Shown in pieces: positions 1-64,000 of a stretch of 64,000 nucleotides of DNA. This DNA comes from Chitinophagaceae bacterium. Its GTDB lineage: Bacteria > Bacteroidota > Bacteroidia > Chitinophagales > Chitinophagaceae. Made by a program: the position numbers and the translations under genes. Below the pieces are notes generated by a model, which ran no database searches, was not told the origin of the DNA, and was given only the letters and a program-made list of their open reading frames with translations. The DNA lies in NCBI GenBank assembly GCA_026415715.1, contig JAOAGO010000002.1, positions 1-64,000 on the forward strand. The letters are read 5' to 3'. Numbering within the stretch: position 1 is the stretch's first letter; the number at the start of each line of letters is the position of its first letter.

Positions 1-215
1 TGACTTGAACTTACTCATTAAAAAGATTTTTCATGGTTTCTTTCTGACGTAAATGTCATGTAGGCAAGGCTGGCTACTAAATTTAGAATGATATCTCAAA
101 AATAAGATAACCGTACTTTCAAGAAAAAAGAATCATTATCTGTTAAGGCATTTTAATGATTGTAGATAAAATTTCCTATTACTGAAAAGGGTATTGAATT
201 CACCGGCCCGAAAAG
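1..215. other. Window edge, no gene recognised
   Basis: AT-rich stretch downstream of the bshC stop codon. I see no open reading frame with a recognisable product and no clear hairpin with a T-run. It may hold the end of a gene lying outside the window. Confidence 0.4.
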
Positions 216-1826
216 CTATTTTTCTTCAAGAATAACAAATTCTTGTTCAAGCCCCTGCGATTCTTCATAAAGCCGGGTAAGAAATTCACGGCCCCAAAGG
301 GAATAATAATACAGAAAATTTTCTCTTCGCTCCTGAAGGGTGCCGTCTGGAAAAAGAATGTTTTTCAGATAAGCTATTTGTCTTAAGCTGTCGGCTTGGC
401 GCTTTTTTATTGCTTTTTCAATTTTCCTTTCCAGGGCCGATAATTTTTTTCCGGCAGCAGCTTTCAGTGAAAGAATATGTTGGCCCAGTTCGGGATAATG
501 TACAGAAACTTTCTCAGACAACTTAGTATAGAATGCCTCGGCTTCATTCAGTTCCGGTTTGAGCGAAAGCAGATTGTTGTGATTTTCGGAAATGAATTTT
601 TTTATCAGGTTGTCAGCAGGATTAAAAAAATCTTCCGGTACCAGGCTCAACTTGCGGATTTTTGTACCGTATTTTTTCTCAATCCATAAAAAGGAATTTC
701 TCAAAACCAACACCGGATAGGGAATCTGAAAATAAGCAAAAAGGTCTTTCATCTGCAACCAATATGCCAGTTCGCTGCCGCCACCCGTAAATACCGCATC
801 CGGAAGAATGACCGATTGATACAAAGCTCTGAGAAATACATTCGGACTAAACCTTTCCGGATGGTTGTGTAAACAGGACAGTATTTCTTTTTCAGAAAAT
901 GAGAGTTGCGAGTTCAATACCCTGAACCGGTTTCCCTCTTGTACAATTCGTTCCCTCAGGCCGTTGTCCAGATAAAACAAATTAATTTCACGGACAAAAG
1001 CTTCTGGTTTAAAGCCGTGTTGCAGCAAGGCGTCGTTTGTTTTTTGGATAATTTTACAGGAAGGCTGTTCCTTCAACTCTTTTTCAAACACGGGAATCAT
1101 GCGGGCTTTCAGTTTCGGATGATCAGGCTGCAGTACGATAAGTCCGTAGCTTCCGAAAAGTTCATGTAAGAGCAAAAAAAAGGCTTTACTCATGGTGACG
1201 CCCTCCGCATAACATCTTTGTATGAGCTGTATGGCATCCCGGCCGTACGGTAACACGCCAAGCTGTCCCGAAAGAGATTCCATAAGCTCGAGCAAGCCTT
1301 TATCAGCCTTCATTCTACCTACAGCTCCGTTTTGTGCCGGTTTCCATTCTCTTTTATCCCCTTGCAGCCAGAAATGGTTTAGTTCTTCCGCGTCAGCATC
1401 TTCGCTTCCGATAAAAAAAACAGGAACATATTTTTTATCCGGATGCAATTCGTTTAACTGTTGTGCCAGACGAATTACATGTGTTGCCTTATATATAACA
1501 TACAAAGGACCGCCAAACAAAGTATTCTGGTGTGCCGTGGTTACGGTAAACGTATTTTCCTCTTTTAGCCATTCTATATGTTGAAGTACAGCCTCGGTGC
1601 CGGGCAAATTCCTATACTGTTCTAAAAGTACTTCGGTCAGCAAGATGCGATCAGTAGGAAAAATGCGGCGAGCTTCTGAAGCTTTGTGAATACCTGATAA
1701 TGTGGGTGGATATAAGAAGAAAGGCTTTACAGACTCTTTTTGATCCAAATAATCCAATACAAGTTCTGAAAAAAAACCGGTTTGCCTGTAGGGTAATTTT
1801 ATTGCCAAAAAATCCATATCAGGCAT
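216..1826 (-). CDS. bshC: Bacillithiol biosynthesis cysteine-adding enzyme BshC
   Basis: Putative cysteine ligase that adds L-cysteine to glucosaminyl-malate in the last step of bacillithiol synthesis in the cytoplasm. The 536-residue length is normal for the family. Seen in the sequence: an AHQNTLFGGPLYVIYK segment at about residues 98-113, the family nucleotide-fold signature; FIGSEDADAEELNH at about 138-151, matching the usual ASED-hD-EE-h block; and a charged helical C-terminal region at about 450-515 that fits the coiled-coil domain. ATG start at 1826; a second ATG three codons later is possible. bshA and bshB are not in the window, so bshC stands alone as in many Bacteroidota. Family assignment is firm; the direct catalytic role is inferred from the family. 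Confidence 0.93.
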   Translation of the reverse strand: MPDMDFLAIKLPYRQTGFFSELVLDYLDQKESVKPFFLYPPTLSGIHKASEARRIFPTDRILLTEVLLEQYRNLPGTEAVLQHIEWLKEENTFTVTTAHQNTLFGGPLYVIYKATHVIRLAQQLNELHPDKKYVPVFFIGSEDADAEELNHFWLQGDKREWKPAQNGAVGRMKADKGLLELMESLSGQLGVLPYGRDAIQLIQRCYAEGVTMSKAFFLLLHELFGSYGLIVLQPDHPKLKARMIPVFEKELKEQPSCKIIQKTNDALLQHGFKPEAFVREINLFYLDNGLRERIVQEGNRFRVLNSQLSFSEKEILSCLHNHPERFSPNVFLRALYQSVILPDAVFTGGGSELAYWLQMKDLFAYFQIPYPVLVLRNSFLWIEKKYGTKIRKLSLVPEDFFNPADNLIKKFISENHNNLLSLKPELNEAEAFYTKLSEKVSVHYPELGQHILSLKAAAGKKLSALERKIEKAIKKRQADSLRQIAYLKNILFPDGTLQERRENFLYYYSLWGREFLTRLYEESQGLEQEFVILEEK

Positions 1827-2059
1827 AAAAATAAGAACTTGTTGCGAAGTGTTTTGTTTTGGTATTCCCTTTTGTTATTTGCTGAATTTAATTACAACAT
1901 TAATTTGAATAATGAATTTTTCAAAAAGCAATAAAAGCGGAGGTGGAAAGTAAGCATTGGCCTCTAACGATGGATAGGGTTTTATTGTAAAATAAACTGA
2001 AATTCCAATTAACAATTCAACAAATGATTATTCTTTATTTTCATTTCAAAATTTTACAT

Positions 2060-2067
2060 TAGTTTTG
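2060..2067 (+). promoter_or_regulatory. Putative -7 promoter element for the 2082 gene
   Basis: TAGTTTTG matches the Bacteroidetes -7 consensus TAnnTTTG and ends 14 nt before the ATG at 2082. No convincing -33 TTTG box is seen at the ideal distance. Confidence 0.45.
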
Positions 2068-2081
2068 ATTCAAATGATTTT

Positions 2082-2516
2082 ATGGAAACAGGAATGTTAC
2101 ATCTGCACAACCTTTTGCGTTGGGTTATTTTAATTCTGATACTGGTAACTTTATATATGGCTATCCGGCAAAAAGCTTCACTGTCAAAATTCAGTCTGTG
2201 GCTGATGATTTCCTCGCATCTGATGCTGATTATTGGCTTATATCAGGTAATTGCCGGCCGCTATGGCATTATCAAAGGCCTGCCGCAAGGCGAAAGCCTG
2301 ATGAACAATACCTTTTACCGCTTTTACTGGATTGAACATCCGGTGCTGATGCTTGTGGCAATCATACTCATCACTGTGGCGCACCGAAAAGCTAAAAATG
2401 CCCGGCCTAAAAGTGTTATCTTATTTCTTTTGTTTGCCCTGTTATGTATTCTGGTGGCTATGCCCTGGCCTTTCCGTATGGAAGGTATCGGAAGACCCTG
2501 GTTTCCCGGCATGTAA
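2082..2516 (+). CDS. Small four-helix membrane protein (cytochrome b-like)
   Basis: A 144-residue integral membrane protein with about four hydrophobic segments (roughly residues 9-27, 36-56, 86-103 and 109-127). Histidines sit near helix ends: HLHNLLRW at the N-terminus, SSH before helix 2, EHP before helix 3 and AHRKAK after it. Related Bacteroidota proteins are often labelled cytochrome b, but I see no established haem-ligand pattern that proves haem binding. It stands alone and converges on the phosphodiesterase gene with only one base between the stop codons, so the two transcripts must overlap or share a terminator. Confidence 0.7.
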   Translation: METGMLHLHNLLRWVILILILVTLYMAIRQKASLSKFSLWLMISSHLMLIIGLYQVIAGRYGIIKGLPQGESLMNNTFYRFYWIEHPVLMLVAIILITVAHRKAKNARPKSVILFLLFALLCILVAMPWPFRMEGIGRPWFPGM

Positions 2517-2517
2517 T

Positions 2518-3009
2518 TCAGCGGGCGCCCAGCTCTATCACTTCAGCATTGGCAATTTCTTTTCCGTGAATGGTAAATCGAATCAAGGTGCGTACCGTAT
2601 GCCAGCCCTGACGACCCGCGGCTCCGGGATTCATGTATAAGCAACTGATTTTCTCGTCAAATCTGATTTTCAGAATATGAGAATGACCGCAGACAAAGAG
2701 CTGAGGCCGGTAATGCAGCAACTCTTTTTTTGTTTCCGGATTATAACGGTGCGGGGCGCCTCCTATATGACGCATTAAGACCTTAACCTGCTCACATTCA
2801 AAAACGACTTGTTCGGGAAGGCGATGTCGAATATCGGCATCGTCAATATTACCATAAACGGCACGGAGAGGTTTAAACGATTGTAAAGATTCTAAAACAC
2901 CCGGTCCGAGATCGCCGGCATGCCATACCTCATCACACCGGTCGAAATGCTCAAACACTTTTTCATCCAGAAAACCGTGAGTGTCCGATATCAGTCCGAT
3001 TCTTGTCAG
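2518..3009 (-). CDS. YfcE/MJ0936-type metallophosphoesterase, apparent CTG start
   Basis: Calcineurin-like phosphodiesterase of about 163 residues. Metal-binding motifs in order: SDTHG (residues about 8-12), GDLG (about 34-37), GNIDD (about 54-58), a lone H in MRHIGG, and CGHSH (about 112-116). The first motif lies upstream of the only normal start codon, a GTG at 2958. In the same frame back to the stop at 3013-3015 there is no ATG, GTG or TTG. A CTG at 3007-3009 stands exactly where the initiator Met of homologues (xTRIGLISDTHG) would be, so I start the gene there. An A-to-C sequencing or assembly error in an ATG is the simple alternative. Substrate unknown. Converges on the preceding + gene. 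Confidence 0.85.
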   Translation of the reverse strand: MTRIGLISDTHGFLDEKVFEHFDRCDEVWHAGDLGPGVLESLQSFKPLRAVYGNIDDADIRHRLPEQVVFECEQVKVLMRHIGGAPHRYNPETKKELLHYRPQLFVCGHSHILKIRFDEKISCLYMNPGAAGRQGWHTVRTLIRFTIHGKEIANAEVIELGAR

Positions 3010-3097
3010 GATTCAATAAATTTACGGCAAAATTGCAGATTTTGCTTCTGAATTTTTGTCTTAATCTAATTTCATTATCGTAAAATGGTAAAGCTGT

Positions 3098-4255
3098 ATG
3101 CCATATTATTATAAACTGGGCCTTTTACCCCATAAACGACATACTCAGTTTCGAAAGCCCGATGGCGGCCTTTATAGCGAGCAGCTGTTTTCTACAGAAG
3201 GATTCAGTGATGATTACTCATTACTTTATCATGTGCACCCGCCAACGCGGATTATACAAACAGACGACCCTTTGGATGTATCGCCGCATATAGCGGAAGA
3301 AAAAATGCTGAAACATCGTTGTTTTGAGGGGTTTCATCTGAAGCCGGGCGGCGATTTTCTCCAGAGCCGAACACCGATTCTTGTAAATCAGGACTGTCAG
3401 ATTGTATTGGCATCGCCGCAAAGCGGTACGAAAGGTTATTATTATAAAAATGCCGATGCCGACGAAGTGATTTTTGTTCATGAGGGAAGCGGAGTGGTAA
3501 ACACACAGTATGGGCAGTTGCCATTTCAGTACGGCGACTACATCGTATTACCCAGAGGCACAATTTATCAGATTGAATTTAATGATGAAAATAACCGGTT
3601 GTTTATTGTTGAGTCCCGCTGGCCCGTTCGTTTTCCGAAACGCTATTTAAGCCGGCATGGACAGCTCATGGAACATGCGCCTTATTGTGAACGGGATATC
3701 CGTCCCCCGCAAAATCTGCAAACTTTTGATGAAGAGGGCGATTTTCTGATAAAAACCAAAAAGCAGGGCATGTTGTACGGCATACATTATGCTTCGCACC
3801 CCTTTGATGTGGTAGGTTGGGATGGCTGTTGTTATCCGTTTATTTTTTCCATTTTTGATTTTGAGCCCATCACCGGCCGGGTACACCAGCCTCCGCCGGT
3901 GCATCAAACATTTGAAACTTCTGCTTTTGTTCTGTGCTCTTTTGTACCCCGATTGTATGATTATCATCCCCAAGCCATACCGGCACCGTATAACCATAGC
4001 AATATAGACAGTGATGAAGTGCTGTATTATGTGGACGGGGATTTTATGAGTCGTAAGAATGTGACGCGGGGAATGATTACACTGCATCCTGCCGGTATTC
4101 CGCACGGCCCGCATCCCGGAGCCGTGGAAAAAAGCATCGGCGCCAAAGAAACAAAGGAACTCGCCGTAATGGTAGATACATTCCGTCCGTTAATGATTAC
4201 AAGGCAGGCGCTTGAAATTGAAAAAACCGATTACGTAATGAGCTGGGCCGAGTGA
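3098..4255 (+). CDS. hmgA: Homogentisate 1,2-dioxygenase
   Basis: Cytoplasmic Fe(II) dioxygenase that opens the ring of homogentisate to maleylacetoacetate in tyrosine and phenylalanine breakdown. The 385-residue cupin protein fits the shorter bacterial type. Seen: an N-terminal LLPHKRHTQFRKPDGGLYSE segment typical of the family, a first cupin-like region at about residues 105-175, and the C-terminal metal site with YNHSNIDSDE (His300 and Glu307) and PHGPHPG (His336/His339), which correspond to the family His-Glu-His ligands. No other tyrosine-degradation gene (hppD, fahA, maiA) lies nearby, so the gene is unlinked here. About 255 bp without a gene follow it. Confidence 0.93.
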   Translation: MPYYYKLGLLPHKRHTQFRKPDGGLYSEQLFSTEGFSDDYSLLYHVHPPTRIIQTDDPLDVSPHIAEEKMLKHRCFEGFHLKPGGDFLQSRTPILVNQDCQIVLASPQSGTKGYYYKNADADEVIFVHEGSGVVNTQYGQLPFQYGDYIVLPRGTIYQIEFNDENNRLFIVESRWPVRFPKRYLSRHGQLMEHAPYCERDIRPPQNLQTFDEEGDFLIKTKKQGMLYGIHYASHPFDVVGWDGCCYPFIFSIFDFEPITGRVHQPPPVHQTFETSAFVLCSFVPRLYDYHPQAIPAPYNHSNIDSDEVLYYVDGDFMSRKNVTRGMITLHPAGIPHGPHPGAVEKSIGAKETKELAVMVDTFRPLMITRQALEIEKTDYVMSWAE

Positions 4256-4370
4256 TTTGCCAAAGCATATTAATGTCTTCTTTTTTTGCGCTGTATATAA
4301 AACCATGTATCGCTGAGAAAATTGACTGAAATCTATTGCATTGTGAATTACTCTGAACCGGGTCATCTGA

Positions 4371-4391
4371 ATTATTCTGAAAAAGAATAAT
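4371..4391. terminator. Weak hairpin between convergent hmgA and amidohydrolase
   Basis: ATTATTC and GAATAAT form a 7-bp stem around a 7-nt loop in the gap between two converging genes. There is no T-run directly after the stem on either strand, so a terminator role is only suggested by position. Confidence 0.25.
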
Positions 4392-4512
4392 CAGTTATTA
4401 AAATTTTCAAAACTGAAAAAGAGCAAAATGGCTTTGTAAGGGATTGATGTATTATTTACCCGCTGAATCACTTTATGATAATTCAGGAAGCATGAGCAGG
4501 AACTAACAACTT

Positions 4513-5805
4513 TTAACGAGATGTCGGCTTTTCATTTTTATAAATTACTCCGTCTTTCATTACAAAAATCACTCTTCCAAATGCCCGGGGGTCGCTGAGC
4601 GGATTGCCATCTACCGCCACAATATCAGCTAATTTTCCTTTTTCAATACTTCCCAGTTGCTCTTTTTCTCCCAGCAAATCGGCGGCATGAATGGTGGCCG
4701 ACTTTATGGCTTCCATGGCCGGCATACCGCCTTCAATCATATAAATAAATTCCAGCCAGTTTTTGCCGTGTTTAAATACACCGGCATCTGTACCGAACGC
4801 AATTTTTACTCCGGCTTTATAAGCTTTGGCAAATGTGGCCTTTATTTTTGGGCCGATTTCCAGAGCTTTAGGGGTAACCAAATCAGGATAATACCCCGGC
4901 TTTTTTGCCGAGTCGGCTACGGCGCCTCCGGCTGTTAAGGTGGGCACATACCATGTGCCATATTGTTTGAACAATGCTATGGCTTCATCGTCCATATTCG
5001 TGCCGTGTTCAATAGAATGTACACCTGCCCGGATGGCCCTTTTCATACCTTCTGCTCCATGAGCATGTACAGCTACTTTAAATCCATAGTCACGAGCCGT
5101 TTCCACGATGGCGCGAAGTTCATCTTCGGAAAACTGGGGATTGGTTGCGCTTTTAGCTACGCTGAGTACGCCGCCGGTAGCCGTAATTTTTATCAGGTCG
5201 CTTCCTTCTTTATATCGCTGGCGCACGGCTTTGCGGCATTCATCAGCACCGTTGGCAACGCCCTGAGCCGGGCCGGGGTCGCCCATCAGTTCCCTGCGAT
5301 AGCCATTGGTAGGGTCTGCATGTCCGCCGGTACTGGCTATGGCACGTCCCGCCGTGTACACCCGGGGCCCTTTAATTAACCCTTTGTTGATGGCATTTCG
5401 CAAGGAAATATTTACCCCCGTACCGCCAAGGTCTCTCACGGTGGTAAAGCCGCTCAATAAGGTAATTTCGGCAAATTTTACCGACTGAAAGGCATAATCG
5501 GCCGGATTCATAGTAAAGGTTTCCAAGTAGCGGTTTGGATTGGTTTCGTGCTCTAAATGAACATGCATATCAATCCATCCCGGTGTTACCGTCGCATTTT
5601 TTAAATCTATGGTTATATCGCCCGGTTGGGGTTGTATCCAACCGTTATCTACGGAAACAATCCGGTTTTTTTCAACCACAACACTCATATTTGATTTTAC
5701 TTCTGAGGATATGCCGTCAATTAACCGGCCGCACCATAAAATGGTTTTCTGCGCCTTCACATTTTCACAGAATAACAATAGGGCCAGCCCCAAAAAAAGT
5801 TTCAT
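4513..5805 (-). CDS. Exported metal-dependent amidohydrolase (imidazolonepropionase/prolidase-like)
   Basis: A 430-residue amidohydrolase-superfamily TIM barrel with an N-terminal signal peptide (hydrophobic residues about 2-14, then VKAQ), so it acts in the periplasm. Metal motifs: HVH at about 81-83 after GWIDM, a Lys in LIKITATGG that may be carboxylated, histidines in VAVHAHGAEG and SIEHGT, and the catalytic Asp in FGTDAG. These match the exported Xaa-Pro dipeptidase-like amidohydrolases common in Bacteroidota; substrate is not predictable from sequence alone. ATG at 5805 preferred over the TTG two codons upstream because it directly precedes the signal-peptide core. Divergent from pyrG. 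Confidence 0.85.
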   Translation of the reverse strand: MKLFLGLALLLFCENVKAQKTILWCGRLIDGISSEVKSNMSVVVEKNRIVSVDNGWIQPQPGDITIDLKNATVTPGWIDMHVHLEHETNPNRYLETFTMNPADYAFQSVKFAEITLLSGFTTVRDLGGTGVNISLRNAINKGLIKGPRVYTAGRAIASTGGHADPTNGYRRELMGDPGPAQGVANGADECRKAVRQRYKEGSDLIKITATGGVLSVAKSATNPQFSEDELRAIVETARDYGFKVAVHAHGAEGMKRAIRAGVHSIEHGTNMDDEAIALFKQYGTWYVPTLTAGGAVADSAKKPGYYPDLVTPKALEIGPKIKATFAKAYKAGVKIAFGTDAGVFKHGKNWLEFIYMIEGGMPAMEAIKSATIHAADLLGEKEQLGSIEKGKLADIVAVDGNPLSDPRAFGRVIFVMKDGVIYKNEKPTSR

Positions 5806-5844
5806 ATACAACTAATTTTTTTTCAAAATAACCGATTTTTCTAA

Positions 5845-7638
<1,794 letters not shown>

Positions 7639-7702
7639 TTCGCGATACACATTCTTTCCGGGCTTTGCGTTTTTCCGTGAGTCCGTTCTGTAAACTTTAC
7701 CC

Positions 7703-7710
7703 TATCTTTG
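7703..7710 (+). promoter_or_regulatory. Putative -7 promoter element for yidC
   Basis: TATCTTTG fits TAnnTTTG and ends 19 nt before the yidC ATG, in the short pyrG-yidC gap. The -33 region has no clean TTTG. Confidence 0.5.
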
Positions 7711-7729
7711 CAAACTTTAAAAACGTGTC

Positions 7730-9598
7730 ATGAATTTTGACCGAAACAGCGTAATTGGTTTTATATTGATGGGCATCCTGTTGATCGGGTATTTCATTGT
7801 GACAAACAAAGAACAGGCGGCTTATCAGAAAATGAAAGCAGAAGAGCAAAAAAAAGAAAAGGCAAGGCTTGACTCTCTGAAAGCTAAGAATAAACCCTTA
7901 GAAGACTCAATAGCCGGGATTCAGGACTCTTTATTTCGAAAACAAAACTCTTTTCAGAAGTTTGCCATTGCCGACTCCTCAGAAAAATTCACAGTGGCAG
8001 AAAATAACCTGATACGGGTAACCTTTACGAACAAAGGCGGACAAATCAAACAGGTAGAATTAAAACAGTTTTCAGGTCAGGATAAAAAACCGGTGCGGTT
8101 AGCTGCAGGGGAACACAACGGATTCAGTTATTTAATCAACACTGCCGTATCCTTGACTCCCGAAACCACAGAAACCGGGAATTTATTTTTTTCCGGCAGC
8201 GAAATAAGAACAAATCCCGACAGCAGTCAAACCATCATTTACAGGATAGCTGCACCCGACAGCATTGGCACATCCATTATACATGAATATACCATTCGTC
8301 CGAATGATTATCTGATTGATTTCAACATAAAAATCAAAGGGGCGGAGCGTTTGCTTACGCAAAATATACTGAATCTGACCTGGAAATACACGGCCTTACA
8401 ACAAGAGTCCGACTTGTCTTATGAAAAAATGAATACTCAGGTCGGCTATGTGGAGGATGGCAGTTTTGACTATCACACCATAGGCCGCCGCAGCAAAGTG
8501 ACACTTGACAAAAATATCAGTTGGGTAGGGGTGCGACAGCGTTTTTTCTTTGGCATACTTAGAGCGAAAGATAATTTTAGTTCCGGTGTGATGCAGTGGG
8601 AAATTCCTGCCGATACCACCCGAACCGTTGTTCGGTCAACCGCCAAATTACAAATTCCCGTTCCAACCAACAGCCCCGCCGAATTAGCCTTCAATTTTTA
8701 CTTCGGACCTTCGGATTATCATATATTAAAAAAATACGGTTTAAAATTTGAAAAGCTGGTAAACCTGGGCCAGGGGGTGTATGCTTTTGTACGTCCCATA
8801 AATCGATTTATCATTATTCCCATATTTGATTTTTTCAACTCTTTGCTGAAAAATCCGGGGCTAGCCATTGTGCTGCTAACTTTTTTCATTCGTCTGTTGA
8901 TATCTCCGCTAACTTATTCCAGTTATCTCAGCGGCGCTAAAATGAAAGCATTGAGGCCTGAACTCGATAAATTAAGAGAAAAGTACGGAGAAGATCGACA
9001 AGCCATGAGCATAGAGCAAATGAAATTGTTTCGGGAGGCCGGGGTAAATCCTCTCGGAGGTTGTATTCCGGCATTATTACAAATTCCTATCTTTTTTGCC
9101 CTGTACAGCTTTTTCAACTCCGAACCTTCTTTGCGTGGGGCGGCGTTTTTATGGAGTAAAGACCTTGCTGCTTTTGATGATCCGATAAGGTTTGGATTTC
9201 ATTTTCCACTGTTGGGGAGTCACCTGAGCTTGTTTAATTTGCTGGCCTGCGTAACCAGTTTTCTGATTTCGTGGTACAGCATGAGTTTAACGCCTGACCA
9301 AAGCAACCCGGTATTAAAATACATGCCTTATATCTTTCCGGTGATGCTGTTGTTTTTCTTTAATAACCTGCCGTCGGGGCTCACATGGTATTATACGGTG
9401 TCCAATCTGATGACACTGGCCTTGCAGTTTGTAATTCAGAATTATATCATTGACCATGATAAAATTTTAGCTAAAATTGAAGAAAACCGGAAGAAGCCAA
9501 AAGCCAAATCCAAATGGCAGGAACGGCTGGAGCAGATGCAGGAGCAGCAAAAAAAGCTTCGGGAAATGCAGCAAAAGGCGCAACGTAAGGGAAAATAA
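7730..9598 (+). CDS. yidC: Membrane protein insertase YidC
   Basis: Inserts and folds proteins in the inner membrane, alone or with SecYEG. The 622-residue product has the Gram-negative layout: an N-terminal transmembrane anchor (about 8-25), a large periplasmic beta-sandwich domain (about 60-350), then the conserved 60KD_IMP membrane core (about 370-590) with segments such as FIRLLISPLTYSS, AGVNPLGGCIPALLQIPIFF and GLTWYYTVSNLM. The C-terminus is long, Lys/Gln-rich and helical (about 585-622), as expected for a cytoplasmic ribosome-contacting tail. Stands in its usual essential-gene setting downstream of pyrG. Confidence 0.97.
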   Translation: MNFDRNSVIGFILMGILLIGYFIVTNKEQAAYQKMKAEEQKKEKARLDSLKAKNKPLEDSIAGIQDSLFRKQNSFQKFAIADSSEKFTVAENNLIRVTFTNKGGQIKQVELKQFSGQDKKPVRLAAGEHNGFSYLINTAVSLTPETTETGNLFFSGSEIRTNPDSSQTIIYRIAAPDSIGTSIIHEYTIRPNDYLIDFNIKIKGAERLLTQNILNLTWKYTALQQESDLSYEKMNTQVGYVEDGSFDYHTIGRRSKVTLDKNISWVGVRQRFFFGILRAKDNFSSGVMQWEIPADTTRTVVRSTAKLQIPVPTNSPAELAFNFYFGPSDYHILKKYGLKFEKLVNLGQGVYAFVRPINRFIIIPIFDFFNSLLKNPGLAIVLLTFFIRLLISPLTYSSYLSGAKMKALRPELDKLREKYGEDRQAMSIEQMKLFREAGVNPLGGCIPALLQIPIFFALYSFFNSEPSLRGAAFLWSKDLAAFDDPIRFGFHFPLLGSHLSLFNLLACVTSFLISWYSMSLTPDQSNPVLKYMPYIFPVMLLFFFNNLPSGLTWYYTVSNLMTLALQFVIQNYIIDHDKILAKIEENRKKPKAKSKWQERLEQMQEQQKKLREMQQKAQRKGK

Positions 9599-9705
9599 AA
9601 ATTAACGATATAAAACACGTTGATAAAAATAGGGAAAGAGTGAATAAACGCAACGTTACCTCCGGCATTATCGTCAATCATTTTAAAATCAGAAATCAAA
9701 AAAAA

Positions 9706-10365
9706 ATGAAAAACATAAAATTCCACATGTTGTTTCTTTTCGGCCTGATGTTTTCCGTTTACATGGAAGCACAACGACGGCTGACGGAGGCAACAATTAC
9801 CTATAATATCCTGATAAATACGAGCAACGGAAACCCACAGGCCGCCGATGTGCTGGACGGTGCTACCAGCGTTATTTATCTTAAAGGAAATTCCAGCCGC
9901 TCGGAGATGATCAGCTCATTAGGAACTCAGGCTACCTTAATTGACGGAAAAACCGGTGAAGTGACGGTATTGAAAGTTTACGGCGACCAGAAATACATGA
10001 TTAAAATGACACCCGAAGAATGGAAATCTTTCAATAAAAAGTATGAAGGTATAACGTTTACGTATCTGGATGAGTACAAAACGATAGCCGGATACAAATG
10101 TCAGAAAGCTATAGGAAAAATGAGCGACAGCACTACATTTACCGTTTTTTTTACCAGAGAATTGCAACCGGTGAATAAAGATTTTCAATACATCCACAAA
10201 AACCTTCCCGGCCTGGCCATGGAATATGAAGCTTCTTTGGGAAAAACGCAGGTCATTTATACGGTTTCATCCATTAATTTCAATCCTGTTCCTCTGTCAA
10301 AATTTGACCTGCCGAAATCAGGTTACAGAATTATGACATTTGAAGAAAGTCAGCGGGGATACTAA
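9706..10365 (+). CDS. Secreted GLPGLI/DUF4412-like protein
   Basis: A 219-residue exported protein with a signal peptide (hydrophobic about 4-20, cleavage near MEAQR). The body resembles the beta-rich GLPGLI/DUF4412-type proteins of Bacteroidota: an early strand TEATITYNI, a KYEGITFTYLDEYKTIAGYK block (an AGYKC-like motif), and NLPGLAMEY, close to the family GLPGLI signature. Function unknown; such proteins are thought to be periplasmic or outer-membrane associated. The frame is open to 9640, but the ATG at 9706 starts the signal peptide, so I choose it. About 107 bp downstream of yidC on the same strand. Confidence 0.7.
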   Translation: MKNIKFHMLFLFGLMFSVYMEAQRRLTEATITYNILINTSNGNPQAADVLDGATSVIYLKGNSSRSEMISSLGTQATLIDGKTGEVTVLKVYGDQKYMIKMTPEEWKSFNKKYEGITFTYLDEYKTIAGYKCQKAIGKMSDSTTFTVFFTRELQPVNKDFQYIHKNLPGLAMEYEASLGKTQVIYTVSSINFNPVPLSKFDLPKSGYRIMTFEESQRGY

Positions 10366-10379
10366 ACGATAACAAATAG

Positions 10380-10727
10380 TTATTTAATTGTGCTGACACG
10401 GATTTGGATGTTGTCAATCACAATTTTCTTCTTCAAAGGAATGACAATCGTATTATTTCCTTTCGGATAGTTAATAGTGGTATTCAGTTGAATATACTTT
10501 TTTTCCGGATTGCTGAAAATCTGATTGCCTTTGAATTTATAACCTGACTTTAAGGAAAAACCGGGAACAAAATTTTTCCGTGCCGAAAGAAAATTAGAGG
10601 CTTTTTTGGTACTTCCTTTTTTTCCTTCGCCGAGAGTGGCATAGGAAATGGCGGGAGGCAGACACAACATGAAAAATACTGTGACCCCGGGGATTACTGA
10701 TTTTAATATTTTGGAATTTTTTGTCAC
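10380..10727 (-). CDS. Small exported protein, unknown function
   Basis: I do not recognise this 115-residue product. It has a basic N-terminus, a hydrophobic segment (about 11-29, VIPGVTVFFMLCLPPAISY) and an Ala-Thr-Leu site consistent with a signal peptide. The remainder is very basic (many Lys) and predicted beta-rich, with VIPLKKKIVIDNIQIRVST at the end. It converges on the preceding + gene with 14 bp between stops. The upstream gap to 10961 is strongly AT-rich and must hold promoters for both this gene and the divergent TPR gene. Confidence 0.5.
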   Translation of the reverse strand: MTKNSKILKSVIPGVTVFFMLCLPPAISYATLGEGKKGSTKKASNFLSARKNFVPGFSLKSGYKFKGNQIFSNPEKKYIQLNTTINYPKGNNTIVIPLKKKIVIDNIQIRVSTIK

Positions 10728-10960
10728 AACAGCAAAATTATAATAAAAAAATGAAATATTCTGAATTTTTTTGTTAGACTTTACAATATTATTAACGTTT
10801 AATAACCCCGATTGTTACAAATTTTTTAACGAAAAAATGAGCTTCTTTTGCACAATTGTGGAAAAATAACCTTTTTTATCCGCTGAATTTTCATAACTTG
10901 TTGATTGAAAAGAGCTTTCAGAAGATGACGCAATAATTAAAAATTAATTAAATTTTGTAT

Positions 10961-12373
10961 ATGAAAGAACACTTAGAGCACAATCATGAGCAACTCAATG
11001 AATTATTAAAAAAATACAGTTATCTTAAGAAAGGATTATCGAATGTTTACATTGATGAAGAGTCGTTTGAGCTGATTATTTCCTACTTTGAAGACAGGGA
11101 AGATTTGGAAAAAGCCATGGAAGCTACGGAAACCGCACTTCTCCGGTTTCCTTATTCAGCCCAGTTACTGCTCAGAAAAGCTGATTTGCTTATTTCTTTC
11201 AGAAAATATAAGGAAGCTTTAGAAGTATTAGATAAAGCAGAAATTTTTGATAACTCGGATATTTTGCTTTATATCCTGAAAACGGAAGTTTTTCTAGCCA
11301 TGGATAAGCCGGAACGAGCGGTAAAAGTGTTAGAAAAAGCATTGACCATATTTGAAGGAGAAGATAAGTTGGAATTGCTTTTTGAATTGGCCGATGTGTA
11401 TGACGATTACGAAGATTTTGATAAGGTTTTTGATTGTTTGGCCATGATTCTGAAAGAAGACCCTGAAAATGAAGAGGCGTTGTATAAAATCTGTTTCTGG
11501 GCCGACTTCACCGGGCGTTATGAAGAAAGTATAAAAATACATGAAGAGGTTATTAACCAAAGCCCCTACAACAAATTGGCCTGGTTCAATCTGGGTTCGG
11601 CTTTCATGGGGATTAAATTATATGAAAAAGCGATTGATGCGTATAAATATGCCTTAGTCATTGATGAAAAATTTGATTTTGCTTACCGGAATATGGCGAA
11701 CTGCTATATCCGACTGAAAAATTATAAGGAAGCCATAGATGCGCTGGAAACGGTACTGGAAATTTCGCAGCCTGAATATCTGGTTTATGAAGTGCTGGCA
11801 CATTGTTATGAAAAACTGGATTATTATGCACAGGCTCGTTTTTATTACCGAAAGGCATCGCATCTGAAACCGGAAGATTCGAGGTGGTATTACAAAATAG
11901 CATATACCTATTTTAAGGAGCAACAGTGGGAAAAGTGTCTGAAAACATTAATGCCTGCATTACAACAACAGCGCAGACGGCCTGAATACTTGCTGTTGGC
12001 CGGAGAATGTTGTATGCGTCTGGGTTTGTTTAAAGAGGCGTATCAGTACCTGTCGGTATTAATTCATTTACGGCCTAAAAATATCAAGGGGTGGGAATCG
12101 CTTATTCGTTGCATTTACAGGGCAGGCATTTACGAAGAGGGATTGTTTTTAATTCGTGAAGCATTAAAAATCACTCAATATAATCCGCTTTTTTTGTATT
12201 ATGAGTCAGTGTTCTTGTTTGTCTTGAATCAAAAGGATAAGGCGTTGCAGATTTTAAAAGAAGCGGTTCGTAAATCACCGCGGCGCATAAAAAAAATTTT
12301 TGATTTAGAGCCCACACTGGCGGAAAATCCATCCATACAACAGGTGCTTTCGGAACTTAAGAAAAAGTCCTGA
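10961..12373 (+). CDS. Tetratricopeptide-repeat protein
   Basis: A 470-residue cytoplasmic protein made almost wholly of about a dozen TPR helix pairs; typical repeats include LAWFNLGSAFMGIKLYEKAI and FAYRNMANCYIRLKNYKEAI at about residues 205-260. No signal peptide or membrane segment. TPR proteins act as scaffolds; nothing in the neighbourhood names a partner. Similar all-TPR proteins are widespread in Chitinophagales. ATG at 10961 preferred over the in-frame TTG at 10955. Divergent from the small exported gene at 10380. Confidence 0.8.
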   Translation: MKEHLEHNHEQLNELLKKYSYLKKGLSNVYIDEESFELIISYFEDREDLEKAMEATETALLRFPYSAQLLLRKADLLISFRKYKEALEVLDKAEIFDNSDILLYILKTEVFLAMDKPERAVKVLEKALTIFEGEDKLELLFELADVYDDYEDFDKVFDCLAMILKEDPENEEALYKICFWADFTGRYEESIKIHEEVINQSPYNKLAWFNLGSAFMGIKLYEKAIDAYKYALVIDEKFDFAYRNMANCYIRLKNYKEAIDALETVLEISQPEYLVYEVLAHCYEKLDYYAQARFYYRKASHLKPEDSRWYYKIAYTYFKEQQWEKCLKTLMPALQQQRRRPEYLLLAGECCMRLGLFKEAYQYLSVLIHLRPKNIKGWESLIRCIYRAGIYEEGLFLIREALKITQYNPLFLYYESVFLFVLNQKDKALQILKEAVRKSPRRIKKIFDLEPTLAENPSIQQVLSELKKKS

Positions 12374-12396
12374 CCTGTTTTTTATGCTTTGATGAT

Positions 12397-12426
12397 GAAA
12401 ATCATTTCTTCTAATGAATGATTTTC
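12397..12426 (+). terminator. Hairpin downstream of the TPR gene
   Basis: GAAAATCAT and ATGATTTTC form a perfect 9-bp stem with a 12-nt loop about 25 bp after the TPR stop. The next T-run is 10 nt away (after GGCCACGGCA), so this is not a textbook intrinsic terminator. Confidence 0.35.
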
Positions 12427-12538
12427 GGCCACGGCATTTTTTTCTTTTTTATATTTGCCGCTTTGGTAATATGGCTGAAATTTTTATGACAACAGCATGA
12501 TTTCGCCTGCACCGAATCCGCCGCCAAAAACATCGGTC

Positions 12539-13312
12539 ATGAATTTTAATTTGACTCAGATTCCGCAAAGAAATAAAAAGCCGAGGACAACCGGACTTAC
12601 CATGGTAATGGATAAAGGGTTAAGTATTGATGAAGCGCGGAATTTTCTAAGCGTAGCACACCCTCACGTAGATCTGATTAAATTGGGTTTCGGAACATCA
12701 TTTGTAACGCCAAACCTAAGGGAAAAAATAGAAGTGTACCGCAGCTATGAAATCCCTGTTTATTTCGGAGGCACGCTTTTCGAAGCTTTTTTAATCCGGA
12801 ATCAGTTTGATGATTATGTAAAAATCTGTCAGGAATACGGAATTACCTATATGGAAGTGAGCGACGGCTCAATTACGATTCCGCATGCCGAAAAATGCGG
12901 CTACATCGAGAAATTAACTAAATATGGTACCGTACTCAGTGAAGTGGGAAGCAAAGATGCCACACACATTATTCCGCCTTACAAGTGGATTCAGCTTATG
13001 ATGGCAGAGCTGGAAGCCGGTTCAAGTTATGTGATTGCAGAAGCCCGCGAAGCCGGAAATGTGGGCATTTACCGGGGCAGCGGAGAAGTGCGCGAAGGGC
13101 TGGTGCAGGAAATCCTGACACAAATTCCTTCGGAAAAAATCATCTGGGAAGCGCCCCAGAAATCTCAGCAACTGTATTTTATTGAACTGATCGGCTGCAA
13201 CGTAAATCTCGGAAACATTGCCCCCTCCGAAGTCATTCCTTTAGAGGCTATGCGTATAGGCCTACGGGGGGACACCTTTAATCTTTACCTGGAAAAAAAA
13301 GAAAAAGCATGA
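12539..13312 (+). CDS. Phosphosulfolactate synthase-like protein (ComA family)
   Basis: A 257-residue TIM-barrel protein of the ComA family, which adds sulfite to phosphoenolpyruvate to give (2R)-phosphosulfolactate, the first step of coenzyme M synthesis in archaea. Seen: TGLTMVMDKGLS near the N-terminus, HVDLIKLGFGTSFVTP, VYFGGTLFEAF, YMEVSDGSI, LSEVGSKD, VIAEAREAGNVGIYRGSGEVR and IWEAPQKSQQ, which together cover the family active-site blocks. Bacteroidota have no coenzyme M, so a route to cysteate and sulfonolipids is a reasonable inference, not proven here. Start set at 12539 because homologues begin close to this Met; an ATG at 12497 is in frame. Nine bases before aroE, so probably cotranscribed. 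Confidence 0.82.
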   Translation: MNFNLTQIPQRNKKPRTTGLTMVMDKGLSIDEARNFLSVAHPHVDLIKLGFGTSFVTPNLREKIEVYRSYEIPVYFGGTLFEAFLIRNQFDDYVKICQEYGITYMEVSDGSITIPHAEKCGYIEKLTKYGTVLSEVGSKDATHIIPPYKWIQLMMAELEAGSSYVIAEAREAGNVGIYRGSGEVREGLVQEILTQIPSEKIIWEAPQKSQQLYFIELIGCNVNLGNIAPSEVIPLEAMRIGLRGDTFNLYLEKKEKA

Positions 13313-13321
13313 TTCCGCCTT

Positions 13322-14077
13322 ATGATGAACACCGGCAAAATAAGGCGTTTTGGTTTGCTGGGTTATCCGCTTACTCATTCCTTTTCGCCCCGCTACTTTA
13401 AGGAAAAATTTGAGCGTGAAAAATTATCAAATCACCAATATGATTTGTTTCCGCTGGAATCCATAGATCAGTTTCCCGCATTATTAAAACAATTTCCTGA
13501 ACTTGAGGGATTGAATGTGACAATTCCCTATAAAAAGGAAGTGATGAAATTTTTACATGATTCTTTAATACCCGACGGGATAGAAGCATGTAACTGCATT
13601 AGCATAAAAGACTCAAAACTGACGGGCTATAATACCGATATCATCGGATTTGAATTGAGCCTTTTGCCCTTACTCAGGTCATATCATACACAGGCGCTGA
13701 TTCTGGGAAGCGGGGGTGCGGCCGCGGCAGTGGCTTATGTGCTAAAAAAAAATCAAATAGAGTACATCATAGTAAGCCGGAGAGATAACGATGCCGCAAT
13801 CTTATCCTATGCATCACTGACTAAAGATCTCATCCGGAAATATAAACTGATTATAAATACTACTCCGCTCGGAATGTATCCGGATATTTCATCCTGTCCT
13901 CCCATCCCTTATGAAGGTATTACCCCCGAACATTTACTTTATGATCTGGTGTATAATCCCCCCTTAACGGAATTTTTAAAAAAAGGACAGTCCTTTGGCT
14001 CTACCATCAAAAACGGAGAAGAAATGCTCATATTACAGGCTGAAGAAAGTTGGAAAATCTGGAATCAGCGTTACTGA
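13322..14077 (+). CDS. aroE: Shikimate dehydrogenase
   Basis: NADPH-dependent reduction of 3-dehydroshikimate to shikimate in aromatic amino acid synthesis. The 251-residue product shows the substrate-binding SFSPRYF at about residues 21-27, the catalytic Lys in NVTIPYKK (about 63-70), the catalytic Asp in GYNTDIIGFE, and the nucleotide-binding LGSGGAAAAV. GEEMLILQAEESW near the end matches the C-terminal family block. Two Met codons stand together at the start. Only 9 bp separate it from the phosphosulfolactate synthase gene. Pairs functionally with aroQ at 28.4 kb, though not in an operon with it. Confidence 0.94.
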   Translation: MMNTGKIRRFGLLGYPLTHSFSPRYFKEKFEREKLSNHQYDLFPLESIDQFPALLKQFPELEGLNVTIPYKKEVMKFLHDSLIPDGIEACNCISIKDSKLTGYNTDIIGFELSLLPLLRSYHTQALILGSGGAAAAVAYVLKKNQIEYIIVSRRDNDAAILSYASLTKDLIRKYKLIINTTPLGMYPDISSCPPIPYEGITPEHLLYDLVYNPPLTEFLKKGQSFGSTIKNGEEMLILQAEESWKIWNQRY

Positions 14078-14134
14078 ATCCAAGGCAAACAGAAAGTTGT
14101 AAGAGACGCTTTTTTAAATTTATACGGTAAAATT

Positions 14135-14149
14135 GAGTCCGCCGGACTC
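14135..14149. terminator. Small hairpin between convergent aroE and valS
   Basis: GAGTCC-GCC-GGACTC forms a 6-bp GC-rich stem with a 3-nt loop in the 93-bp gap between converging genes. No long T-run follows on either strand; on the minus strand only TTTT follows closely. Confidence 0.35.
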
Positions 14150-14170
14150 CAAACCGAAATAAATAAAAAA

Positions 14171-16789
14171 TTATTTCAGGTTTTGAAGGCTTTCCTCTAT
14201 GGCTTTGATTTTAGCTTCTGCATCGGCTTTTTTCTTTTTTTCCGTCTCAATAATCTCGGGCCGGGCATTTTGTAAAAATCTTTCGTTGGAAAGTTTTTTC
14301 TCTACCGATGCCAGAAAGCCTCTCAGATATTCCAGGTCTTTTTCCAGTTTTTTTCTTTGTTCTTCGCCGGCACCGGTGTGCTGTGCTTCAATATAACATT
14401 TATGTTTTTGCACAATCACTGTCAGGGTATTTGGTACAGGATGGCTAACATACTGTATCACTTCAGCATTTACCTGCCGTTTCAGTATTTTTTCAAAGGA
14501 AACAAAAACCGGTTGATCTGCTTCAGGCAAATAAAGTTTAATATATTCTCCGGGTTTTATCTTTGCTTTATTTCTTGCGTCGCGGATGGAAGTTATCAGT
14601 TCTTTTAAAAGCTCTCCCTGTCGTAAAACCGCTGCATCGGCCGGCTCATGCGCCGACATTTGTTTTCCTATCAAATCATCTTCTCTGCTTTTCAGTTTAT
14701 GATAAATTTCTTCGGTAACAAAAGGCATGAAAGGATGCAACAGCGCCATAAGCTCTTCAAAAAAATAAATCGTGCTTCGGTAACACGAACCGCTTATTGT
14801 TTCATTTGCTGCAGGCTTAACCCATTCCAGATACCAGCTGCAAAATTCATCCCAGATTAAGGAATACAGCGATTTCAGCGCTTCACTGATTTTATATTCG
14901 GCAAAAAATTGTTCCTGTACCGCTTTGGCCTCATGCAAGCGGTTATGAAACCAGGCTACGGCAAACGAAGAGGCGTCATCCTTCTCTTCAAGACGTTGCT
15001 CCCAGCTTTTTACGAGTTTCAGGGCATTCCACATTTTATTGATGAAAAAACTGCCTTGTTTCAATGTGCTTTCTTCTTTTACGTCGAAAAGAAGGTCGTT
15101 TCCTGCGGGCGAGGCAATCATGATGCCAAACCGTACGGCATCCGCCCCGTAGCGGTCAATCAGTGCCAGCAAATCAGGCGAATTACCGAGCTGCTTGCTC
15201 ATTTTTCTGCCCTGCTCATCCCGTACAATGCCCGTAAAATATACTTCGCCAAAAGGTTTATTCCCTGCATATTCATATCCGGCCATAATCATCCGGGCTA
15301 CCCAGAAAAAAATAATTTCCGGCGCTGTAACCAAAGTTTGTGTGGGATAGTAATAGCGAAATTCATCATTACCGGGACGACTGATGCCTTTAAATACTTC
15401 CAGCGGCCACAGCCAGGAAGAAAACCAGGTATCCAGACAATCTTCATCCTGTCGAAGCGTTGCTTTTTTGCCGTGTTGCTTTTCATACAATGCGGCGGCT
15501 TTTGTTTCATCTTCTGCCACGATGATGTTTCCTGCATCGTCGTACCATGCCGGAATGCGATGTCCCCACCAGAGTTGGCGCGAAATACACCAGTCTCTTA
15601 AGTTTTCCATCCAATGGCGGTAGAGGTTTTTATAGCGGGAAGGATAAAATCTGATTTCATCGTTCATTACGGCATTAAGGGCAGGTTCAGCCAGTTTTTT
15701 CATGCGTACCCACCATTGAACCGAAAGGCGGGGCTCCACCACTTCGTGTGTTCTTTCCGAATAACCAACTTCGCTGGTATAATCTTCTGACTTGATAATA
15801 TAGTTATTTTCTTCAAGCGCTTTTATGATTTTTTTTCTTGCCTGCATTCTCTCTTCACCAACAAAAATAACGGCCTTTTCATTCAGCGTGCCATCGTCAT
15901 TAAAGATATCAATGATTTCCAGGCCATGTTTCTCACCCAAAAGATAATCATTCATATCATGGGCCGGGGTGATTTTAAGCGCTCCGCTGCCGAAATCCAT
16001 GGTGACGTATTCGTCGGTAATTACGGGTACAGGCCTTTGAATCAGCGGAATCAAAACCCTTTTGCCATGGAATTTTTTATATCTTTCGTCATCCGGATGA
16101 ACACATACTGCCGTATCGCCCATTATGGTTTCGGGTCTGACGGTGGCTACGGGAATAAACTCTTCGCTTCCTTCTACATAGTATTTCAGATAGTATAATT
16201 TTTGTTGTGTGGGTTTTCTGATGACTTCTTCATCACTGAGAGCGGTTTTGGCTTTTACATCCCAATGAATCATCCGCCGCCCGCGGTAAATATATCCTTT
16301 ATGATATAGGTCAACGAACACTTTGATGACGGCGCGATAATAATCGGGATCCATGGTAAATGTTGTACGATCCCAATCGGCGCTGCAGCCCAGTTTTTTC
16401 AGCTGATGGAGGATAATTCCGCCGTATTTATCTTTCCATTCCCATGCATATTTCAGAAATTCTTCACGGCTCAGCGAAGATTTTGCGATTCCTCTTTCAC
16501 CCAGCATCTGTACTACTTTGGCTTCTGTGGCAATAGAAGCATGATCGGTGCCCGGTACCCAGCATGCATTTTTTCCCTGCATACGGGCTCTGCGGATCAG
16601 AATGTCCTGAATGGTATTGTTCAGGCAATGGCCCATATGCAGCACGCCGGTTACGTTAGGCGGCGGAATGACGATTGTAAACGGGTCACGATTCTTATCC
16701 GGCCGGCTGCGGAAATATCCTTTCTCTACCCAGCGTTGATACCATTTTTGTTCTGCTTCATGATGCGGAAAGTTTTTTGACAGTTCCAT
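14171..16789 (-). CDS. valS: Valine--tRNA ligase
   Basis: Charges tRNA-Val. The 872-residue class Ia synthetase has the HIGH motif as HMGH at residues 51-54 after PPPNVTGVL, an editing domain (about 190-330), the WCISRQLWWGHRIPAWY block, the KMSKS loop as KMSKQ in EQGRKMSKQLGNSPD, an anticodon-binding domain (about 600-750), and the C-terminal coiled-coil arm (about 805-872) that contacts the tRNA corner. Start at 16789: an upstream ATG at 16816 is in frame, but the TATTTTTG promoter box at 16796-16803 lies between them. Divergent from the esterase; a tRNA-Val gene lies 0.9 kb upstream. Confidence 0.97.
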   Translation of the reverse strand: MELSKNFPHHEAEQKWYQRWVEKGYFRSRPDKNRDPFTIVIPPPNVTGVLHMGHCLNNTIQDILIRRARMQGKNACWVPGTDHASIATEAKVVQMLGERGIAKSSLSREEFLKYAWEWKDKYGGIILHQLKKLGCSADWDRTTFTMDPDYYRAVIKVFVDLYHKGYIYRGRRMIHWDVKAKTALSDEEVIRKPTQQKLYYLKYYVEGSEEFIPVATVRPETIMGDTAVCVHPDDERYKKFHGKRVLIPLIQRPVPVITDEYVTMDFGSGALKITPAHDMNDYLLGEKHGLEIIDIFNDDGTLNEKAVIFVGEERMQARKKIIKALEENNYIIKSEDYTSEVGYSERTHEVVEPRLSVQWWVRMKKLAEPALNAVMNDEIRFYPSRYKNLYRHWMENLRDWCISRQLWWGHRIPAWYDDAGNIIVAEDETKAAALYEKQHGKKATLRQDEDCLDTWFSSWLWPLEVFKGISRPGNDEFRYYYPTQTLVTAPEIIFFWVARMIMAGYEYAGNKPFGEVYFTGIVRDEQGRKMSKQLGNSPDLLALIDRYGADAVRFGIMIASPAGNDLLFDVKEESTLKQGSFFINKMWNALKLVKSWEQRLEEKDDASSFAVAWFHNRLHEAKAVQEQFFAEYKISEALKSLYSLIWDEFCSWYLEWVKPAANETISGSCYRSTIYFFEELMALLHPFMPFVTEEIYHKLKSREDDLIGKQMSAHEPADAAVLRQGELLKELITSIRDARNKAKIKPGEYIKLYLPEADQPVFVSFEKILKRQVNAEVIQYVSHPVPNTLTVIVQKHKCYIEAQHTGAGEEQRKKLEKDLEYLRGFLASVEKKLSNERFLQNARPEIIETEKKKKADAEAKIKAIEESLQNLK

Positions 16790-16795
16790 AAGATG

Positions 16796-16803
16796 CAAAA
16801 ATA
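16796..16803 (-). promoter_or_regulatory. Putative -7 promoter element for valS
   Basis: TATTTTTG on the minus strand matches TAnnTTTG and ends only 6 nt before the ATG at 16789. If used, it gives a nearly leaderless mRNA and excludes the upstream ATG at 16816. Confidence 0.5.
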
Positions 16804-16866
16804 TTCCCTTTGTCATTTGAAAAAAAATAAGGAATGATTCACTTATATTCGCAGAAACCGAAAGTC

Positions 16867-17598
16867 ATGCAAAGGGAAATTACTTCATGGTTCAGCCCGG
16901 CACTGCAGAAAGAAATGCCGGTTGTGGTGTACGGATATTACGGATTTGCGCTGTTGCTGGTACCCACCGCGGCGGCCGATTATCTCGAATATGAACGTTT
17001 TCTGCTCATTGATCAACTCAAGCCTTTCATTGATGCCGGAAAAGTGAAAGTGTTTTCCATAGACAGTATTAACAATGAAAGCTGGCTGAATTCACAAACG
17101 GATCCAAGATACAAGTCATTAAGGCATCATCAGTGGAATGAATATGTTTTTCACGAAGTAATTCCCTTTATAAAATCCAAAACCAGTCCTGATACGCCGG
17201 TGATAACCTGCGGGGCTTCTTTCGGCGCCCTGCACAGCATGAATTTATTTTTGAAGCGGCCCGACCTGATCAACGGGGTTATTGCCATGAGCGGGGTATA
17301 TGACCTTACCGCCTACACCAAAGGATATTTTGATGATTATGTGTACTTCAACAGTCCGGTGCACTATATGAGTAACCTTACGGATCATCATCTTCTGGAA
17401 CAGATCCGCAAGAGCGGACATATTCATATTTTAACCGGAAGCGGACCGTATGAAGACCCCGGCGCCAGCGGAAAATTTGCCCGCATTTTATACGATAAAG
17501 GAATCTGGTATGAATTAGATGTGTGGGGGCCTGAGTGGCCGCACGACTGGAATACCTGGAGGGCTATGTTGCCTCACTACATCGGAACAAGATTCTGA
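16867..17598 (+). CDS. Alpha/beta-hydrolase of the putative esterase family
   Basis: A 243-residue cytoplasmic alpha/beta-hydrolase related to esterase D-like proteins (PF00756 type). The nucleophile elbow is GASFGA (G-x-S-x-G) at about residues 124-129, and WPHDWNTWR near the C-terminus supplies the likely catalytic His. No signal peptide. Substrate unknown. The start is uncertain: an in-frame ATG at 16834 would add 11 residues, but TATATTCG at 16851-16858 resembles a -7 box and favours 16867. Divergent from valS and followed by tRNA-Val. Confidence 0.75.
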   Translation: MQREITSWFSPALQKEMPVVVYGYYGFALLLVPTAAADYLEYERFLLIDQLKPFIDAGKVKVFSIDSINNESWLNSQTDPRYKSLRHHQWNEYVFHEVIPFIKSKTSPDTPVITCGASFGALHSMNLFLKRPDLINGVIAMSGVYDLTAYTKGYFDDYVYFNSPVHYMSNLTDHHLLEQIRKSGHIHILTGSGPYEDPGASGKFARILYDKGIWYELDVWGPEWPHDWNTWRAMLPHYIGTRF

Positions 17599-17698
17599 AA
17601 AATCACGAAATAAAAACAGGATTTTTTAATTATAACAGGATGATTTGAAAATAAAAAAAGGGTTTCAAAAAGTTTTATTTTTGCGGATGATTACCTGA

Positions 17699-17773
17699 GG
17701 AACGTTAGCTCAGTTGGTTCAGAGCGCTGCTTTGACAGGGCAGAGGCCACTGGTTCGAGTCCAGTACGTTCCA
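17699..17773 (+). tRNA. tRNA-Val (anticodon GAC)
   Basis: A 75-nt cloverleaf folds well: acceptor GGAACGT/ACGTTCC, D arm GCTC/GAGC, anticodon stem CTGCT/GGCAG with loop TTGACAG (anticodon GAC, Val), 5-nt variable region AGGCC and T arm ACTGG/CCAGT with loop TTCGAGT. The discriminator is A. The 3' CCA is not encoded (ACAA follows), which fits the CCA-adding enzyme gene at 55.0 kb. It reads GUC and GUU codons. Confidence 0.95.
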
Positions 17774-18093
17774 CAAAACTTCATTGAACAAGTTCTTCAT
17801 CTTATGAATAATTTCAAATTGTAATCAGCTCCGAATTTTGAAATGAACGAATTTTTAACTCTTTAACAACATATTAATTTATCAGCAAAACGAATTTATA
17901 AGTTTTGATATCTGATTGTAAATGTCCGAAATTAAGCATTGCTTAATAAAAACTACACGGTCAGAAATAGAATAAAATGATTTTATTTAAAACAGTTAAT
18001 GAGGTAAAATACCTTACGTAGGGTATTGACTAAGGTAGCCAATTGTCATAATATTGTATTGCGTGATATGCAACAATCAAGAATTGTGATTTT
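17774..18093. other. 320-bp AT-rich gap before the caspase block
   Basis: No gene or clear hairpin is seen between tRNA-Val and the small exported protein. The base composition drops sharply in GC compared with the genes to the left. It probably holds the promoter of the 18094 gene, but I find no exact TAnnTTTG box close to its start. Confidence 0.4.
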
Positions 18094-18531
18094 ATGAAAA
18101 GTAATCTTTTTTTTGCTGTCGTATTTTTTATTGCTTGTTTTTCTAATTCTTTACTTGCTCAGCAAGGAAGTAAAAAGCCTTTAAAAAAAGTGATTCATTC
18201 TAAAGCTATTACAACCAGCTCAGACGAGGTAGCTTCTCTCCAGCGTCCAGAGAATGATAAAAATAATCCGATTCCGCCTTCAAGAGGTGAGATATATGGT
18301 AAATCACTCACTGATCTTATCGTTGATAACTTTACCGGGTTTTACATTGACATTTATGTGAATGGAAATTATCGTGGCACGGTTGCGCCCTACGACAAAA
18401 GAGTTACCTGGGCTATTCCCGGAAATAATATCCTATATGCCAAAGCCCCGTTCGGCGATGGCAGCTATTATTTTTGGGGACCTTTAAAGACGAATACACA
18501 ATATCAATACACCTGGAAATTATATAAGTAA
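18094..18531 (+). CDS. Small exported protein upstream of the caspase gene
   Basis: A 145-residue protein with a clear signal peptide (MKSNLFFAVVFFIACF, cleavage near LLAQQ). A low-complexity polar linker (about 24-70) leads to a compact beta-rich C-terminal domain (about 75-145) with NFTGFYIDIYVNGNYRGTV, a WAIPGNN turn and aromatic-rich closing strands. I do not recognise the family with certainty; the domain looks like small exported carrier or binding domains. It lies 72 bp upstream of the caspase-TPR gene on the same strand, so cotranscription and a shared process are likely. Confidence 0.55.
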   Translation: MKSNLFFAVVFFIACFSNSLLAQQGSKKPLKKVIHSKAITTSSDEVASLQRPENDKNNPIPPSRGEIYGKSLTDLIVDNFTGFYIDIYVNGNYRGTVAPYDKRVTWAIPGNNILYAKAPFGDGSYYFWGPLKTNTQYQYTWKLYK

Positions 18532-18603
18532 AATATTTAAGAGCACCGGATACGTTTGTTTTTAAAATGACTATTTTTTAATTTTAAAAAGAAAATATTT
18601 TTC

Positions 18604-21099
18604 ATGACAGGGCGACTTTCTTTTTTTTATTTGCTGATTTTGTTTCCCTTAACCGTTAAAGCACAACAAGGCGTAATAAGAGGTGGAAAAACCGTTGGAT
18701 CTGGAAATGCTGCTACCGGAAATACCTATGCAATTATTATTGGCATCAGCGATTATAAATCAGTTCCTGATTTAAAATTTGCCCATAAGGATGCACTGGC
18801 TTTTCAGGCGTTGCTGCAAAGTCAATCAGGAGAAAATGTACCCAAGGAAAATATTGAAATATTCATTAATGACAAAGCCACTAAAAACAATGTAGCTGAT
18901 GCTATTTCTCAAGTTGTAAAAAAAGTAAAATCCGGCGACAGGATCTGGTTCTTTTTTGCAGGGCATGGCGATATGGAAGATTATACGCAGGTAGAAAACG
19001 GTTTACTTCTGTTATATAACAGTCCGAACGGGAATTATTTTGGCATGAAAGATGATGTACTGGAAATCATTGACCTGAAAAGGTATTTGTCGCCATTAAG
19101 CCTTAAGGGCGTAGAATTAATTTTCGTTTTAGATGCCTGTCATGCCGGAAATCTGAGCGGGGGAATTCAGGGGTTGCAGCAAACAGCTTCTGCATTGGCG
19201 ACTAGCTGGGGAAAAGAATATAAAATTTTATCCTGTCAGCCGGATCAGCTTTCAGAGGAAAGTGAAGCATGGGGTGGCGGAAGGGGTTTGTTTTCTTTAC
19301 ATTTTGAGGAAGGTGTTAAAGGATTGGCCGATGAGAATATGGACGGAAAAATAACCCTGTTTGAATTGCAGAAGTACGTACAATCGAATGTGGCAAAATA
19401 TTCAGAATACAAACAAATACCCCTGATTACGGGGGATCTCAACAAATCTTTCTTTAAGGTAAATCCGGAAATACTGGCGGCATTAAAAAAAGAAAAAGAA
19501 TTAAATTTTCCCAGATTAGCCGCTGTTAATATAAAAGGAATGGAGCAAAAATATCTTGATTCGCTTTCACCTGAAGGGCATAAAATATGGCAGTCATTTT
19601 CTCAAAACATAGAAAAAAGAAATTTGATATTGCCGAAGGAACAAAATGCCATGAAAGATTACCGGAAATTTGAAAAGCTTTTTCCGAAGAGTCAGTTAAC
19701 GCACATCATGAGAAGAGAACTGGCAGCCGCTTTAAATTCCCGGTTTGATTCAATCGTAATCCCTTTATTAGAAGGTAAATCAAGCTCTTCGAACCGCGAA
19801 GAGTGTGCACTGGCGGCCATTGAGTTAGACAGTTGTATGCGTCTTTTAGGTAAAGCGCACTTCATGTACAAAAACCTGGAAGCCAGAAAACTGTACATGG
19901 AAGCTCAGTCATTAACATGGGCATTGAGTGAAAATGAATATAATTTTTATTGGATTCCAAAGGTGGAACGTGCATTGAAGTTGTTACAGCAGTCTGCAGC
20001 GCTTGAACCAAATGCTTCTTATACCATATTGGATTTGGGCATTCATCATTATTATTTGGGAGATTTCGGAAAGGCGCAACAATATTTTGAACGTTATCTG
20101 AAATTAATTCCCAAAAGTATTTATGCCCGATATAATCTGGCCGAAACGTACACGAATTTGAAATTGTACGATAAAGCCGAAGAATTGCTTCTGTCGTTGC
20201 AGAATGAGTCAAACGATATGCAACGGAAATTAATTTTTCAGGAACGATTATTACAGGTTTACATTAAACAGAAAAACAGAGAAAAAGCGGAAGAAATCGT
20301 AAACAGGATGATATCTGATGAAGAAATATCAGTTGTTTCGGAAGGTTATTTCAAAAAAGGCTTTATATTTTTTCAACAAAAAAATTATGACAGTGCGGTT
20401 TTCTATTACCATCTTACCCGTCGGTTAATGCATGGCAATTGTATTTCCTGTGATAACAACATAGGTTTTGTCTATTTCTTAAAAGGTCAATATGATTCTG
20501 CCCGAAAATATTATCAATCCGCTTTGAAGCTTGACAGTAATTATGCGCACTCTTTATTTAATCTGGGCGTGGTAGAAGAAAAAGAGGGAAATATAAAGGA
20601 AGCTTTTCAGCTTTTTAATAAAGCCTCCGATGTAGCTCCGGTTTCGGAAGAAGGTTTTCTTGAGGATTTTACATTGTATCTGGGTAAAACATATCATTCA
20701 TTGAATCCGCAGGCCGATAAGAATTTCAGGGAAAAAATATTTAATATTCAGCTCTCTTATTTTTCTTACGTTTCTCTTTTATATCTGTATTTAAGATACA
20801 TTAGCAAACCTGATGTAAAAGTAATAGAAAAAAATTTCCGCAATCTTTTCAGTTTTAAAAACAATATACAATATACCTGGTATCATTATGCCTGTTACAA
20901 GTCATTAATGAAAGATAAAAACGGCGCATTGGCCGGTTTAAAGAAAGCTCTTGATGAAGGTTATAACGGATATTATGAACTGATGTGTGATGCCGATCTT
21001 GACTATATAAGAAATGACATACGTTTTACGTCATTGATAAAAAAATATTTCCCGGAACATAATCCTTCGGATATCAATCCGGCCATCTGGAAAAAATAA
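18604..21099 (+). CDS. Exported caspase-like peptidase (C14) with TPR repeats
   Basis: An 831-residue protein: signal peptide (about 1-21), caspase/metacaspase domain (about 40-285) and a long helical C-terminal half with TPR units (about 455-720). The catalytic dyad is intact: His121 in FFAGHGD and Cys179 in VLDACHAG. TYAIIIGISDY at about 41-51 is the usual first strand of peptidase C14 domains. DENMDGKITLFE (about 243-254) looks like an EF-hand-type calcium loop, and many bacterial metacaspases are calcium-activated. TPRs suggest regulated protein binding. The signal peptide places it in the periplasm or outside. Follows a small exported protein and faces a second caspase gene tail to tail. 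Physiological substrate unknown. Confidence 0.85.
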   Translation: MTGRLSFFYLLILFPLTVKAQQGVIRGGKTVGSGNAATGNTYAIIIGISDYKSVPDLKFAHKDALAFQALLQSQSGENVPKENIEIFINDKATKNNVADAISQVVKKVKSGDRIWFFFAGHGDMEDYTQVENGLLLLYNSPNGNYFGMKDDVLEIIDLKRYLSPLSLKGVELIFVLDACHAGNLSGGIQGLQQTASALATSWGKEYKILSCQPDQLSEESEAWGGGRGLFSLHFEEGVKGLADENMDGKITLFELQKYVQSNVAKYSEYKQIPLITGDLNKSFFKVNPEILAALKKEKELNFPRLAAVNIKGMEQKYLDSLSPEGHKIWQSFSQNIEKRNLILPKEQNAMKDYRKFEKLFPKSQLTHIMRRELAAALNSRFDSIVIPLLEGKSSSSNREECALAAIELDSCMRLLGKAHFMYKNLEARKLYMEAQSLTWALSENEYNFYWIPKVERALKLLQQSAALEPNASYTILDLGIHHYYLGDFGKAQQYFERYLKLIPKSIYARYNLAETYTNLKLYDKAEELLLSLQNESNDMQRKLIFQERLLQVYIKQKNREKAEEIVNRMISDEEISVVSEGYFKKGFIFFQQKNYDSAVFYYHLTRRLMHGNCISCDNNIGFVYFLKGQYDSARKYYQSALKLDSNYAHSLFNLGVVEEKEGNIKEAFQLFNKASDVAPVSEEGFLEDFTLYLGKTYHSLNPQADKNFREKIFNIQLSYFSYVSLLYLYLRYISKPDVKVIEKNFRNLFSFKNNIQYTWYHYACYKSLMKDKNGALAGLKKALDEGYNGYYELMCDADLDYIRNDIRFTSLIKKYFPEHNPSDINPAIWKK

Positions 21100-21184
21100 C
21101 GCATACGTTTCTAATCTATATCTGCCGTGAGCAGAATCAGAAGATTCGGGAAATTTTAAATCAGTTTTATTTGCATTTAACAAT

Positions 21185-23218
21185 TTACTGAGCCGGAACA
21201 ATAGAAAAAGGTACACCGAAAATAGTACCGTTTTCCGTGGTACTGATACGGGAGTTGGAGCGAGTGGCCCGTTGTTCAGATTGTGCAATTAAAAATATTT
21301 TGGCAAGATTATTTAAAATACCTTGACGACTTTGGCTGTTATTGTCATTTTGATGTATCAGGATATCTTCTAAATCCAGTTTTTCTGCAGAAAGAAAAAC
21401 CTTAAATAATTCTTCGCCGAAGGGTGGAGAAATTTTAATCTTCATATTTTCAAATAAAACCGAATCGCCGGCTTTAATAAAACAATCTTCCGCCAACAGT
21501 GGTGTCGGGTTGTTGTATTCATCCGTTAGTTTTTTGTTGGGGAGTATAGGGTTCAGATAACCGTCGGGCTGAATATCAATAATATTGATGAAGAAATCTT
21601 TTTGTCCGGTGTTAATCACTTTCAGATATACTTCATCCGATTCCTGCAGCTCCAGTTTTCCTAATCGGGTACGACCGGCTAACTTACGGTAATCTGTTCT
21701 TCGCTGACTGTCCAAAAAGACCAGCTCTACCTTTGCCGTTAAACCGGATTCATAAAACTGAAGATTTGTAAAGTAACGAAATAATTCAAATCTTTTTATA
21801 ACTTTTCTGATACGCTCCGGCTCATCAAACGGAAAAGGGTCTTCAAAAATAACCCCATTTTGTCCGTACCGAAGTGCTTTGCCATTTCTTTTTTCAGAGG
21901 CCGAAAAAAATAATTCTCCATTGCTTCCGAGTTCAATCAGAGAATGATTTCCGAAGATATCTTGCAGAAGTGATTTTTCTTTTTCCGTTAAATAATTTGT
22001 GTTAATTTTTACTTTTTCATTACCAAAAACTTTTTCAACAATAAATGCCCACGGGTTTTTTTTGAAAAGGTCCGGATTTTCGGCGTTCAGCGTTACGACT
22101 GAATAAAAATTAGAAGCCGAAGTTACCAGACCGGTTGCCAAGGTATCGCCCGTTTTAGTTGATTGCGTACCTGCAGGATAAAAATATATCAGAGAACCCA
22201 CGGTAATTCCGCTTACCGTTCCGCCGTTTATAACAATTTCTTTTGAATTACTTTTTTGGGGCTGAATTGTAAAGTAGGGTTCCTGTGTTATGTAACGGCC
22301 GCCAAAGATTTCCCGATCCACACCATCGCCTTCCATAGCCGGTTTCTGACGCGGGGCTTTACTTTGCATAATTTCATTCATGCGGGCAAAGAGCGAACGA
22401 TACGTAAGATTATGCGAGAGGGTGTTTAACACTTTACAAAACGAATAAGTCAGCGAGCCGACAAATTTCCCGTCGTCATTAAGGCATTCATAGTTTTTTT
22501 CTTTGGCCTGAGCGCCGGAAAAAATTACATAAGATGAAGCATCACCGGGCTGAAGCCGAACTCTGGAATGTTCGCTGATCAGGTTTTTGGTTTCCCTGAC
22601 TGCAGTGTTCTTTTTTCTGTAAAAATTTTCACTGATCATCGGGCTGTTGCTTCCGCGTACCGGGGCGCTTCCGGTACGGGTACCGGTTGCCGAGTGACAG
22701 GCGTCTATATTGATAAGCAAATCGCCGTTTTTTCCCAACCGGTTGCGTAGTAAGGTAATTTTTTCGGCCAAAATGTCGTCCCTAATATAGCCGGATGCAA
22801 ATTTGCTATACAAACTTTTATCCGAACTGTAAATGGCTCCGTAGGGAACAATACATTCGTCCAGGCCATCCGTTTCTTCACTCAAATTATCGTCTTCCAG
22901 TTGCTGGCCATGGGCTGAAATATGAATGACTGCAATATCGTCTTTTCGGCAAAGAGCTGTAAATTGATCTAATCCATTGATAATGCCTCTTTTTGTGGCT
23001 TTGGCATCGGTGATGATAATGATATTCTCTTCTTTGAAGCCCTGACGAATCAAGGTTTCTTTGATTAGCGGAACGTCGTTTAATGAATTAATAGGAGGCC
23101 AGCCATTTTTCTGCGGTTGGGGGTAATTTCCGATAGCAATGATTAAGGCCCTTTTGGTTTGAGAAAAAAGAAAAATAGATACAAAGAGGCACCACAATAA
23201 AAAAAATATTTTTTTCAT
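21185..23218 (-). CDS. Exported metacaspase-like peptidase with C-terminal DUF4384-like region
   Basis: A 677-residue protein: signal peptide (about 1-20, ending FLFSQ), then a caspase domain (about 22-310) starting with RALIIAIGNY, with His103 in HISAHGQ and Cys174 in NIDACHSA, both catalytic positions present. DGLDECIVPYG (about 117-127) matches the metacaspase substrate-loop block. The C-terminal third (about 490-660) resembles DUF4384 with VYLKVINTGQKDFFINIIDI, a module often fused to caspases in envelope proteins. No TPRs, unlike its neighbour. The two caspase genes converge with 85 bp between stop codons. They are different enough not to be a recent duplication. Confidence 0.85.
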   Translation of the reverse strand: MKKIFFLLWCLFVSIFLFSQTKRALIIAIGNYPQPQKNGWPPINSLNDVPLIKETLIRQGFKEENIIIITDAKATKRGIINGLDQFTALCRKDDIAVIHISAHGQQLEDDNLSEETDGLDECIVPYGAIYSSDKSLYSKFASGYIRDDILAEKITLLRNRLGKNGDLLINIDACHSATGTRTGSAPVRGSNSPMISENFYRKKNTAVRETKNLISEHSRVRLQPGDASSYVIFSGAQAKEKNYECLNDDGKFVGSLTYSFCKVLNTLSHNLTYRSLFARMNEIMQSKAPRQKPAMEGDGVDREIFGGRYITQEPYFTIQPQKSNSKEIVINGGTVSGITVGSLIYFYPAGTQSTKTGDTLATGLVTSASNFYSVVTLNAENPDLFKKNPWAFIVEKVFGNEKVKINTNYLTEKEKSLLQDIFGNHSLIELGSNGELFFSASEKRNGKALRYGQNGVIFEDPFPFDEPERIRKVIKRFELFRYFTNLQFYESGLTAKVELVFLDSQRRTDYRKLAGRTRLGKLELQESDEVYLKVINTGQKDFFINIIDIQPDGYLNPILPNKKLTDEYNNPTPLLAEDCFIKAGDSVLFENMKIKISPPFGEELFKVFLSAEKLDLEDILIHQNDNNSQSRQGILNNLAKIFLIAQSEQRATRSNSRISTTENGTIFGVPFSIVPAQ

Positions 23219-23228
23219 AGCCGAAAAG

Positions 23229-23236
23229 CAAAAATA
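23229..23236 (-). promoter_or_regulatory. Putative -7 promoter element for the 21185 metacaspase gene
   Basis: TATTTTTG on the minus strand matches TAnnTTTG and ends 10 nt before the ATG at 23218. Confidence 0.45.
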
Positions 23237-23324
23237 AAATTACAATAAAGTTTAACGCTTTTGATACCCTTCTGACGGTATAAAAAAATTCAGCTTAGTA
23301 AATATGTAACCCTAATGAAATTTT

Positions 23325-24614
23325 TTACAATTTCCAATCAAGGATTTGGTTGGCCCATTCTTTTCGGTAAGGTGTAGTAACTCTGATGTAGTTATCGGTA
23401 TAGCCTTCCATCATCCCGTTTTTGTTTTCGTTCTCAAACAAAACTTTACGGGTTTGTCCACGATGTTGTTCGGTAAAATACTGCATCTTCATGTAAGATA
23501 AATTCCGCAGCATTTTGTTCCGCTCATGGCGGATTGTGACGGGAACTACCGGTTTAAGTGTGAGGGCATGGGTATCAGGCCTTTCGGAGTAGGTAAATAC
23601 ATGCAGGTAAGAAATATCCAGACCGTGAATAAAGTCAAAGGTTTCCTGAAATGCCTCGTCTGTTTCGCCCGGAAAACCAACAATTACATCAACGCCGATG
23701 GCACAATGAGGCATCCGCGATTTGATATAATTCACCCGCTCGGCATATAGCTCTCTGGTATAACGCCTGCGCATAAGCCGCAGAATCGTATTGCTGCCGC
23801 TCTGTAAAGGAATGTGGAAATGAGGCATGAACCGTTGGCTTTGCGCCACCCAGTCTATCATTTCTTCCGTCAGTAAGTTGGGTTCGATGGATGAAATGCG
23901 AAAACGGGAAATTCCTTCTATTTCGTCCAATGCCTGCATCAGTTGAAAAAAATTTTCTTTTCGGGTAAAACGCCTCGTTAAACCTTTTTCAGGGTGTATT
24001 CCGAAATCGCCTAAGTTTACACCGGTGAGAACGATTTCCTTTACTCCCTGCTCGGCAAGCCTTTTTACGTTGTGCACTACATTTTCAATCGTGTCACTTC
24101 TGCTGCGTCCCCGTGCCTTGGGAATCGTACAAAAGGAGCAGTTGTAATCACACCCATCCTGAACTTTCAGAAAAGTACGGGTGCGGTCATTTATACTCCA
24201 TGAAGAGTAAAAATGAGTGACTTCGTCAATGTCGCAACTGCAAATGCGGGCTGTATCGTTTTTGGTAAGTTCACGAAGATGGTCGGGCAGATTGAATTTC
24301 TCGGCTGCCCCCAGCACCAAATCCACCCCCGGAATTTTGGCTATTTCCTCGGGCCGCAGTTGTGCATAGCATCCGGTCACAACAATGAGGCTTTGGGGTG
24401 ATCGTTTCTGAAGCCTTCTTACAATCTGACGACATTCCTTATCGGCATTATCAGTAACCGAACAGGTGTTGATCACATAAACATCGGCAGATTCATCAAA
24501 TGAACGCCTGCTGAATCCTTCCTGTTCCAGCAAACGGGCAAGCGATGAAGTTTCGGAAAAATTCAGTTTGCATCCCAGCGTATGAAAGGCTACTGTACGG
24601 CCAGGTTTCATCAT
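23325..24614 (-). CDS. mtaB: tRNA t6A37 methylthiotransferase MtaB
   Basis: Radical-SAM enzyme that converts t6A37 to ms2t6A37 in tRNAs reading ANN codons. The 429-residue product has the N-terminal MTTase domain with its cluster cysteines (TLGCKLNFSE, INTCSVTDNADKE, VTGCYAQ), the radical-SAM CxxxCxxC in GCDYNCSFCTIPKARGRSR, the core TIM barrel (about 140-370) and a short TRAM-like C-terminus. TLGCKLN and SVTDNAD separate it from MiaB and RimO. Its t6A substrate needs TsaC, encoded at 54.4 kb. Two adjacent ATGs; the promoter box lies 4 nt upstream of the first. Confidence 0.94.
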   Translation of the reverse strand: MMKPGRTVAFHTLGCKLNFSETSSLARLLEQEGFSRRSFDESADVYVINTCSVTDNADKECRQIVRRLQKRSPQSLIVVTGCYAQLRPEEIAKIPGVDLVLGAAEKFNLPDHLRELTKNDTARICSCDIDEVTHFYSSWSINDRTRTFLKVQDGCDYNCSFCTIPKARGRSRSDTIENVVHNVKRLAEQGVKEIVLTGVNLGDFGIHPEKGLTRRFTRKENFFQLMQALDEIEGISRFRISSIEPNLLTEEMIDWVAQSQRFMPHFHIPLQSGSNTILRLMRRRYTRELYAERVNYIKSRMPHCAIGVDVIVGFPGETDEAFQETFDFIHGLDISYLHVFTYSERPDTHALTLKPVVPVTIRHERNKMLRNLSYMKMQYFTEQHRGQTRKVLFENENKNGMMEGYTDNYIRVTTPYRKEWANQILDWKL

Positions 24615-24618
24615 CGGG

Positions 24619-24626
24619 CAAAGTTA
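24619..24626 (-). promoter_or_regulatory. Promoter of mtaB, nearly leaderless
   Basis: TAACTTTG on the minus strand matches TAnnTTTG, and TTTC lies about 20 nt further upstream in the place of the -33 TTTG box. The element ends 4 nt before the first ATG of mtaB, so the mRNA should have almost no 5' leader. Confidence 0.55.
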
Positions 24627-24679
24627 CCAAATGGTGTGCGATTGCCGAAATGAAAAGTTTAGCCAGACAGAAAGGAATT

Positions 24680-24704
24680 ATCCTTATGAAAAAAATTTAA
24701 GGAT
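24680..24704 (-). terminator. Possible hairpin after argS
   Basis: ATCCTTA/TAAGGAT forms a 7-bp stem with an 11-nt loop, 14 bp downstream of the argS stop. The T-rich stretch lies in the loop rather than after the stem, so terminator function is doubtful. Confidence 0.3.
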
Positions 24705-24717
24705 GATAAACAAATTT

Positions 24718-26487
24718 TTACATTCTTTCCGGCGCTTTAATACCGAGCAGTCGCAGGGAAGAGGAGATGACACCGGCCGTGATGGCTGAAATCATCAGTC
24801 TCAGCCGCTTTTTTTCTTCCGTTTCGGCATTGAGCACAGAATAATCGGCATAAAAAGAATTATACTGCCTGGCCAGATGATACGCATACACAGCAATGAC
24901 AGAAGGGTTAAATTCCTGCGCTGCCTGTGCTACGATAAGCGGAAACTGTTCGGCCTGTTTGATTAGTTCCTTTTCAGCTTCCGGCAAAGGAGAAGTCAGA
25001 GGCGTTGGCAGTATTTGGCCCGCTTTTCGCAAAATGGACCGGATGCGTGCATGGGTATATTGAATGAAAGGCCCCGTGAAGCCGTGAAAATCTATGCTTT
25101 CTTCCGGATGAAAAATCATTTTCTTCTTCGGATCAACGCGAAGCAGAAAGAATTTCAGCGCACCCAGCGCCAACGTATGATACAGTTCTTCGCGTTCTTT
25201 TTCGGAAAAGTCCTTCACTTTGCCTAATTCTTCTGTTTTGGTTTTAGCCACATGAATCATTTCCTCTATCAGATCATCCGCATCAACCACGGTTCCTTCC
25301 CTGCTTTTCATGCGACCGGTAGGCAGTTCCACCATTCCGTAACTCAGATGAAAGATGCTGTCGGCATAGGCCTTACCGAGTTTTTGCATGATGAACTTCA
25401 GGGCTTTAAAATGATAATTCTGTTCATCGCCCACTACATAGATGCTTTCGTCGTAAGTAAAATCATCGTATTTCAATTGGGCCAGCCCCAGGTCCTGCGT
25501 GATATAAACTGAGGTGCCGTCTTTGCGAAGTACCAGTTTTTCATCCAGGCCTTCGCTTGTCAGGTCAATCCATACGCTGCCGTCGGGTTTTTTATAAAAC
25601 ACACCTTTTTTCAGGCCTTCTTCCACAATATTTTTACCCAAAAGATAGGTGTCGCTTTCATAATATATTTTTTCAAAATCGGCTCCGATACGTTGGTATG
25701 TGAGGTTAAAACCTTCGTACACCCAGTTGTTCATTTGTTTCCACAACGCCAGCACTTCGGCATCACCGTTTTCCCAGTCTACCAGCATCTGCCGGGCTTC
25801 TTTCATGATAGGCGCTTCTTTTTCGGCCTGTTCCGGACTTAATCCGGATTGTATCAGCTCTTCTTTCTGCTTTTTTAACTCTTCGCTGAATTTTACATAA
25901 TAGTCGCCAACAAAATGATCGCCTTTGATACCTGCAGATTGGGGCGTGGCGCCGTTTGCAAATTTTTTCCAGCCGAGCATGCTTTTGCAAATATGAATTC
26001 CTCTGTCGTTTACTACACAGGTTTTTATAACCTTGTGCCCTGTTTCTTTCAGAATTTCAGAAAGGCTCCAGCCCAGAAAAATATTCCGCAAATGGCCCAG
26101 GTGCAGTGGCTTGTTGGTGTTGGGAGAAGAATATTCAACAATAATTTTTTTGGATGCAACCGGGGCCGGAACGGAAATTTTTCCGTTTTGGTAATCTTCC
26201 GCAAACCGAATCCATCGGGTATCGGCTACGGTGAGGTTGAGATATCCTTTAATGATCTGATAGGCCGAAATCAAATCAGGAAAATTTTTGACCATGTATT
26301 CACCGAGAGCTTTTCCGGGAACCTCGGGGGGCAAACCTTTCCGCTTTGATATAGGAAATAACACGACTGTATAATCTCCGCTAAATTCTTTTTTCGTGTT
26401 TAACAAAGTGAGTTTTTCATCCGATACGTCAGGATATAATTCCTTTAGCGCCTGATTCAGTTTTTCCCTGATTTCAGATACTATCAT
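24718..26487 (-). CDS. argS: Arginine--tRNA ligase
   Basis: Charges tRNA-Arg. The 589-residue class Ia synthetase has an N-terminal Add1 domain, the HIGH motif as HLGH in KPLHLGHLRNI after EYSSPNTNKP (about 115-135), and the degenerate KMSKS counterpart MKSREGTVVDADDL, normal for ArgRS. The C-terminal DALR anticodon-binding domain ends with LRLLGIKAPERM. An in-frame ATG at 26511 lies inside the TATTTTTG promoter box at 26509-26516, so I choose 26487. Divergent from gtrA; a 14-bp palindrome lies in the shared upstream region. Confidence 0.96.
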   Translation of the reverse strand: MIVSEIREKLNQALKELYPDVSDEKLTLLNTKKEFSGDYTVVLFPISKRKGLPPEVPGKALGEYMVKNFPDLISAYQIIKGYLNLTVADTRWIRFAEDYQNGKISVPAPVASKKIIVEYSSPNTNKPLHLGHLRNIFLGWSLSEILKETGHKVIKTCVVNDRGIHICKSMLGWKKFANGATPQSAGIKGDHFVGDYYVKFSEELKKQKEELIQSGLSPEQAEKEAPIMKEARQMLVDWENGDAEVLALWKQMNNWVYEGFNLTYQRIGADFEKIYYESDTYLLGKNIVEEGLKKGVFYKKPDGSVWIDLTSEGLDEKLVLRKDGTSVYITQDLGLAQLKYDDFTYDESIYVVGDEQNYHFKALKFIMQKLGKAYADSIFHLSYGMVELPTGRMKSREGTVVDADDLIEEMIHVAKTKTEELGKVKDFSEKEREELYHTLALGALKFFLLRVDPKKKMIFHPEESIDFHGFTGPFIQYTHARIRSILRKAGQILPTPLTSPLPEAEKELIKQAEQFPLIVAQAAQEFNPSVIAVYAYHLARQYNSFYADYSVLNAETEEKKRLRLMISAITAGVISSSLRLLGIKAPERM

Positions 26488-26499
26488 CGTAAGTATTAA

Positions 26500-26513
26500 T
26501 TTTGGCGCCAAAA
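26500..26513. repeat. Perfect 14-bp palindrome between argS and gtrA
   Basis: TTTTGGCGCCAAAA is a perfect palindrome in the 83-bp gap between divergent argS and gtrA-like genes, overlapping the argS -7 box. This is a plausible operator position, but no regulator is known for it. Confidence 0.4.
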
Positions 26514-26516
26514 ATA
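26509..26516 (-). promoter_or_regulatory. Putative -7 promoter element for argS
   Basis: TATTTTTG on the minus strand matches TAnnTTTG and ends 21 nt before the chosen argS ATG at 26487. Confidence 0.45.
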
Positions 26517-26570
26517 CGAAAACGACACCTGTGGCTGTATGATATTTAACCGTTTTTCCAAATATCCCCG

Positions 26571-27083
26571 ATGCGTCATCATTTTTTCCGTATAAGAGAT
26601 GTCATTCTTCCTGTAATAGATTTTTTTTATCCTGTATTTCGGGCCGTGTTGCCGCTACAGACTTTCCGGTATCTGGCGTGCGGCGGCGCCAACACTCTTT
26701 TAGGCCTCGCAGCGTATTATGTATCTTACCGATATGTATTTAAAGAAACAACTTTTGACTTTGGCCTTTATGCTTTAAAAGGTCACGTGGCGGCGCTGAT
26801 GGTTTCGTTTGCCATTACTTTTCCCGTCGGTTTTTTTCTGGCAAAATATGTGGTGTTTTCCGACTCTAATCTGAGGGGCAGAATCCAGCTTTATCGGTAC
26901 TTTCTGATATGTTTGTTTAACCTTTCGCTGAATTACATCATTCTGAAAATTCTGGTTGAGAAAATGCATATTTACCCCCTTACCGCGCAGGTAATCACCA
27001 TTCTTATCGTGATACTATTCAGTTATGTGGCACAGCGAAATTTTTCTTTTCGACTTATAGAAAATGAAGATAAAACCGGGTAA
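26571..27083 (+). CDS. GtrA-family membrane protein
   Basis: A 170-residue inner-membrane protein with four hydrophobic segments (about 35-55, 70-95, 105-125 and 135-158), matching the GtrA/DPMS1 family thought to flip or hold undecaprenyl-linked sugars for glycosyltransferases. Seen: FRYLACGGANTLLGLAAYY near the start and VAQRNFSFR near the end, both family landmarks (a final K/R-x-W/F-x-F strand). No glycosyltransferase partner is adjacent. Divergent from argS; followed after about 150 bp by carA. Confidence 0.82.
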   Translation: MRHHFFRIRDVILPVIDFFYPVFRAVLPLQTFRYLACGGANTLLGLAAYYVSYRYVFKETTFDFGLYALKGHVAALMVSFAITFPVGFFLAKYVVFSDSNLRGRIQLYRYFLICLFNLSLNYIILKILVEKMHIYPLTAQVITILIVILFSYVAQRNFSFRLIENEDKTG

Positions 27084-27234
27084 ATGCTTTAAGGCAGTGC
27101 CACTGAAAGGAAGGTTTTGAATATCGCAAAAAAAACTTTATCGTTTTTTCAGGCTCATTGAAGCTTTTTACATTGTGGAAAATTTTTTTTGGCGGATTTA
27201 TGCTTGAATTCTTTTCTTTGCAAAATCTTCTGAA

Positions 27235-28341
27235 ATGTCAACACATTTTATTCCCGCCGTTTTACTTTTAGCCGACGGTACAGTTGCAAAAGGAAAAGCC
27301 TTTGGCGCTATCGGCACCACAGCCGGAGAAATTTGTTTTAATACCGGAATGACCGGCTATCAGGAAGTCTTTACCGACCCCAGTTATTATGGTCAGGTAT
27401 TGATTATGAACAATGCACATATTGGAAATTACGGGGTAAAAGACGATGAAGTTGAAAGCGATTCCGTAAAAATCAGCGGACTGATAGGCCGAAACCTGGA
27501 AGAAAATTTCAGCCGCCGTACTGCCAACGGATCGCTGGAAGATTATCTCAAGAAGAATAACATTGTTTGTATTGAAGGTGTGGATACCCGTGCATTGGTC
27601 ACGCATATCCGCACCAAAGGCGCCATGAATTGCATTATCTCTTCAGAAACCACCGATATCAGGCAACTGAAAGCCCGATTGGCAGAAGTGCCCGACATGA
27701 AGGGGTTGGAATTAGCCAGCAAGGTGAGTACGCCTCAGCCTTATGAAGCCGGCGATCCGTCGGCTTCCATACGAATTGCCGTGTTGGATTACGGAATAAA
27801 GAGAAACATTATCAACTGTATGGTGCAGCGCGGCGCTTATGTAAAAGTGTTTCCGGCCAAAACACCTTTTGAAGAAGTAAAAGCATTTCAACCCGACGGG
27901 TATTTTATTTCAAACGGACCGGGCGATCCGGCGCCGATGGATTATGCCATTCATACCGTTCAGCAGATTCTGGATGAAGGAAAGCCGCTTTTCGGAATTT
28001 GCCTGGGTCATCAGTTGCTGGCGCTGGCAAACGGAATTCCGACATTTAAAATGCATCATGGCCACCGGGGACTGAACCATCCCGTTAAAAATGTGATTAC
28101 TAACCGTTCTGAAATTACCACGCAGAACCATGGATTCGGCGTGGACCCGGATGCCGTACGAAAAGCCAAACATGTGGAGGTAACCCATGTGAATCTGAAT
28201 GACCAGAGCATAGAAGGCTTACGGCTGAAAAACAAACCGGCTTTTTCAGTGCAATATCATCCCGAATCCACCCCCGGCCCGCATGATTCAAGGTATTTGT
28301 TTGATGAGTTTATGGCGCTTATAGAAAAGCATAAGAATTAA
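27235..28341 (+). CDS. carA: Carbamoyl-phosphate synthase, small (glutaminase) subunit
   Basis: Releases ammonia from glutamine for carbamoyl-phosphate synthesis, feeding arginine and pyrimidine pathways with CarB (not in the window). The 368-residue product has the N-terminal CPSase domain (GEICFNTGMTGYQEV, DPSYYGQVLIM) and a C-terminal class I glutaminase with Cys256 in FGICLGHQLL and His342/Glu344 in QYHPEST. FISNGPGDP is the usual oxyanion-loop block. Length and all key residues are normal. Confidence 0.96.
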   Translation: MSTHFIPAVLLLADGTVAKGKAFGAIGTTAGEICFNTGMTGYQEVFTDPSYYGQVLIMNNAHIGNYGVKDDEVESDSVKISGLIGRNLEENFSRRTANGSLEDYLKKNNIVCIEGVDTRALVTHIRTKGAMNCIISSETTDIRQLKARLAEVPDMKGLELASKVSTPQPYEAGDPSASIRIAVLDYGIKRNIINCMVQRGAYVKVFPAKTPFEEVKAFQPDGYFISNGPGDPAPMDYAIHTVQQILDEGKPLFGICLGHQLLALANGIPTFKMHHGHRGLNHPVKNVITNRSEITTQNHGFGVDPDAVRKAKHVEVTHVNLNDQSIEGLRLKNKPAFSVQYHPESTPGPHDSRYLFDEFMALIEKHKN

Positions 28342-28390
28342 ACGGAATGAGCAGTTTTTCGTAGGCATTGTATCCATAAAATAAAATCCC

Positions 28391-28822
28391 TTGAGTGAAA
28401 AGAAACTGATTACGATTATTAACGGTCCGAATCTGAATTTACTGGGCAAACGGGAACCGGAGGTTTACGGCCATCTCTCTTTTGAAGAATATTTAGAGGA
28501 GGTGAAAAAAAAATTTCCGGATACGGAAATCCGGTATGTTCAGAGCAATGTGGAAGGCGAAATTATAAATGCGCTTCATGAAGCGGGTTTTACAAGCCAG
28601 GGTATTGTTCTGAATCCCGGCGGTTACACGCATACTTCGGTAGCCATCGGCGACGCCATTGCCGCCGTACCTTGTCCGGTAGTGGAAGTGCACATTTCAA
28701 ATATTTACGGAAGAGAAGTGTTTCGCAGGATTTCTCACGTTAGCGCCAAAGCAGCCGGAGTGATTACCGGGCTGGGATTGAAGGGCTATGAACTGGCGAT
28801 ATTATTTTTGACAGGAAAGTGA
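28391..28822 (+). CDS. aroQ: 3-dehydroquinate dehydratase, type II
   Basis: Dehydrates 3-dehydroquinate to 3-dehydroshikimate. The 143-residue flavodoxin-like product carries the type II landmarks NGPNLNLLGKREPEVYG (about 11-27; Tyr26 is the likely catalytic Tyr), NPGGYTHTSVAIGDAI and VEVHISNIYGRE. The start codon must be TTG at 28391: an in-frame TAA lies three codons upstream, with no ATG or GTG between, and the conserved N-terminal strand follows at once. Next step of the pathway is aroE at 13.3 kb. Follows carA by 49 bp and may share its transcript. Confidence 0.94.
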   Translation: MSEKKLITIINGPNLNLLGKREPEVYGHLSFEEYLEEVKKKFPDTEIRYVQSNVEGEIINALHEAGFTSQGIVLNPGGYTHTSVAIGDAIAAVPCPVVEVHISNIYGREVFRRISHVSAKAAGVITGLGLKGYELAILFLTGK

Positions 28823-29118
28823 AAGATTAGAGGTTATAGTGTAAATGATGAGGTGAAAAAAATTAAAATGGAAATTTACACAAGAAATTTTTAGGCTTAT
28901 AATTTTAATTTTATAATTAACGAAAAATATCTTTCTCATTTTATTTGAAATTTTTTACGACGATCCGGTTAATTACTCTACCCTTCAAAAATTTTTTCAA
29001 CATCAAGTTAAATGTGTTAGTAAAAAACCTGATCAGGCACAACACTATTTTTTATAAAAATCTTTCACGCCTACATTTTAATTGATTAAAATACTTTAAA
29101 AGATGAACAGAGTTTAAA
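28823..29118. other. AT-rich gap after aroQ
   Basis: About 300 bp of very AT-rich sequence without a gene. No hairpin with a T-run and no coding signal are seen. It leads into the GC-rich dispersed repeat. Confidence 0.4.
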
Positions 29119-29252
29119 AGCCGATGGGCTGCCCCGCCCGGAAGGCGAACGAAGTGAGGCCGGTCCGCCGCAGGCGGACCGGCCGAAGCGACAGCGTAGC
29201 CTGTAGGGTGGGGAACCGCAGGTGAACAGCGTATCAAACGACGACAGCCCCA
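29119..29252 (-). repeat. Dispersed GC-rich hairpin repeat, copy 1
   Basis: An island of GC-rich sequence in AT-rich noncoding DNA. Its core is a perfect inverted repeat, GGCCGGTCCGCC-GCA-GGCGGACCGGCC at 29158-29184 (12-bp stem, 3-nt loop), flanked by GGCGAACGAAGTGA and GAAGCGACAGCG arms. The whole block of about 130 bp recurs in reverse orientation at 36953-37092. It has no coding potential that is consistent between copies. It fits a REP/MITE-like noncoding element. I mark the minus strand so that both copies read in the same sense. Confidence 0.85.
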
Positions 29253-29352
29253 AAAAAATTTCTTCTTCACATCACCACCTATTCTTTAACTCTTTTTGCC
29301 GGTGATTTCGACAATTCCTAATTTTATTGCGACAACACTTCAATGCAATTTT

Positions 29353-30726
29353 ATGAAAAAGCCTTTGCTGGTTTTGGGATTATTATGTTTATGCACATGG
29401 CCCGGAAGAGCACAAATACTGAATCCCGTGCAGGTTGCAGACCGCACCAAGCCGGCCACCGTGATGATTATGGCTACTTTTCGCGGCGATGTTACTGCTG
29501 TTTTGCCTTTTATCAATCAGGATTCCGTAAACCAGCTGGCGCTGGATGTAAGGCAGAAACTGGAAGCCAGCGGAATGTTTTCCAACGATGAGTTCTGGAA
29601 TCAGTACATTAAAGCATTCTGCAGCAATATTGAAAAATATATGATGCGGGGCGATGAAAAAATTTCCCGACAGCTGAATAGCACCATGGTGGGTTCGGGT
29701 TTTATTATTTCGCCCGACGGCTATATAGTGACCAATGCCCATGTGGTGGATGAAAACGATGAAACGGTGAAACAACGTTTCGCCAGCCAGGCCTTTGAAG
29801 AAATTATGCAGCAGGATGAAAAAGAACTGGAAACTTCCATGGGGCGTTCGCTGTATGAAGATGAGCGAAGAAATCTGAGACAGGCGAATGCCTGGTATTT
29901 TTCGCAAACCCTTGAAGTGGGACGGATTAAAAAAGAATATTCGGTGATTATCGGTGTGGCGGGAAAGGACGGCGCTGTTGAAGCCTTGAAAATTCCCGCC
30001 GAACTGGTTTTGAAAGGGCAGGCCATACCGGGCAAAGACATTGCAATACTGAAACTGAAAAAGTCATATACGTTTCCTACTCTTCGCCTTGGCGATGATA
30101 CGGAATGCCGGGTCGGGGATCAGTTGTACGTACTGGGATATCCTGCCGTGGCAACGTTTCATCCTTTGCTGTCGGAAAAAACAATAGCTGAGGCTACTTT
30201 GACGCGGGGCATTCTCAGCGCCCGGAAAAGCATGAAAGACGGATGGGATGTGTTGCAAACGGATGCTTCCATCACGCATGGTAACAGCGGCGGGCCCGTC
30301 ATGAACGAAAAAGGCGAAGTAATCGGGGTAGCTACTTTTGGCAGTATGGATGAGCAAAGGGGGCAGGAAGTGCAGGGGATGAATTTTGTGATTCCGGTGA
30401 GTATTGTAAAAGAATTTGTTCGTGAAGCCATGATTAGTCCGCACATGAGCGAAATATCGCTCCTGTATGAAGAAGCGCTCAATTATTATGATCAGCAGCG
30501 ATACAAAAAAGCGCTGGCCAAATTTGAGGAAGTGAAAGCCAAACATCCTTCTTTTCCCGGTCTGGAAAAATTTATTGCCGAATGCAGGGATTTAATGGCA
30601 AAGGGGCTGGATAAAGAGCCCAAAAATGTTACGCCCTATTACATCGGCGGCGGCGCCGTTGTGGTTACGGCTTTGTTGCTTTTCCTGCTGCTGAGGCGCC
30701 GGAAAAAAGTTCCGGAATCGTTGTGA
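29353..30726 (+). CDS. Exported trypsin-like serine protease with TPR-like and C-terminal membrane segment
   Basis: A 457-residue protease: signal peptide (about 1-19, ending GRAQ), S1C/trypsin-2-like domain with His130 in TNAHVVDE, Asp229 in KDIAILKL and Ser312 in GNSGGPV, then a short helical TPR-like stretch (about 372-415, YYDQQRYKKALAKFEEV) and a C-terminal transmembrane helix (about 428-446) followed by RRRKK. There is no PDZ domain, unlike DegP/HtrA. An unusual charged insertion (about 135-190) lies between the His and Asp strands. The topology suggests a periplasmic protease anchored in the inner membrane. ATG at 29353 opens the signal peptide; the in-frame ATG at 29296 is less likely. 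Confidence 0.83.
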   Translation: MKKPLLVLGLLCLCTWPGRAQILNPVQVADRTKPATVMIMATFRGDVTAVLPFINQDSVNQLALDVRQKLEASGMFSNDEFWNQYIKAFCSNIEKYMMRGDEKISRQLNSTMVGSGFIISPDGYIVTNAHVVDENDETVKQRFASQAFEEIMQQDEKELETSMGRSLYEDERRNLRQANAWYFSQTLEVGRIKKEYSVIIGVAGKDGAVEALKIPAELVLKGQAIPGKDIAILKLKKSYTFPTLRLGDDTECRVGDQLYVLGYPAVATFHPLLSEKTIAEATLTRGILSARKSMKDGWDVLQTDASITHGNSGGPVMNEKGEVIGVATFGSMDEQRGQEVQGMNFVIPVSIVKEFVREAMISPHMSEISLLYEEALNYYDQQRYKKALAKFEEVKAKHPSFPGLEKFIAECRDLMAKGLDKEPKNVTPYYIGGGAVVVTALLLFLLLRRRKKVPESL

Positions 30727-30744
30727 TTTGAAACTATCCGGTTT

Positions 30745-33351
30745 TCAACGGTCATCTACGTCAGCGGCAGGCGCTATTTTATTTTTTTCTTTTGCCATCT
30801 TTTTCTTCAACCAGTCGGGGTCTTTTCGCAGCATTTGTACATCGTCCAGTTTGGCTACATACAGGCTTCGGCCGTGTGTGCCGAGCACAATTTCGTTTTC
30901 TCTTTCCTGTATGGCAATATCGTGTACCGGCACACAGAAGGGTAGTCCGCCCGGCCAGGGTATAAACTGATTTCCCTTATCGAAACTGACGTACAAGCCG
31001 CAGTCGGTGCCTACGTACAGAATATCTTCATCCTTCGGATCTTCACGCACTACATTAACGGGTTCTAAAGGAAGCTGACGACCGATGCGCACCCATGTTT
31101 CGCCATAATCTTCGCTCACATACAGATAGGGATCAAAGTGGTCTTCGCGATAACCGTTGAGAGAACAGTACACCCGGCTTTCTTTGTGTTTTGAGGCGAC
31201 AACCCGGCTCACCCAGAGTTTTTGGGTGGAGAATTTCCGGTTTGTGTTTTTTGCATTTCGTTTTCCGGAGGTTGGTGTTGAAATGACCGAGGTATCGTTC
31301 AGTTTTGTCCATGTATAGCCACCATCAAATGTACGGTGAAGGTTTCCGTCGTCGGTACCGGTATAAATCAGTCCGAAGCGAAGAGGCGATTCGGAGATGG
31401 AGGTGATGGTGCCATAGGGAACGTTACCTGGTACTTTGCCGTTACTGAGGTCATGGCTCATGGCTATCAACGTATCGCCTTTGTTCAGCGAGCGGTAAAA
31501 ACGATTGGCGCCGTAATACAATACATCCTGATTGTGGCGGCTTAAAAGGATAGGAGTTTGCCAGTTGTAGCGTAAGGGTTTGTCGCCCAGTTCGTGGCGC
31601 GGACGAATCAGTTTTTGCATCCCGCGCTGATTTTTGTTATATCTTCCATAAAATCCAAATTGCGAACCGGAATATATTGTTTGATTGTCGCGGGTATCTA
31701 CCTGCGCCTGCATTCCGTCGCCTCCGTTTATCATTTTGTAGGCATACTGGCCGTTATCAATCCATCCGATATCTTCCTTGTGGTTGGAGGGGCCCCACCA
31801 GCTTCCATTATCCTGTAATCCGCCATACACGTTATAAGGTTTTGCGTCATCCAGGGCAATGGCATAATATTGACCCACTGGCGGGGTGTTGGCTTTGAAC
31901 CAGTTTTCTCCGTCGTCGTAGGTGATGTTACATCCGCCGTCGTTTCCGTTAATAAGATGCGAATCCTTTCGCGGATTGACCCACAGGGCATGATGATCGG
32001 CATGCACATTTCCTTTATCTAACGTTTTAAATGTTTTTCCGCCGTCAGTTGACATTTGCAGATAAAAGCCGAGGATAAATACTTTATCGGGGTTATAGTG
32101 CGAGGTATAGATTTTGGCAAAATAATATCCATAGGTATTAAAGATGCCGATGGGTTTTTCATGCGTTTTTTTCCAGCTCACTCCGCCGTTTTCGCTTTTA
32201 TACACTTCACAACCGTAGATTCCGGTATTCTGAAAGCCGTCGTCGCTGTCTAAATAATCCCATAGCGCGGAGGGACGCACTTTACCTTCGGCCACCAGTT
32301 CTTTTACTTTTTTAGCCGTGTATTTGTCAGGAAATCCGTTACGTCGCAGAAACGTATCCAGCAGGTGGTCTTTCAAAGCGGCAAACTGTTCAGCGGTCAT
32401 GTTTTTAAAATCTTCTTTTTTGTACAGTGTGTCGTTTTTTTTGGCCGTGTCCGGTCTGGGGTTGTTATTATCTACAATAGCCCATACAATTTGCGGGTTG
32501 CCGGGGTAAACAGCCAGCCCGATTCTTCCGATTTTTTCGCCGCTCATAAATCCGGATCCCGGACCCGATATCAGTTTCCACGATTCACCCCCGTCAGTAC
32601 TTTTATAAATACCGCTGCTTTTTCCGCTTTCGGTAAAATGCCAGGCTCTGCGGGTTCTGTACCACATAGCGGCATATACATCCTGCGGGTTTTGCGGATT
32701 GATATCCAGATCCACACATCCGGTATTGTCGTCAATGAATAAAGTTTGTTTCCAGGTTTTCCCGCCGTCGGTTGTTTTATACACTCCTCTTTCCTTGTTT
32801 GGAGAATAGAGGTGACCCAGTACGGCCACCCATGCCGTATTTTCATCTGAGGGATGAAGCTGAATTTTTCCGATATGATGCGATTCGGGTAGTCCCGCAT
32901 ATTGCCAGCTTTTGCCGTTGTCGTTACTTTTATAGATTCCCGTTCCGGCATAGGAAGAACGGCTGCTGTTCACTTCGCCCGTACCCACCCAGATGATTCG
33001 CTTTGCCCAGTTTACGGCAATATCACCGATAAAAAGCACATCCAGGCTATCCATTACCGGCGTAAAGCTTTGGCCGTTGTTGCGGGTATGCCAAAGTCCG
33101 CCCGTAGCATAGGCTACGTAAAATTCAGTAGGGTCGTCCGGATTTACATCCACATCTACCACACGTCCGCTCATAATGGAAGGCCCAATGTTTCTGAATT
33201 TAACTTCATGCAACGGCGAGGCGGCCCACTGCATCCTTCTTAACTGAATACTTTGCAAGCGTTGTTCACCCGAAGTGGGTTTTACCTGTGCATGAGTTGA
33301 ATGATACAGAAAAAACAAAGCGGCTATGAAAATTTTAACGACTCGTATCAT
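30745..33351 (-). CDS. Exported BNR/Vps10-like beta-propeller protein
   Basis: An 868-residue exported protein with a signal peptide (about 1-22, HSTHAQ). The body contains many BNR/Asp-box type repeats (for example YKSNDNGKSWQ, YKTTDGGKTWK, YKSTDGGESWK, YVSEDYGETWV) that build large beta-propellers as in sortilin/Vps10 and sialidase folds. Bacteroidota homologues are often labelled glycosyl hydrolase, but no catalytic residues are evident. A stretch at about 310-375 interrupts the repeats. The protein ends without a type IX sorting domain. Converges on the protease gene with 18 bp between stops. Confidence 0.85.
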   Translation of the reverse strand: MIRVVKIFIAALFFLYHSTHAQVKPTSGEQRLQSIQLRRMQWAASPLHEVKFRNIGPSIMSGRVVDVDVNPDDPTEFYVAYATGGLWHTRNNGQSFTPVMDSLDVLFIGDIAVNWAKRIIWVGTGEVNSSRSSYAGTGIYKSNDNGKSWQYAGLPESHHIGKIQLHPSDENTAWVAVLGHLYSPNKERGVYKTTDGGKTWKQTLFIDDNTGCVDLDINPQNPQDVYAAMWYRTRRAWHFTESGKSSGIYKSTDGGESWKLISGPGSGFMSGEKIGRIGLAVYPGNPQIVWAIVDNNNPRPDTAKKNDTLYKKEDFKNMTAEQFAALKDHLLDTFLRRNGFPDKYTAKKVKELVAEGKVRPSALWDYLDSDDGFQNTGIYGCEVYKSENGGVSWKKTHEKPIGIFNTYGYYFAKIYTSHYNPDKVFILGFYLQMSTDGGKTFKTLDKGNVHADHHALWVNPRKDSHLINGNDGGCNITYDDGENWFKANTPPVGQYYAIALDDAKPYNVYGGLQDNGSWWGPSNHKEDIGWIDNGQYAYKMINGGDGMQAQVDTRDNQTIYSGSQFGFYGRYNKNQRGMQKLIRPRHELGDKPLRYNWQTPILLSRHNQDVLYYGANRFYRSLNKGDTLIAMSHDLSNGKVPGNVPYGTITSISESPLRFGLIYTGTDDGNLHRTFDGGYTWTKLNDTSVISTPTSGKRNAKNTNRKFSTQKLWVSRVVASKHKESRVYCSLNGYREDHFDPYLYVSEDYGETWVRIGRQLPLEPVNVVREDPKDEDILYVGTDCGLYVSFDKGNQFIPWPGGLPFCVPVHDIAIQERENEIVLGTHGRSLYVAKLDDVQMLRKDPDWLKKKMAKEKNKIAPAADVDDR

Positions 33352-33368
33352 ATCGGCTTATTTAATAC

Positions 33369-33385
33369 GTTTGTAAATTGCAAAC
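33369..33385. repeat. Short inverted repeat in a divergent promoter region
   Basis: GTTTG-TAAATTG-CAAAC, a 5-bp inverted repeat with 7-nt spacing, overlaps the -7 box of the BNR gene. It could be an operator half-site pair or chance in AT-rich DNA. Confidence 0.2.
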
Positions 33386-33388
33386 ATA
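33381..33388 (-). promoter_or_regulatory. Putative -7 promoter element for the BNR gene
   Basis: TATGTTTG on the minus strand matches TAnnTTTG, about 29 nt upstream of the ATG at 33351, in the gap to a divergent gene. Confidence 0.4.
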
Positions 33389-33430
33389 AGTTGACTTCGG
33401 GCAAATATGAAGATATAAAACCTTGTTGCA

Positions 33431-34138
33431 ATGCGAATTTTTTTTCTGGCGCTGATGGTAATGGCTTCAACTGGAGGATATGCCCAATGGAAAGAGTATA
33501 TCATTGGCGTGCGGGGTGATACACTGAACCGGGTGGATATGCAAGGGCGAAGGCAAGGGCCATGGGTTATAAAAGTGCCCGAATTAAGAGGCGAACCCGG
33601 ATATGAAGAAGAAGGATATTTTGTGAATGACCTGAAAGAAGGAGAATGGCGGCGCTATGCTCCTAACGGGGTAAAAATTGCTCATGAAAATTACCGTTGG
33701 GGCAAGCTGGATGGTCGCCAGCGATATTATACTTACAACGGAGGATTGTTGAGAGAGGAAAGCTGGCGCGCCATTGACCCTTCTGTTCCTTATGATACGG
33801 TGCCGGTATATGACATCAACGACCCTTCAAAAATCAAAGAATGGGTTGTGGTGAAAAATGAAGGCGTTTCGCTTAAACACGGCAAATGGATTTACTATGA
33901 TCCTATTCGCGGAAACGTGACGGGTACCGAATATTATGTCATGAACAAACTGCAAACACAAGGTGGCGACCTTATAGCCGAGGATGATATAAAACCTCTC
34001 TCTACTGTTATAGTGAAACAAAACAGCGATTCTTCATCCGTAAAAAAAGTAAAAAAGCCCCAGGCCGTGCTGGATTGGGAAAAGAAAAATTCAGGCAAAA
34101 AGAAAATTAAAGTACGCGACGGAACAACCGGATATTGA
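33431..34138 (+). CDS. Exported MORN-repeat-like protein
   Basis: A 235-residue exported protein with signal peptide (about 1-19, GGYAQ). The middle has MORN/YwqK-like repeats: QGRRQGPWVIKVP, YFVNDLKEGEWRRY, NYRWGKLDGRQRYY and LKHGKWIYYD, each a beta-hairpin with G-x-W/Y. The C-terminal tail (about 195-235) is Lys-rich and disordered. Function unknown; such repeats in Bacteroidota are usually cell-envelope proteins. Divergent from the BNR gene. Confidence 0.65.
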   Translation: MRIFFLALMVMASTGGYAQWKEYIIGVRGDTLNRVDMQGRRQGPWVIKVPELRGEPGYEEEGYFVNDLKEGEWRRYAPNGVKIAHENYRWGKLDGRQRYYTYNGGLLREESWRAIDPSVPYDTVPVYDINDPSKIKEWVVVKNEGVSLKHGKWIYYDPIRGNVTGTEYYVMNKLQTQGGDLIAEDDIKPLSTVIVKQNSDSSSVKKVKKPQAVLDWEKKNSGKKKIKVRDGTTGY

Positions 34139-34446
34139 AAGCAAACACTATCCCGGTTACTCATCAACTTGGAAAAGAGGTGTAAATAAAAAAGCCGAAT
34201 ATGTTCATTACATTTCCAGAAATGTACCCGGTATGGTAATGTTGAAATTTGGATTCAACCCGGACTTTTCATTTCAAATCAGAAATTCCAGGGATATAAG
34301 AATGTGATTTCATTTTTTTTGATGTTACCAAAGCCGACATTAAAATCGGAACAGCCTTAGAACTTTCACATCTGAAGTTCATTTGAAAAATCCGCATTAA
34401 AGCTTTTGCTTTTTTATTAAAAGGGCAAATATTAATCTAACCAAAA
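34139..34446. other. 308-bp gap between converging genes
   Basis: No gene is seen. AAAGC-TTTT-GCTTT followed by TTTATT at 34399-34418 could act as a weak terminator in both directions, just downstream of the M1 peptidase stop. The rest shows nothing that I can name. Confidence 0.3.
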
Positions 34447-36846
34447 TCAGAAAGCCTTTTTTTGTTTTTCTTTTTCCATTGCTCTTTGCATAGGATTGCC
34501 CTCCTGACTTCCCATGGCTCTTCGTCCGCCACTCTGGTTTTGTTTGAAAAGGGTAAACCGCGATGGTGGCGGTAGCGTATTCCACACATTATTGCTTTCG
34601 TCTATGTCGGCCGTTTCACGATTCGGGTCAAGACGTATAGAAGCTACTTCTTTGTTTTTAATAAACGTTTTTACCACTTTTTTTTCATTCAGTCGCCAAA
34701 CCTGCGCCGGTATTTTGTCTGTTTCTTTTGTTCCGTCTTTGTATGTCCACTCAATAATGATGGGCATCACCAGTCCGCCTTTATTGCTGAAGGTGAGCTC
34801 ATACATGTATTTGCCGGCATATAACTTTTTTTCTTCTTCGGTAAGCGGTTCCGGTCGGTTCGCGGGAATCCGGATTTCTTTCAATGTAGAATCATAAGGT
34901 TCCAGTCCGCGGCCGTAGCGCCAGTAAAAATCGCGGAGCGTGGTATCTCTGTCGGTTTCAAACACAATGGATTTGTCTTCGCGGTTTCGCTGTCGCGAAA
35001 TATCATCATATTCCGGCAAAATCGGTTTGTCGGCCGGTCTTTTGATTATTCTTTCCTCTCTGGCCGGCGGATCAGCCGATAAATCGGGTACGGCTACTTT
35101 TACCGTGTCTAATGAAATATCACAGGCGTCGGTGCTGTAAAACCATCCTCTCCAGAACCAGTCAAGGTCTTCGCCACTCGCATCTTCCATGGTGCGGAAA
35201 AAATCGGCGGGTTCCGGATGTTTAAATGCCCAGCGCCTGGCGTATTCTTTAAAGGCATAGTCAAATAACTCACGTCCCATAATGGTTTCACGAAGTATAT
35301 TCAGCGCAGTGGCCGGTTTGGAATAAGCGTTCGGCCCGAACTGAACAATATTTTCGCTGTTGCTCATAATAGGTTCCAGCTGGTCTTTATTCAATTTCAT
35401 ATAATCGGTTATATAGGCTGCCGGCCCCCGGCGACTGGGAAAATTATTATCCCACAGTTGTTCCGTCAGGTATTGAACAAAAGTATTCAGTCCTTCGTCC
35501 ATCCAACTCCATTGCCGTTCATCGCTGTTAACAATCATCGGGAAAAAGTTATGCCCCACTTCATGAATGATCACGCTAATCATTCCGTTTTTTGTGGCTT
35601 CGCTGTAGGTGCCGTCTTTTTCGGTGCGGCCAAAGTTGAAGCAAATCATCGGATATTCCATTCCGTTTGAAGCTTCAATGCTGATAGCAACAGGGTAGGG
35701 ATAGGGAATCGTGAATTTGGAATACGTACGAATGGTATGCGCCACCACCTTGGTTGAATATCGCCGGTACAGTCCGTATGCTTCTTTGGGATATGCGCTC
35801 ATGCACATCACTTTTTTGCCTTCAACACGTATGGCCATAGCGTCCCAAATGAATTTTCTGGAAGATGTCCAGGCAAAATCCCTCACATTTTCCGCATAAA
35901 ATATCCAGGTTTTCTTTTTATCGCTTCTTGATTTTTCGGCGTTGCGGGCCTCTGACAGCGTAACAATTTCAACCGGTTCGGTAGCGGTTTGTGCTTTTTG
36001 CCATCGCAAAAGCTGCGTCGGGGTAAGAACGGATGCATAATTCTGACATTCGCCGGTGGCCAGTACAATATGGTCGGCCGGCACCGTCATTTTCACCTTA
36101 AAGTTTCCGAATGTCAGGGCAAATTCGCCGCGTCCGGTAAACTGATGATTCTGCCAACCCCTGAAATCGCTATACACACACAGGCGGGGATACCACTGTG
36201 TGATGGTAAACAAATAGTTCCCGTCTTCCGGAAAATATTCGTAGCCACCGCGGCCGCCGCGGGTCATGCGGTCAGATAATTTATAGTTCCAGTCTATTTT
36301 AAACACAAACGTTTTGCCCGGCTTCAGGGGCTGTGGCAATTCCACCCGCATCATGGTTTTATTAATAAGGTATGAGAGCGGTTTACCGGCTGCATCGGTT
36401 ATTCTGGTTATGTTTACCCCCAGTCCGTTGTCGCCGGCAGCTTCCTGCATGCGTTCAATTTGTTCCGGACTTAATGTTGCAGGCATCGGGTTACTAGTCT
36501 GATAGTTTGCATTTCTGATGCTGCTGTGCTGGTTTTCGTCAAGTTGCAGCCACAAATACGTAAGCACATCCGGCGAGTTGTTGAAATATGTAATCGTTTC
36601 AGAACCGGACAAACGAAGATTTTTTTCATCCAATTCACACACGATATCATAATCACAACGCTGTTGCCAATACCTGGGCCCCGGAGCGCCGCTGGCCGTT
36701 CGGTATTCATTCGGCGTGGGCAAAAGAGTACCCAACTGTTCAAATTTGTTTCCATGATTGCTGCCCGGATTGTTCTGAATGTTTTGCGCAAAACCGGCAG
36801 CGGCATTATGTAAAAGCACAACAAGTAGCAGAAAGTTTTTATTCAT
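34447..36846 (-). CDS. Exported M1-family metallopeptidase
   Basis: A 799-residue gluzincin aminopeptidase-like protein with signal peptide (about 1-20, AAAGFAQ). The zinc site is complete: HEVGH at 428-432 and the third ligand Glu451 in WMDEGLN, with the usual 18-residue spacing. The exopeptidase loop reads NGMEYP instead of the canonical GAMEN, as in many Bacteroidota M1 proteins. An N-terminal beta domain (about 40-260) precedes the catalytic domain; the C-terminus (about 640-799) is beta-rich and ends in a disordered basic tail. Likely a periplasmic peptide-degrading enzyme. ATG at 36846 chosen because it opens the signal peptide. Confidence 0.9.
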   Translation of the reverse strand: MNKNFLLLVVLLHNAAAGFAQNIQNNPGSNHGNKFEQLGTLLPTPNEYRTASGAPGPRYWQQRCDYDIVCELDEKNLRLSGSETITYFNNSPDVLTYLWLQLDENQHSSIRNANYQTSNPMPATLSPEQIERMQEAAGDNGLGVNITRITDAAGKPLSYLINKTMMRVELPQPLKPGKTFVFKIDWNYKLSDRMTRGGRGGYEYFPEDGNYLFTITQWYPRLCVYSDFRGWQNHQFTGRGEFALTFGNFKVKMTVPADHIVLATGECQNYASVLTPTQLLRWQKAQTATEPVEIVTLSEARNAEKSRSDKKKTWIFYAENVRDFAWTSSRKFIWDAMAIRVEGKKVMCMSAYPKEAYGLYRRYSTKVVAHTIRTYSKFTIPYPYPVAISIEASNGMEYPMICFNFGRTEKDGTYSEATKNGMISVIIHEVGHNFFPMIVNSDERQWSWMDEGLNTFVQYLTEQLWDNNFPSRRGPAAYITDYMKLNKDQLEPIMSNSENIVQFGPNAYSKPATALNILRETIMGRELFDYAFKEYARRWAFKHPEPADFFRTMEDASGEDLDWFWRGWFYSTDACDISLDTVKVAVPDLSADPPAREERIIKRPADKPILPEYDDISRQRNREDKSIVFETDRDTTLRDFYWRYGRGLEPYDSTLKEIRIPANRPEPLTEEEKKLYAGKYMYELTFSNKGGLVMPIIIEWTYKDGTKETDKIPAQVWRLNEKKVVKTFIKNKEVASIRLDPNRETADIDESNNVWNTLPPPSRFTLFKQNQSGGRRAMGSQEGNPMQRAMEKEKQKKAF

Positions 36847-36874
36847 GTTTTTAGGTTGGCAGACAAACAAGTTT

Positions 36875-36882
36875 CAAAGCTA
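36875..36882 (-). promoter_or_regulatory. Putative -7 promoter element for the M1 peptidase gene
   Basis: TAGCTTTG on the minus strand matches TAnnTTTG, 28 nt upstream of the ATG at 36846. Confidence 0.4.
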
Positions 36883-36952
36883 AGGCAAAAATATTTTTCC
36901 GTTGCCTCAAAATGAAAACGGCAAAAAAATGAATTGAGAAATGGGTATCATT

Positions 36953-37092
36953 TGGGGCTGTCGGCACCCGATTCGTTGTTCAGCTACAGTTCGCCCCCCT
37001 TCAGGCTGCGCTGTCGCTTCGGCCGGTCCGCCGCAGGCGCACCGGCCTCACTTCGTTCGCCTTCCGGGCGGCGCAGCCATTCGCCGGCATCG
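36953..37092 (+). repeat. Dispersed GC-rich hairpin repeat, copy 2
   Basis: Reverse-complement partner of the block at 29119-29252. The core hairpin at 37021-37047 is GGCCGGTCCGCC-GCA-GGCGCACCGGCC, with one mismatch in the 12-bp stem. Flanking arms CGCTGTCGCTTC and TCACTTCGTTCGCCTTCCGGGCGG are shared with copy 1; the outer 40 bp (GGGGCTGTCG to CAGGCTG) align with changes. It lies in the 610-bp gap between the M1 peptidase and the TonB receptor. Confidence 0.85.
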
Positions 37093-37457
37093 CTTTATTC
37101 GGCAGGTAATTTTATAATGTTTTTTTAGTAAAAAACGAACCGATGAAAACAGAAAGAATCATAAATTGAAATAAACTGTTTATGATAATTACAGAGTTTT
37201 TGAATTAAAACATAAATTAGCTTTAATTGTGAAATGTTTCCAGAAACTCAGACTAAAATGCAGCACATAAGACAGGTAAGGATTTTTACGTTACAGCACA
37301 TAGAATGTTTAGAATTTATGTACTCAATGATGAATGCAAAAGCCAAACATTTTCTGTAATTATTTTTATTAACAAGTTTTAATCACTCATTCAAAAATTT
37401 AAATCAGTGAATCCGATGTTTCCATTTTGAAAAAATCTTAGCTTACTTTGTGCTATT
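37093..37457. other. AT-rich region upstream of the TonB receptor gene
   Basis: About 365 bp without a gene. TTACTTTGTG shortly before the ATG at 37458 is close to, but not an exact, -7 element. I see no other structure. Confidence 0.35.
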
Positions 37458-39971
37458 ATGTTGTTTCGTCCCGCTTGCTTATTTCTTATGGCAATACTTT
37501 GCAGCACGTTGTACATAAATGTACGGGCGCAAATTATTCCGGGTTCTTCCCGAAAGCAAGCCATGGTTACGGGAAAAATTGTGGATGAAAATGAAAATCC
37601 GCTTGCCGGTGTATCGGTTCAAATTCTGGGACAAACCAAAGGAACCGTCTCCAACGATTCGGGTTATTTTCAGATTACCGTACCCGCCGGAAGGGCCTTT
37701 GCCCTGGTTTTTACCTACACGGGTTATAACCCCGAACAACGAAATTTCTGGATGAATGAAAATGAAGAAGAAAAAGTGGTGGTGCGGATGACCAAGGGTG
37801 CCAGGTCGCTGGAAGAAGTGATTGTAACCAGTATGCCCGACCGCCGCGAGGCCGGCCTTATCCGCCCAAACCCCAAAACCATCCTTAATCTTCCGGCTCC
37901 GGTTGCCGGCGTGGAAAGCCTGATCAAAATTTTTGTTGGCTCAAACAATGAACTTACTTCTCAGTATTCCGTTCGCGGCGGAAGCTACGATGAAAACCTG
38001 ATTTACGTAAACGATTTTGAAATTTTTCGCCCTTATCTGATACGAAGCGGACAGCAGGAGGGGCTGAGCTTTATCAATCCCGAAATGATAAAATCCGTCA
38101 GTTTTTACATGGGGGGATTTCCGGCCAAATACGGCGATAAAATGAGCAGTGTGCTCGATATTCAATATAAAAAACCCAAACGTTTTGGCGGTTCCGCATT
38201 TGTCAGTATTCTTGAACAAGGCGTACAAATTGAAGGCGTGGGAATGAAAAACAAATTTACCTACCTGGCCGGACTGCGAAACCGAAGCAATCGCAATCTT
38301 TTGAGCCGGCAGGAAACCCGCGGAAATTATATCCCTGCCTCTTCCGATTTTCAGGCGCTGTTTACCTATCAACTGAATGCAAAATGGCAGGCCGAATGGC
38401 TGACTAATCTTTCCCAAACACGATTTACCTTATACCCGCAAACCAGTCAGCTTACCTCATCGGTATTTTCGCCTTTCTTTTCCACCACTCTGGGTATGGA
38501 TATTTATTTTGAAGGAAGGGAAAAAGATGCCTATCAAACCCTCATGTCGGGTATTTCATTGCTGCATCAGCCGAAGAAAAACCTCAGGCTGAAATGGATG
38601 GCTTCCCGCTTTGAAAATAAAGAAGAAGAAAATCTGGATATTGCCGGCGCTTATCTTTTCGGCGAGCGGGATTTTGACAAACGCAATCCCACCTACGGCA
38701 CCATCATTAATCCCCTGGGCGCCGGTATTTATCACAACTGGGCCCGCAACCGGTTAAACATAGTGAATTACAATATCTCGCATAAAGGAAATGCCGATAA
38801 AGGCCGTCATGCATTTACCTGGGGCCTCGCATACGACAGAACCGGTATTTCAGATAAGCTGAACGAGTGGGAATTCCAGGATTCGGCCGGTTATTCGCTT
38901 CCCTATAGTCCCAACCTGCTGCGGTTAAATAAAGTGCTCAAATCAGAAGCCGCATTGCATATTGACAGAATATCGGGATATTTTCAGGACAATATGGTAC
39001 TGGGCGATTCCATGCGAACGGCCACCCTTTCGGCGGGCATCCGGTTTAATTACAATACCCTGAACGGAGAGTGGCTGATTTCACCCCGCCTGACGGCCAG
39101 CTATAAGCCTCGCTGGAAAAAAGATATTGTTTTTCGCGGCGCAGCCGGCGCATATCATCAGCCGCCTTTTTACCGGGAATTACGCCGCTACGATGGCACC
39201 GTCAATACAAATCTCAAAGCACAACGGAGCTGGCAGGCCGCAGGCGGATTTGATTATCAGTTTATCGGCCTCAACCGCCGCCCGATGCGCCTGACAACCG
39301 AGCTGTATTACAAATACATGACCCGCATTGTACCCTATGACATAGATAATGTAAGGCTTCGCTACTTTGGAGAAAATAATGCAAAAGCCTATGCGGCAGG
39401 TTTGGAAATGCGACTGCACGGCGAACTGGTTCCTGATGCGGAAAGCTGGGTAAGCCTTGGGCTCATGAAAACGGCTGAAGATCTGGAAAATGATTTTTAT
39501 AAAGTGTATAAACTGGATTCGTTGAATCAGCCGGTTGATAGTTTTGTTACGCAAAACGGTTATGTAAGAAGACCAACCGACCGTCGCCTCATGCTGGGAA
39601 TGTATTTCCAGGACTACCTCACTACCAACAAAAACTTTAAAGTTTATTTTCAGTTGTTGTACGGAAGCAACCTGCCTTACAATATTCCCGGTTCAGTGAA
39701 ATACCGGAATGCAGCATTCATTGCCCCCTATATACGAACCGATATCGGATTCAGCGTATTGCTGCTGGATGAAGACAAAAGCCGAAGAAGAAGCCATTCG
39801 CCTTTCCGCCATTTTAATCATATCTGGACCAGCCTTGAAATTTTTAATATAGTGGACAGAGCCAACACCATTTCGTATCAGCTGGTTAAGGATTTTTCCA
39901 ATACCATCTTTTTGTTGCCCAACCGGCTTACGCCCCGTCTGCTGAATCTGAAGGTGCTGGCCCGATGGTAA
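37458..39971 (+). CDS. TonB-dependent outer-membrane receptor with carboxypeptidase-like N-terminal domain
   Basis: An 837-residue outer-membrane protein: signal peptide (about 1-25, NVRAQ), a CarboxypepD_reg-like beta-sandwich (about 36-112, VTGKIVDENENPLAGVSVQI onward), a plug domain (about 115-235 with YSVRGGSYDENLIYVNDFEI) and a C-terminal 22-strand-type barrel. There is no SusD partner next door and it lacks the typical SusC length (about 1000 residues), so it is a non-SusC receptor; substrate unknown. It ends one base before the stop of the convergent DUF5686 gene. Confidence 0.88.
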   Translation: MLFRPACLFLMAILCSTLYINVRAQIIPGSSRKQAMVTGKIVDENENPLAGVSVQILGQTKGTVSNDSGYFQITVPAGRAFALVFTYTGYNPEQRNFWMNENEEEKVVVRMTKGARSLEEVIVTSMPDRREAGLIRPNPKTILNLPAPVAGVESLIKIFVGSNNELTSQYSVRGGSYDENLIYVNDFEIFRPYLIRSGQQEGLSFINPEMIKSVSFYMGGFPAKYGDKMSSVLDIQYKKPKRFGGSAFVSILEQGVQIEGVGMKNKFTYLAGLRNRSNRNLLSRQETRGNYIPASSDFQALFTYQLNAKWQAEWLTNLSQTRFTLYPQTSQLTSSVFSPFFSTTLGMDIYFEGREKDAYQTLMSGISLLHQPKKNLRLKWMASRFENKEEENLDIAGAYLFGERDFDKRNPTYGTIINPLGAGIYHNWARNRLNIVNYNISHKGNADKGRHAFTWGLAYDRTGISDKLNEWEFQDSAGYSLPYSPNLLRLNKVLKSEAALHIDRISGYFQDNMVLGDSMRTATLSAGIRFNYNTLNGEWLISPRLTASYKPRWKKDIVFRGAAGAYHQPPFYRELRRYDGTVNTNLKAQRSWQAAGGFDYQFIGLNRRPMRLTTELYYKYMTRIVPYDIDNVRLRYFGENNAKAYAAGLEMRLHGELVPDAESWVSLGLMKTAEDLENDFYKVYKLDSLNQPVDSFVTQNGYVRRPTDRRLMLGMYFQDYLTTNKNFKVYFQLLYGSNLPYNIPGSVKYRNAAFIAPYIRTDIGFSVLLLDEDKSRRRSHSPFRHFNHIWTSLEIFNIVDRANTISYQLVKDFSNTIFLLPNRLTPRLLNLKVLARW

Positions 39972-39972
39972 A

Positions 39973-42426
39973 TTATCGCCAGCGGTTTCTGAAACGATCC
40001 CAGGTGGTAAGCCCGAATTTAATCTGTACGGGATTATTGAATTTATTGGCTACCGAGGTAACCACATAAACGCCGAGCTTCAGCTTGGCAAGGGGATTGA
40101 AAGGCCATCGGAATACCCGTTCAATGCCCGCAAAGAATTCGGCATAACGCAAATCCCGTTCCGGCGCTATTAAAACTCCGCCTCCGGCCACCTCCTGTAT
40201 TTTTAACTTTTTCATAAAAGGAATTTTGTTGATAAAAGCGCCATTGAATTCGTGAACCACATTGCCCTGAAAATACCGGTCAAACACGGGAAAGGTGGAA
40301 TCTAACGCCTGAAAATTACTTTGCGGGTTCTGGAAAAAAAGCGGGTCGCCTTGCCGCATGAATTTATAGTCTATAATGCGCAAATCGCGGGTGTTGACAA
40401 AATCGCCGGAACGGATATTATACGACATTACACCGGCCACTCCCATATTGATGTTTTGGATCAGTCCCAGTTCCACATAATCAAAATCTATTTTGCTTTT
40501 GAATATGCCCGGTACGCCCTTTCTCCAGGTAATGTAAAAGGTAGGCCATCGGGAGCCCAGCAGTATTTTTTCTTTTGCGTCCCGGATATAGCGAAGCTTC
40601 GGAGTAAGAAATAGTTTGATTTCATTATAAAAAGCATTGTAAGGTTGAAAATCTACCGGAGGCTCGTTCGGAATTCCGAAAATACTGTCGGCATTGTTGC
40701 CAACCTTATAACCCGCTACGGAACGGCGAAAGGCAATTTCAAATTTATTTTGCAGATGCACGCCGTTCACAATCTGTAATTCATGATTTAATTCCAAAGA
40801 GGTATTCAGATAAATATTGCTTCGTTTCAGCACATTTACCCAGGCGTCGCCGGGATAAATGAATTCAAAATTTTTTCCCGCCCTAACGATAAATTGTCCC
40901 GAATTAAACGGATTGTATTTGCGTTGCAGTCCTACCGAGCCGTTAATATCCTTATTCCTGAATCCGTAACTGATATCGGCGTCCCAGTTCAGCGTTTTCC
41001 GCGAGGGGTAAGTTTTTCGGTAGGCGGCAGATAATTTTAAGCGGGCGCCTCCGAATGCGATGGGTTGAATCAGCGTGGTAATCGGAGGCAAAATCCACAT
41101 TCTTTCTTTTTTATGGTCGTTGAAAATCTGGCCGAAGATCAGCATCTTTTGCCAGGTAATTTTATTCAAAACTCTGTCAATAGAGTCCAGATACGCTTCG
41201 CTTTTCATGAGACGGGCCAGGCTGTCCTGATGTTTCAGATAAACAGCCTGCAGCTCGGATAAGGGTTCGCTGCGTACGTTGCTCCAGTAGGCGCTGTCCT
41301 TTTCATAGGCCTCCTGATGCGTAGTGCTTACTTCCTGACCGAAGTGCCCTTTCCGGAATTGCTGTTTCAACTGATAGTCGGTATAAGTCACGGTGGTTTC
41401 ACCGAGAATTCTTCCCGATTTGGTTTTGGTGTAATAAGTAAACTGTTGACGTTTAATCACTCTGGCCGTGTCATTCACGGCTGCATACTCCTGTTTAATC
41501 TCCATATAATCATACTCGGGCATGTGCGCCGAAGGCAGACGAAAAGTGGCGCTGATGACATTCCAGGTACTGTCTTGTATAACGATTTCTCCCTCAATGG
41601 TGGCGTTGCTTAGCTGCCTGGGCCTAACGGCAATTGTGTACACTTTGGGTTTTACGGTGCGGTCTATTTTCAGGGTTTTGAAACGGTAAGCCAACAAACC
41701 GCTGTAACTCAAAGGTGAGACAAAAGGAATTCTTGACACCGGTGGCGCTTTAATCAGATTATCGTAAATATAAAAGTCGCCATCCGTGGCGGATAAATAA
41801 AAAAGACTTTCCGTTTTTCCTCTTTTGTTCACGGCCAACCGCTCTTCACGGATTTGCCCCGAACTGCTCCGGTCTATTTTTAACACCACTTCGGTGAGCG
41901 ACATCTTATCATAATCTACGGATTGCGTATCTTTTTTTTCTTTTCTGGAGTAGTTGGAGTCTATCATAAACGCTTTGACGTAAGCTTTGCAGGAATAATT
42001 TCCCACGGCATCCAGCACATATTCTTTATGCCTGATGGTGTTACGGATAATATCTTCAGCCCTGTCCCTTAACCGGCTTTTTACCACTACTTCCTGCAGT
42101 TGAGATTTGTCATCTGGCTCAAGTACTACATTTTCCGTAATATCGGTGTTATTGATGTAAAAGGTAACAATTTTGGTTTTATAACCTACCATGCTGACGA
42201 CCAAATCGTATTTTCCCCGCTCTAAATAAAATTCGTACGAACCGTCATCACGGCTTATCGTTCCTTTTTTCAGTTCTTTTATTTCCACACTTGCCAGCGG
42301 TAGTCGTTCCATGCGTTGATCCAGTATGAAGCCGGAAATTCTGTACAACTGAGCCGAAACCGGTATGCTTGGGCGTGAAATGAAAAATAAAAAAAGAAAC
42401 GCAGCATGTATTCTGAAATTCTTCAT
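39973..42426 (-). CDS. DUF5686/carboxypeptidase-like domain outer-membrane protein
   Basis: An 817-residue exported protein with signal peptide (about 1-25), an N-terminal CarboxypepD_reg-like domain (about 26-105: YRISGFILDQRMERLPLASV, SRDDGSYEFYLERG) followed by the DUF5686 region, rich in beta strands and probably an outer-membrane barrel. The function of DUF5686 proteins is unknown. The ATG at 42426 is preferred to the in-frame upstream ATG at 42456 because it starts a normal signal peptide. An ACTTTG element lies just upstream, as for other genes here. Stop codons of this and the TonB receptor gene are one base apart. Confidence 0.85.
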   Translation of the reverse strand: MKNFRIHAAFLFLFFISRPSIPVSAQLYRISGFILDQRMERLPLASVEIKELKKGTISRDDGSYEFYLERGKYDLVVSMVGYKTKIVTFYINNTDITENVVLEPDDKSQLQEVVVKSRLRDRAEDIIRNTIRHKEYVLDAVGNYSCKAYVKAFMIDSNYSRKEKKDTQSVDYDKMSLTEVVLKIDRSSSGQIREERLAVNKRGKTESLFYLSATDGDFYIYDNLIKAPPVSRIPFVSPLSYSGLLAYRFKTLKIDRTVKPKVYTIAVRPRQLSNATIEGEIVIQDSTWNVISATFRLPSAHMPEYDYMEIKQEYAAVNDTARVIKRQQFTYYTKTKSGRILGETTVTYTDYQLKQQFRKGHFGQEVSTTHQEAYEKDSAYWSNVRSEPLSELQAVYLKHQDSLARLMKSEAYLDSIDRVLNKITWQKMLIFGQIFNDHKKERMWILPPITTLIQPIAFGGARLKLSAAYRKTYPSRKTLNWDADISYGFRNKDINGSVGLQRKYNPFNSGQFIVRAGKNFEFIYPGDAWVNVLKRSNIYLNTSLELNHELQIVNGVHLQNKFEIAFRRSVAGYKVGNNADSIFGIPNEPPVDFQPYNAFYNEIKLFLTPKLRYIRDAKEKILLGSRWPTFYITWRKGVPGIFKSKIDFDYVELGLIQNINMGVAGVMSYNIRSGDFVNTRDLRIIDYKFMRQGDPLFFQNPQSNFQALDSTFPVFDRYFQGNVVHEFNGAFINKIPFMKKLKIQEVAGGGVLIAPERDLRYAEFFAGIERVFRWPFNPLAKLKLGVYVVTSVANKFNNPVQIKFGLTTWDRFRNRWR

Positions 42427-42784
42427 CGGGCACAAAGTTTGTATTTCATCACACATTCAAAAAAAAACAGAGCTTTATTTTCATATCTTTAACAGGAAAC
42501 ATGACATTTTAATCCGGTAGAATGCGTCTGAAGCATTACGAAATATCCGATGCGACTCTAAACCAAAAAACAATGCCAAAAAAAAGCTTTTCGGATATTT
42601 TAACATTTAAAAAAATTTTAGGCAGAATTATTTGTTTCCACACCTGTTAATATTTAATTTTATGAAATCAAAAAGATGTTGATTAAAATTGTTCTGTAAG
42701 AGGGAAAAAACCGAAAAAAGGTTTACTGAGCCTTAAAAAAAATGTTCCGGTTTTCTTCCCCGAATATTGTGAAACCTAAAACAT
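42427..42784. other. AT-rich divergent intergenic region
   Basis: About 358 bp between the DUF5686 gene (-) and phoH (+). It must carry both promoters. I see no gene, no strong repeat and no terminator. Confidence 0.35.
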
Positions 42785-43798
42785 TTGAAATTGACAGAAA
42801 CAATTATTAACCTGGAGACCGTTAACCCTATTGAATTTTTCGGTGTTAATAACGGTAAGTTAGACATTCTCAAAAAGAAGTTTCCGCTACTGAAAATCCT
42901 TTCCCGCGGCACCCAGCTCAAGCTAAGCGGAGCTCCCGAACAAATTGAAAGCGCCAGGGAAAAAATTGAACTCATCATTGCCTACCTGGAGCGCAACGGG
43001 CATATGAGTCAGAATTATTTTGAGCAGGTGCTGGGCGGTGATGATTCGGAAACGGTAGATCATTTCCGCGAAAATTCACCGGGCGAAGTTCTGGTTTTCG
43101 GGCCGAACGGAAAATCGGTTCGTGCCCGTACGGCCAATCAGAAAAAGCTGGTGATGGAAACGGAAAAAAATGACATTGTGTTTGCTATCGGGCCGGCCGG
43201 AACGGGAAAAACCTACACGGCAGTGGCCATTGCCGTTAGAGCGCTGAAAAATAAACAGGTTAAAAAAATAATACTCACCCGTCCCGCCGTAGAAGCCGGT
43301 GAAAGCCTGGGTTTCTTGCCCGGCGACCTGAAAGAAAAAATTGATCCATATCTCCGTCCGCTTTACGATGCGCTGGATGATATGATTCCAGCCGATAAGT
43401 TGGGATATTACATGTCAACCCGCGTCATTGAAATTGCGCCGTTGGCCTATATGCGCGGACGTACTTTGGACAATGCCTTTATCATTTTGGACGAAGCCCA
43501 AAACGCTACCGACCTTCAGCTCAAAATGTTTCTGACACGTATCGGAGCCAATGCCAAAGCTATCATCACGGGCGACCTAACGCAAATTGACCTGCCCCGG
43601 AATCAGCGAAGCGGCTTAATCACCGCCGTTCGCATTTTGCGAAATATTGATGGCATCGGGCATATTGAATTGGATGAAGATGATGTTATCCGTCATCGTT
43701 TGGTAAAACAGATTCTGCGTGCCTACAATAAAGAAAATGAAAGAGAGCGAACGGCCGAAAAGGAAAATTTATCCGATAAAAAAGGCTTTAAGTCATAA
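42785..43798 (+). CDS. phoH: PhoH-family ATPase
   Basis: A 337-residue cytoplasmic P-loop ATPase of the PhoH-like family, linked in other bacteria to RNA metabolism. It has an N-terminal KH-like region (about 1-80, with LEIL-type helices and KLSGAPEQIESAREKIE), Walker A GPAGTGKT at 136-143 and Walker B FIILDEAQNAT. The start is a TTG at 42785: an in-frame TGA lies at 42770-42772 with no ATG or GTG after it. The stop codon is followed in the same frame by the next gene. Confidence 0.9.
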   Translation: MKLTETIINLETVNPIEFFGVNNGKLDILKKKFPLLKILSRGTQLKLSGAPEQIESAREKIELIIAYLERNGHMSQNYFEQVLGGDDSETVDHFRENSPGEVLVFGPNGKSVRARTANQKKLVMETEKNDIVFAIGPAGTGKTYTAVAIAVRALKNKQVKKIILTRPAVEAGESLGFLPGDLKEKIDPYLRPLYDALDDMIPADKLGYYMSTRVIEIAPLAYMRGRTLDNAFIILDEAQNATDLQLKMFLTRIGANAKAIITGDLTQIDLPRNQRSGLITAVRILRNIDGIGHIELDEDDVIRHRLVKQILRAYNKENERERTAEKENLSDKKGFKS

Positions 43799-43810
43799 AA
43801 ATCATTTGCA

Positions 43811-44446
43811 TTGTCGTTGCTCTATCGGGCAATTGGGCTTACGATAATCCTGTTTTTGCCGGGCTGTAAAAATTCTTCCCGCCAACATCAGCCTGTGTCA
43901 AAGACTGACAGATTTAAATGGGTTATTGGCAAAATCCATGATTCCGCCATGCCGGCTGATATCATATTCCGAAACGGGACCGATGAAATCAGCAGGGCCG
44001 CCCGGGCTTTCAACCGAAAAGATACTTCTTTCTCACACTGTGGAATTGTTTTCCGCGAAAACGATACGTTTTTTGTCTATCATATCATCGGCGGGCAATA
44101 CAATCCTTCCGGAAAATTAATGAAAGAACCCCTGAATCGTTTCTGCAATCCACAGGAATTTGATCGGATAGGGCTTTGCCGATTCCCGCTTTCCATAACA
44201 ATGTCTCAACAGCTACATGAACATGTAAAGCAAATGTACACCGCGGGGCTGCGTTTTGATCCCTTTTTTAATATCCGATCAGATGACAAAATGTATTGCT
44301 CGGAGTTTGTCTTTAAAACACTAAATACAGTAATGAATGGAAAACTCCGGGAAAATCACCCGATAGCCCATAACGGGTGGGTCAGCGTTGACGATATTTT
44401 GCTTCACCCCATGGCAAAAATTATTCTTCATGAAAAACTGTATTAA
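43811..44446 (+). CDS. YiiX-like cysteine hydrolase lipoprotein
   Basis: A 211-residue lipoprotein with a signal peptide ending in the lipobox FLPGC (Cys19). The mature part looks like the permuted NlpC/P60 (YiiX/YebB, PF05708) fold: PADIIFRNG, then a His in FSHCGIVF and the catalytic Cys in MYCSEFVF (about residue 160). The usual targets are cell-wall peptide or lipid amide bonds; the substrate here is unknown. It starts with TTG (43811 or 43817) in the same frame as phoH, four codons after the phoH TAA. Confidence 0.78.
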   Translation: MSLLYRAIGLTIILFLPGCKNSSRQHQPVSKTDRFKWVIGKIHDSAMPADIIFRNGTDEISRAARAFNRKDTSFSHCGIVFRENDTFFVYHIIGGQYNPSGKLMKEPLNRFCNPQEFDRIGLCRFPLSITMSQQLHEHVKQMYTAGLRFDPFFNIRSDDKMYCSEFVFKTLNTVMNGKLRENHPIAHNGWVSVDDILLHPMAKIILHEKLY

Positions 44447-44483
44447 AAAAGAAAAAAACCTATCTTGCTCTAAATTGATTTTT

Positions 44484-45095
44484 ATGAAAAAAATTTTTTT
44501 ATACATAGTTCCGTTCATCACGGCTTTTGCAGTTATGTCGTGTAAAAATAAAAAGGTGAATAGCGACGACCCTAAAGCGGTTTTAGCCGCATTTTTTGAT
44601 AAACTCAGTAAAAAAGACATTGACGGGGCAGCCGAATATTGTACCAAAGAAAGCAAATCCACGCTTGATTTGATGAAAAAAGCCTTGACGTTAGCGGAAA
44701 GCATGAAAGATGCGTTTAAAGACAGCCTCAAAAAAGATGATTTTGCCGAAAATTTTACCGGACTGGAGTACGGAAATCCAAAAATTGAGGGCAATACCGC
44801 CACCGTGCCGGTTACCAATAAAAAAGAGAATGAAACCATTGACTTTGTCTTGAAAAAGCAAGACAATCAATGGAAGGTGGACTTCACCATGGCTACCCTT
44901 ACAAAGATGGAGAAAGATAAAGAAAAACAGTTACCCATGCCGCCGGCCGGCGATTCTACGGCAGCCAAAGAAATGGATAAAATTTTGTCGGAAGACAGCC
45001 TGAATGAAGCCATGAAAAAAATGGAAGAGATGCTGAAGAATGTGGACCCTAAAGAACTGGAAAAATTAAAAGACCTGATGAAGGAAAAACAGTAA
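44484..45095 (+). CDS. DUF4878-type lipoprotein
   Basis: A 203-residue lipoprotein (signal peptide with VMSC lipobox at about Cys17). The middle region (about 20-130) resembles the NTF2-like DUF4878 fold: DPKAVLAAFFDKLSKKDIDG, then QDNQWKVDFTMATL as the closing strand. The C-terminus (about 135-203) is a long, highly charged helix rich in Lys, Glu and Met. Function unknown. The ATG at 44484 begins the signal peptide. Tandem with a second, shorter lipoprotein of the same type. Confidence 0.72.
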   Translation: MKKIFLYIVPFITAFAVMSCKNKKVNSDDPKAVLAAFFDKLSKKDIDGAAEYCTKESKSTLDLMKKALTLAESMKDAFKDSLKKDDFAENFTGLEYGNPKIEGNTATVPVTNKKENETIDFVLKKQDNQWKVDFTMATLTKMEKDKEKQLPMPPAGDSTAAKEMDKILSEDSLNEAMKKMEEMLKNVDPKELEKLKDLMKEKQ

Positions 45096-45212
45096 GTCAT
45101 TCTGCCTTTCCGGATAAGGCGATTGTTTGGGAAGATTAAATAACTATAGAAAGGTCGGTAAGTTTCCGGAGAAGTTTTCTCTTTTCTTTCAATAGATTTG
45201 CCCTCGGAAATT

Positions 45213-45665
45213 ATGCGTCAGATAAAAAGATACAACAGCTATTTTCTTTTTGTTGCTCTGCTTTTCCTTTCCTGTAATACCCAAACCGAAAAAAAAGCAT
45301 TGTCTGAAAATCATTTGGACGCAGCCCGGAATTTTATCCGTGCCGCACTGGACGGAGACTTCAAAAAAGCAAAGGAGTTTTTACTGAAAGACTCCGTGAA
45401 CTTGGACTTTCTGAACGCCGCGGAACGTTCCTTTCAGAAAACCGACCCCGCCTCAAGAGAGAACTACAAAAATGCTAGTATTAACATACATGAAAGCATT
45501 AAAATAAACGACTCAGTGTATGTATGCATATTTTCCAACTCGTTTAAAAAAGACCGGGATACGCTGAAAGTGGTGAAGAGTGATAACGACTGGCTGGTGG
45601 ATCTTAAATATCTTTATTTACATGATAATGATTCACTGATTCATAAAACACCACCTAACCGCTGA
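45213..45665 (+). CDS. Second DUF4878-like lipoprotein
   Basis: A 150-residue lipoprotein (FLSC lipobox near residue 21) with the same plan as the gene before it: AARNFIRAALDGDFKKAKEF as helix and SDNDWLVDLKYLY as the last strand. It lacks the long helical tail. The two probably share an ancestor but have diverged a lot. ATG at 45213 preferred over TTG at 45198. The stop is 3 bp before crcB, so it is translationally close to the fluoride channel gene. Confidence 0.68.
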   Translation: MRQIKRYNSYFLFVALLFLSCNTQTEKKALSENHLDAARNFIRAALDGDFKKAKEFLLKDSVNLDFLNAAERSFQKTDPASRENYKNASINIHESIKINDSVYVCIFSNSFKKDRDTLKVVKSDNDWLVDLKYLYLHDNDSLIHKTPPNR

Positions 45666-45668
45666 CAA

Positions 45669-46046
45669 ATGTTAAAACATCTGTTGCTTATCGGCATGGG
45701 GGGCGGATTGGGCAGTGTGGCAAGATATCTGACCCAGAAATGGTTTGCCGAGCACGCTGATACTGTTTTTCCGTGGGGAACACTGGCAGTGAATTTGCTT
45801 GGTTGTTTTATGATTGGCGCCCTTTCCGAACTGGCCGAAAAAAGCGCATGGCTGAGCCCGCCCGTTCGCCTGATGCTGACGGCAGGATTTTGCGGAGGAT
45901 TTACAACGTTTTCTGCCTTCTCATTTGAAAATATGATTTTGCTTAAGTCAGGCAATGTTTTATATCTTTTATTATATGTATTTGGCAGCGTTTTGCTGGG
46001 TCTGCTGGCTGTGCTCGGAGGCATAATGTTTGTAAAACTGATTTGA
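45669..46046 (+). CDS. crcB: Fluoride channel CrcB/Fluc
   Basis: A 125-residue, four-helix inner-membrane protein that works as a dual-topology dimer and exports fluoride. Seen: MGGGLGSVARYL, GTLAVNLLGCFMIG (the conserved Asn of helix 2) and GFCGGFTTFSAFSFE (the phenylalanine-lined pore and sodium site). I see no fluoride-riboswitch structure upstream; it is embedded in a run of + genes. Overlaps slightly with, or lies 5 bp before, the DUF190 gene. Confidence 0.94.
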   Translation: MLKHLLLIGMGGGLGSVARYLTQKWFAEHADTVFPWGTLAVNLLGCFMIGALSELAEKSAWLSPPVRLMLTAGFCGGFTTFSAFSFENMILLKSGNVLYLLLYVFGSVLLGLLAVLGGIMFVKLI

Positions 46047-46051
46047 CAACT

Positions 46052-46399
46052 ATGCAACTTGAAGGTCAATCTAAACTGTTACGCATTTTTGTGGGCGAAG
46101 CAGACCGCATTGCGCATCAATGGCTTTACGAAGCCATAATTCTGAAAGCCCGCGAAAACGGACTGGCCGGAGCAACGGCGCTGAAAGGAATAATGTCGTA
46201 TGGCGCAAGCAGCCGTCTCCACAGGGCACGCCTTGTTGAATTGTCCGAAGACTTGCCTGTTGTAATTGAAATTGTAGATCAGGCCGAAAAAATTGACGCC
46301 TTCATTCCCGTCGTCAATCAATTGTTTGAACAATGCGGCAAAGGGGGACTGATTACCATTGAAAAAGTAGATGTGATTTATTACAAACCCAAAAATTAA
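46052..46399 (+). CDS. DUF190 protein paired with CrcB
   Basis: A 115-residue cytoplasmic protein with the DUF190 pattern, LYEAIILKARENGLAGATAL and GYGA-like (SYGASSRLHRAR), which has a ferredoxin-like, PII-related fold. DUF190 genes very often follow crcB, and a regulatory role in fluoride export is supposed but not shown. A TTG at 46043 overlapping the crcB stop is in frame; I prefer ATG at 46052. Confidence 0.86.
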   Translation: MQLEGQSKLLRIFVGEADRIAHQWLYEAIILKARENGLAGATALKGIMSYGASSRLHRARLVELSEDLPVVIEIVDQAEKIDAFIPVVNQLFEQCGKGGLITIEKVDVIYYKPKN

Positions 46400-46412
46400 T
46401 TTCCGATTTTTT

Positions 46413-46958
46413 ATGCAGCACAGTCTTCATCCCTGGCATGGTATTCATTATGGCGACAGTGCGCCGCAAATAGTAAATGCAGTAATTGAAATTCCAAAGG
46501 GCGAACGCACAAAGTATGAAATTGACAAAGCCACGGGATTGCTGAAACTGGACAGGGTAATTTATTCCTCTTTTCATTACCCTATCAACTATGGTATAAT
46601 ACCGAAAACCTTGGGAAAAGACGGCGACCCTCTGGATATTTTGGTTTTGTGCTCGCAACCTATCCGTCCGCTTTGCCTTGCCGAAGCCAGAGTCATCGGT
46701 AATATGCAAATGACCGATCAGGGATTGAAAGATGATAAAATTATTGCCGTTGCCCTGCAGGACCCTTCGGTAAATCATATCCATCAAATTACGCAGCTTC
46801 CCCCTCATTTTCTGCTGGAATTAAAAAATTTTTTTGAACAATACAAAGCCCTTGAAAATAAAATCACGGAAATTGATGAATTTCAGCAACACGATGCAGC
46901 CTATAAAATTATCGAGGAGGCCATAGCGGATTATCAAAAAGCATTTCCAAAATCATAA
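46413..46958 (+). CDS. ppa: Inorganic pyrophosphatase (family I)
   Basis: Hydrolyses pyrophosphate to phosphate. The 181-residue product shows family I marks: IEIPKGERTKYEID, the YPINYGIIPKTLGKDGDPLDILV signature (split here as FHYPINYGIIP and DGDPLDILV) with the metal-binding aspartates, and KDDKIIAV. Normal length. Lies 13 bp after the DUF190 gene and 1 bp before the TauE/SafE gene, so probably one transcript. Confidence 0.95.
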   Translation: MQHSLHPWHGIHYGDSAPQIVNAVIEIPKGERTKYEIDKATGLLKLDRVIYSSFHYPINYGIIPKTLGKDGDPLDILVLCSQPIRPLCLAEARVIGNMQMTDQGLKDDKIIAVALQDPSVNHIHQITQLPPHFLLELKNFFEQYKALENKITEIDEFQQHDAAYKIIEEAIADYQKAFPKS

Positions 46959-46959
46959 C

Positions 46960-47394
46960 ATGAAAACAAAAGAAAACATTATGTCAATTCAGGTAGTTCT
47001 TCTTATACTGTTCATAGGCTTTGCTGCAGGTATTTTAAGCGGACTGGTAGGAATAGGAGGCGGAATTGTAATGGTACCGGCCCTGGTTTTTTTTCTTCAT
47101 TACACCCAACATCAGGCGCAGGGCACATCACTGGCCGTACTCACGCTGCCTGTAGTAATACTGGCTTCGCTTTATTATTACAAACAATGTCGGCTGCAAG
47201 GCCATCCGGTTGACCTTCGTGTGGCGGGGTTGCTGGCTGCAGGATTTTTGGCAGGCGCATTTTTCGGAAGCAAACTGGCACTGAATATCGAGGAGCAGGG
47301 CTTAAAAAAAATTTTTGCCCTTGTGTTGTTGTTTACCGCCCTGAAACTATCCGGTTGGGATAAAGTGCTTTTTCAATGGATTCGGAAAGAGTAG
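46960..47394 (+). CDS. Half-size TauE/SafE (TSUP) membrane protein
   Basis: A 144-residue membrane protein with four hydrophobic segments (about 9-31, 36-50, 57-73 and 88-107) plus a short last one. AAGILSGLVGIGGGIVMVPAL is the TSUP family signature, and QGTSLAVLTLP follows it. TSUP exporters of organic anions or sulfur compounds usually have about 240-260 residues in two repeats, so this is a single-repeat form that would have to dimerise. The start at 46981 is also possible. It ends about 220 bp before gyrA. Confidence 0.8.
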   Translation: MKTKENIMSIQVVLLILFIGFAAGILSGLVGIGGGIVMVPALVFFLHYTQHQAQGTSLAVLTLPVVILASLYYYKQCRLQGHPVDLRVAGLLAAGFLAGAFFGSKLALNIEEQGLKKIFALVLLFTALKLSGWDKVLFQWIRKE

Positions 47395-47559
47395 AATCAT
47401 TACATTATGTTATCGGTTTCGATTTGTTGAAATATGTCCTGAAAATTTACCAGATTATTTTGTCAAACCATGATGTAAAACCCTGCTTTCTGCAGCATCA
47501 TTAATTTTAAATGTTGGCAAAAAAACATGAAAATATCAGGTTTTGAAAATGAGAAAAAT

Positions 47560-47567
47560 TAGCTTTG
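47560..47567 (+). promoter_or_regulatory. Putative -7 promoter element for gyrA
   Basis: TAGCTTTG matches TAnnTTTG, 46 nt upstream of the gyrA ATG. TTTTG occurs about 15-18 nt before it but closer than the ideal -33 distance. Confidence 0.4.
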
Positions 47568-47613
47568 CAATAACATATTTTACTGCATACAAATCTGAAA
47601 AAATAAATTTCAC

Positions 47614-50172
47614 GTGATGGACGAAAAGTTTGAACCTCAGGAAACTGGCGATGGAACACGGATTATTCCCGTAAATATTGAGGAGCAGATGAAGACGGCC
47701 TATATTGACTATTCAATGTCCGTCATAATCGGCCGGGCCCTTCCTGATGTGCGAGACGGATTAAAACCTGTACACCGCCGCATTTTGTATGCCATGAACG
47801 ATCTGGGACTTCGTCATGACCGGCCCTTTAAAAAGTCGGCCACCATAGTGGGCGAAGTGCTCGGAAAATATCATCCCCACGGCGATACAGCCGTGTATGA
47901 TGCCCTGGTGCGCATGGCGCAGGAATGGAATATGCGCTATGAGTTGATTGATAAACAGGGAAATTTCGGTAATCAGGACGGCGACGGCCCGGCTGCCATG
48001 CGATACACGGAAGCCCGCCTGAAAGAAATAGCCGAATATATGCTGATGGATCTGGATAAAGAAACGGTGGATATGCAACTGAATTTTGATGATTCACGTT
48101 ACGAACCCACTGTTTTACCTACCCGGATTCCGCAGTTATTAATAAACGGTTCAAGCGGTATTGCCGTGGGTATGGCTACCAACATGATGCCGCACAACCT
48201 TTGCGAAGTGGTTGACGGTTGCATCGCCTATATCAACAACCGAAACATCACCATTGATGAACTCATTCAGCATATCAAAGCGCCTGACTTTCCGACCGGT
48301 GGAATCATCTATGGAATGGAAGGAGTAAAAGCGGCAATGCATACGGGCCGGGGGCGGGTGGTGCTGCGCGGTAAGGTAACTGTAGAAACCCGACCGAACG
48401 GAAAAGAACAAATCATCATAACCGAAGTCCCTTTTCAGGTAAACCGTGATGCATTAACCAACCGGATCGGCGAATTAGTGAATGAAAAAGTAATTGAAGG
48501 AATTTCACACGTAAACAACGAGTCAAACAAAAAAGAAGGCACCCGCATTGTTATAGAATTGAAGAAAGACGCCATTGCCAGCGTTGTCATCAATCAGTTA
48601 TACAAACATACCGATCTGCAATGCTCCTATGGTATTAACAACGTTGCCATCGTCAGAGGGCGACCCCGAACACTGAATCTCAAAGAATTGATTATTGAGT
48701 TTGTGGAGTTCCGGCATGAAATCATTGTTCGCAGAACCCGCTACGAACTCAGGCAGGCAGAAGAAAGAGCGCATATCCTCAAAGGGTATCTCACAGCCCT
48801 CGACCACCTCGATGAAGTAATTACCATCATCCGACAGTCGCCTACACCGGATTCGGCCAGACAGGCCTTGGTTGCCGCTGGCTGGGGGTTGGATGATGTG
48901 CAGGCAAAAGCCATCCTGGAATTACGCTTGCAGCGATTGACGGGAATGGAGCGGGAAAAAATCAAAACCGAATATGAGGAACTGCTTCAACTGATTGCCC
49001 GGCTAAATGAACTGCTCGGAAATGAAGGAAAACGCTACGAACTCATACAGCAGGAATTGGAGGAAGTAAAGCAAAAATTCGGCGACGGACGAAAAACGGA
49101 AATTACGTATCTGGAAGAAGAAGTAAAAATCAAAGATCTCATCAAAGAAGAAGATGTTGTCATTACCATTTCACATCTGGGATACATTAAGCGTACACCG
49201 GCCGATGAATACAGGGCACAGCGCCGCGGTGGCCGCGGTGTACTGGGAGGCAGAACCCGCGAAGAAGATTACATAGAGCATGTTTTTGTGGCTTCCACAC
49301 ATCATACCATGCTCATCTTTACTGAAAAAGGAAGATGTTATTGGCTGAATATCTGGGAAATTCCCGAAGGTGAAAAAACCGGAAAAGGCAGAGCCATTCA
49401 AAATCTGATACAACTGCCCCCGGATGATAAAGTGAAAGCCATTCTTGACGTAAAAGATCTGAAAGATAACCATTTTGTAAATAGTCACAATATCGTACTT
49501 TGCACCCGTAAGGGAATCATAAAAAAAACGGCACTCGAAGAATTCAGCCGTCCCCGTCAAACCGGTGTGAATGCCATTACAATTCAGGAAGGTGACGAAT
49601 TGCTGGATGCAAAACTTACCGATGGGACCTGTGACATTATGATGGCGGTGAAAAGCGGAAGGGCTATCCGTTTTTCCGAAGAAAAAGTAAGGCCTACCGG
49701 ACGAGGGGCAATCGGAGTAAGCGGTATAGAAGTAGATGATGCTTCTGACGAGGTTGTAGGCATGATTTGCGTAAAACCGGAAGAGAAAGATAAAAGAACG
49801 GTGCTGGTTGTAAGTGAAAAAGGGTTTGGCAAAAGAACTCCCATTGATGAATATCGCTTTACCAATCGCGGAGGTAAAGGAGTAAAAACAATACAAATAA
49901 CTGAAAAAACCGGAAACCTGGTGGGCATTGTGGATGTGGCCGAAAACGAAGACCTGATGATCATTTGTAAAAGCGGTGTAACCATTCGCATGCCGGTGCG
50001 TGATATCAGCGAACAGGGCAGGGCCACACAAGGCGTTAAATTGATTAAATTAGATGACGGCGATGAAATTGCCGCCATCACCCGACTGGAAGATCAAAAC
50101 GATAATGAAAACTTGAATAAAGAAGAAGATAACGCAACCACTGATACCGAAAATTCATCTTTTGATAATTAA
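47614..50172 (+). CDS. gyrA: DNA gyrase subunit A
   Basis: Breaks and rejoins DNA to introduce negative supercoils together with GyrB. The 852-residue product has the winged-helix/tower core with catalytic Tyr131 in AAMRYTEARL and six-bladed C-terminal repeats. The GyrA box QRRGGRG (in EYRAQRRGGRG) identifies it as GyrA rather than ParC. In the quinolone-resistance region the sequence is YHPHGDTAVYDALVRM: Thr92 stands at E. coli Ser83 and Asp96 at Asp87. Thr or Ser at this position is found in many wild-type bacteria. The last 30 residues are acidic and Asn-rich, a common Bacteroidota tail. Confidence 0.97.
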   Translation: MMDEKFEPQETGDGTRIIPVNIEEQMKTAYIDYSMSVIIGRALPDVRDGLKPVHRRILYAMNDLGLRHDRPFKKSATIVGEVLGKYHPHGDTAVYDALVRMAQEWNMRYELIDKQGNFGNQDGDGPAAMRYTEARLKEIAEYMLMDLDKETVDMQLNFDDSRYEPTVLPTRIPQLLINGSSGIAVGMATNMMPHNLCEVVDGCIAYINNRNITIDELIQHIKAPDFPTGGIIYGMEGVKAAMHTGRGRVVLRGKVTVETRPNGKEQIIITEVPFQVNRDALTNRIGELVNEKVIEGISHVNNESNKKEGTRIVIELKKDAIASVVINQLYKHTDLQCSYGINNVAIVRGRPRTLNLKELIIEFVEFRHEIIVRRTRYELRQAEERAHILKGYLTALDHLDEVITIIRQSPTPDSARQALVAAGWGLDDVQAKAILELRLQRLTGMEREKIKTEYEELLQLIARLNELLGNEGKRYELIQQELEEVKQKFGDGRKTEITYLEEEVKIKDLIKEEDVVITISHLGYIKRTPADEYRAQRRGGRGVLGGRTREEDYIEHVFVASTHHTMLIFTEKGRCYWLNIWEIPEGEKTGKGRAIQNLIQLPPDDKVKAILDVKDLKDNHFVNSHNIVLCTRKGIIKKTALEEFSRPRQTGVNAITIQEGDELLDAKLTDGTCDIMMAVKSGRAIRFSEEKVRPTGRGAIGVSGIEVDDASDEVVGMICVKPEEKDKRTVLVVSEKGFGKRTPIDEYRFTNRGGKGVKTIQITEKTGNLVGIVDVAENEDLMIICKSGVTIRMPVRDISEQGRATQGVKLIKLDDGDEIAAITRLEDQNDNENLNKEEDNATTDTENSSFDN

Positions 50173-50183
50173 ACTGAAACACA

Positions 50184-51512
50184 ATGAGAACATTTCTGAT
50201 TGCGGCAGGGCTACTGGCTGCCCAACTTTTATCGGCGCAAAATATCAATGATGTAAAAAACCTGTTAATTCTGGGTCAGTTACAAAAAGCGAAACAGGAT
50301 GTTGACAAAGCAATGGGAAATTCAAAATTCAACAGCAAGCCCGAAGCCTGGTTACTGAAAAGCTGCATCTATTCTTCGCTGGCTATGGATGAAAAAAATA
50401 AAAACACGCCTGAAGGATTTCAGTTTGCGGGCGAAGCCGATGCCGCCTATAAAAAATACAGGGAAATGGACCCCGCTTTGTCATTGCTCAGCGATCCTAT
50501 TTATCAGAATGCCGTCATTAATCTTTATTCCTATTATTATTCGGCAGGCTATAATGAATATGCAAAGAAAAACTGGGGAGATGGTGTAAACAAACTATCC
50601 AAAGCCGTAGAATATTCTGATTTGCTGATTTCGCGGAAACTCATTTCAGCACCCCTGGATACCAATGTGTTGATACTTGCCGCCGTAACAGCCGAGAATA
50701 ATAATCAAAAAGATGTGGCTGCTTCATACTATAAACGACTGGCCGATGCCAGGCTTGGCGGAAAAGAGTTTGAAACCATTTATCGCTTTTTGATGGTTTA
50801 TTATTTTAACAAAAAAGATATCCCCAACTTTGAAAAATATAAGGCGCTGGGACAACAACTTTATCCCGAAAGTGAATATTATACATATGATTTGATAGAT
50901 TTTGCGGTAGGACTGTCTGAAACATTTGATGAAAAAATAAAGGCCATTGAAGAAGCTATTGCCAAAGACCCGTCAAACTACAAAGCCCATCAGGTGTTGG
51001 GAGAAGTGATTTTTGATACCCTTCATTCCAATAAAGAAAATGCCGTGCTTCCGCATAATGCGCAGGAACTGGAAGCTAAAATGATAGCCGCTTTCAAAAA
51101 ATCAGCCGAGCTGAAACCTGACTCTGAAATTCCTTATTTGTTTTTGGGTGATCACTTCATAACTAAGGCTGTAAAAGTAAATGATGAACGGGCAGCACAT
51201 GCCGCTGATATGAAAAAGAGAACAAAGCCGGGACATGCCAACAGCAAGGAAGATATTGCCAAACGTGATATGCTGGATAAAAAATACGGCGAGGCTCTGG
51301 AAGTAGCCCGTGAGCCATATGAAAAAGCAGCAGCCATTATGGAGAAAAAAGAACTTAATAACAGAGACAAACAGCAATTGAAAAAGATTTGTAATTATCT
51401 GGCAGAGATTTATGCCTACAAAAGAATTATGGCCAAAGGAAATCCCGCCGAACAGGCAAAATTTGCCGCAGAAGAAAAAAAATGGAATGATAAATATGAC
51501 AATATAAAATAA
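50184..51512 (+). CDS. Exported tetratricopeptide-repeat protein
   Basis: A 442-residue exported protein (signal peptide about 1-18, LLSAQ) with helical TPR-like repeats, for example AVNKLSKAVEY-type helices (about 130-150) and AIAKDPSNYKAHQVLGEVIF (about 258-277). The C-terminus (about 345-442) is a long charged helical region. Similar proteins follow gyrA in other Bacteroidota, but the role is not known. Begins 11 bp after the gyrA stop, so probably cotranscribed. Ends at a strong terminator. Confidence 0.78.
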   Translation: MRTFLIAAGLLAAQLLSAQNINDVKNLLILGQLQKAKQDVDKAMGNSKFNSKPEAWLLKSCIYSSLAMDEKNKNTPEGFQFAGEADAAYKKYREMDPALSLLSDPIYQNAVINLYSYYYSAGYNEYAKKNWGDGVNKLSKAVEYSDLLISRKLISAPLDTNVLILAAVTAENNNQKDVAASYYKRLADARLGGKEFETIYRFLMVYYFNKKDIPNFEKYKALGQQLYPESEYYTYDLIDFAVGLSETFDEKIKAIEEAIAKDPSNYKAHQVLGEVIFDTLHSNKENAVLPHNAQELEAKMIAAFKKSAELKPDSEIPYLFLGDHFITKAVKVNDERAAHAADMKKRTKPGHANSKEDIAKRDMLDKKYGEALEVAREPYEKAAAIMEKKELNNRDKQQLKKICNYLAEIYAYKRIMAKGNPAEQAKFAAEEKKWNDKYDNIK

Positions 51513-51536
51513 AGTCTTTATATAAAAAACTTAAAC

Positions 51537-51596
51537 AGCGCTTCGCTATCTTCTGACGGGAAAACCGTTTGAATTAATTGCGAAGCGTTTTTTTTT
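51537..51596 (+). terminator. Rho-independent terminator after the gyrA-TPR operon
   Basis: CGCTTCGC at 51539-51546 pairs with GCGAAGCG at 51580-51587, followed at once by nine T residues (51588-51596). The 33-nt loop contains a second small hairpin (ACGG/CCGT). This is the clearest intrinsic terminator in the window. Confidence 0.8.
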
Positions 51597-51699
51597 AAAA
51601 TTTTATATTAAACTCAAACAAATCTACGACTGTGAAACCGGAAAAAAATTACTTGTTACGGACTCATATTCTTCAGAAATCAGAAGTTGTTTAAATAAG

Positions 51700-51945
51700 C
51701 TGTTCATGGAACATAAATGGTGGAAACTGAATGATGACAACAAAGAAACCGTAAGGTTTTAATTCTGGCGCACAAAAGAGCAGGAGGGAGCGGATTTGAT
51801 TATAGAAAAAACGGGATGCTTATTGTATATGAAATGAAAGGGAACGGAAAAGCAAAATCCCGACTCAGTAAAACTTTTCAAAGGGTATATCATCATAAGC
51901 TTGAATGCATACATCCCAAATATATTTGGAAATTTTTGCGATTAA
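51700..51945 (+). pseudogene. Remnant of a DUF4143-type ATPase C-terminus
   Basis: Translation in one frame gives LFMEHKWWKLNDDNKETVRF, a stop, then FWRTKEQEGADLIIEKTG; a +1 shift then gives IVYEMKGNGKAKSRLSKTFQ. These correspond in order to the LWENFLI-h-R, YFWRT-x-EVD-h-IE and EhKW-x-K-h-SKTF blocks of the C-terminal DUF4143 domain of AAA ATPases. Only this end remains, with one in-frame stop, a frameshift and no N-terminal ATPase part, so it is a decayed fragment. It lies between the terminator and the sugar operon. Confidence 0.65.
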
Positions 51946-52047
51946 AATATTTTAAATCATTTAAGGCGGCAAAATGAAAAGCTGATTTATTTAATCTTAA
52001 ATTTTTTTCATTTTTATTGGACTCTGTTATTACTTTACATCAAAAAA

Positions 52048-53103
52048 ATGAGAACCATCAAAGGACCCGGAATCTTTCTGGCTCAGTTCATGGGCGATAA
52101 GCCACCGTTTGATTCGCTGAAATCCATTTGTCTTTGGGCTGAGTCATTAGGTTATAAAGCCGTACAAATTCCTACATGGGATAAGCGTTGTATTGATTTA
52201 AAATTAGCGGCCGAAAGTAAAACCTATGCCGAAGAGATTAAGGGTATAGTTAATGAATGCGGGTTGCAGATATCCGAGTTGTCCACGCATTTGCAAGGCC
52301 AACTGGTAGCTGTACACCCGGCTTACGATGTGTTATTTGACGGATTTGCGCCACCCGAGCTGCGCGGCAATCCGAAAGCCCGTACCGAATGGGCGATACA
52401 GCAGGTAAAATACGGCGCTAAGGCTTCACAGCATCTTGGGCTTACGGCGCATGCTACATTCAGTGGCGCTTTGGCATGGCCTTATTTTCACCCCTGGCCG
52501 CAAAGACCCGCCGGATTGGTGGAAGATGCATTCCGCGAACTGGCACGCCGCTGGCTTCCGATTCTGAATTATTTTGACGAGTGCGGGGTTAATGCTTGTT
52601 TTGAAGTGCATCCCGGCGAAGATATCTTTGACGGCATTACCTACGAAATGTTCCTCGAGCAGGTAAACCAACATCCCAGGGCCTGCCTGCTTTACGATCC
52701 TTCTCATTTTGTTTTACAACAACTGGATTATATTGAATACATTGATTTATATCATGAACGAATTAAGGCTTTTCATGTTAAAGATGCCGAGTTTCATAAA
52801 AGCGGAAGACAAGGCACATTCGGCGGTTTTCAGAGCTGGCTGAACCGGGCCGGGCGCTATAGAAGTCCGGGCGACGGCCAGGTGGATTTCAAAACCATTT
52901 TCAGTAAATTGTCTCAATACGGATATGACGGATGGGCCGTAATGGAGTGGGAATGTGCTATCAAACATCCGGAAGACGGCGCCCGTGAAGGAGCTGAGTT
53001 TATTCGAAAACACATCATTCGGGTAACAGACAAAGTATTTGATGATTTTGCCGCTTCCGGCGCCGATGAAAATCAGAATCGGAAAATACTGGGTTTGGAA
53101 TAA
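52048..53103 (+). CDS. Sugar phosphate isomerase/epimerase-family TIM barrel
   Basis: A 351-residue cytoplasmic protein of the xylose-isomerase-like TIM-barrel (AP endonuclease 2) superfamily. Likely metal ligands: the Glu in ACFEVHPGEDIFDG, Asp and His in LYDPSHFVLQQ, His in IKAFHVKDAEF and Glu in AVMEWECAIK. No signal peptide. Close relatives occur next to DUF1080 and Gfo/Idh/MocA genes that handle 3-keto-sugars. Here it leads a three-gene set with a cytochrome c lipoprotein and a DUF1080 lipoprotein, 35 bp before the former. Confidence 0.85.
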   Translation: MRTIKGPGIFLAQFMGDKPPFDSLKSICLWAESLGYKAVQIPTWDKRCIDLKLAAESKTYAEEIKGIVNECGLQISELSTHLQGQLVAVHPAYDVLFDGFAPPELRGNPKARTEWAIQQVKYGAKASQHLGLTAHATFSGALAWPYFHPWPQRPAGLVEDAFRELARRWLPILNYFDECGVNACFEVHPGEDIFDGITYEMFLEQVNQHPRACLLYDPSHFVLQQLDYIEYIDLYHERIKAFHVKDAEFHKSGRQGTFGGFQSWLNRAGRYRSPGDGQVDFKTIFSKLSQYGYDGWAVMEWECAIKHPEDGAREGAEFIRKHIIRVTDKVFDDFAASGADENQNRKILGLE

Positions 53104-53138
53104 TTTTGTAAATCAATTCTTCACTATAAACATAAGTT

Positions 53139-53537
53139 ATGAAATCGTTTGTTTGGTTTGTTTTAGTCTCGCTTGTAATGATTTCCTGCGGTAATGGAAA
53201 AAATAATGCTGAAAAAAGCAATAATACCGAAAACGTACCGGCCACAGAAGACATCACATGGAAGCCCGAATATCAGGAAGGTCTTGCCATTGTGAGTAAA
53301 CCTGAAAATCTATGTCTGCCCTGCCACAAAATTGATGAAAAATTAACCGGTCCTTCGTATCGTGATGTTGCCAACAAATATGAAAATACCGAGGAAAACG
53401 TGGCTATGCTGGCAAAAAAAGTTAAACAAGGCGGAGTTGGGGTATGGGGCGATGTGCCCATGCCAGCAAATGCTACCATTACTGAAGAAGAGGCAAAAAA
53501 AGCCGTTCGTTATATACTTTTGCTGCGTAATAAATAA
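53139..53537 (+). CDS. Small c-type cytochrome lipoprotein
   Basis: A 132-residue lipoprotein (lipobox MISC, Cys17) with one haem-c site CLPCH at residues 59-63 and a likely axial Met108 in VPMPANA, which follows the cytochrome c551/c552 pattern. Haem faces the periplasm. Placed between a sugar isomerase and a DUF1080 hydrolase, it could take electrons from a sugar 3-dehydrogenase, but no dehydrogenase gene is in the window. 4 bp before the next gene's start. Confidence 0.88.
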   Translation: MKSFVWFVLVSLVMISCGNGKNNAEKSNNTENVPATEDITWKPEYQEGLAIVSKPENLCLPCHKIDEKLTGPSYRDVANKYENTEENVAMLAKKVKQGGVGVWGDVPMPANATITEEEAKKAVRYILLLRNK

Positions 53538-53541
53538 AAAT

Positions 53542-54306
53542 ATGAAATCATTAGTTTCTTTTACACTGATACTATGCCTTTTGGCATGTAAACAAAAAGC
53601 AGGTTCAGATAAGGATTCAGGCCAAGCTACCGGAAATGAAAGTTCATTGCCTCTTCTGTCTGAAGAACAGGTAAAAGATGGCTGGATACTTTTATTTGAC
53701 GGAAAAACATTTAACGGATGGCATAAATACGGCGGGGAGCCGGTAGGCAGTGCCTGGAAAATTGCCGAAGGCGCTCTTTATCTGGATACGGCCGAAAAAG
53801 AAGACTGGCAGATTAAAGGAGGAGGGGATATTGTGACCAATGAAGAATTTGAAAATTTTCATCTGAAACTGGAGTGGAAAATTGCACCGGGCGGTAACAG
53901 CGGTATTTTCTTTTACGTTCATGAAGATACGGCAAAATACAAATGGCCATGGATGACAGGCCCTGAAATGCAGGTATTGGATAATGCAGCCCATCCGGAT
54001 GCCAAATCACAAAAACACCGCGCCGGCGATTTGTATGATCTGATTTCCTGTACCAAAGAAACCGTTAAGCCTGCCGGCGAATGGAATCTGGCTGAAATAA
54101 AATGCATAAACGGAAAATTGGATTTTTACCTTAAAGGCGAAAATGTAGTTTCAACAACCTTATGGGATGAGAACTGGAAGAAGATGCTGGCTTCCAGTAA
54201 ATTTAAAGAGTGGCCTGATTTCGGAACATACAAAAAAGGAAAAATCGGCCTCCAGGACCATGGTAATATGGTGTGGTACAGAAACATTATGATAAAAAAA
54301 TTATAA
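53542..54306 (+). CDS. DUF1080 lipoprotein (3-keto-disaccharide hydrolase family)
   Basis: A 254-residue lipoprotein (LLAC lipobox, about Cys13) whose mature part (about 45-254) is the DUF1080 concanavalin-like beta-sandwich. Seen: DGWILLFDGKTFNGWHKYGG at the start of the domain, GGDIVTNEEFENFHLKLEWK, and KIGLQDHGNMVWYRNIMIK at the end. Members split 3-keto-glucosides and related disaccharides. The ATG at 53542 starts the signal peptide; the open frame upstream to 53362 overlaps the cytochrome gene and is not coding. Confidence 0.88.
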   Translation: MKSLVSFTLILCLLACKQKAGSDKDSGQATGNESSLPLLSEEQVKDGWILLFDGKTFNGWHKYGGEPVGSAWKIAEGALYLDTAEKEDWQIKGGGDIVTNEEFENFHLKLEWKIAPGGNSGIFFYVHEDTAKYKWPWMTGPEMQVLDNAAHPDAKSQKHRAGDLYDLISCTKETVKPAGEWNLAEIKCINGKLDFYLKGENVVSTTLWDENWKKMLASSKFKEWPDFGTYKKGKIGLQDHGNMVWYRNIMIKKL

Positions 54307-54418
54307 ACCGTGTCAGTGTAAACTATGCCCTTTTCTCAGACTCAGTAATTTTCTGCCACACAACATAATAAATTCTAAGTAGAATCAATATTACTCGGTT
54401 TTTCCAATTCGTTGCAGC

Positions 54419-54988
54419 ATGGAAATTTTTGATCAGGATATTGAAAGATGCCTTGAGGTTTTGCATCAGGGGGGGCTTATTTTATATCCCACCGATACCA
54501 TCTGGGGCATTGGATGCGACGCAACCAATGCGAAAGCGGTGGCCCGGATTTATGAATTAAAACACAGGCCAGATTCCAAGGCTATGATTATTTTGGTAGC
54601 AGATGAAAAAACCGTTTTGGAATATACGGCTGCTCCCGATCTGGCGGTGTTTGATTATCTGAAAACGGTAAAAAAACCAACAACAGTTATCTATGAAGGA
54701 GCTATCGGTCTGGCTGAAAATCTGATAGCGGAAGACGGGAGCATAGCAATTCGTATCTGTCAGGATCCATTCTGTAAGGCATTAATAAAACGATTCAGAA
54801 AGCCTGTTGTTTCCACTTCGGCCAATCGTTCCGGAGATGCCTCTCCACGAAATTTTTCCATGATTTCGGAAGAAATAAAAAACGGGGTGGATTACATCGT
54901 AAAGTACAGGCAAAACGATATGAGTGAAGCAGAACCTTCTTCGGTTATTCGATGGAAAAACGGAAATATTGAGATACTCCGTTCTTAA
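54419..54988 (+). CDS. tsaC: Threonylcarbamoyl-AMP synthase (TsaC/YrdC family)
   Basis: Makes threonylcarbamoyl-AMP from threonine, bicarbonate and ATP, the first step of t6A37 formation on tRNA. The 189-residue single-domain product carries LYPTDTIWGIGCDATN (about 22-37), KHRPDSKAMIILV and PVVSTSANRSGDASP, the family active-site blocks. It lacks the Sua5 extension, so TsaC-type. MtaB (23.3 kb) works on the t6A made by this pathway. Upstream of the cca and miaA genes. Confidence 0.95.
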   Translation: MEIFDQDIERCLEVLHQGGLILYPTDTIWGIGCDATNAKAVARIYELKHRPDSKAMIILVADEKTVLEYTAAPDLAVFDYLKTVKKPTTVIYEGAIGLAENLIAEDGSIAIRICQDPFCKALIKRFRKPVVSTSANRSGDASPRNFSMISEEIKNGVDYIVKYRQNDMSEAEPSSVIRWKNGNIEILRS

Positions 54989-55023
54989 TGTCTTTAGTTT
55001 CCGGGGCTTTTCCTTTTCAAAGC

Positions 55024-55031
55024 TAACTTTG
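55024..55031 (+). promoter_or_regulatory. Promoter element for cca, nearly leaderless
   Basis: TAACTTTG matches TAnnTTTG and ends 5 nt before the ATG at 55037, the same arrangement as at mtaB. A TTTC lies in roughly the -33 position. Confidence 0.5.
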
Positions 55032-55036
55032 CCCAC

Positions 55037-56503
55037 ATGGATATACCCCTTAAGTCATACGAATCGGCGATAATTGACAAAGTGGCCAAAGCAGCGTCTG
55101 TTTTGTCAACAGAAACATATCTGGTGGGTGGTTTTGTAAGAGATAAATTACTGAACCGTGAAACCGATGATGCCGATTTTGTTTGTGTGGGCGACGCAAT
55201 GGCGCTGGCTACCGAAACAGCCCGTCAGTTTTCACCCGTTCCTAAAATCAGTTATTTCAAACGCTTTGGAACGGCTCATTTTAAAGTTCTTTTGCAAGAA
55301 AGAAATGACGACGGAAAATCAGAAAAAAAATATTTTGAACTGGAATTTGCTTCAGCCAGAAAAGAAAGCTACCGTACGGACTCCCGAAAGCCGGATGTGG
55401 AGCCGGGTACATTAACGGACGACCAGAACAGAAGAGATTTTACGATTAATGCATTAGCCATCAGCCTCAATTTATCAGATTACGGCAAATTAATTGATCC
55501 ATTTCAGGGCCTGAAAGATCTGCATCAAAAAATTATTCGCACTCCCCTTGAGCCTGCCCGTACATTCAGTGATGATCCTTTACGGATGCTGAGGGCCATC
55601 CGCTTTGCGGCACAGTTGGAATTCAGAATTGATGAAAATACCTGGAAAGGAATTCAGGACTCGGCGCACAGAATTAAAATCGTATCTCAGGAACGCATCA
55701 CCGACGAAATCAATAAAATCCTGCTTTGCCCGAAGCCATCCATTGGATTTGATTTACTGTTTCGCAGCGGACTGTTGAAAATCATTTTTCCGGCATTGCA
55801 CGATCTGGCCGGGGCGGAGTATAAAGACGGGCAGAGGCATAAAGATAATTTTTATCATACCCTTCAGGTAGTTGATAACGTGGCAAAACGAAGTGACAAT
55901 TTATGGTTGCGTTGGGCGGCGCTTTTGCATGATATCGGCAAACCGGCAACAAAAAAATTTGAAGAAGGACATGGCTGGACGTTTCACGGGCATGAAGTGG
56001 TAGGCGGTAAATTGGTGCCGAAAATTTTTTCCCGGTTCCGGCTGCCCTCTGCCGAACCCATGCGTTACGTAAAAAAATTGGTTGAACTCCATCTCCGCCC
56101 CATCAGTCTGACCAAAGAAAACATTACCGATTCCGCTATACGCCGGCTCCTTTTTGATGCCGGAGATGATCTGGACGACTTAATGATTCTTTGCGAAGCT
56201 GACATCACATCTAAAAACAAACAAAAAGTTAAGCGCTATCTCGAAAATTTTCAGATCGTTAGACAAAGATGTCGCGAAGTAGAGGAAAAAGATCATATCC
56301 GGAACTGGCAGCCTCCCGTTTCAGGCGAAGTGATTATGGAAACCTTCGGTTTACCCCCCTCAAAACCTGTAGGTGTCATAAAAGATGCCATAAAAAATGC
56401 CATACTTGACGGACTGATTCCCAACACCTATGAAGCTGCCTTCCAACTCATGCTGGAAAAAGGAAATGAACTGGGGCTGAAACCTAAAAATATCTCATCT
56501 TAA
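55037..56503 (+). CDS. cca: CCA-adding tRNA nucleotidyltransferase with HD domain
   Basis: Adds or repairs the 3' CCA end of tRNAs. The 488-residue protein has the class II nucleotidyltransferase head (VGGFVRDKLLNRETDDADFV, about 30-49, with the DxD metal pair), the RRDFTINALAI motif (about 136-146), the RNA-binding neck (RMLRAIRFAAQLEF) and an HD phosphohydrolase domain (LLHDIGKPATKKF). The tRNA-Val in this window lacks an encoded CCA, which agrees with the need for this enzyme. Some relatives act as poly(A) polymerase, but the HD domain and length favour CCA addition. Confidence 0.9.
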   Translation: MDIPLKSYESAIIDKVAKAASVLSTETYLVGGFVRDKLLNRETDDADFVCVGDAMALATETARQFSPVPKISYFKRFGTAHFKVLLQERNDDGKSEKKYFELEFASARKESYRTDSRKPDVEPGTLTDDQNRRDFTINALAISLNLSDYGKLIDPFQGLKDLHQKIIRTPLEPARTFSDDPLRMLRAIRFAAQLEFRIDENTWKGIQDSAHRIKIVSQERITDEINKILLCPKPSIGFDLLFRSGLLKIIFPALHDLAGAEYKDGQRHKDNFYHTLQVVDNVAKRSDNLWLRWAALLHDIGKPATKKFEEGHGWTFHGHEVVGGKLVPKIFSRFRLPSAEPMRYVKKLVELHLRPISLTKENITDSAIRRLLFDAGDDLDDLMILCEADITSKNKQKVKRYLENFQIVRQRCREVEEKDHIRNWQPPVSGEVIMETFGLPPSKPVGVIKDAIKNAILDGLIPNTYEAAFQLMLEKGNELGLKPKNISS

Positions 56504-56535
56504 TAGTTAATCAATTTAATTAGTACTTTCGCACC

Positions 56536-57084
56536 ATGGCTATTTTAAAATTCAGGATATATTACGAAGAAGATGAAAGCATTTATCGCGATGTGGCTAT
56601 CCGCCATAATCAAACTTTTAAAGACCTTCACGAAGCCATTCTGAAAAGCTATGAATTTGACAATAAGCATAAAGCCACCTTTTACCGAAGTAATGAACAC
56701 TGGCAACGCGGAAGGGAAATAACCCTGGAAGTATATGATAAGGTATATAAAGTCCCACCTTTACTAATGGCTGAAACACAAATTGGTGCCGAAATTCACC
56801 AGCCTAATCAGCGCTTTATTTATTTATACGACTTTACCAAAAACTGGACTTTCCTGCTGGAGTTAATTAATGTTTCAAAAGAAGAAAATCCCAGAATCAC
56901 TTATCCGGCTATCATTCGTTCCGAGGGTATCGGTCCCAGTCAGTATGGTGTTAAAAGCCTGCTGGGAGAAAAATTTGCCGACATTGAAGAAAAATATGAT
57001 TTATCAAATCATGATCCGTTTCAGGAAATGACAGATAAAGAAGAGGATTTCGGATCTCAGGATGAAAATAATGAGGAAGAATGA
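56536..57084 (+). CDS. pRiA4b ORF3-like protein
   Basis: A 182-residue cytoplasmic protein of the plasmid pRiA4b ORF-3 (PF07929) family: LKFRIYYEEDESIYRDVAIR at the start, FKDLHEAILKSYEFDNKHKATF, then YLYDFTKNWTFLLELI (the YDFGD-W-like block) and an acidic C-terminal tail. The biochemical role is unknown. It lies 33 bp after cca and 42 bp before miaA on the same strand, which suggests a housekeeping link to tRNA metabolism in this lineage. There is no sign of the transposon that the family name implies. Confidence 0.8.
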   Translation: MAILKFRIYYEEDESIYRDVAIRHNQTFKDLHEAILKSYEFDNKHKATFYRSNEHWQRGREITLEVYDKVYKVPPLLMAETQIGAEIHQPNQRFIYLYDFTKNWTFLLELINVSKEENPRITYPAIIRSEGIGPSQYGVKSLLGEKFADIEEKYDLSNHDPFQEMTDKEEDFGSQDENNEEE

Positions 57085-57125
57085 AGCTGAAATTCCGGCA
57101 ACCGTAGAAAATTATCCTTTCTGCC

Positions 57126-58040
57126 TTGGCTTTTTCAGAAGAAAAAACGGTGATTGTAATTTGCGGCCCGACCGCAGCAGGCAAAACGGCACTGGCTATT
57201 CGCCTGGCCAGGCATTTTGATACTGTAATTATTTCTGCCGATAGCCGCCAATGTTATCGCGAATTAAGGATTGGCGTCGCTCGTCCTTCAGAGGAAGAAC
57301 TTCAAGCAGTACCTCACTATTTTATTGCTTCACATTCCATCCATGAAAATATTACCGCAGCCGGTTTTGCCGACTATGCACGGGAAATTTCTCATGAAAT
57401 ATTCAAAAAGAAAAAACTACTTATTCTCGCCGGAGGTACAGGGCTGTATATTAAAGCATTTACGGAAGGACTTGACGAAATTCCACCGGCAGATCCGGCA
57501 CTGAGAAAAGAACTTACAAAATTGTATCACCAACATGGTATGGAATGGTTAAGAGAAAAAATCAGGGAAAAAGACCCTGAGTTTTATGCCAAAGGAGAAA
57601 TCAAAAATCCCCAACGCATGTTGAGAGCGCTTGAAGTGGTTGAAACTACAGGCAAATCTATCCTTTCTTTTTACAATTTTTCTCCGAAAAAAATGCCATG
57701 GAAGATAATCAAAATCGGTTTGTATGTAGAAAAAGACATTTTGCATAAAAACATTAACAACAGGGTAGAGGAGATGATCAAAGGAGGTTTGATAAGCGAA
57801 GCCAGGGAATTGTTCCCCTTACGACACCTCAATGCGCTTCGTACGGTAGGTTATGTCGAATTATTTGATTACCTGGAAGGAAAAATCACCCTGCCCGAAG
57901 CTATAGAACAAATTAAAATTCATACCCGCCAGTTTGCCAAGCGGCAGATGACCTGGTTTCGCAAAGACAAAGAAATAGCATGGTTTAATCCTCAGGAATA
58001 TGAAAAGATACTTTCTTACATTTCCGAACGGCTTTCGTAA
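57126..58040 (+). CDS. miaA: tRNA dimethylallyltransferase
   Basis: Transfers a dimethylallyl group to N6 of A37 in tRNAs reading UNN codons. The 304-residue product has the P-loop GPTAAGKTAL (about 14-23), ISADSRQCYRELRIGVARP (about 35-53), LAGGTGLYIKAFTEGL (about 97-112) and LNALRTVGYVELFDYLEG near the C-terminus. Start is TTG at 57126: an in-frame TAG at 57105-57107 is followed by no ATG or GTG. Cytoplasmic. MiaB is not in the window. Confidence 0.95.
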   Translation: MAFSEEKTVIVICGPTAAGKTALAIRLARHFDTVIISADSRQCYRELRIGVARPSEEELQAVPHYFIASHSIHENITAAGFADYAREISHEIFKKKKLLILAGGTGLYIKAFTEGLDEIPPADPALRKELTKLYHQHGMEWLREKIREKDPEFYAKGEIKNPQRMLRALEVVETTGKSILSFYNFSPKKMPWKIIKIGLYVEKDILHKNINNRVEEMIKGGLISEARELFPLRHLNALRTVGYVELFDYLEGKITLPEAIEQIKIHTRQFAKRQMTWFRKDKEIAWFNPQEYEKILSYISERLS

Positions 58041-58261
58041 ATAATGTGAATCAGCTTTGGAAGAAGAAAAGATTAAGGTTAAGGCAGAGTTGATTCTTTG
58101 TTTCAGTTTTTTTCAAGAATAAAGAATTTTTAAATGAATAGGGGAAACATGCAATAACCCGGACAAATCATTGAATAAAAAAATATCGAGAAAAACACAA
58201 TTACAATAACATAATTGCTGTAAAAAATTTTACCTAACTCAGATTTTGTGGTAACGAAAAC

Positions 58262-58840
58262 TCAGAAAGGAATTCGTTCAAGGGCCATTTTGAAAGCCAG
58301 TGAGAAAGCAGCAGCTGAAAGAAAAATTACCCATTCTCTTCTTTCAATTTTGAACATTTTGATGAGAAAATAAGCCAACAAGAGCAAAATTGCCATAACC
58401 ACTATTTGCCCTGCTTCAAGCCCTACGTTGAATGCAAAGAGAGACAATCCTAAGTTTTCATCTGAGGCGAGAATAAAGCGTAGAGTGTTGGCAAATCCAA
58501 GTCCGTGAATCAGGCCAAATAACAAGGCCAGAAAATAATTTATTCTTATAGAACGAAGAGTGAATTTTTTTACAAAAAGATTAGAAATAGAAGTGAACAC
58601 TATGGTTAAAGGTATCAGAAATTCAACCCATGAAGAAGGCAAGCGAATCACATCAAAAACACTTAGCGCTAAGGTAAGGGAGTGCCCGATGGTAAAAGCC
58701 GTTATCAGAATAAGCACCTGTTTCCAATCGCTGATCAGGTAAATGGCGGCCAACGACGCAATGAAAAGCTGATGATCCAGGGCGTTCGGACTGATGATAT
58801 GCTCCCATCCCATCCGGAAATAAAATCCGAAATCGCTCAT
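58262..58840 (-). CDS. HupE/UreJ-like membrane protein
   Basis: A 192-residue membrane protein with about six hydrophobic segments, matching the HupE/UreJ-like (metal transport or membrane-bound accessory) family. HIISPNALDHQLFIASL near the start and GLIHGLGFANTLRFIL in the middle carry the family His residues. A nickel or cobalt transport role is known for HupE proper; here the substrate is unknown. ATG at 58840 chosen: the TTG at 58864 falls within the -7 box (TATATTTG, 58862-58869). Divergent from a DUF6702 gene. Confidence 0.82.
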   Translation of the reverse strand: MSDFGFYFRMGWEHIISPNALDHQLFIASLAAIYLISDWKQVLILITAFTIGHSLTLALSVFDVIRLPSSWVEFLIPLTIVFTSISNLFVKKFTLRSIRINYFLALLFGLIHGLGFANTLRFILASDENLGLSLFAFNVGLEAGQIVVMAILLLLAYFLIKMFKIERREWVIFLSAAAFSLAFKMALERIPF

Positions 58841-58861
58841 AATGTAAATTGAGTTATCACA

Positions 58862-58869
58862 CAAATATA
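58862..58869 (-). promoter_or_regulatory. Putative -7 promoter element for the HupE-like gene
   Basis: TATATTTG on the minus strand matches TAnnTTTG and lies 21 nt upstream of the ATG at 58840, overlapping the alternative TTG. Confidence 0.45.
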
Positions 58870-58922
58870 GAAATGTTGTCTTGTATAAAAAGAATTAAGA
58901 ATTTTGTACAAATCAATTTTTC

Positions 58923-59474
58923 ATGCCGGTTTCGTTTTGGCAAATTCTGTTTGCTTTAGCGGCGATTTTTTCATTACATATGCCTATGGTTTCTGATACA
59001 GTATTTTTTCAGGAACCAAGCTTGAACTCACATCCTTTTCACGTGAGTGTTGCTGAGTTGAATTATAACGACACTGAAAAGTCGCTTGAAATTACAATCA
59101 AAATTTTTACGGATGATTTTGAAAATGCTTTGGCAAAGCAGTTTCAGGAAAAGACAGATTTAATCAGGCCGGCGAATCCGCAACGAATGGATACCCTGAT
59201 AAAAAAATATCTTATGCAACATTTTCAATTACGTGTCAACGGAAAACCGGTTTTGTTAAATTATCTGGGGCATGAGATGGATCATGAAGCCGTTTATTGT
59301 TATGCTGAAGTTACTCAAATTTCATCCATTAAGCGACTTGATATTTTTTGCAGTATTTTATATAATTTATTTGACGATCAGATTAATATTTTCCACATTA
59401 AGGCGAAAGGTAACAAACAAAGCAACCGGCTGGTTTTTCCTGATAAAGAAATCTTTTTTGATTTTTCTATTTAA
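58923..59474 (+). CDS. Exported DUF6702 protein
   Basis: A 183-residue protein with an N-terminal signal or anchor (about 6-22) and a beta-rich DUF6702 domain: HPFHVSVAELNYNDTEKSLE (about 37-56), KIFTDDFENAL and a C-terminal FPDKEIFFDFSI. The function is unknown. In Bacteroidota this family is often found beside HupE/UreJ-like genes, and here it is divergent from one with 82 bp between the starts. Ends 3 bp before the stop of the convergent transporter gene. Confidence 0.78.
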   Translation: MPVSFWQILFALAAIFSLHMPMVSDTVFFQEPSLNSHPFHVSVAELNYNDTEKSLEITIKIFTDDFENALAKQFQEKTDLIRPANPQRMDTLIKKYLMQHFQLRVNGKPVLLNYLGHEMDHEAVYCYAEVTQISSIKRLDIFCSILYNLFDDQINIFHIKAKGNKQSNRLVFPDKEIFFDFSI

Positions 59475-59477
59475 TGC

Positions 59478-60782
59478 TTATAAGTTATTGGATTCCATTT
59501 CGGTTTTCAGTTCCTCACTTAGGGTAACCAGCAGTTTGTCTATCCGGTGACCGTCCATATCCACGACTTCCAACCGAAAACCTCTCCAGTGTATGAAATC
59601 ACCTTCCCGTGGAATACGCTCTAATTTATGTAAAATAAATCCGGCCAGAGTGTCAAAATTCTGTTCTTCCTGTTTTATCCAATCGGTTTTGTCAAAATGA
59701 TTCAGAAAATCGTAAAATGAAATTTGAGCATCTATCAGAAAACTGCCATCTTCTCTTTTTATAATTTCATAGTCCTGTATATCGGGTTGTGGCATATCAC
59801 CCACAATCGCTTCCAGAATATCATTTAATGTAATTAAACCCAGTACGCTGCCGTATTCATCCACTATAAAGGCAGAGTGATTTTTAGACTCCTTAAATTT
59901 TTCAAGCACCTGATAAGCAGAATTATTTTCGGGAACAAACAGCGCGGGCTTCATAATGTCATTTAATTTTATCGGAGAGCCGGCTACGTATAAATCTTTT
60001 ATGTAAATAACACCTTTGATATTGTCAATATCTCCATCACAAACCGGATAGGTTGAGTGCGGTTCACGTAAAATTTTTTCTTTAATTTCTTTCTCCGTGT
60101 CCTGCGGGCTAATCCAGATAATGTCGCTGCGGTGTGTCATCAGCGAAGTAATATTTCTGTCGCTCAGATGAAAAACCCGTTCAATGATTTCCTGTTCAGC
60201 TTCTTCTATGGTGCCCGATTCTGCCCCTTCAGTAATCAGCGTTTTGATTTCTTCTTCTGTCACGATATTTTCTTTAACGGTGCGGATCCGAAGGGCACGG
60301 AAAAACAGTTGACTGGCCTTGGTTAAAAGCCAAACAAAGGGGTGAAACAATCTGGCAAAGGCCCGCATCGGTACGGCAACGGTTCTGGCAATTTTTTCCG
60401 ATTTCAGCAAGCCGAATTGTTTGGGAATTAATTCCCCGAATATCATGGAGAGAAAGGTAACGATGATAACAATTATAGCAGTTGAGATTACCTCAGCATA
60501 AGGACGTAGCCATTTAATGTTTTCAAAAAAAGGCTGAAGGTTTTTTCCAAATCTTTCTCCGGTATATACCCCTGTAACTATTGAAATGAGTGTGATGCCG
60601 ATTTGTACGGCCGAAAGGAAAAATTCAGGATGGCTTGCCAGTTCAAGGGCAAGTTTGGCCTTTTTATCTCCTTTGTCTGCCAAATCTTCAAGGCGGGATT
60701 TACGAGCAGAGACCAGCGCAATTTCCGACATGGAAAATAAGGCATTCAGAAATATAAGAAGGCCTAAAATAAAAATATCCAT
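59478..60782 (-). CDS. CNNM/CorC-type transporter or hemolysin-family protein
   Basis: A 434-residue membrane protein: DUF21/CNNM membrane domain with hydrophobic helices (about 1-190, SMSEIALVSARKSRLE near the start), a tandem CBS pair (about 205-335, SLMTHRSDIIWI and SAFIVDEYGSVLGLITLNDI) and a C-terminal CorC/HlyC domain (about 345-425). CNNM relatives export magnesium or control metal balance; the older name hemolysin is not supported here. Its ATG overlaps the PAP2 gene's TAA by one base (TAATG), so translational coupling is likely. Confidence 0.9.
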   Translation of the reverse strand: MDIFILGLLIFLNALFSMSEIALVSARKSRLEDLADKGDKKAKLALELASHPEFFLSAVQIGITLISIVTGVYTGERFGKNLQPFFENIKWLRPYAEVISTAIIVIIVTFLSMIFGELIPKQFGLLKSEKIARTVAVPMRAFARLFHPFVWLLTKASQLFFRALRIRTVKENIVTEEEIKTLITEGAESGTIEEAEQEIIERVFHLSDRNITSLMTHRSDIIWISPQDTEKEIKEKILREPHSTYPVCDGDIDNIKGVIYIKDLYVAGSPIKLNDIMKPALFVPENNSAYQVLEKFKESKNHSAFIVDEYGSVLGLITLNDILEAIVGDMPQPDIQDYEIIKREDGSFLIDAQISFYDFLNHFDKTDWIKQEEQNFDTLAGFILHKLERIPREGDFIHWRGFRLEVVDMDGHRIDKLLVTLSEELKTEMESNNL

Positions 60783-61396
60783 TAAGAACGAGGTATTGAT
60801 GAGGGTTCGAAGTTAAAGAATCCGAACCGTTTGTTAAAAAGATAACCGCTTACTGTGCCAAAAACAGTTCCCACAACCGCCCCGGCCACAATATCGGAAG
60901 GGAAATGAACACCCACATAAATCTGGCAATAAGCAATCAAGGCAGCCCAGAAAATGCTTACATAAGCCCATCTTCCGATCAGTGGCCGGAAAGTGACCAT
61001 AAAAAATAAACCCATACCGAAATGGTTGGCGGCATGATTAGAGATAAAACTATAACCGCCCGAACATTTGGATAAAAGTAGCCGAACCTGTTCGGCAAAT
61101 TCGGGGTCGGCACAGGGGCGAAGCCTTTGAAAATTATATTTAAAAATGTAAGTGCCGGTAGCATCTGTCAATGCAAATGTGGCTATAAAAAAAAGAATCC
61201 AGAGTAATCCTCTTTTGCCGAAGTTCATCAGGGTAAATGCGAACAAAAACAGATAAAGCGGAGCCCAGGTGTGTGAATGACGTAACCATGGGAGAATCAG
61301 ATCTGCCGGAGGACTGGTCCACTCCGCGTTGATTTTATGTAAAAGCCATCTGTCTGTCTTCAGTGCCCAATTCATAAAACCGGAAAGCAGAAACAT
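60782..61396 (-). CDS. PAP2-family membrane phosphatase
   Basis: A 204-residue membrane protein of the PAP2 (phosphatidic acid phosphatase type 2) superfamily with several helices. The three catalytic blocks are present: KYNFQRLRPC (KxxxxxxRP), SNHAANHF (variant of PSGH) and YVGVHFPSD (SRx5Hx3D type, the last two bases of the catalytic triad). Substrates in relatives are undecaprenyl pyrophosphate or other lipid phosphates. First gene of a two-gene unit with the CNNM transporter. The ATG at 61375 is an alternative start. Confidence 0.85.
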   Translation of the reverse strand: MFLLSGFMNWALKTDRWLLHKINAEWTSPPADLILPWLRHSHTWAPLYLFLFAFTLMNFGKRGLLWILFFIATFALTDATGTYIFKYNFQRLRPCADPEFAEQVRLLLSKCSGGYSFISNHAANHFGMGLFFMVTFRPLIGRWAYVSIFWAALIAYCQIYVGVHFPSDIVAGAVVGTVFGTVSGYLFNKRFGFFNFEPSSIPRS

Positions 61397-61511
61397 AACC
61401 GGAAAGTGATTTTTTGATTCATGAATTTCTTGAAATTAATCGAAAATTATTTAACATTGAAATTAACAAGTGAATATTTTAATTTGCGAACAGGGAAAAA
61501 CGGCTACCGGA

Positions 61512-63488
61512 ATGATCAGAAGGTATAAAATACCTAAAACCATTATTTGGGTAATTCATCTTTTTTTCATTTTTCTGGCCATTTTTACACTTTATCGTTT
61601 TATTACTTTTCTTGCATTTAAGCCAAAAGTAATTTCCGTTACATCCCTGGCTCAGTCTTTGGCTATGGGTTTGCGTTATGATCTCAGATGGATAGCTTTT
61701 ATTCTTTTGCCGATTGTGTTGCTGAGTTTCTCACCTCGGCTATCGCCCTTTTATTCTTCTGTGAATAAAAAATACTGGACAACCTATCTGGTTTTCGTAA
61801 CGGCAATAGTCTTTTTCTTTTTTGCAGCAGGATTCGGAAGTTTTTCTTATAACAAAACCCCGCTGGATGCCGGCGCCATGAATTTTGCGGAAGATTTTCG
61901 CATTTCGTGGAAAATGATGACTCAAACCTACCCGATGTTTTGGCTGCTGGCAGGGTTACTGACCGCCATTATGATTTTCCGCTGGATGTACTACAGAAGT
62001 CATTGGCAGGTTGTTGCCAAAACGGATGGATTAAAAATCCCGCACCGAAAAAAATATTTTATATTTTCAGCTGCAGTGTTGAGTTGGATGGCCTGGGGAA
62101 GTCTTTCGGCGCAGCCGTTAAAACGTAACGATTGTTTCCGTTTAAAAAATAATTTTTACTCTTACTTAGCCATAAATCCTCTGCAAAATTTTTTTACTAC
62201 TTTAAAATTCAGGCATCCGGAATACGATATAAAGAAAGTCAGAGATTTATTTCCTGTCATGGCGGAATGGCTTGAGCTGCCCGACAAAAACTTGTTTACG
62301 TTTTACAGAGAAATAGGTCCGCGCAGCACGGGATTGGAAAGTAAACCGAATATTATTCTGGTTCAATGCGAATCGTTCAGTATGTACAAAACCAGCATGA
62401 GCGGCAATCCGCTGAATGCTACACCTTTTTTTGATTCGTTGTGCAGGAAAGGTATTTTCTTTGAGCGCTGCTTTACACCTCACTTCTCTACTGCCAGAGG
62501 GTTATTTGCTATAATTACCGGTATTCCTGATGCTCAGTTTTTTAAATTTTCCACAAGAAATCCTCAGGCCTTGAGTCAATATACTATCATCAATAACTGG
62601 ACAGATTACGAGAAGCATTATTTTCTTGGCGGTGATCCGGAGTTTGGAAATTTTGAAGGGGTATTGAAAAATATAGACGGGCTGAAAATGCATGTGGGCA
62701 GGCGCCCGCATATTCCTGAAGTGAGTGTATGGGGTATCAGCGATAAAGATTTATTTTATGAAGCGCATGAAATTTTTAAGAAAACCAAACAGCCTTTTTT
62801 TGCCTATATACAAACTTCAGGCAATCATCGCCCCTATGATAAAACCATGGCAAAATCAGACACCGATTTTATTAAGCTGTTTCCTGCACCGGATACACTC
62901 CGTAAATACGGATTTGAATCGGCAGATGAATATAACAGCCTTCGTTATTTTGATTACTGTATCCGTAAATTTATAGAGGCCGCAGCAGAAGAAAAGTATT
63001 TTCATAATACCATTTTTGTTTTTTTAGGCGATCACGGCGTAGCGGGGAATGCTGAAGCCATTTATCCGCCTGTATGGACGGAGCAACGCCTTACAGATGA
63101 GCATGTGCCGATGTTATTTTATGCACCGCAGTTACTGACTCCGCAGTGGCGAAGCGAAGTGGTTTCTCAGATTGATGTATTGCCCACCATAGCCGGTATG
63201 TTGCAGCAATCTTATGTAAACAGAACCCTTGGAAGAGACCTGCTTGAACCGGCAAAAACAAAACATTTCGCTTTTATTACTAATTCATCAGATATGATTG
63301 GTGTTGTAACCGATGATTTTTACTATTCAACCAACGTAAATACCGGGCAGGAACAGTTGAGCATGATGCGAAAAGAGGCGATGCGCTTTACCCCGCAGGA
63401 AAAAGATTCAATCAAAACGAAACTGGCATTGCTTACGCATGCATTTTTTGAAACGTCAAAATACCTGATTATGAATAATCGTCCTTAA
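61512..63488 (+). CDS. LTA-synthase-like sulfatase-family membrane protein
   Basis: A 658-residue protein with N-terminal membrane helices (about 12-32, 42-60, 70-90, 110-130 and 150-170) followed by an exported sulfatase/phosphoglycerol-transferase domain (about 265-600). Metal and active-site blocks: LVQCESFSM, FSTARGLFAIITG (the nucleophile Thr in STARG), FLGDHGVAG and the C-terminal DVLPTIAGML. Gram-negative relatives modify lipids or polysaccharide with phosphoglycerol or phosphoethanolamine. The frame is open to a GTG at 61470; ATG at 61512 starts closer to the first helix. Overlaps the convergent methyltransferase gene by 20 bp. Confidence 0.88.
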   Translation: MIRRYKIPKTIIWVIHLFFIFLAIFTLYRFITFLAFKPKVISVTSLAQSLAMGLRYDLRWIAFILLPIVLLSFSPRLSPFYSSVNKKYWTTYLVFVTAIVFFFFAAGFGSFSYNKTPLDAGAMNFAEDFRISWKMMTQTYPMFWLLAGLLTAIMIFRWMYYRSHWQVVAKTDGLKIPHRKKYFIFSAAVLSWMAWGSLSAQPLKRNDCFRLKNNFYSYLAINPLQNFFTTLKFRHPEYDIKKVRDLFPVMAEWLELPDKNLFTFYREIGPRSTGLESKPNIILVQCESFSMYKTSMSGNPLNATPFFDSLCRKGIFFERCFTPHFSTARGLFAIITGIPDAQFFKFSTRNPQALSQYTIINNWTDYEKHYFLGGDPEFGNFEGVLKNIDGLKMHVGRRPHIPEVSVWGISDKDLFYEAHEIFKKTKQPFFAYIQTSGNHRPYDKTMAKSDTDFIKLFPAPDTLRKYGFESADEYNSLRYFDYCIRKFIEAAAEEKYFHNTIFVFLGDHGVAGNAEAIYPPVWTEQRLTDEHVPMLFYAPQLLTPQWRSEVVSQIDVLPTIAGMLQQSYVNRTLGRDLLEPAKTKHFAFITNSSDMIGVVTDDFYYSTNVNTGQEQLSMMRKEAMRFTPQEKDSIKTKLALLTHAFFETSKYLIMNNRP

Positions 63489-64000
63489 ACCTGCGGGAGG
63501 CAATTAAAATTAACCGGGGCGAATGCTGAGTGTGATAAGGCTCCAGTGCATAATTTCCGAATACTTCACGAATTTGCATGCCCTGATAAGAAAGCATATC
63601 ATTAAAATCACCTAAAGAAAATTTGGCAACTTTTTCGGTGTATTCTTTGCAGAAATTTTTTTTAGAATCCGTAACTTTTATTTTTTTATAAAAGTGAGAG
63701 GCATCGTGCCAACGGGTAATTTCATAAGTTATATTTTCTATTTTTTTTGTTTCGTGAAATATCATGTGATTTTCGGCATAGTGAACATTCAGGTAATCTA
63801 TTACAAGAATACCTTCCGGAAGTAAGGCTTTTGCCAAGGTACTCATGGCATCATCATGTTCCCGTTGTGTTTTAAAATATCCGAAACTGGTAAAAAAATT
63901 AAACACATAATGATAATAGTTGCATCGAAAAGGTTGTCGTATATCATGTATAAAAAATTCCAGATTTTCGGTTTCAGATTGTTTGGCTATTTGAATACTT
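63469..64000 (-). CDS. SAM-dependent methyltransferase, 5' end outside the window
   Basis: The C-terminal part of a class I methyltransferase of the small Bacteroidota type. The open frame continues from the stop at 63469 through the right edge; the GTG at 63906 is not the true start, since FIHDIRQPF and NYYHYVFNFFTSFGYF read on without a break. LLPEGILVIDYLNVHY is the core motif-IV-like strand and helix, and SPRLILIASRRF ends the protein. The N-terminal SAM-binding GxGxG motif is not in the window. Substrate unknown. Overlaps the end of the sulfatase gene. Confidence 0.85.
   Translation of the reverse strand, partial: SIQIAKQSETENLEFFIHDIRQPFRCNYYHYVFNFFTSFGYFKTQREHDDAMSTLAKALLPEGILVIDYLNVHYAENHMIFHETKKIENITYEITRWHDASHFYKKIKVTDSKKNFCKEYTEKVAKFSLGDFNDMLSYQGMQIREVFGNYALEPYHTQHSPRLILIASRRFKDDYS

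Follow-up and report, generated by a model that had tools for sequence, protein, structure and literature searches.

A GC-rich structured dispersed repeat resembling the RNA motif Flavo-1 in a Chitinophagaceae genome

The closest described counterpart of the repeat analyzed here is the orphan RNA motif Flavo-1 (RF01705), which Rfam lists as a gene of type sRNA. Its entry in Weinberg et al. 2010 reads “RNA? y, cis-reg n” (PMC2864571), and the table of a review counts it among abundant sRNAs without giving a function (PMC9029176). In a transcriptome of F. psychrophilum, Flavo-1 matches lie sense or antisense alike, and many fall outside transcribed regions (PMC9723704). Among open-licence papers in PMC, judged by their titles and the starts of their abstracts, we found none that has the dispersal of Flavo-1 as its topic.

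Small folded repeats offer a second frame of comparison. ERIC/IRU and Correia (NEMIS) elements are intergenic imperfect palindromes that take up inserts at fixed internal places, and Correia elements come with a TA duplication. REPs are 20-40 bp long with a GTAG or CGTC tag (PMC3733652), and from Porphyromonas gingivalis, a member of the same phylum as our source, a MITE with a minisatellite has been described (PMC4596501).

The window pair, its family and its fold

Across the window, by which we mean the whole 64-kb stretch of DNA analyzed, there is one inverted pair of at least 40 bp, 29122-29254 and 36951-37083, each member 133 nt long, the two 84% complementary and 7,696 nt apart. This bears out the first-pass annotation, made from the sequence, in which a GC-rich block was said to recur here in opposite orientation. 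The perfect 12-bp stem claimed for copy 1 is likewise there, as the hairpin GGCCGGTCCGCC-GCA-GGCGGACCGGCC, and in copy 2 one mismatch interrupts its equivalent. For the core of copy 1 (29126-29251) the predicted folding energy is -71.3 kcal/mol with RNA parameters (z -6.0) and -34.9 kcal/mol with DNA parameters (z -3.9); in neither setting did any of 200 shuffles do as well. R2, a covariance model made from 23 copies with loop inserts removed, finds both copies (Table 1) and no other element in the window. Its limits show that the extent first given, 29119-29252, took in the core but missed some 20 nt on the left, where the edge is weakly conserved. Only a tRNA gene at 17699-17773 reaches an Rfam gathering score in the window.

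Table 1. Positions of the two copies in the window and of the parts of copy 1
Feature	Position	Strand	Basis and remarks
Copy 1, full element	29100..29257	+	Covariance model R2, 136.2 bits, E 2.6e-29
Copy 2, full element	36948..37105	-	Covariance model R2, 122.3 bits, E 3.8e-26
Outer helix P1, 5' side (GGGCTG)	29126..29131	+	Predicted fold; partner 29245-29250; nearly invariant in the family
Helix P2, 5' side (CCCCGCCC)	29132..29139	+	Predicted fold; P2 covaries
Helix P3, 5' side (AGGC)	29143..29146	+	Predicted fold
Central arm, perfect 12-bp stem and GCA loop	29158..29184	+	Sequence; arm exchanged for others in other copies
Helix P3, 3' side (GCCT)	29199..29202	+	Predicted fold
Helix P2, 3' side (GGGTGGGG, one G-T)	29206..29213	+	Predicted fold
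Outer helix P1, 3' side (CAGCCC), right edge	29245..29250	+	Predicted fold; right-edge profile

The window block is one copy of a real, well-supported, GC-rich structured dispersed repeat. The first-pass annotation had made its repeat family depend on further copies in the genome, and these exist in number. With copy 1 as query, blastn returned 29 matches from the source genome (G000; 2,626,356 bases in 96 contigs, estimated completeness 100%), two of them palindromic self-hits, and none from 57 other genomes, 34 of which belong to the same genus. R2 found at least 70 matches in the source genome at E 0.01 or better, 63 of these 70 at 1e-7 or below. All but one of the 70 align end to end, the remaining one being truncated at a contig end, and their flanks are mostly unrelated, differing at the element edges. 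Outside the source, R2 matches occur one or two at a time in at least 8 of 41 other genomes of the genus and, with the source included, in at least 38 of 294 genomes of the family, five of which (G177, G399, G438, G480, G520) hold at least 10 matches each; these genome counts, like those for Flavo-1 below, are lower bounds, as genomes scored empty may carry weak matches. At the protease gene beside copy 1, the loci compared came from 12 relatives (at least two, L227 and L230, beginning at a contig end with little upstream DNA) and from eight MAGs possibly overlapping those genomes, and among them R2 matches in the source genome only. The aroQ-like neighbor of copy 1 is not adjacent to the protease in relatives, which leaves no empty site there to set beside the filled one.

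The copies share a constant frame around an exchangeable arm. From the left, the order is an edge region that holds a GAT-rich stretch and GCCGAAGGGCTG, P1 (GGGCTG with CAGCCC), an 8-bp P2 and a short P3; after the arm come the 3' side of P2, another GAT-rich stretch and, as the right edge, GATGACAGCCCC, beyond which the DNA is A-rich. The arm varies by subgroup, being the 12-bp GC arm in the window copies, a GTGC..GCAC arm in another subgroup, and still others elsewhere, and in eight copies (L015, L018, L021, L022, L024, L025, L026, L028) it holds inserts of 64-78 nt that are mostly AT-rich. The inserts of L022 and L024 look related, as do those of L025, L026 and L028. The GAT-rich stretches of the left and right edges are similar to each other (GCYGATNAGYG.. 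in the alignment A1) and give the folded core flanks that resemble a degenerate direct repeat. We dropped a hammerhead-like reading of GATGAG..CGAA because only parts of it are constant.

Covariation was counted in two alignments. L007 (contig end) and the self-hits L023 and L027 had been removed beforehand, and A1 uses 23 of 26 copies, with L008, L011 and L019 omitted. In A1, double changes, in which both partners are altered, occur at 7 of 17 pairs and fill 28 cells, compared with 6.5 for shuffles (0 of 500 reach 28) and 0 to 4 for slid controls; further pair types, 12 against 12.2 in shuffles, show no excess. The 70-copy alignment A2 was fitted to R2 and is hence biased toward the model; it has double changes at 20 of 25 pairs and in 199 cells, where shuffles average 57.1 (0 of 500 reach 199). 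Related copies inflate such counts. One position of P2 occurs as C-G, G-C, U-A and A-U, and three pairs of P3 covary in all A1 cells that have letters. P1, being nearly invariant, shows little covariation, and since in addition its innermost pair is broken in 24 of 69 copies, it is supported by conservation more than by covariation. Among 17 closest-sister pairs, paired positions differ by 7.6% and the unpaired core by 18.8% (23.8% with the edges included). Changes at paired positions break a pair 34 times and keep it 12 times; hence constraint is clear, but fold repair within single copies is not.

Relation to Flavo-1

Judged by sequence and predicted fold, the family looks like a divergent, GC-rich relative of Flavo-1. 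The window copies fall below the Rfam gathering score of 42 bits, and we therefore call them Flavo-1-like, not Flavo-1. At the locus of copy 1 (L001) and at L009, L022 and L028 the Flavo-1 model gives no match at E 0.5, and of the 18 loci tested in the source genome one, C46:9988-10109, matches weakly (29.6 bits, E 0.035). Among copies with an R2 match, RF01705 matches at the right place in 6 of 9 from the genus, the best at 41.6 bits, and at 2 of the 11 loci from the family; all of these intermediates score below the cut-off. When R2 was applied to 47 canonical Flavo-1 loci, there was no match at the Flavo-1 place at E 1 or better, so that the bridge between the two rests on the intermediates.

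Both have P2, a P3-like helix and a variable arm in the same order, similar copy numbers and, as set out below, the same polarity with respect to stop codons. Unlike Flavo-1, the present family has GC-rich stems and other inner loops and arms, and its constant outer helix P1 is absent from the Rfam model. An outer helix is seen by eye in some canonical matches, but as a set they give a mean stem of 4.96 against 4.72 in shuffles, with 12 of 200 as high. Canonical Flavo-1 occurs in at least 83 of 298 genomes of the order, the source genome not among them. Three genomes picked for richness (at least 15 matches in an earlier survey) hold at least 52, 71 and 143 copies, which makes Flavo-1 itself a high-copy dispersed repeat in those genomes. 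The present family is a case of a curated RNA model missing a derived lineage with about 70 copies in one genome. Weak matches to another Rfam family, Acido-Lenti-1, were noted in Chitinophagaceae loci (L263:500-545, L266:1814-1859 and L266:2000-2045, at 29.0, 25.1 and 22.0 bits against 37).

That the block might be a structured noncoding RNA, as the first reading also proposed, gains partial support from the covarying stems and from the frame common to Flavo-1-matching elements. In its full form this idea would make the copies a trans- or cis-acting structured RNA family, an sRNA by the Rfam typing, amplified by ordinary duplication. The covarying fold and the Rfam assignment agree with it, but we think it quite unlikely: some 70 divergent copies stand in a single genome, their neighbors follow no orientation rule (++ 20, -- 20, convergent 17, divergent 9 and four undefined among the 70), and the F. 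psychrophilum matches occur in sense and antisense alike and in many cases outside transcribed regions (PMC9723704).

Gene ends and modes of spread

By script-called ORFs, 69 of the 70 copies lie outside reading frames of 150 aa or more. The two ends of the element stand differently to the genes around them. Where a stop codon faces the right end, the median distance is 42 nt, and 30 of 38 are within 60 nt; where one faces the left end, the median is 182 nt from the P1 side, with 4 of 37 within 60 nt, or 10 of 37 after subtraction of the 26-nt edge (right vs left, Mann-Whitney p 1.8e-6). These distances exclude copies without a called neighbor ORF of 100 aa, and the contig-end copy at C25 was excluded here as well as from the edge-duplication and A-run analyses. 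Canonical Flavo-1 has the same polarity, with facing stops within 80 nt in 17 of 20 cases on the right (median 33.5 nt) and 6 of 24 on the left (Fisher p 8.7e-5), in a set of 47 loci of which 30 come from three genomes and four overlap a called ORF.

The polarity invites a functional reading, namely that the copies are 3'-UTR elements which, read on the reverse strand from the facing gene, fold at the end of the message and stop transcription or protect the RNA, with dispersal secondary. The nearness of the right edge to facing stop codons, in the present family and in canonical Flavo-1, and the low divergence of paired positions speak for it. Several observations run against it and lead us to regard it as unlikely. 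The right neighbor presents a facing stop codon in 38 of the 68 copies with a called neighbor, whereas in the other 30, which include both window copies, a gene begins on that side. A-runs, which would be U-tracts on the reverse strand, do not differ between stop-facing and other copies, and a search for terminator-like sites found none at copy 1 and one weak site inside copy 2. Wobble pairs, which could betray the transcribed strand, carry no such signal (4 vs 2 in A1; G-U 27 vs A-C 38 in A2). As an intrinsic terminator, the element finds no support in either the A-run comparison or the terminator-site search of the window copies.

The family is large and dispersed between genes, with a conserved fold, a stop-codon polarity and a link to Flavo-1 through intermediates, and we put at an even chance that it is a non-autonomous, structure-defined, GC-rich, Flavo-1-like dispersed repeat, REP/ERIC-like in behavior, that spreads via a folded single strand. 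The constant frame of P1, 8-bp P2, short P3 and conserved edges would carry the exchangeable arm; a process that recognizes the folded single strand would have scattered copies over intergenic DNA; and they would be targeted to, or retained at, places past the 3' ends of genes, often with the right edge toward the stop codon. Such an element would work as REP, ERIC or Correia-type elements do, as a small folded repeat of untranslated regions. That each copy moved as a whole, and that whatever enzyme or process moves it recognizes the fold, are inferences on our part.

A REP- or MITE-like family had been suggested at the outset, and its dispersal (70 matches), unrelated flanks and nearly exclusive intergenic position stand. 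A REP-associated tyrosine transposase and a target-site duplication of fixed length are not supported. The source genome gave 0 matches to the Y1/RAYT transposase (PF01797), for which the control was positive in 5 of 14 genomes, and no duplication of fixed length was found at the edges, where the mean longest shared word is 5.45 against 5.21 in shuffles (5 of 200 as high) and the best fixed 5-mer is shared by 4 of 69 copies. No mobilizing enzyme for the repeat was found. It could be held that the element is of REP type and was moved by a Y1 transposase since lost from the genome, and Y1 is indeed commoner in genomes with Flavo-1 (67 of 83 vs 130 of 215 others; odds ratio 2.7, p 0.001, uncorrected for relatedness). 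Besides the absence of Y1 from the source genome, however, 16 of the 83 Flavo-1 genomes are without it, including two (G131 and G309) with at least 15 Flavo-1 matches each, and REPs are shorter and simpler than this element, which makes this explanation most unlikely. Mobilization by RAYT/Y1 was rejected on the absence of Y1 from the source and its weak co-occurrence elsewhere.

The family shares with REP/BIME and its RAYT the character of a high-copy, folded, intergenic repeat near gene ends. The differences are its length and its genome without a Y1 protein. Read by eye, A1 and the edge profile show no constant end tag of the GTAG/CGTC type. Like MITEs it is short, non-coding and dispersed, but it has no fixed duplication, and no transposase element sharing its ends came to light as a possible parent; as for terminal inverted repeats of the MITE type, the ends share GGGCTG/CAGCCC only, off by one base at the edge. 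None of the 70 copies was seen to carry a gene, though gene-size inserts would escape R2. In build it resembles ERIC/IRU and Correia elements, with a commonest form of about 110-150 bp, an imperfect palindrome, intergenic position and inserts at fixed internal places; this likeness is one of general features, the phylum is another, and the TA duplication of Correia elements is absent.

Integron platforms beside six copies

Six copies (at C46, C54, C6, C49, C34 and C31, that at C34 truncated by the contig end) follow an integron-integrase-like gene, or a remnant of one, at a distance of some 60-80 nt. The gene at C46, which the contig start truncates, matches PF00589; its matches to the NCBIfam integron-integrase and XerA models are below the cut-offs. 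The remnants at C54, C6, C49 and C34 retain residues 1-31 and 335/338-363, which is practically one deletion, and by eye an attI-like core and cassette-like ORFs stand to the left of the remnants. Several integron-like platforms are thus present in the source genome (L010 at C54, L011 at C49, L012 at C6, L007 at C34 and L014 at C46), differing in their cassette-like ORFs, and among them the one intact-looking integrase gene is that at the contig start. For the duplicated platform unit the boundary is the repeat's right edge, just as it is for solo copies; this agreement suggests that a moved unit can terminate there.

The association raises the question of whether the repeat is a folded recombination site of the integron integrase, of a mechanism related to that of attC and spread by the genome's own integrase. 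The distance of the six copies and the shared internal deletion of the four remnants point that way. Like attC sites, the repeat is folded, variable in length and near integron platforms in the source genome. Cassette sites of this kind end in RYYYAAC/GTTRRRY cores; the present repeat ends in GGGCTG/CAGCCC, by eye no GTT cores stand at the element ends in the alignments, and most copies, unlike attC, are solo between chromosomal genes. By eye, too, the sites between cassettes of the source genome look different. Relatives' integrases tell against it as well. R2 matches at 0 of 68 integrase loci, some places being counted twice and R2 being a model that misses canonical Flavo-1; the Flavo-1 model gives one strong and one weak match at 33 such loci, 2 of which, with many others, lie at contig ends with incomplete flanks; and up to 420 bases downstream of 29 relatives' integrases, read by eye, hold no such repeat. 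Integrases do not co-occur with Flavo-1 either (34 of 83 Flavo-1 genomes vs 73 of 215 others, p 0.28). We consider such a site very unlikely and treat the integron link of the six copies as hitch-hiking, not as a general property. The Rfam loci, the R2 loci and the co-occurrence test were the grounds on which the repeat was rejected as an integron site.

Taken together, the high copy number of Flavo-1, the fold it shares with the GC-rich family and the polarity found in two data sets give a testable alternative, in which Flavo-1 is a dispersed repeat and its fold the substrate. A broader form of it is possible, though we hold it to be less probable than not: Flavo-1 may be the folded core of a large Bacteroidota superfamily of mobile repeats and not in essence a regulatory RNA, inserted by structure with fixed polarity just past stop codons by an enzyme that is neither Y1 nor the integron integrase, and its right edge could mark where a larger moved unit stops, an integron platform for example.

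Two further observations concern relatives' integrases. At one of the 33 integrase loci searched with the Flavo-1 model, in G087, a canonical Flavo-1 (L141:5682-5759) scores 62.1 bits and stands upstream of an integron-type integrase match, at a distance of 62 nt. At L150:4186-4219 and L153:4046-4085, beside relatives' integron-type integrases, there are sub-threshold matches to DUF805b (27.7 and 34.4 bits against 35.6), and these DUF805b-like spots are possibly cassette recombination sites.
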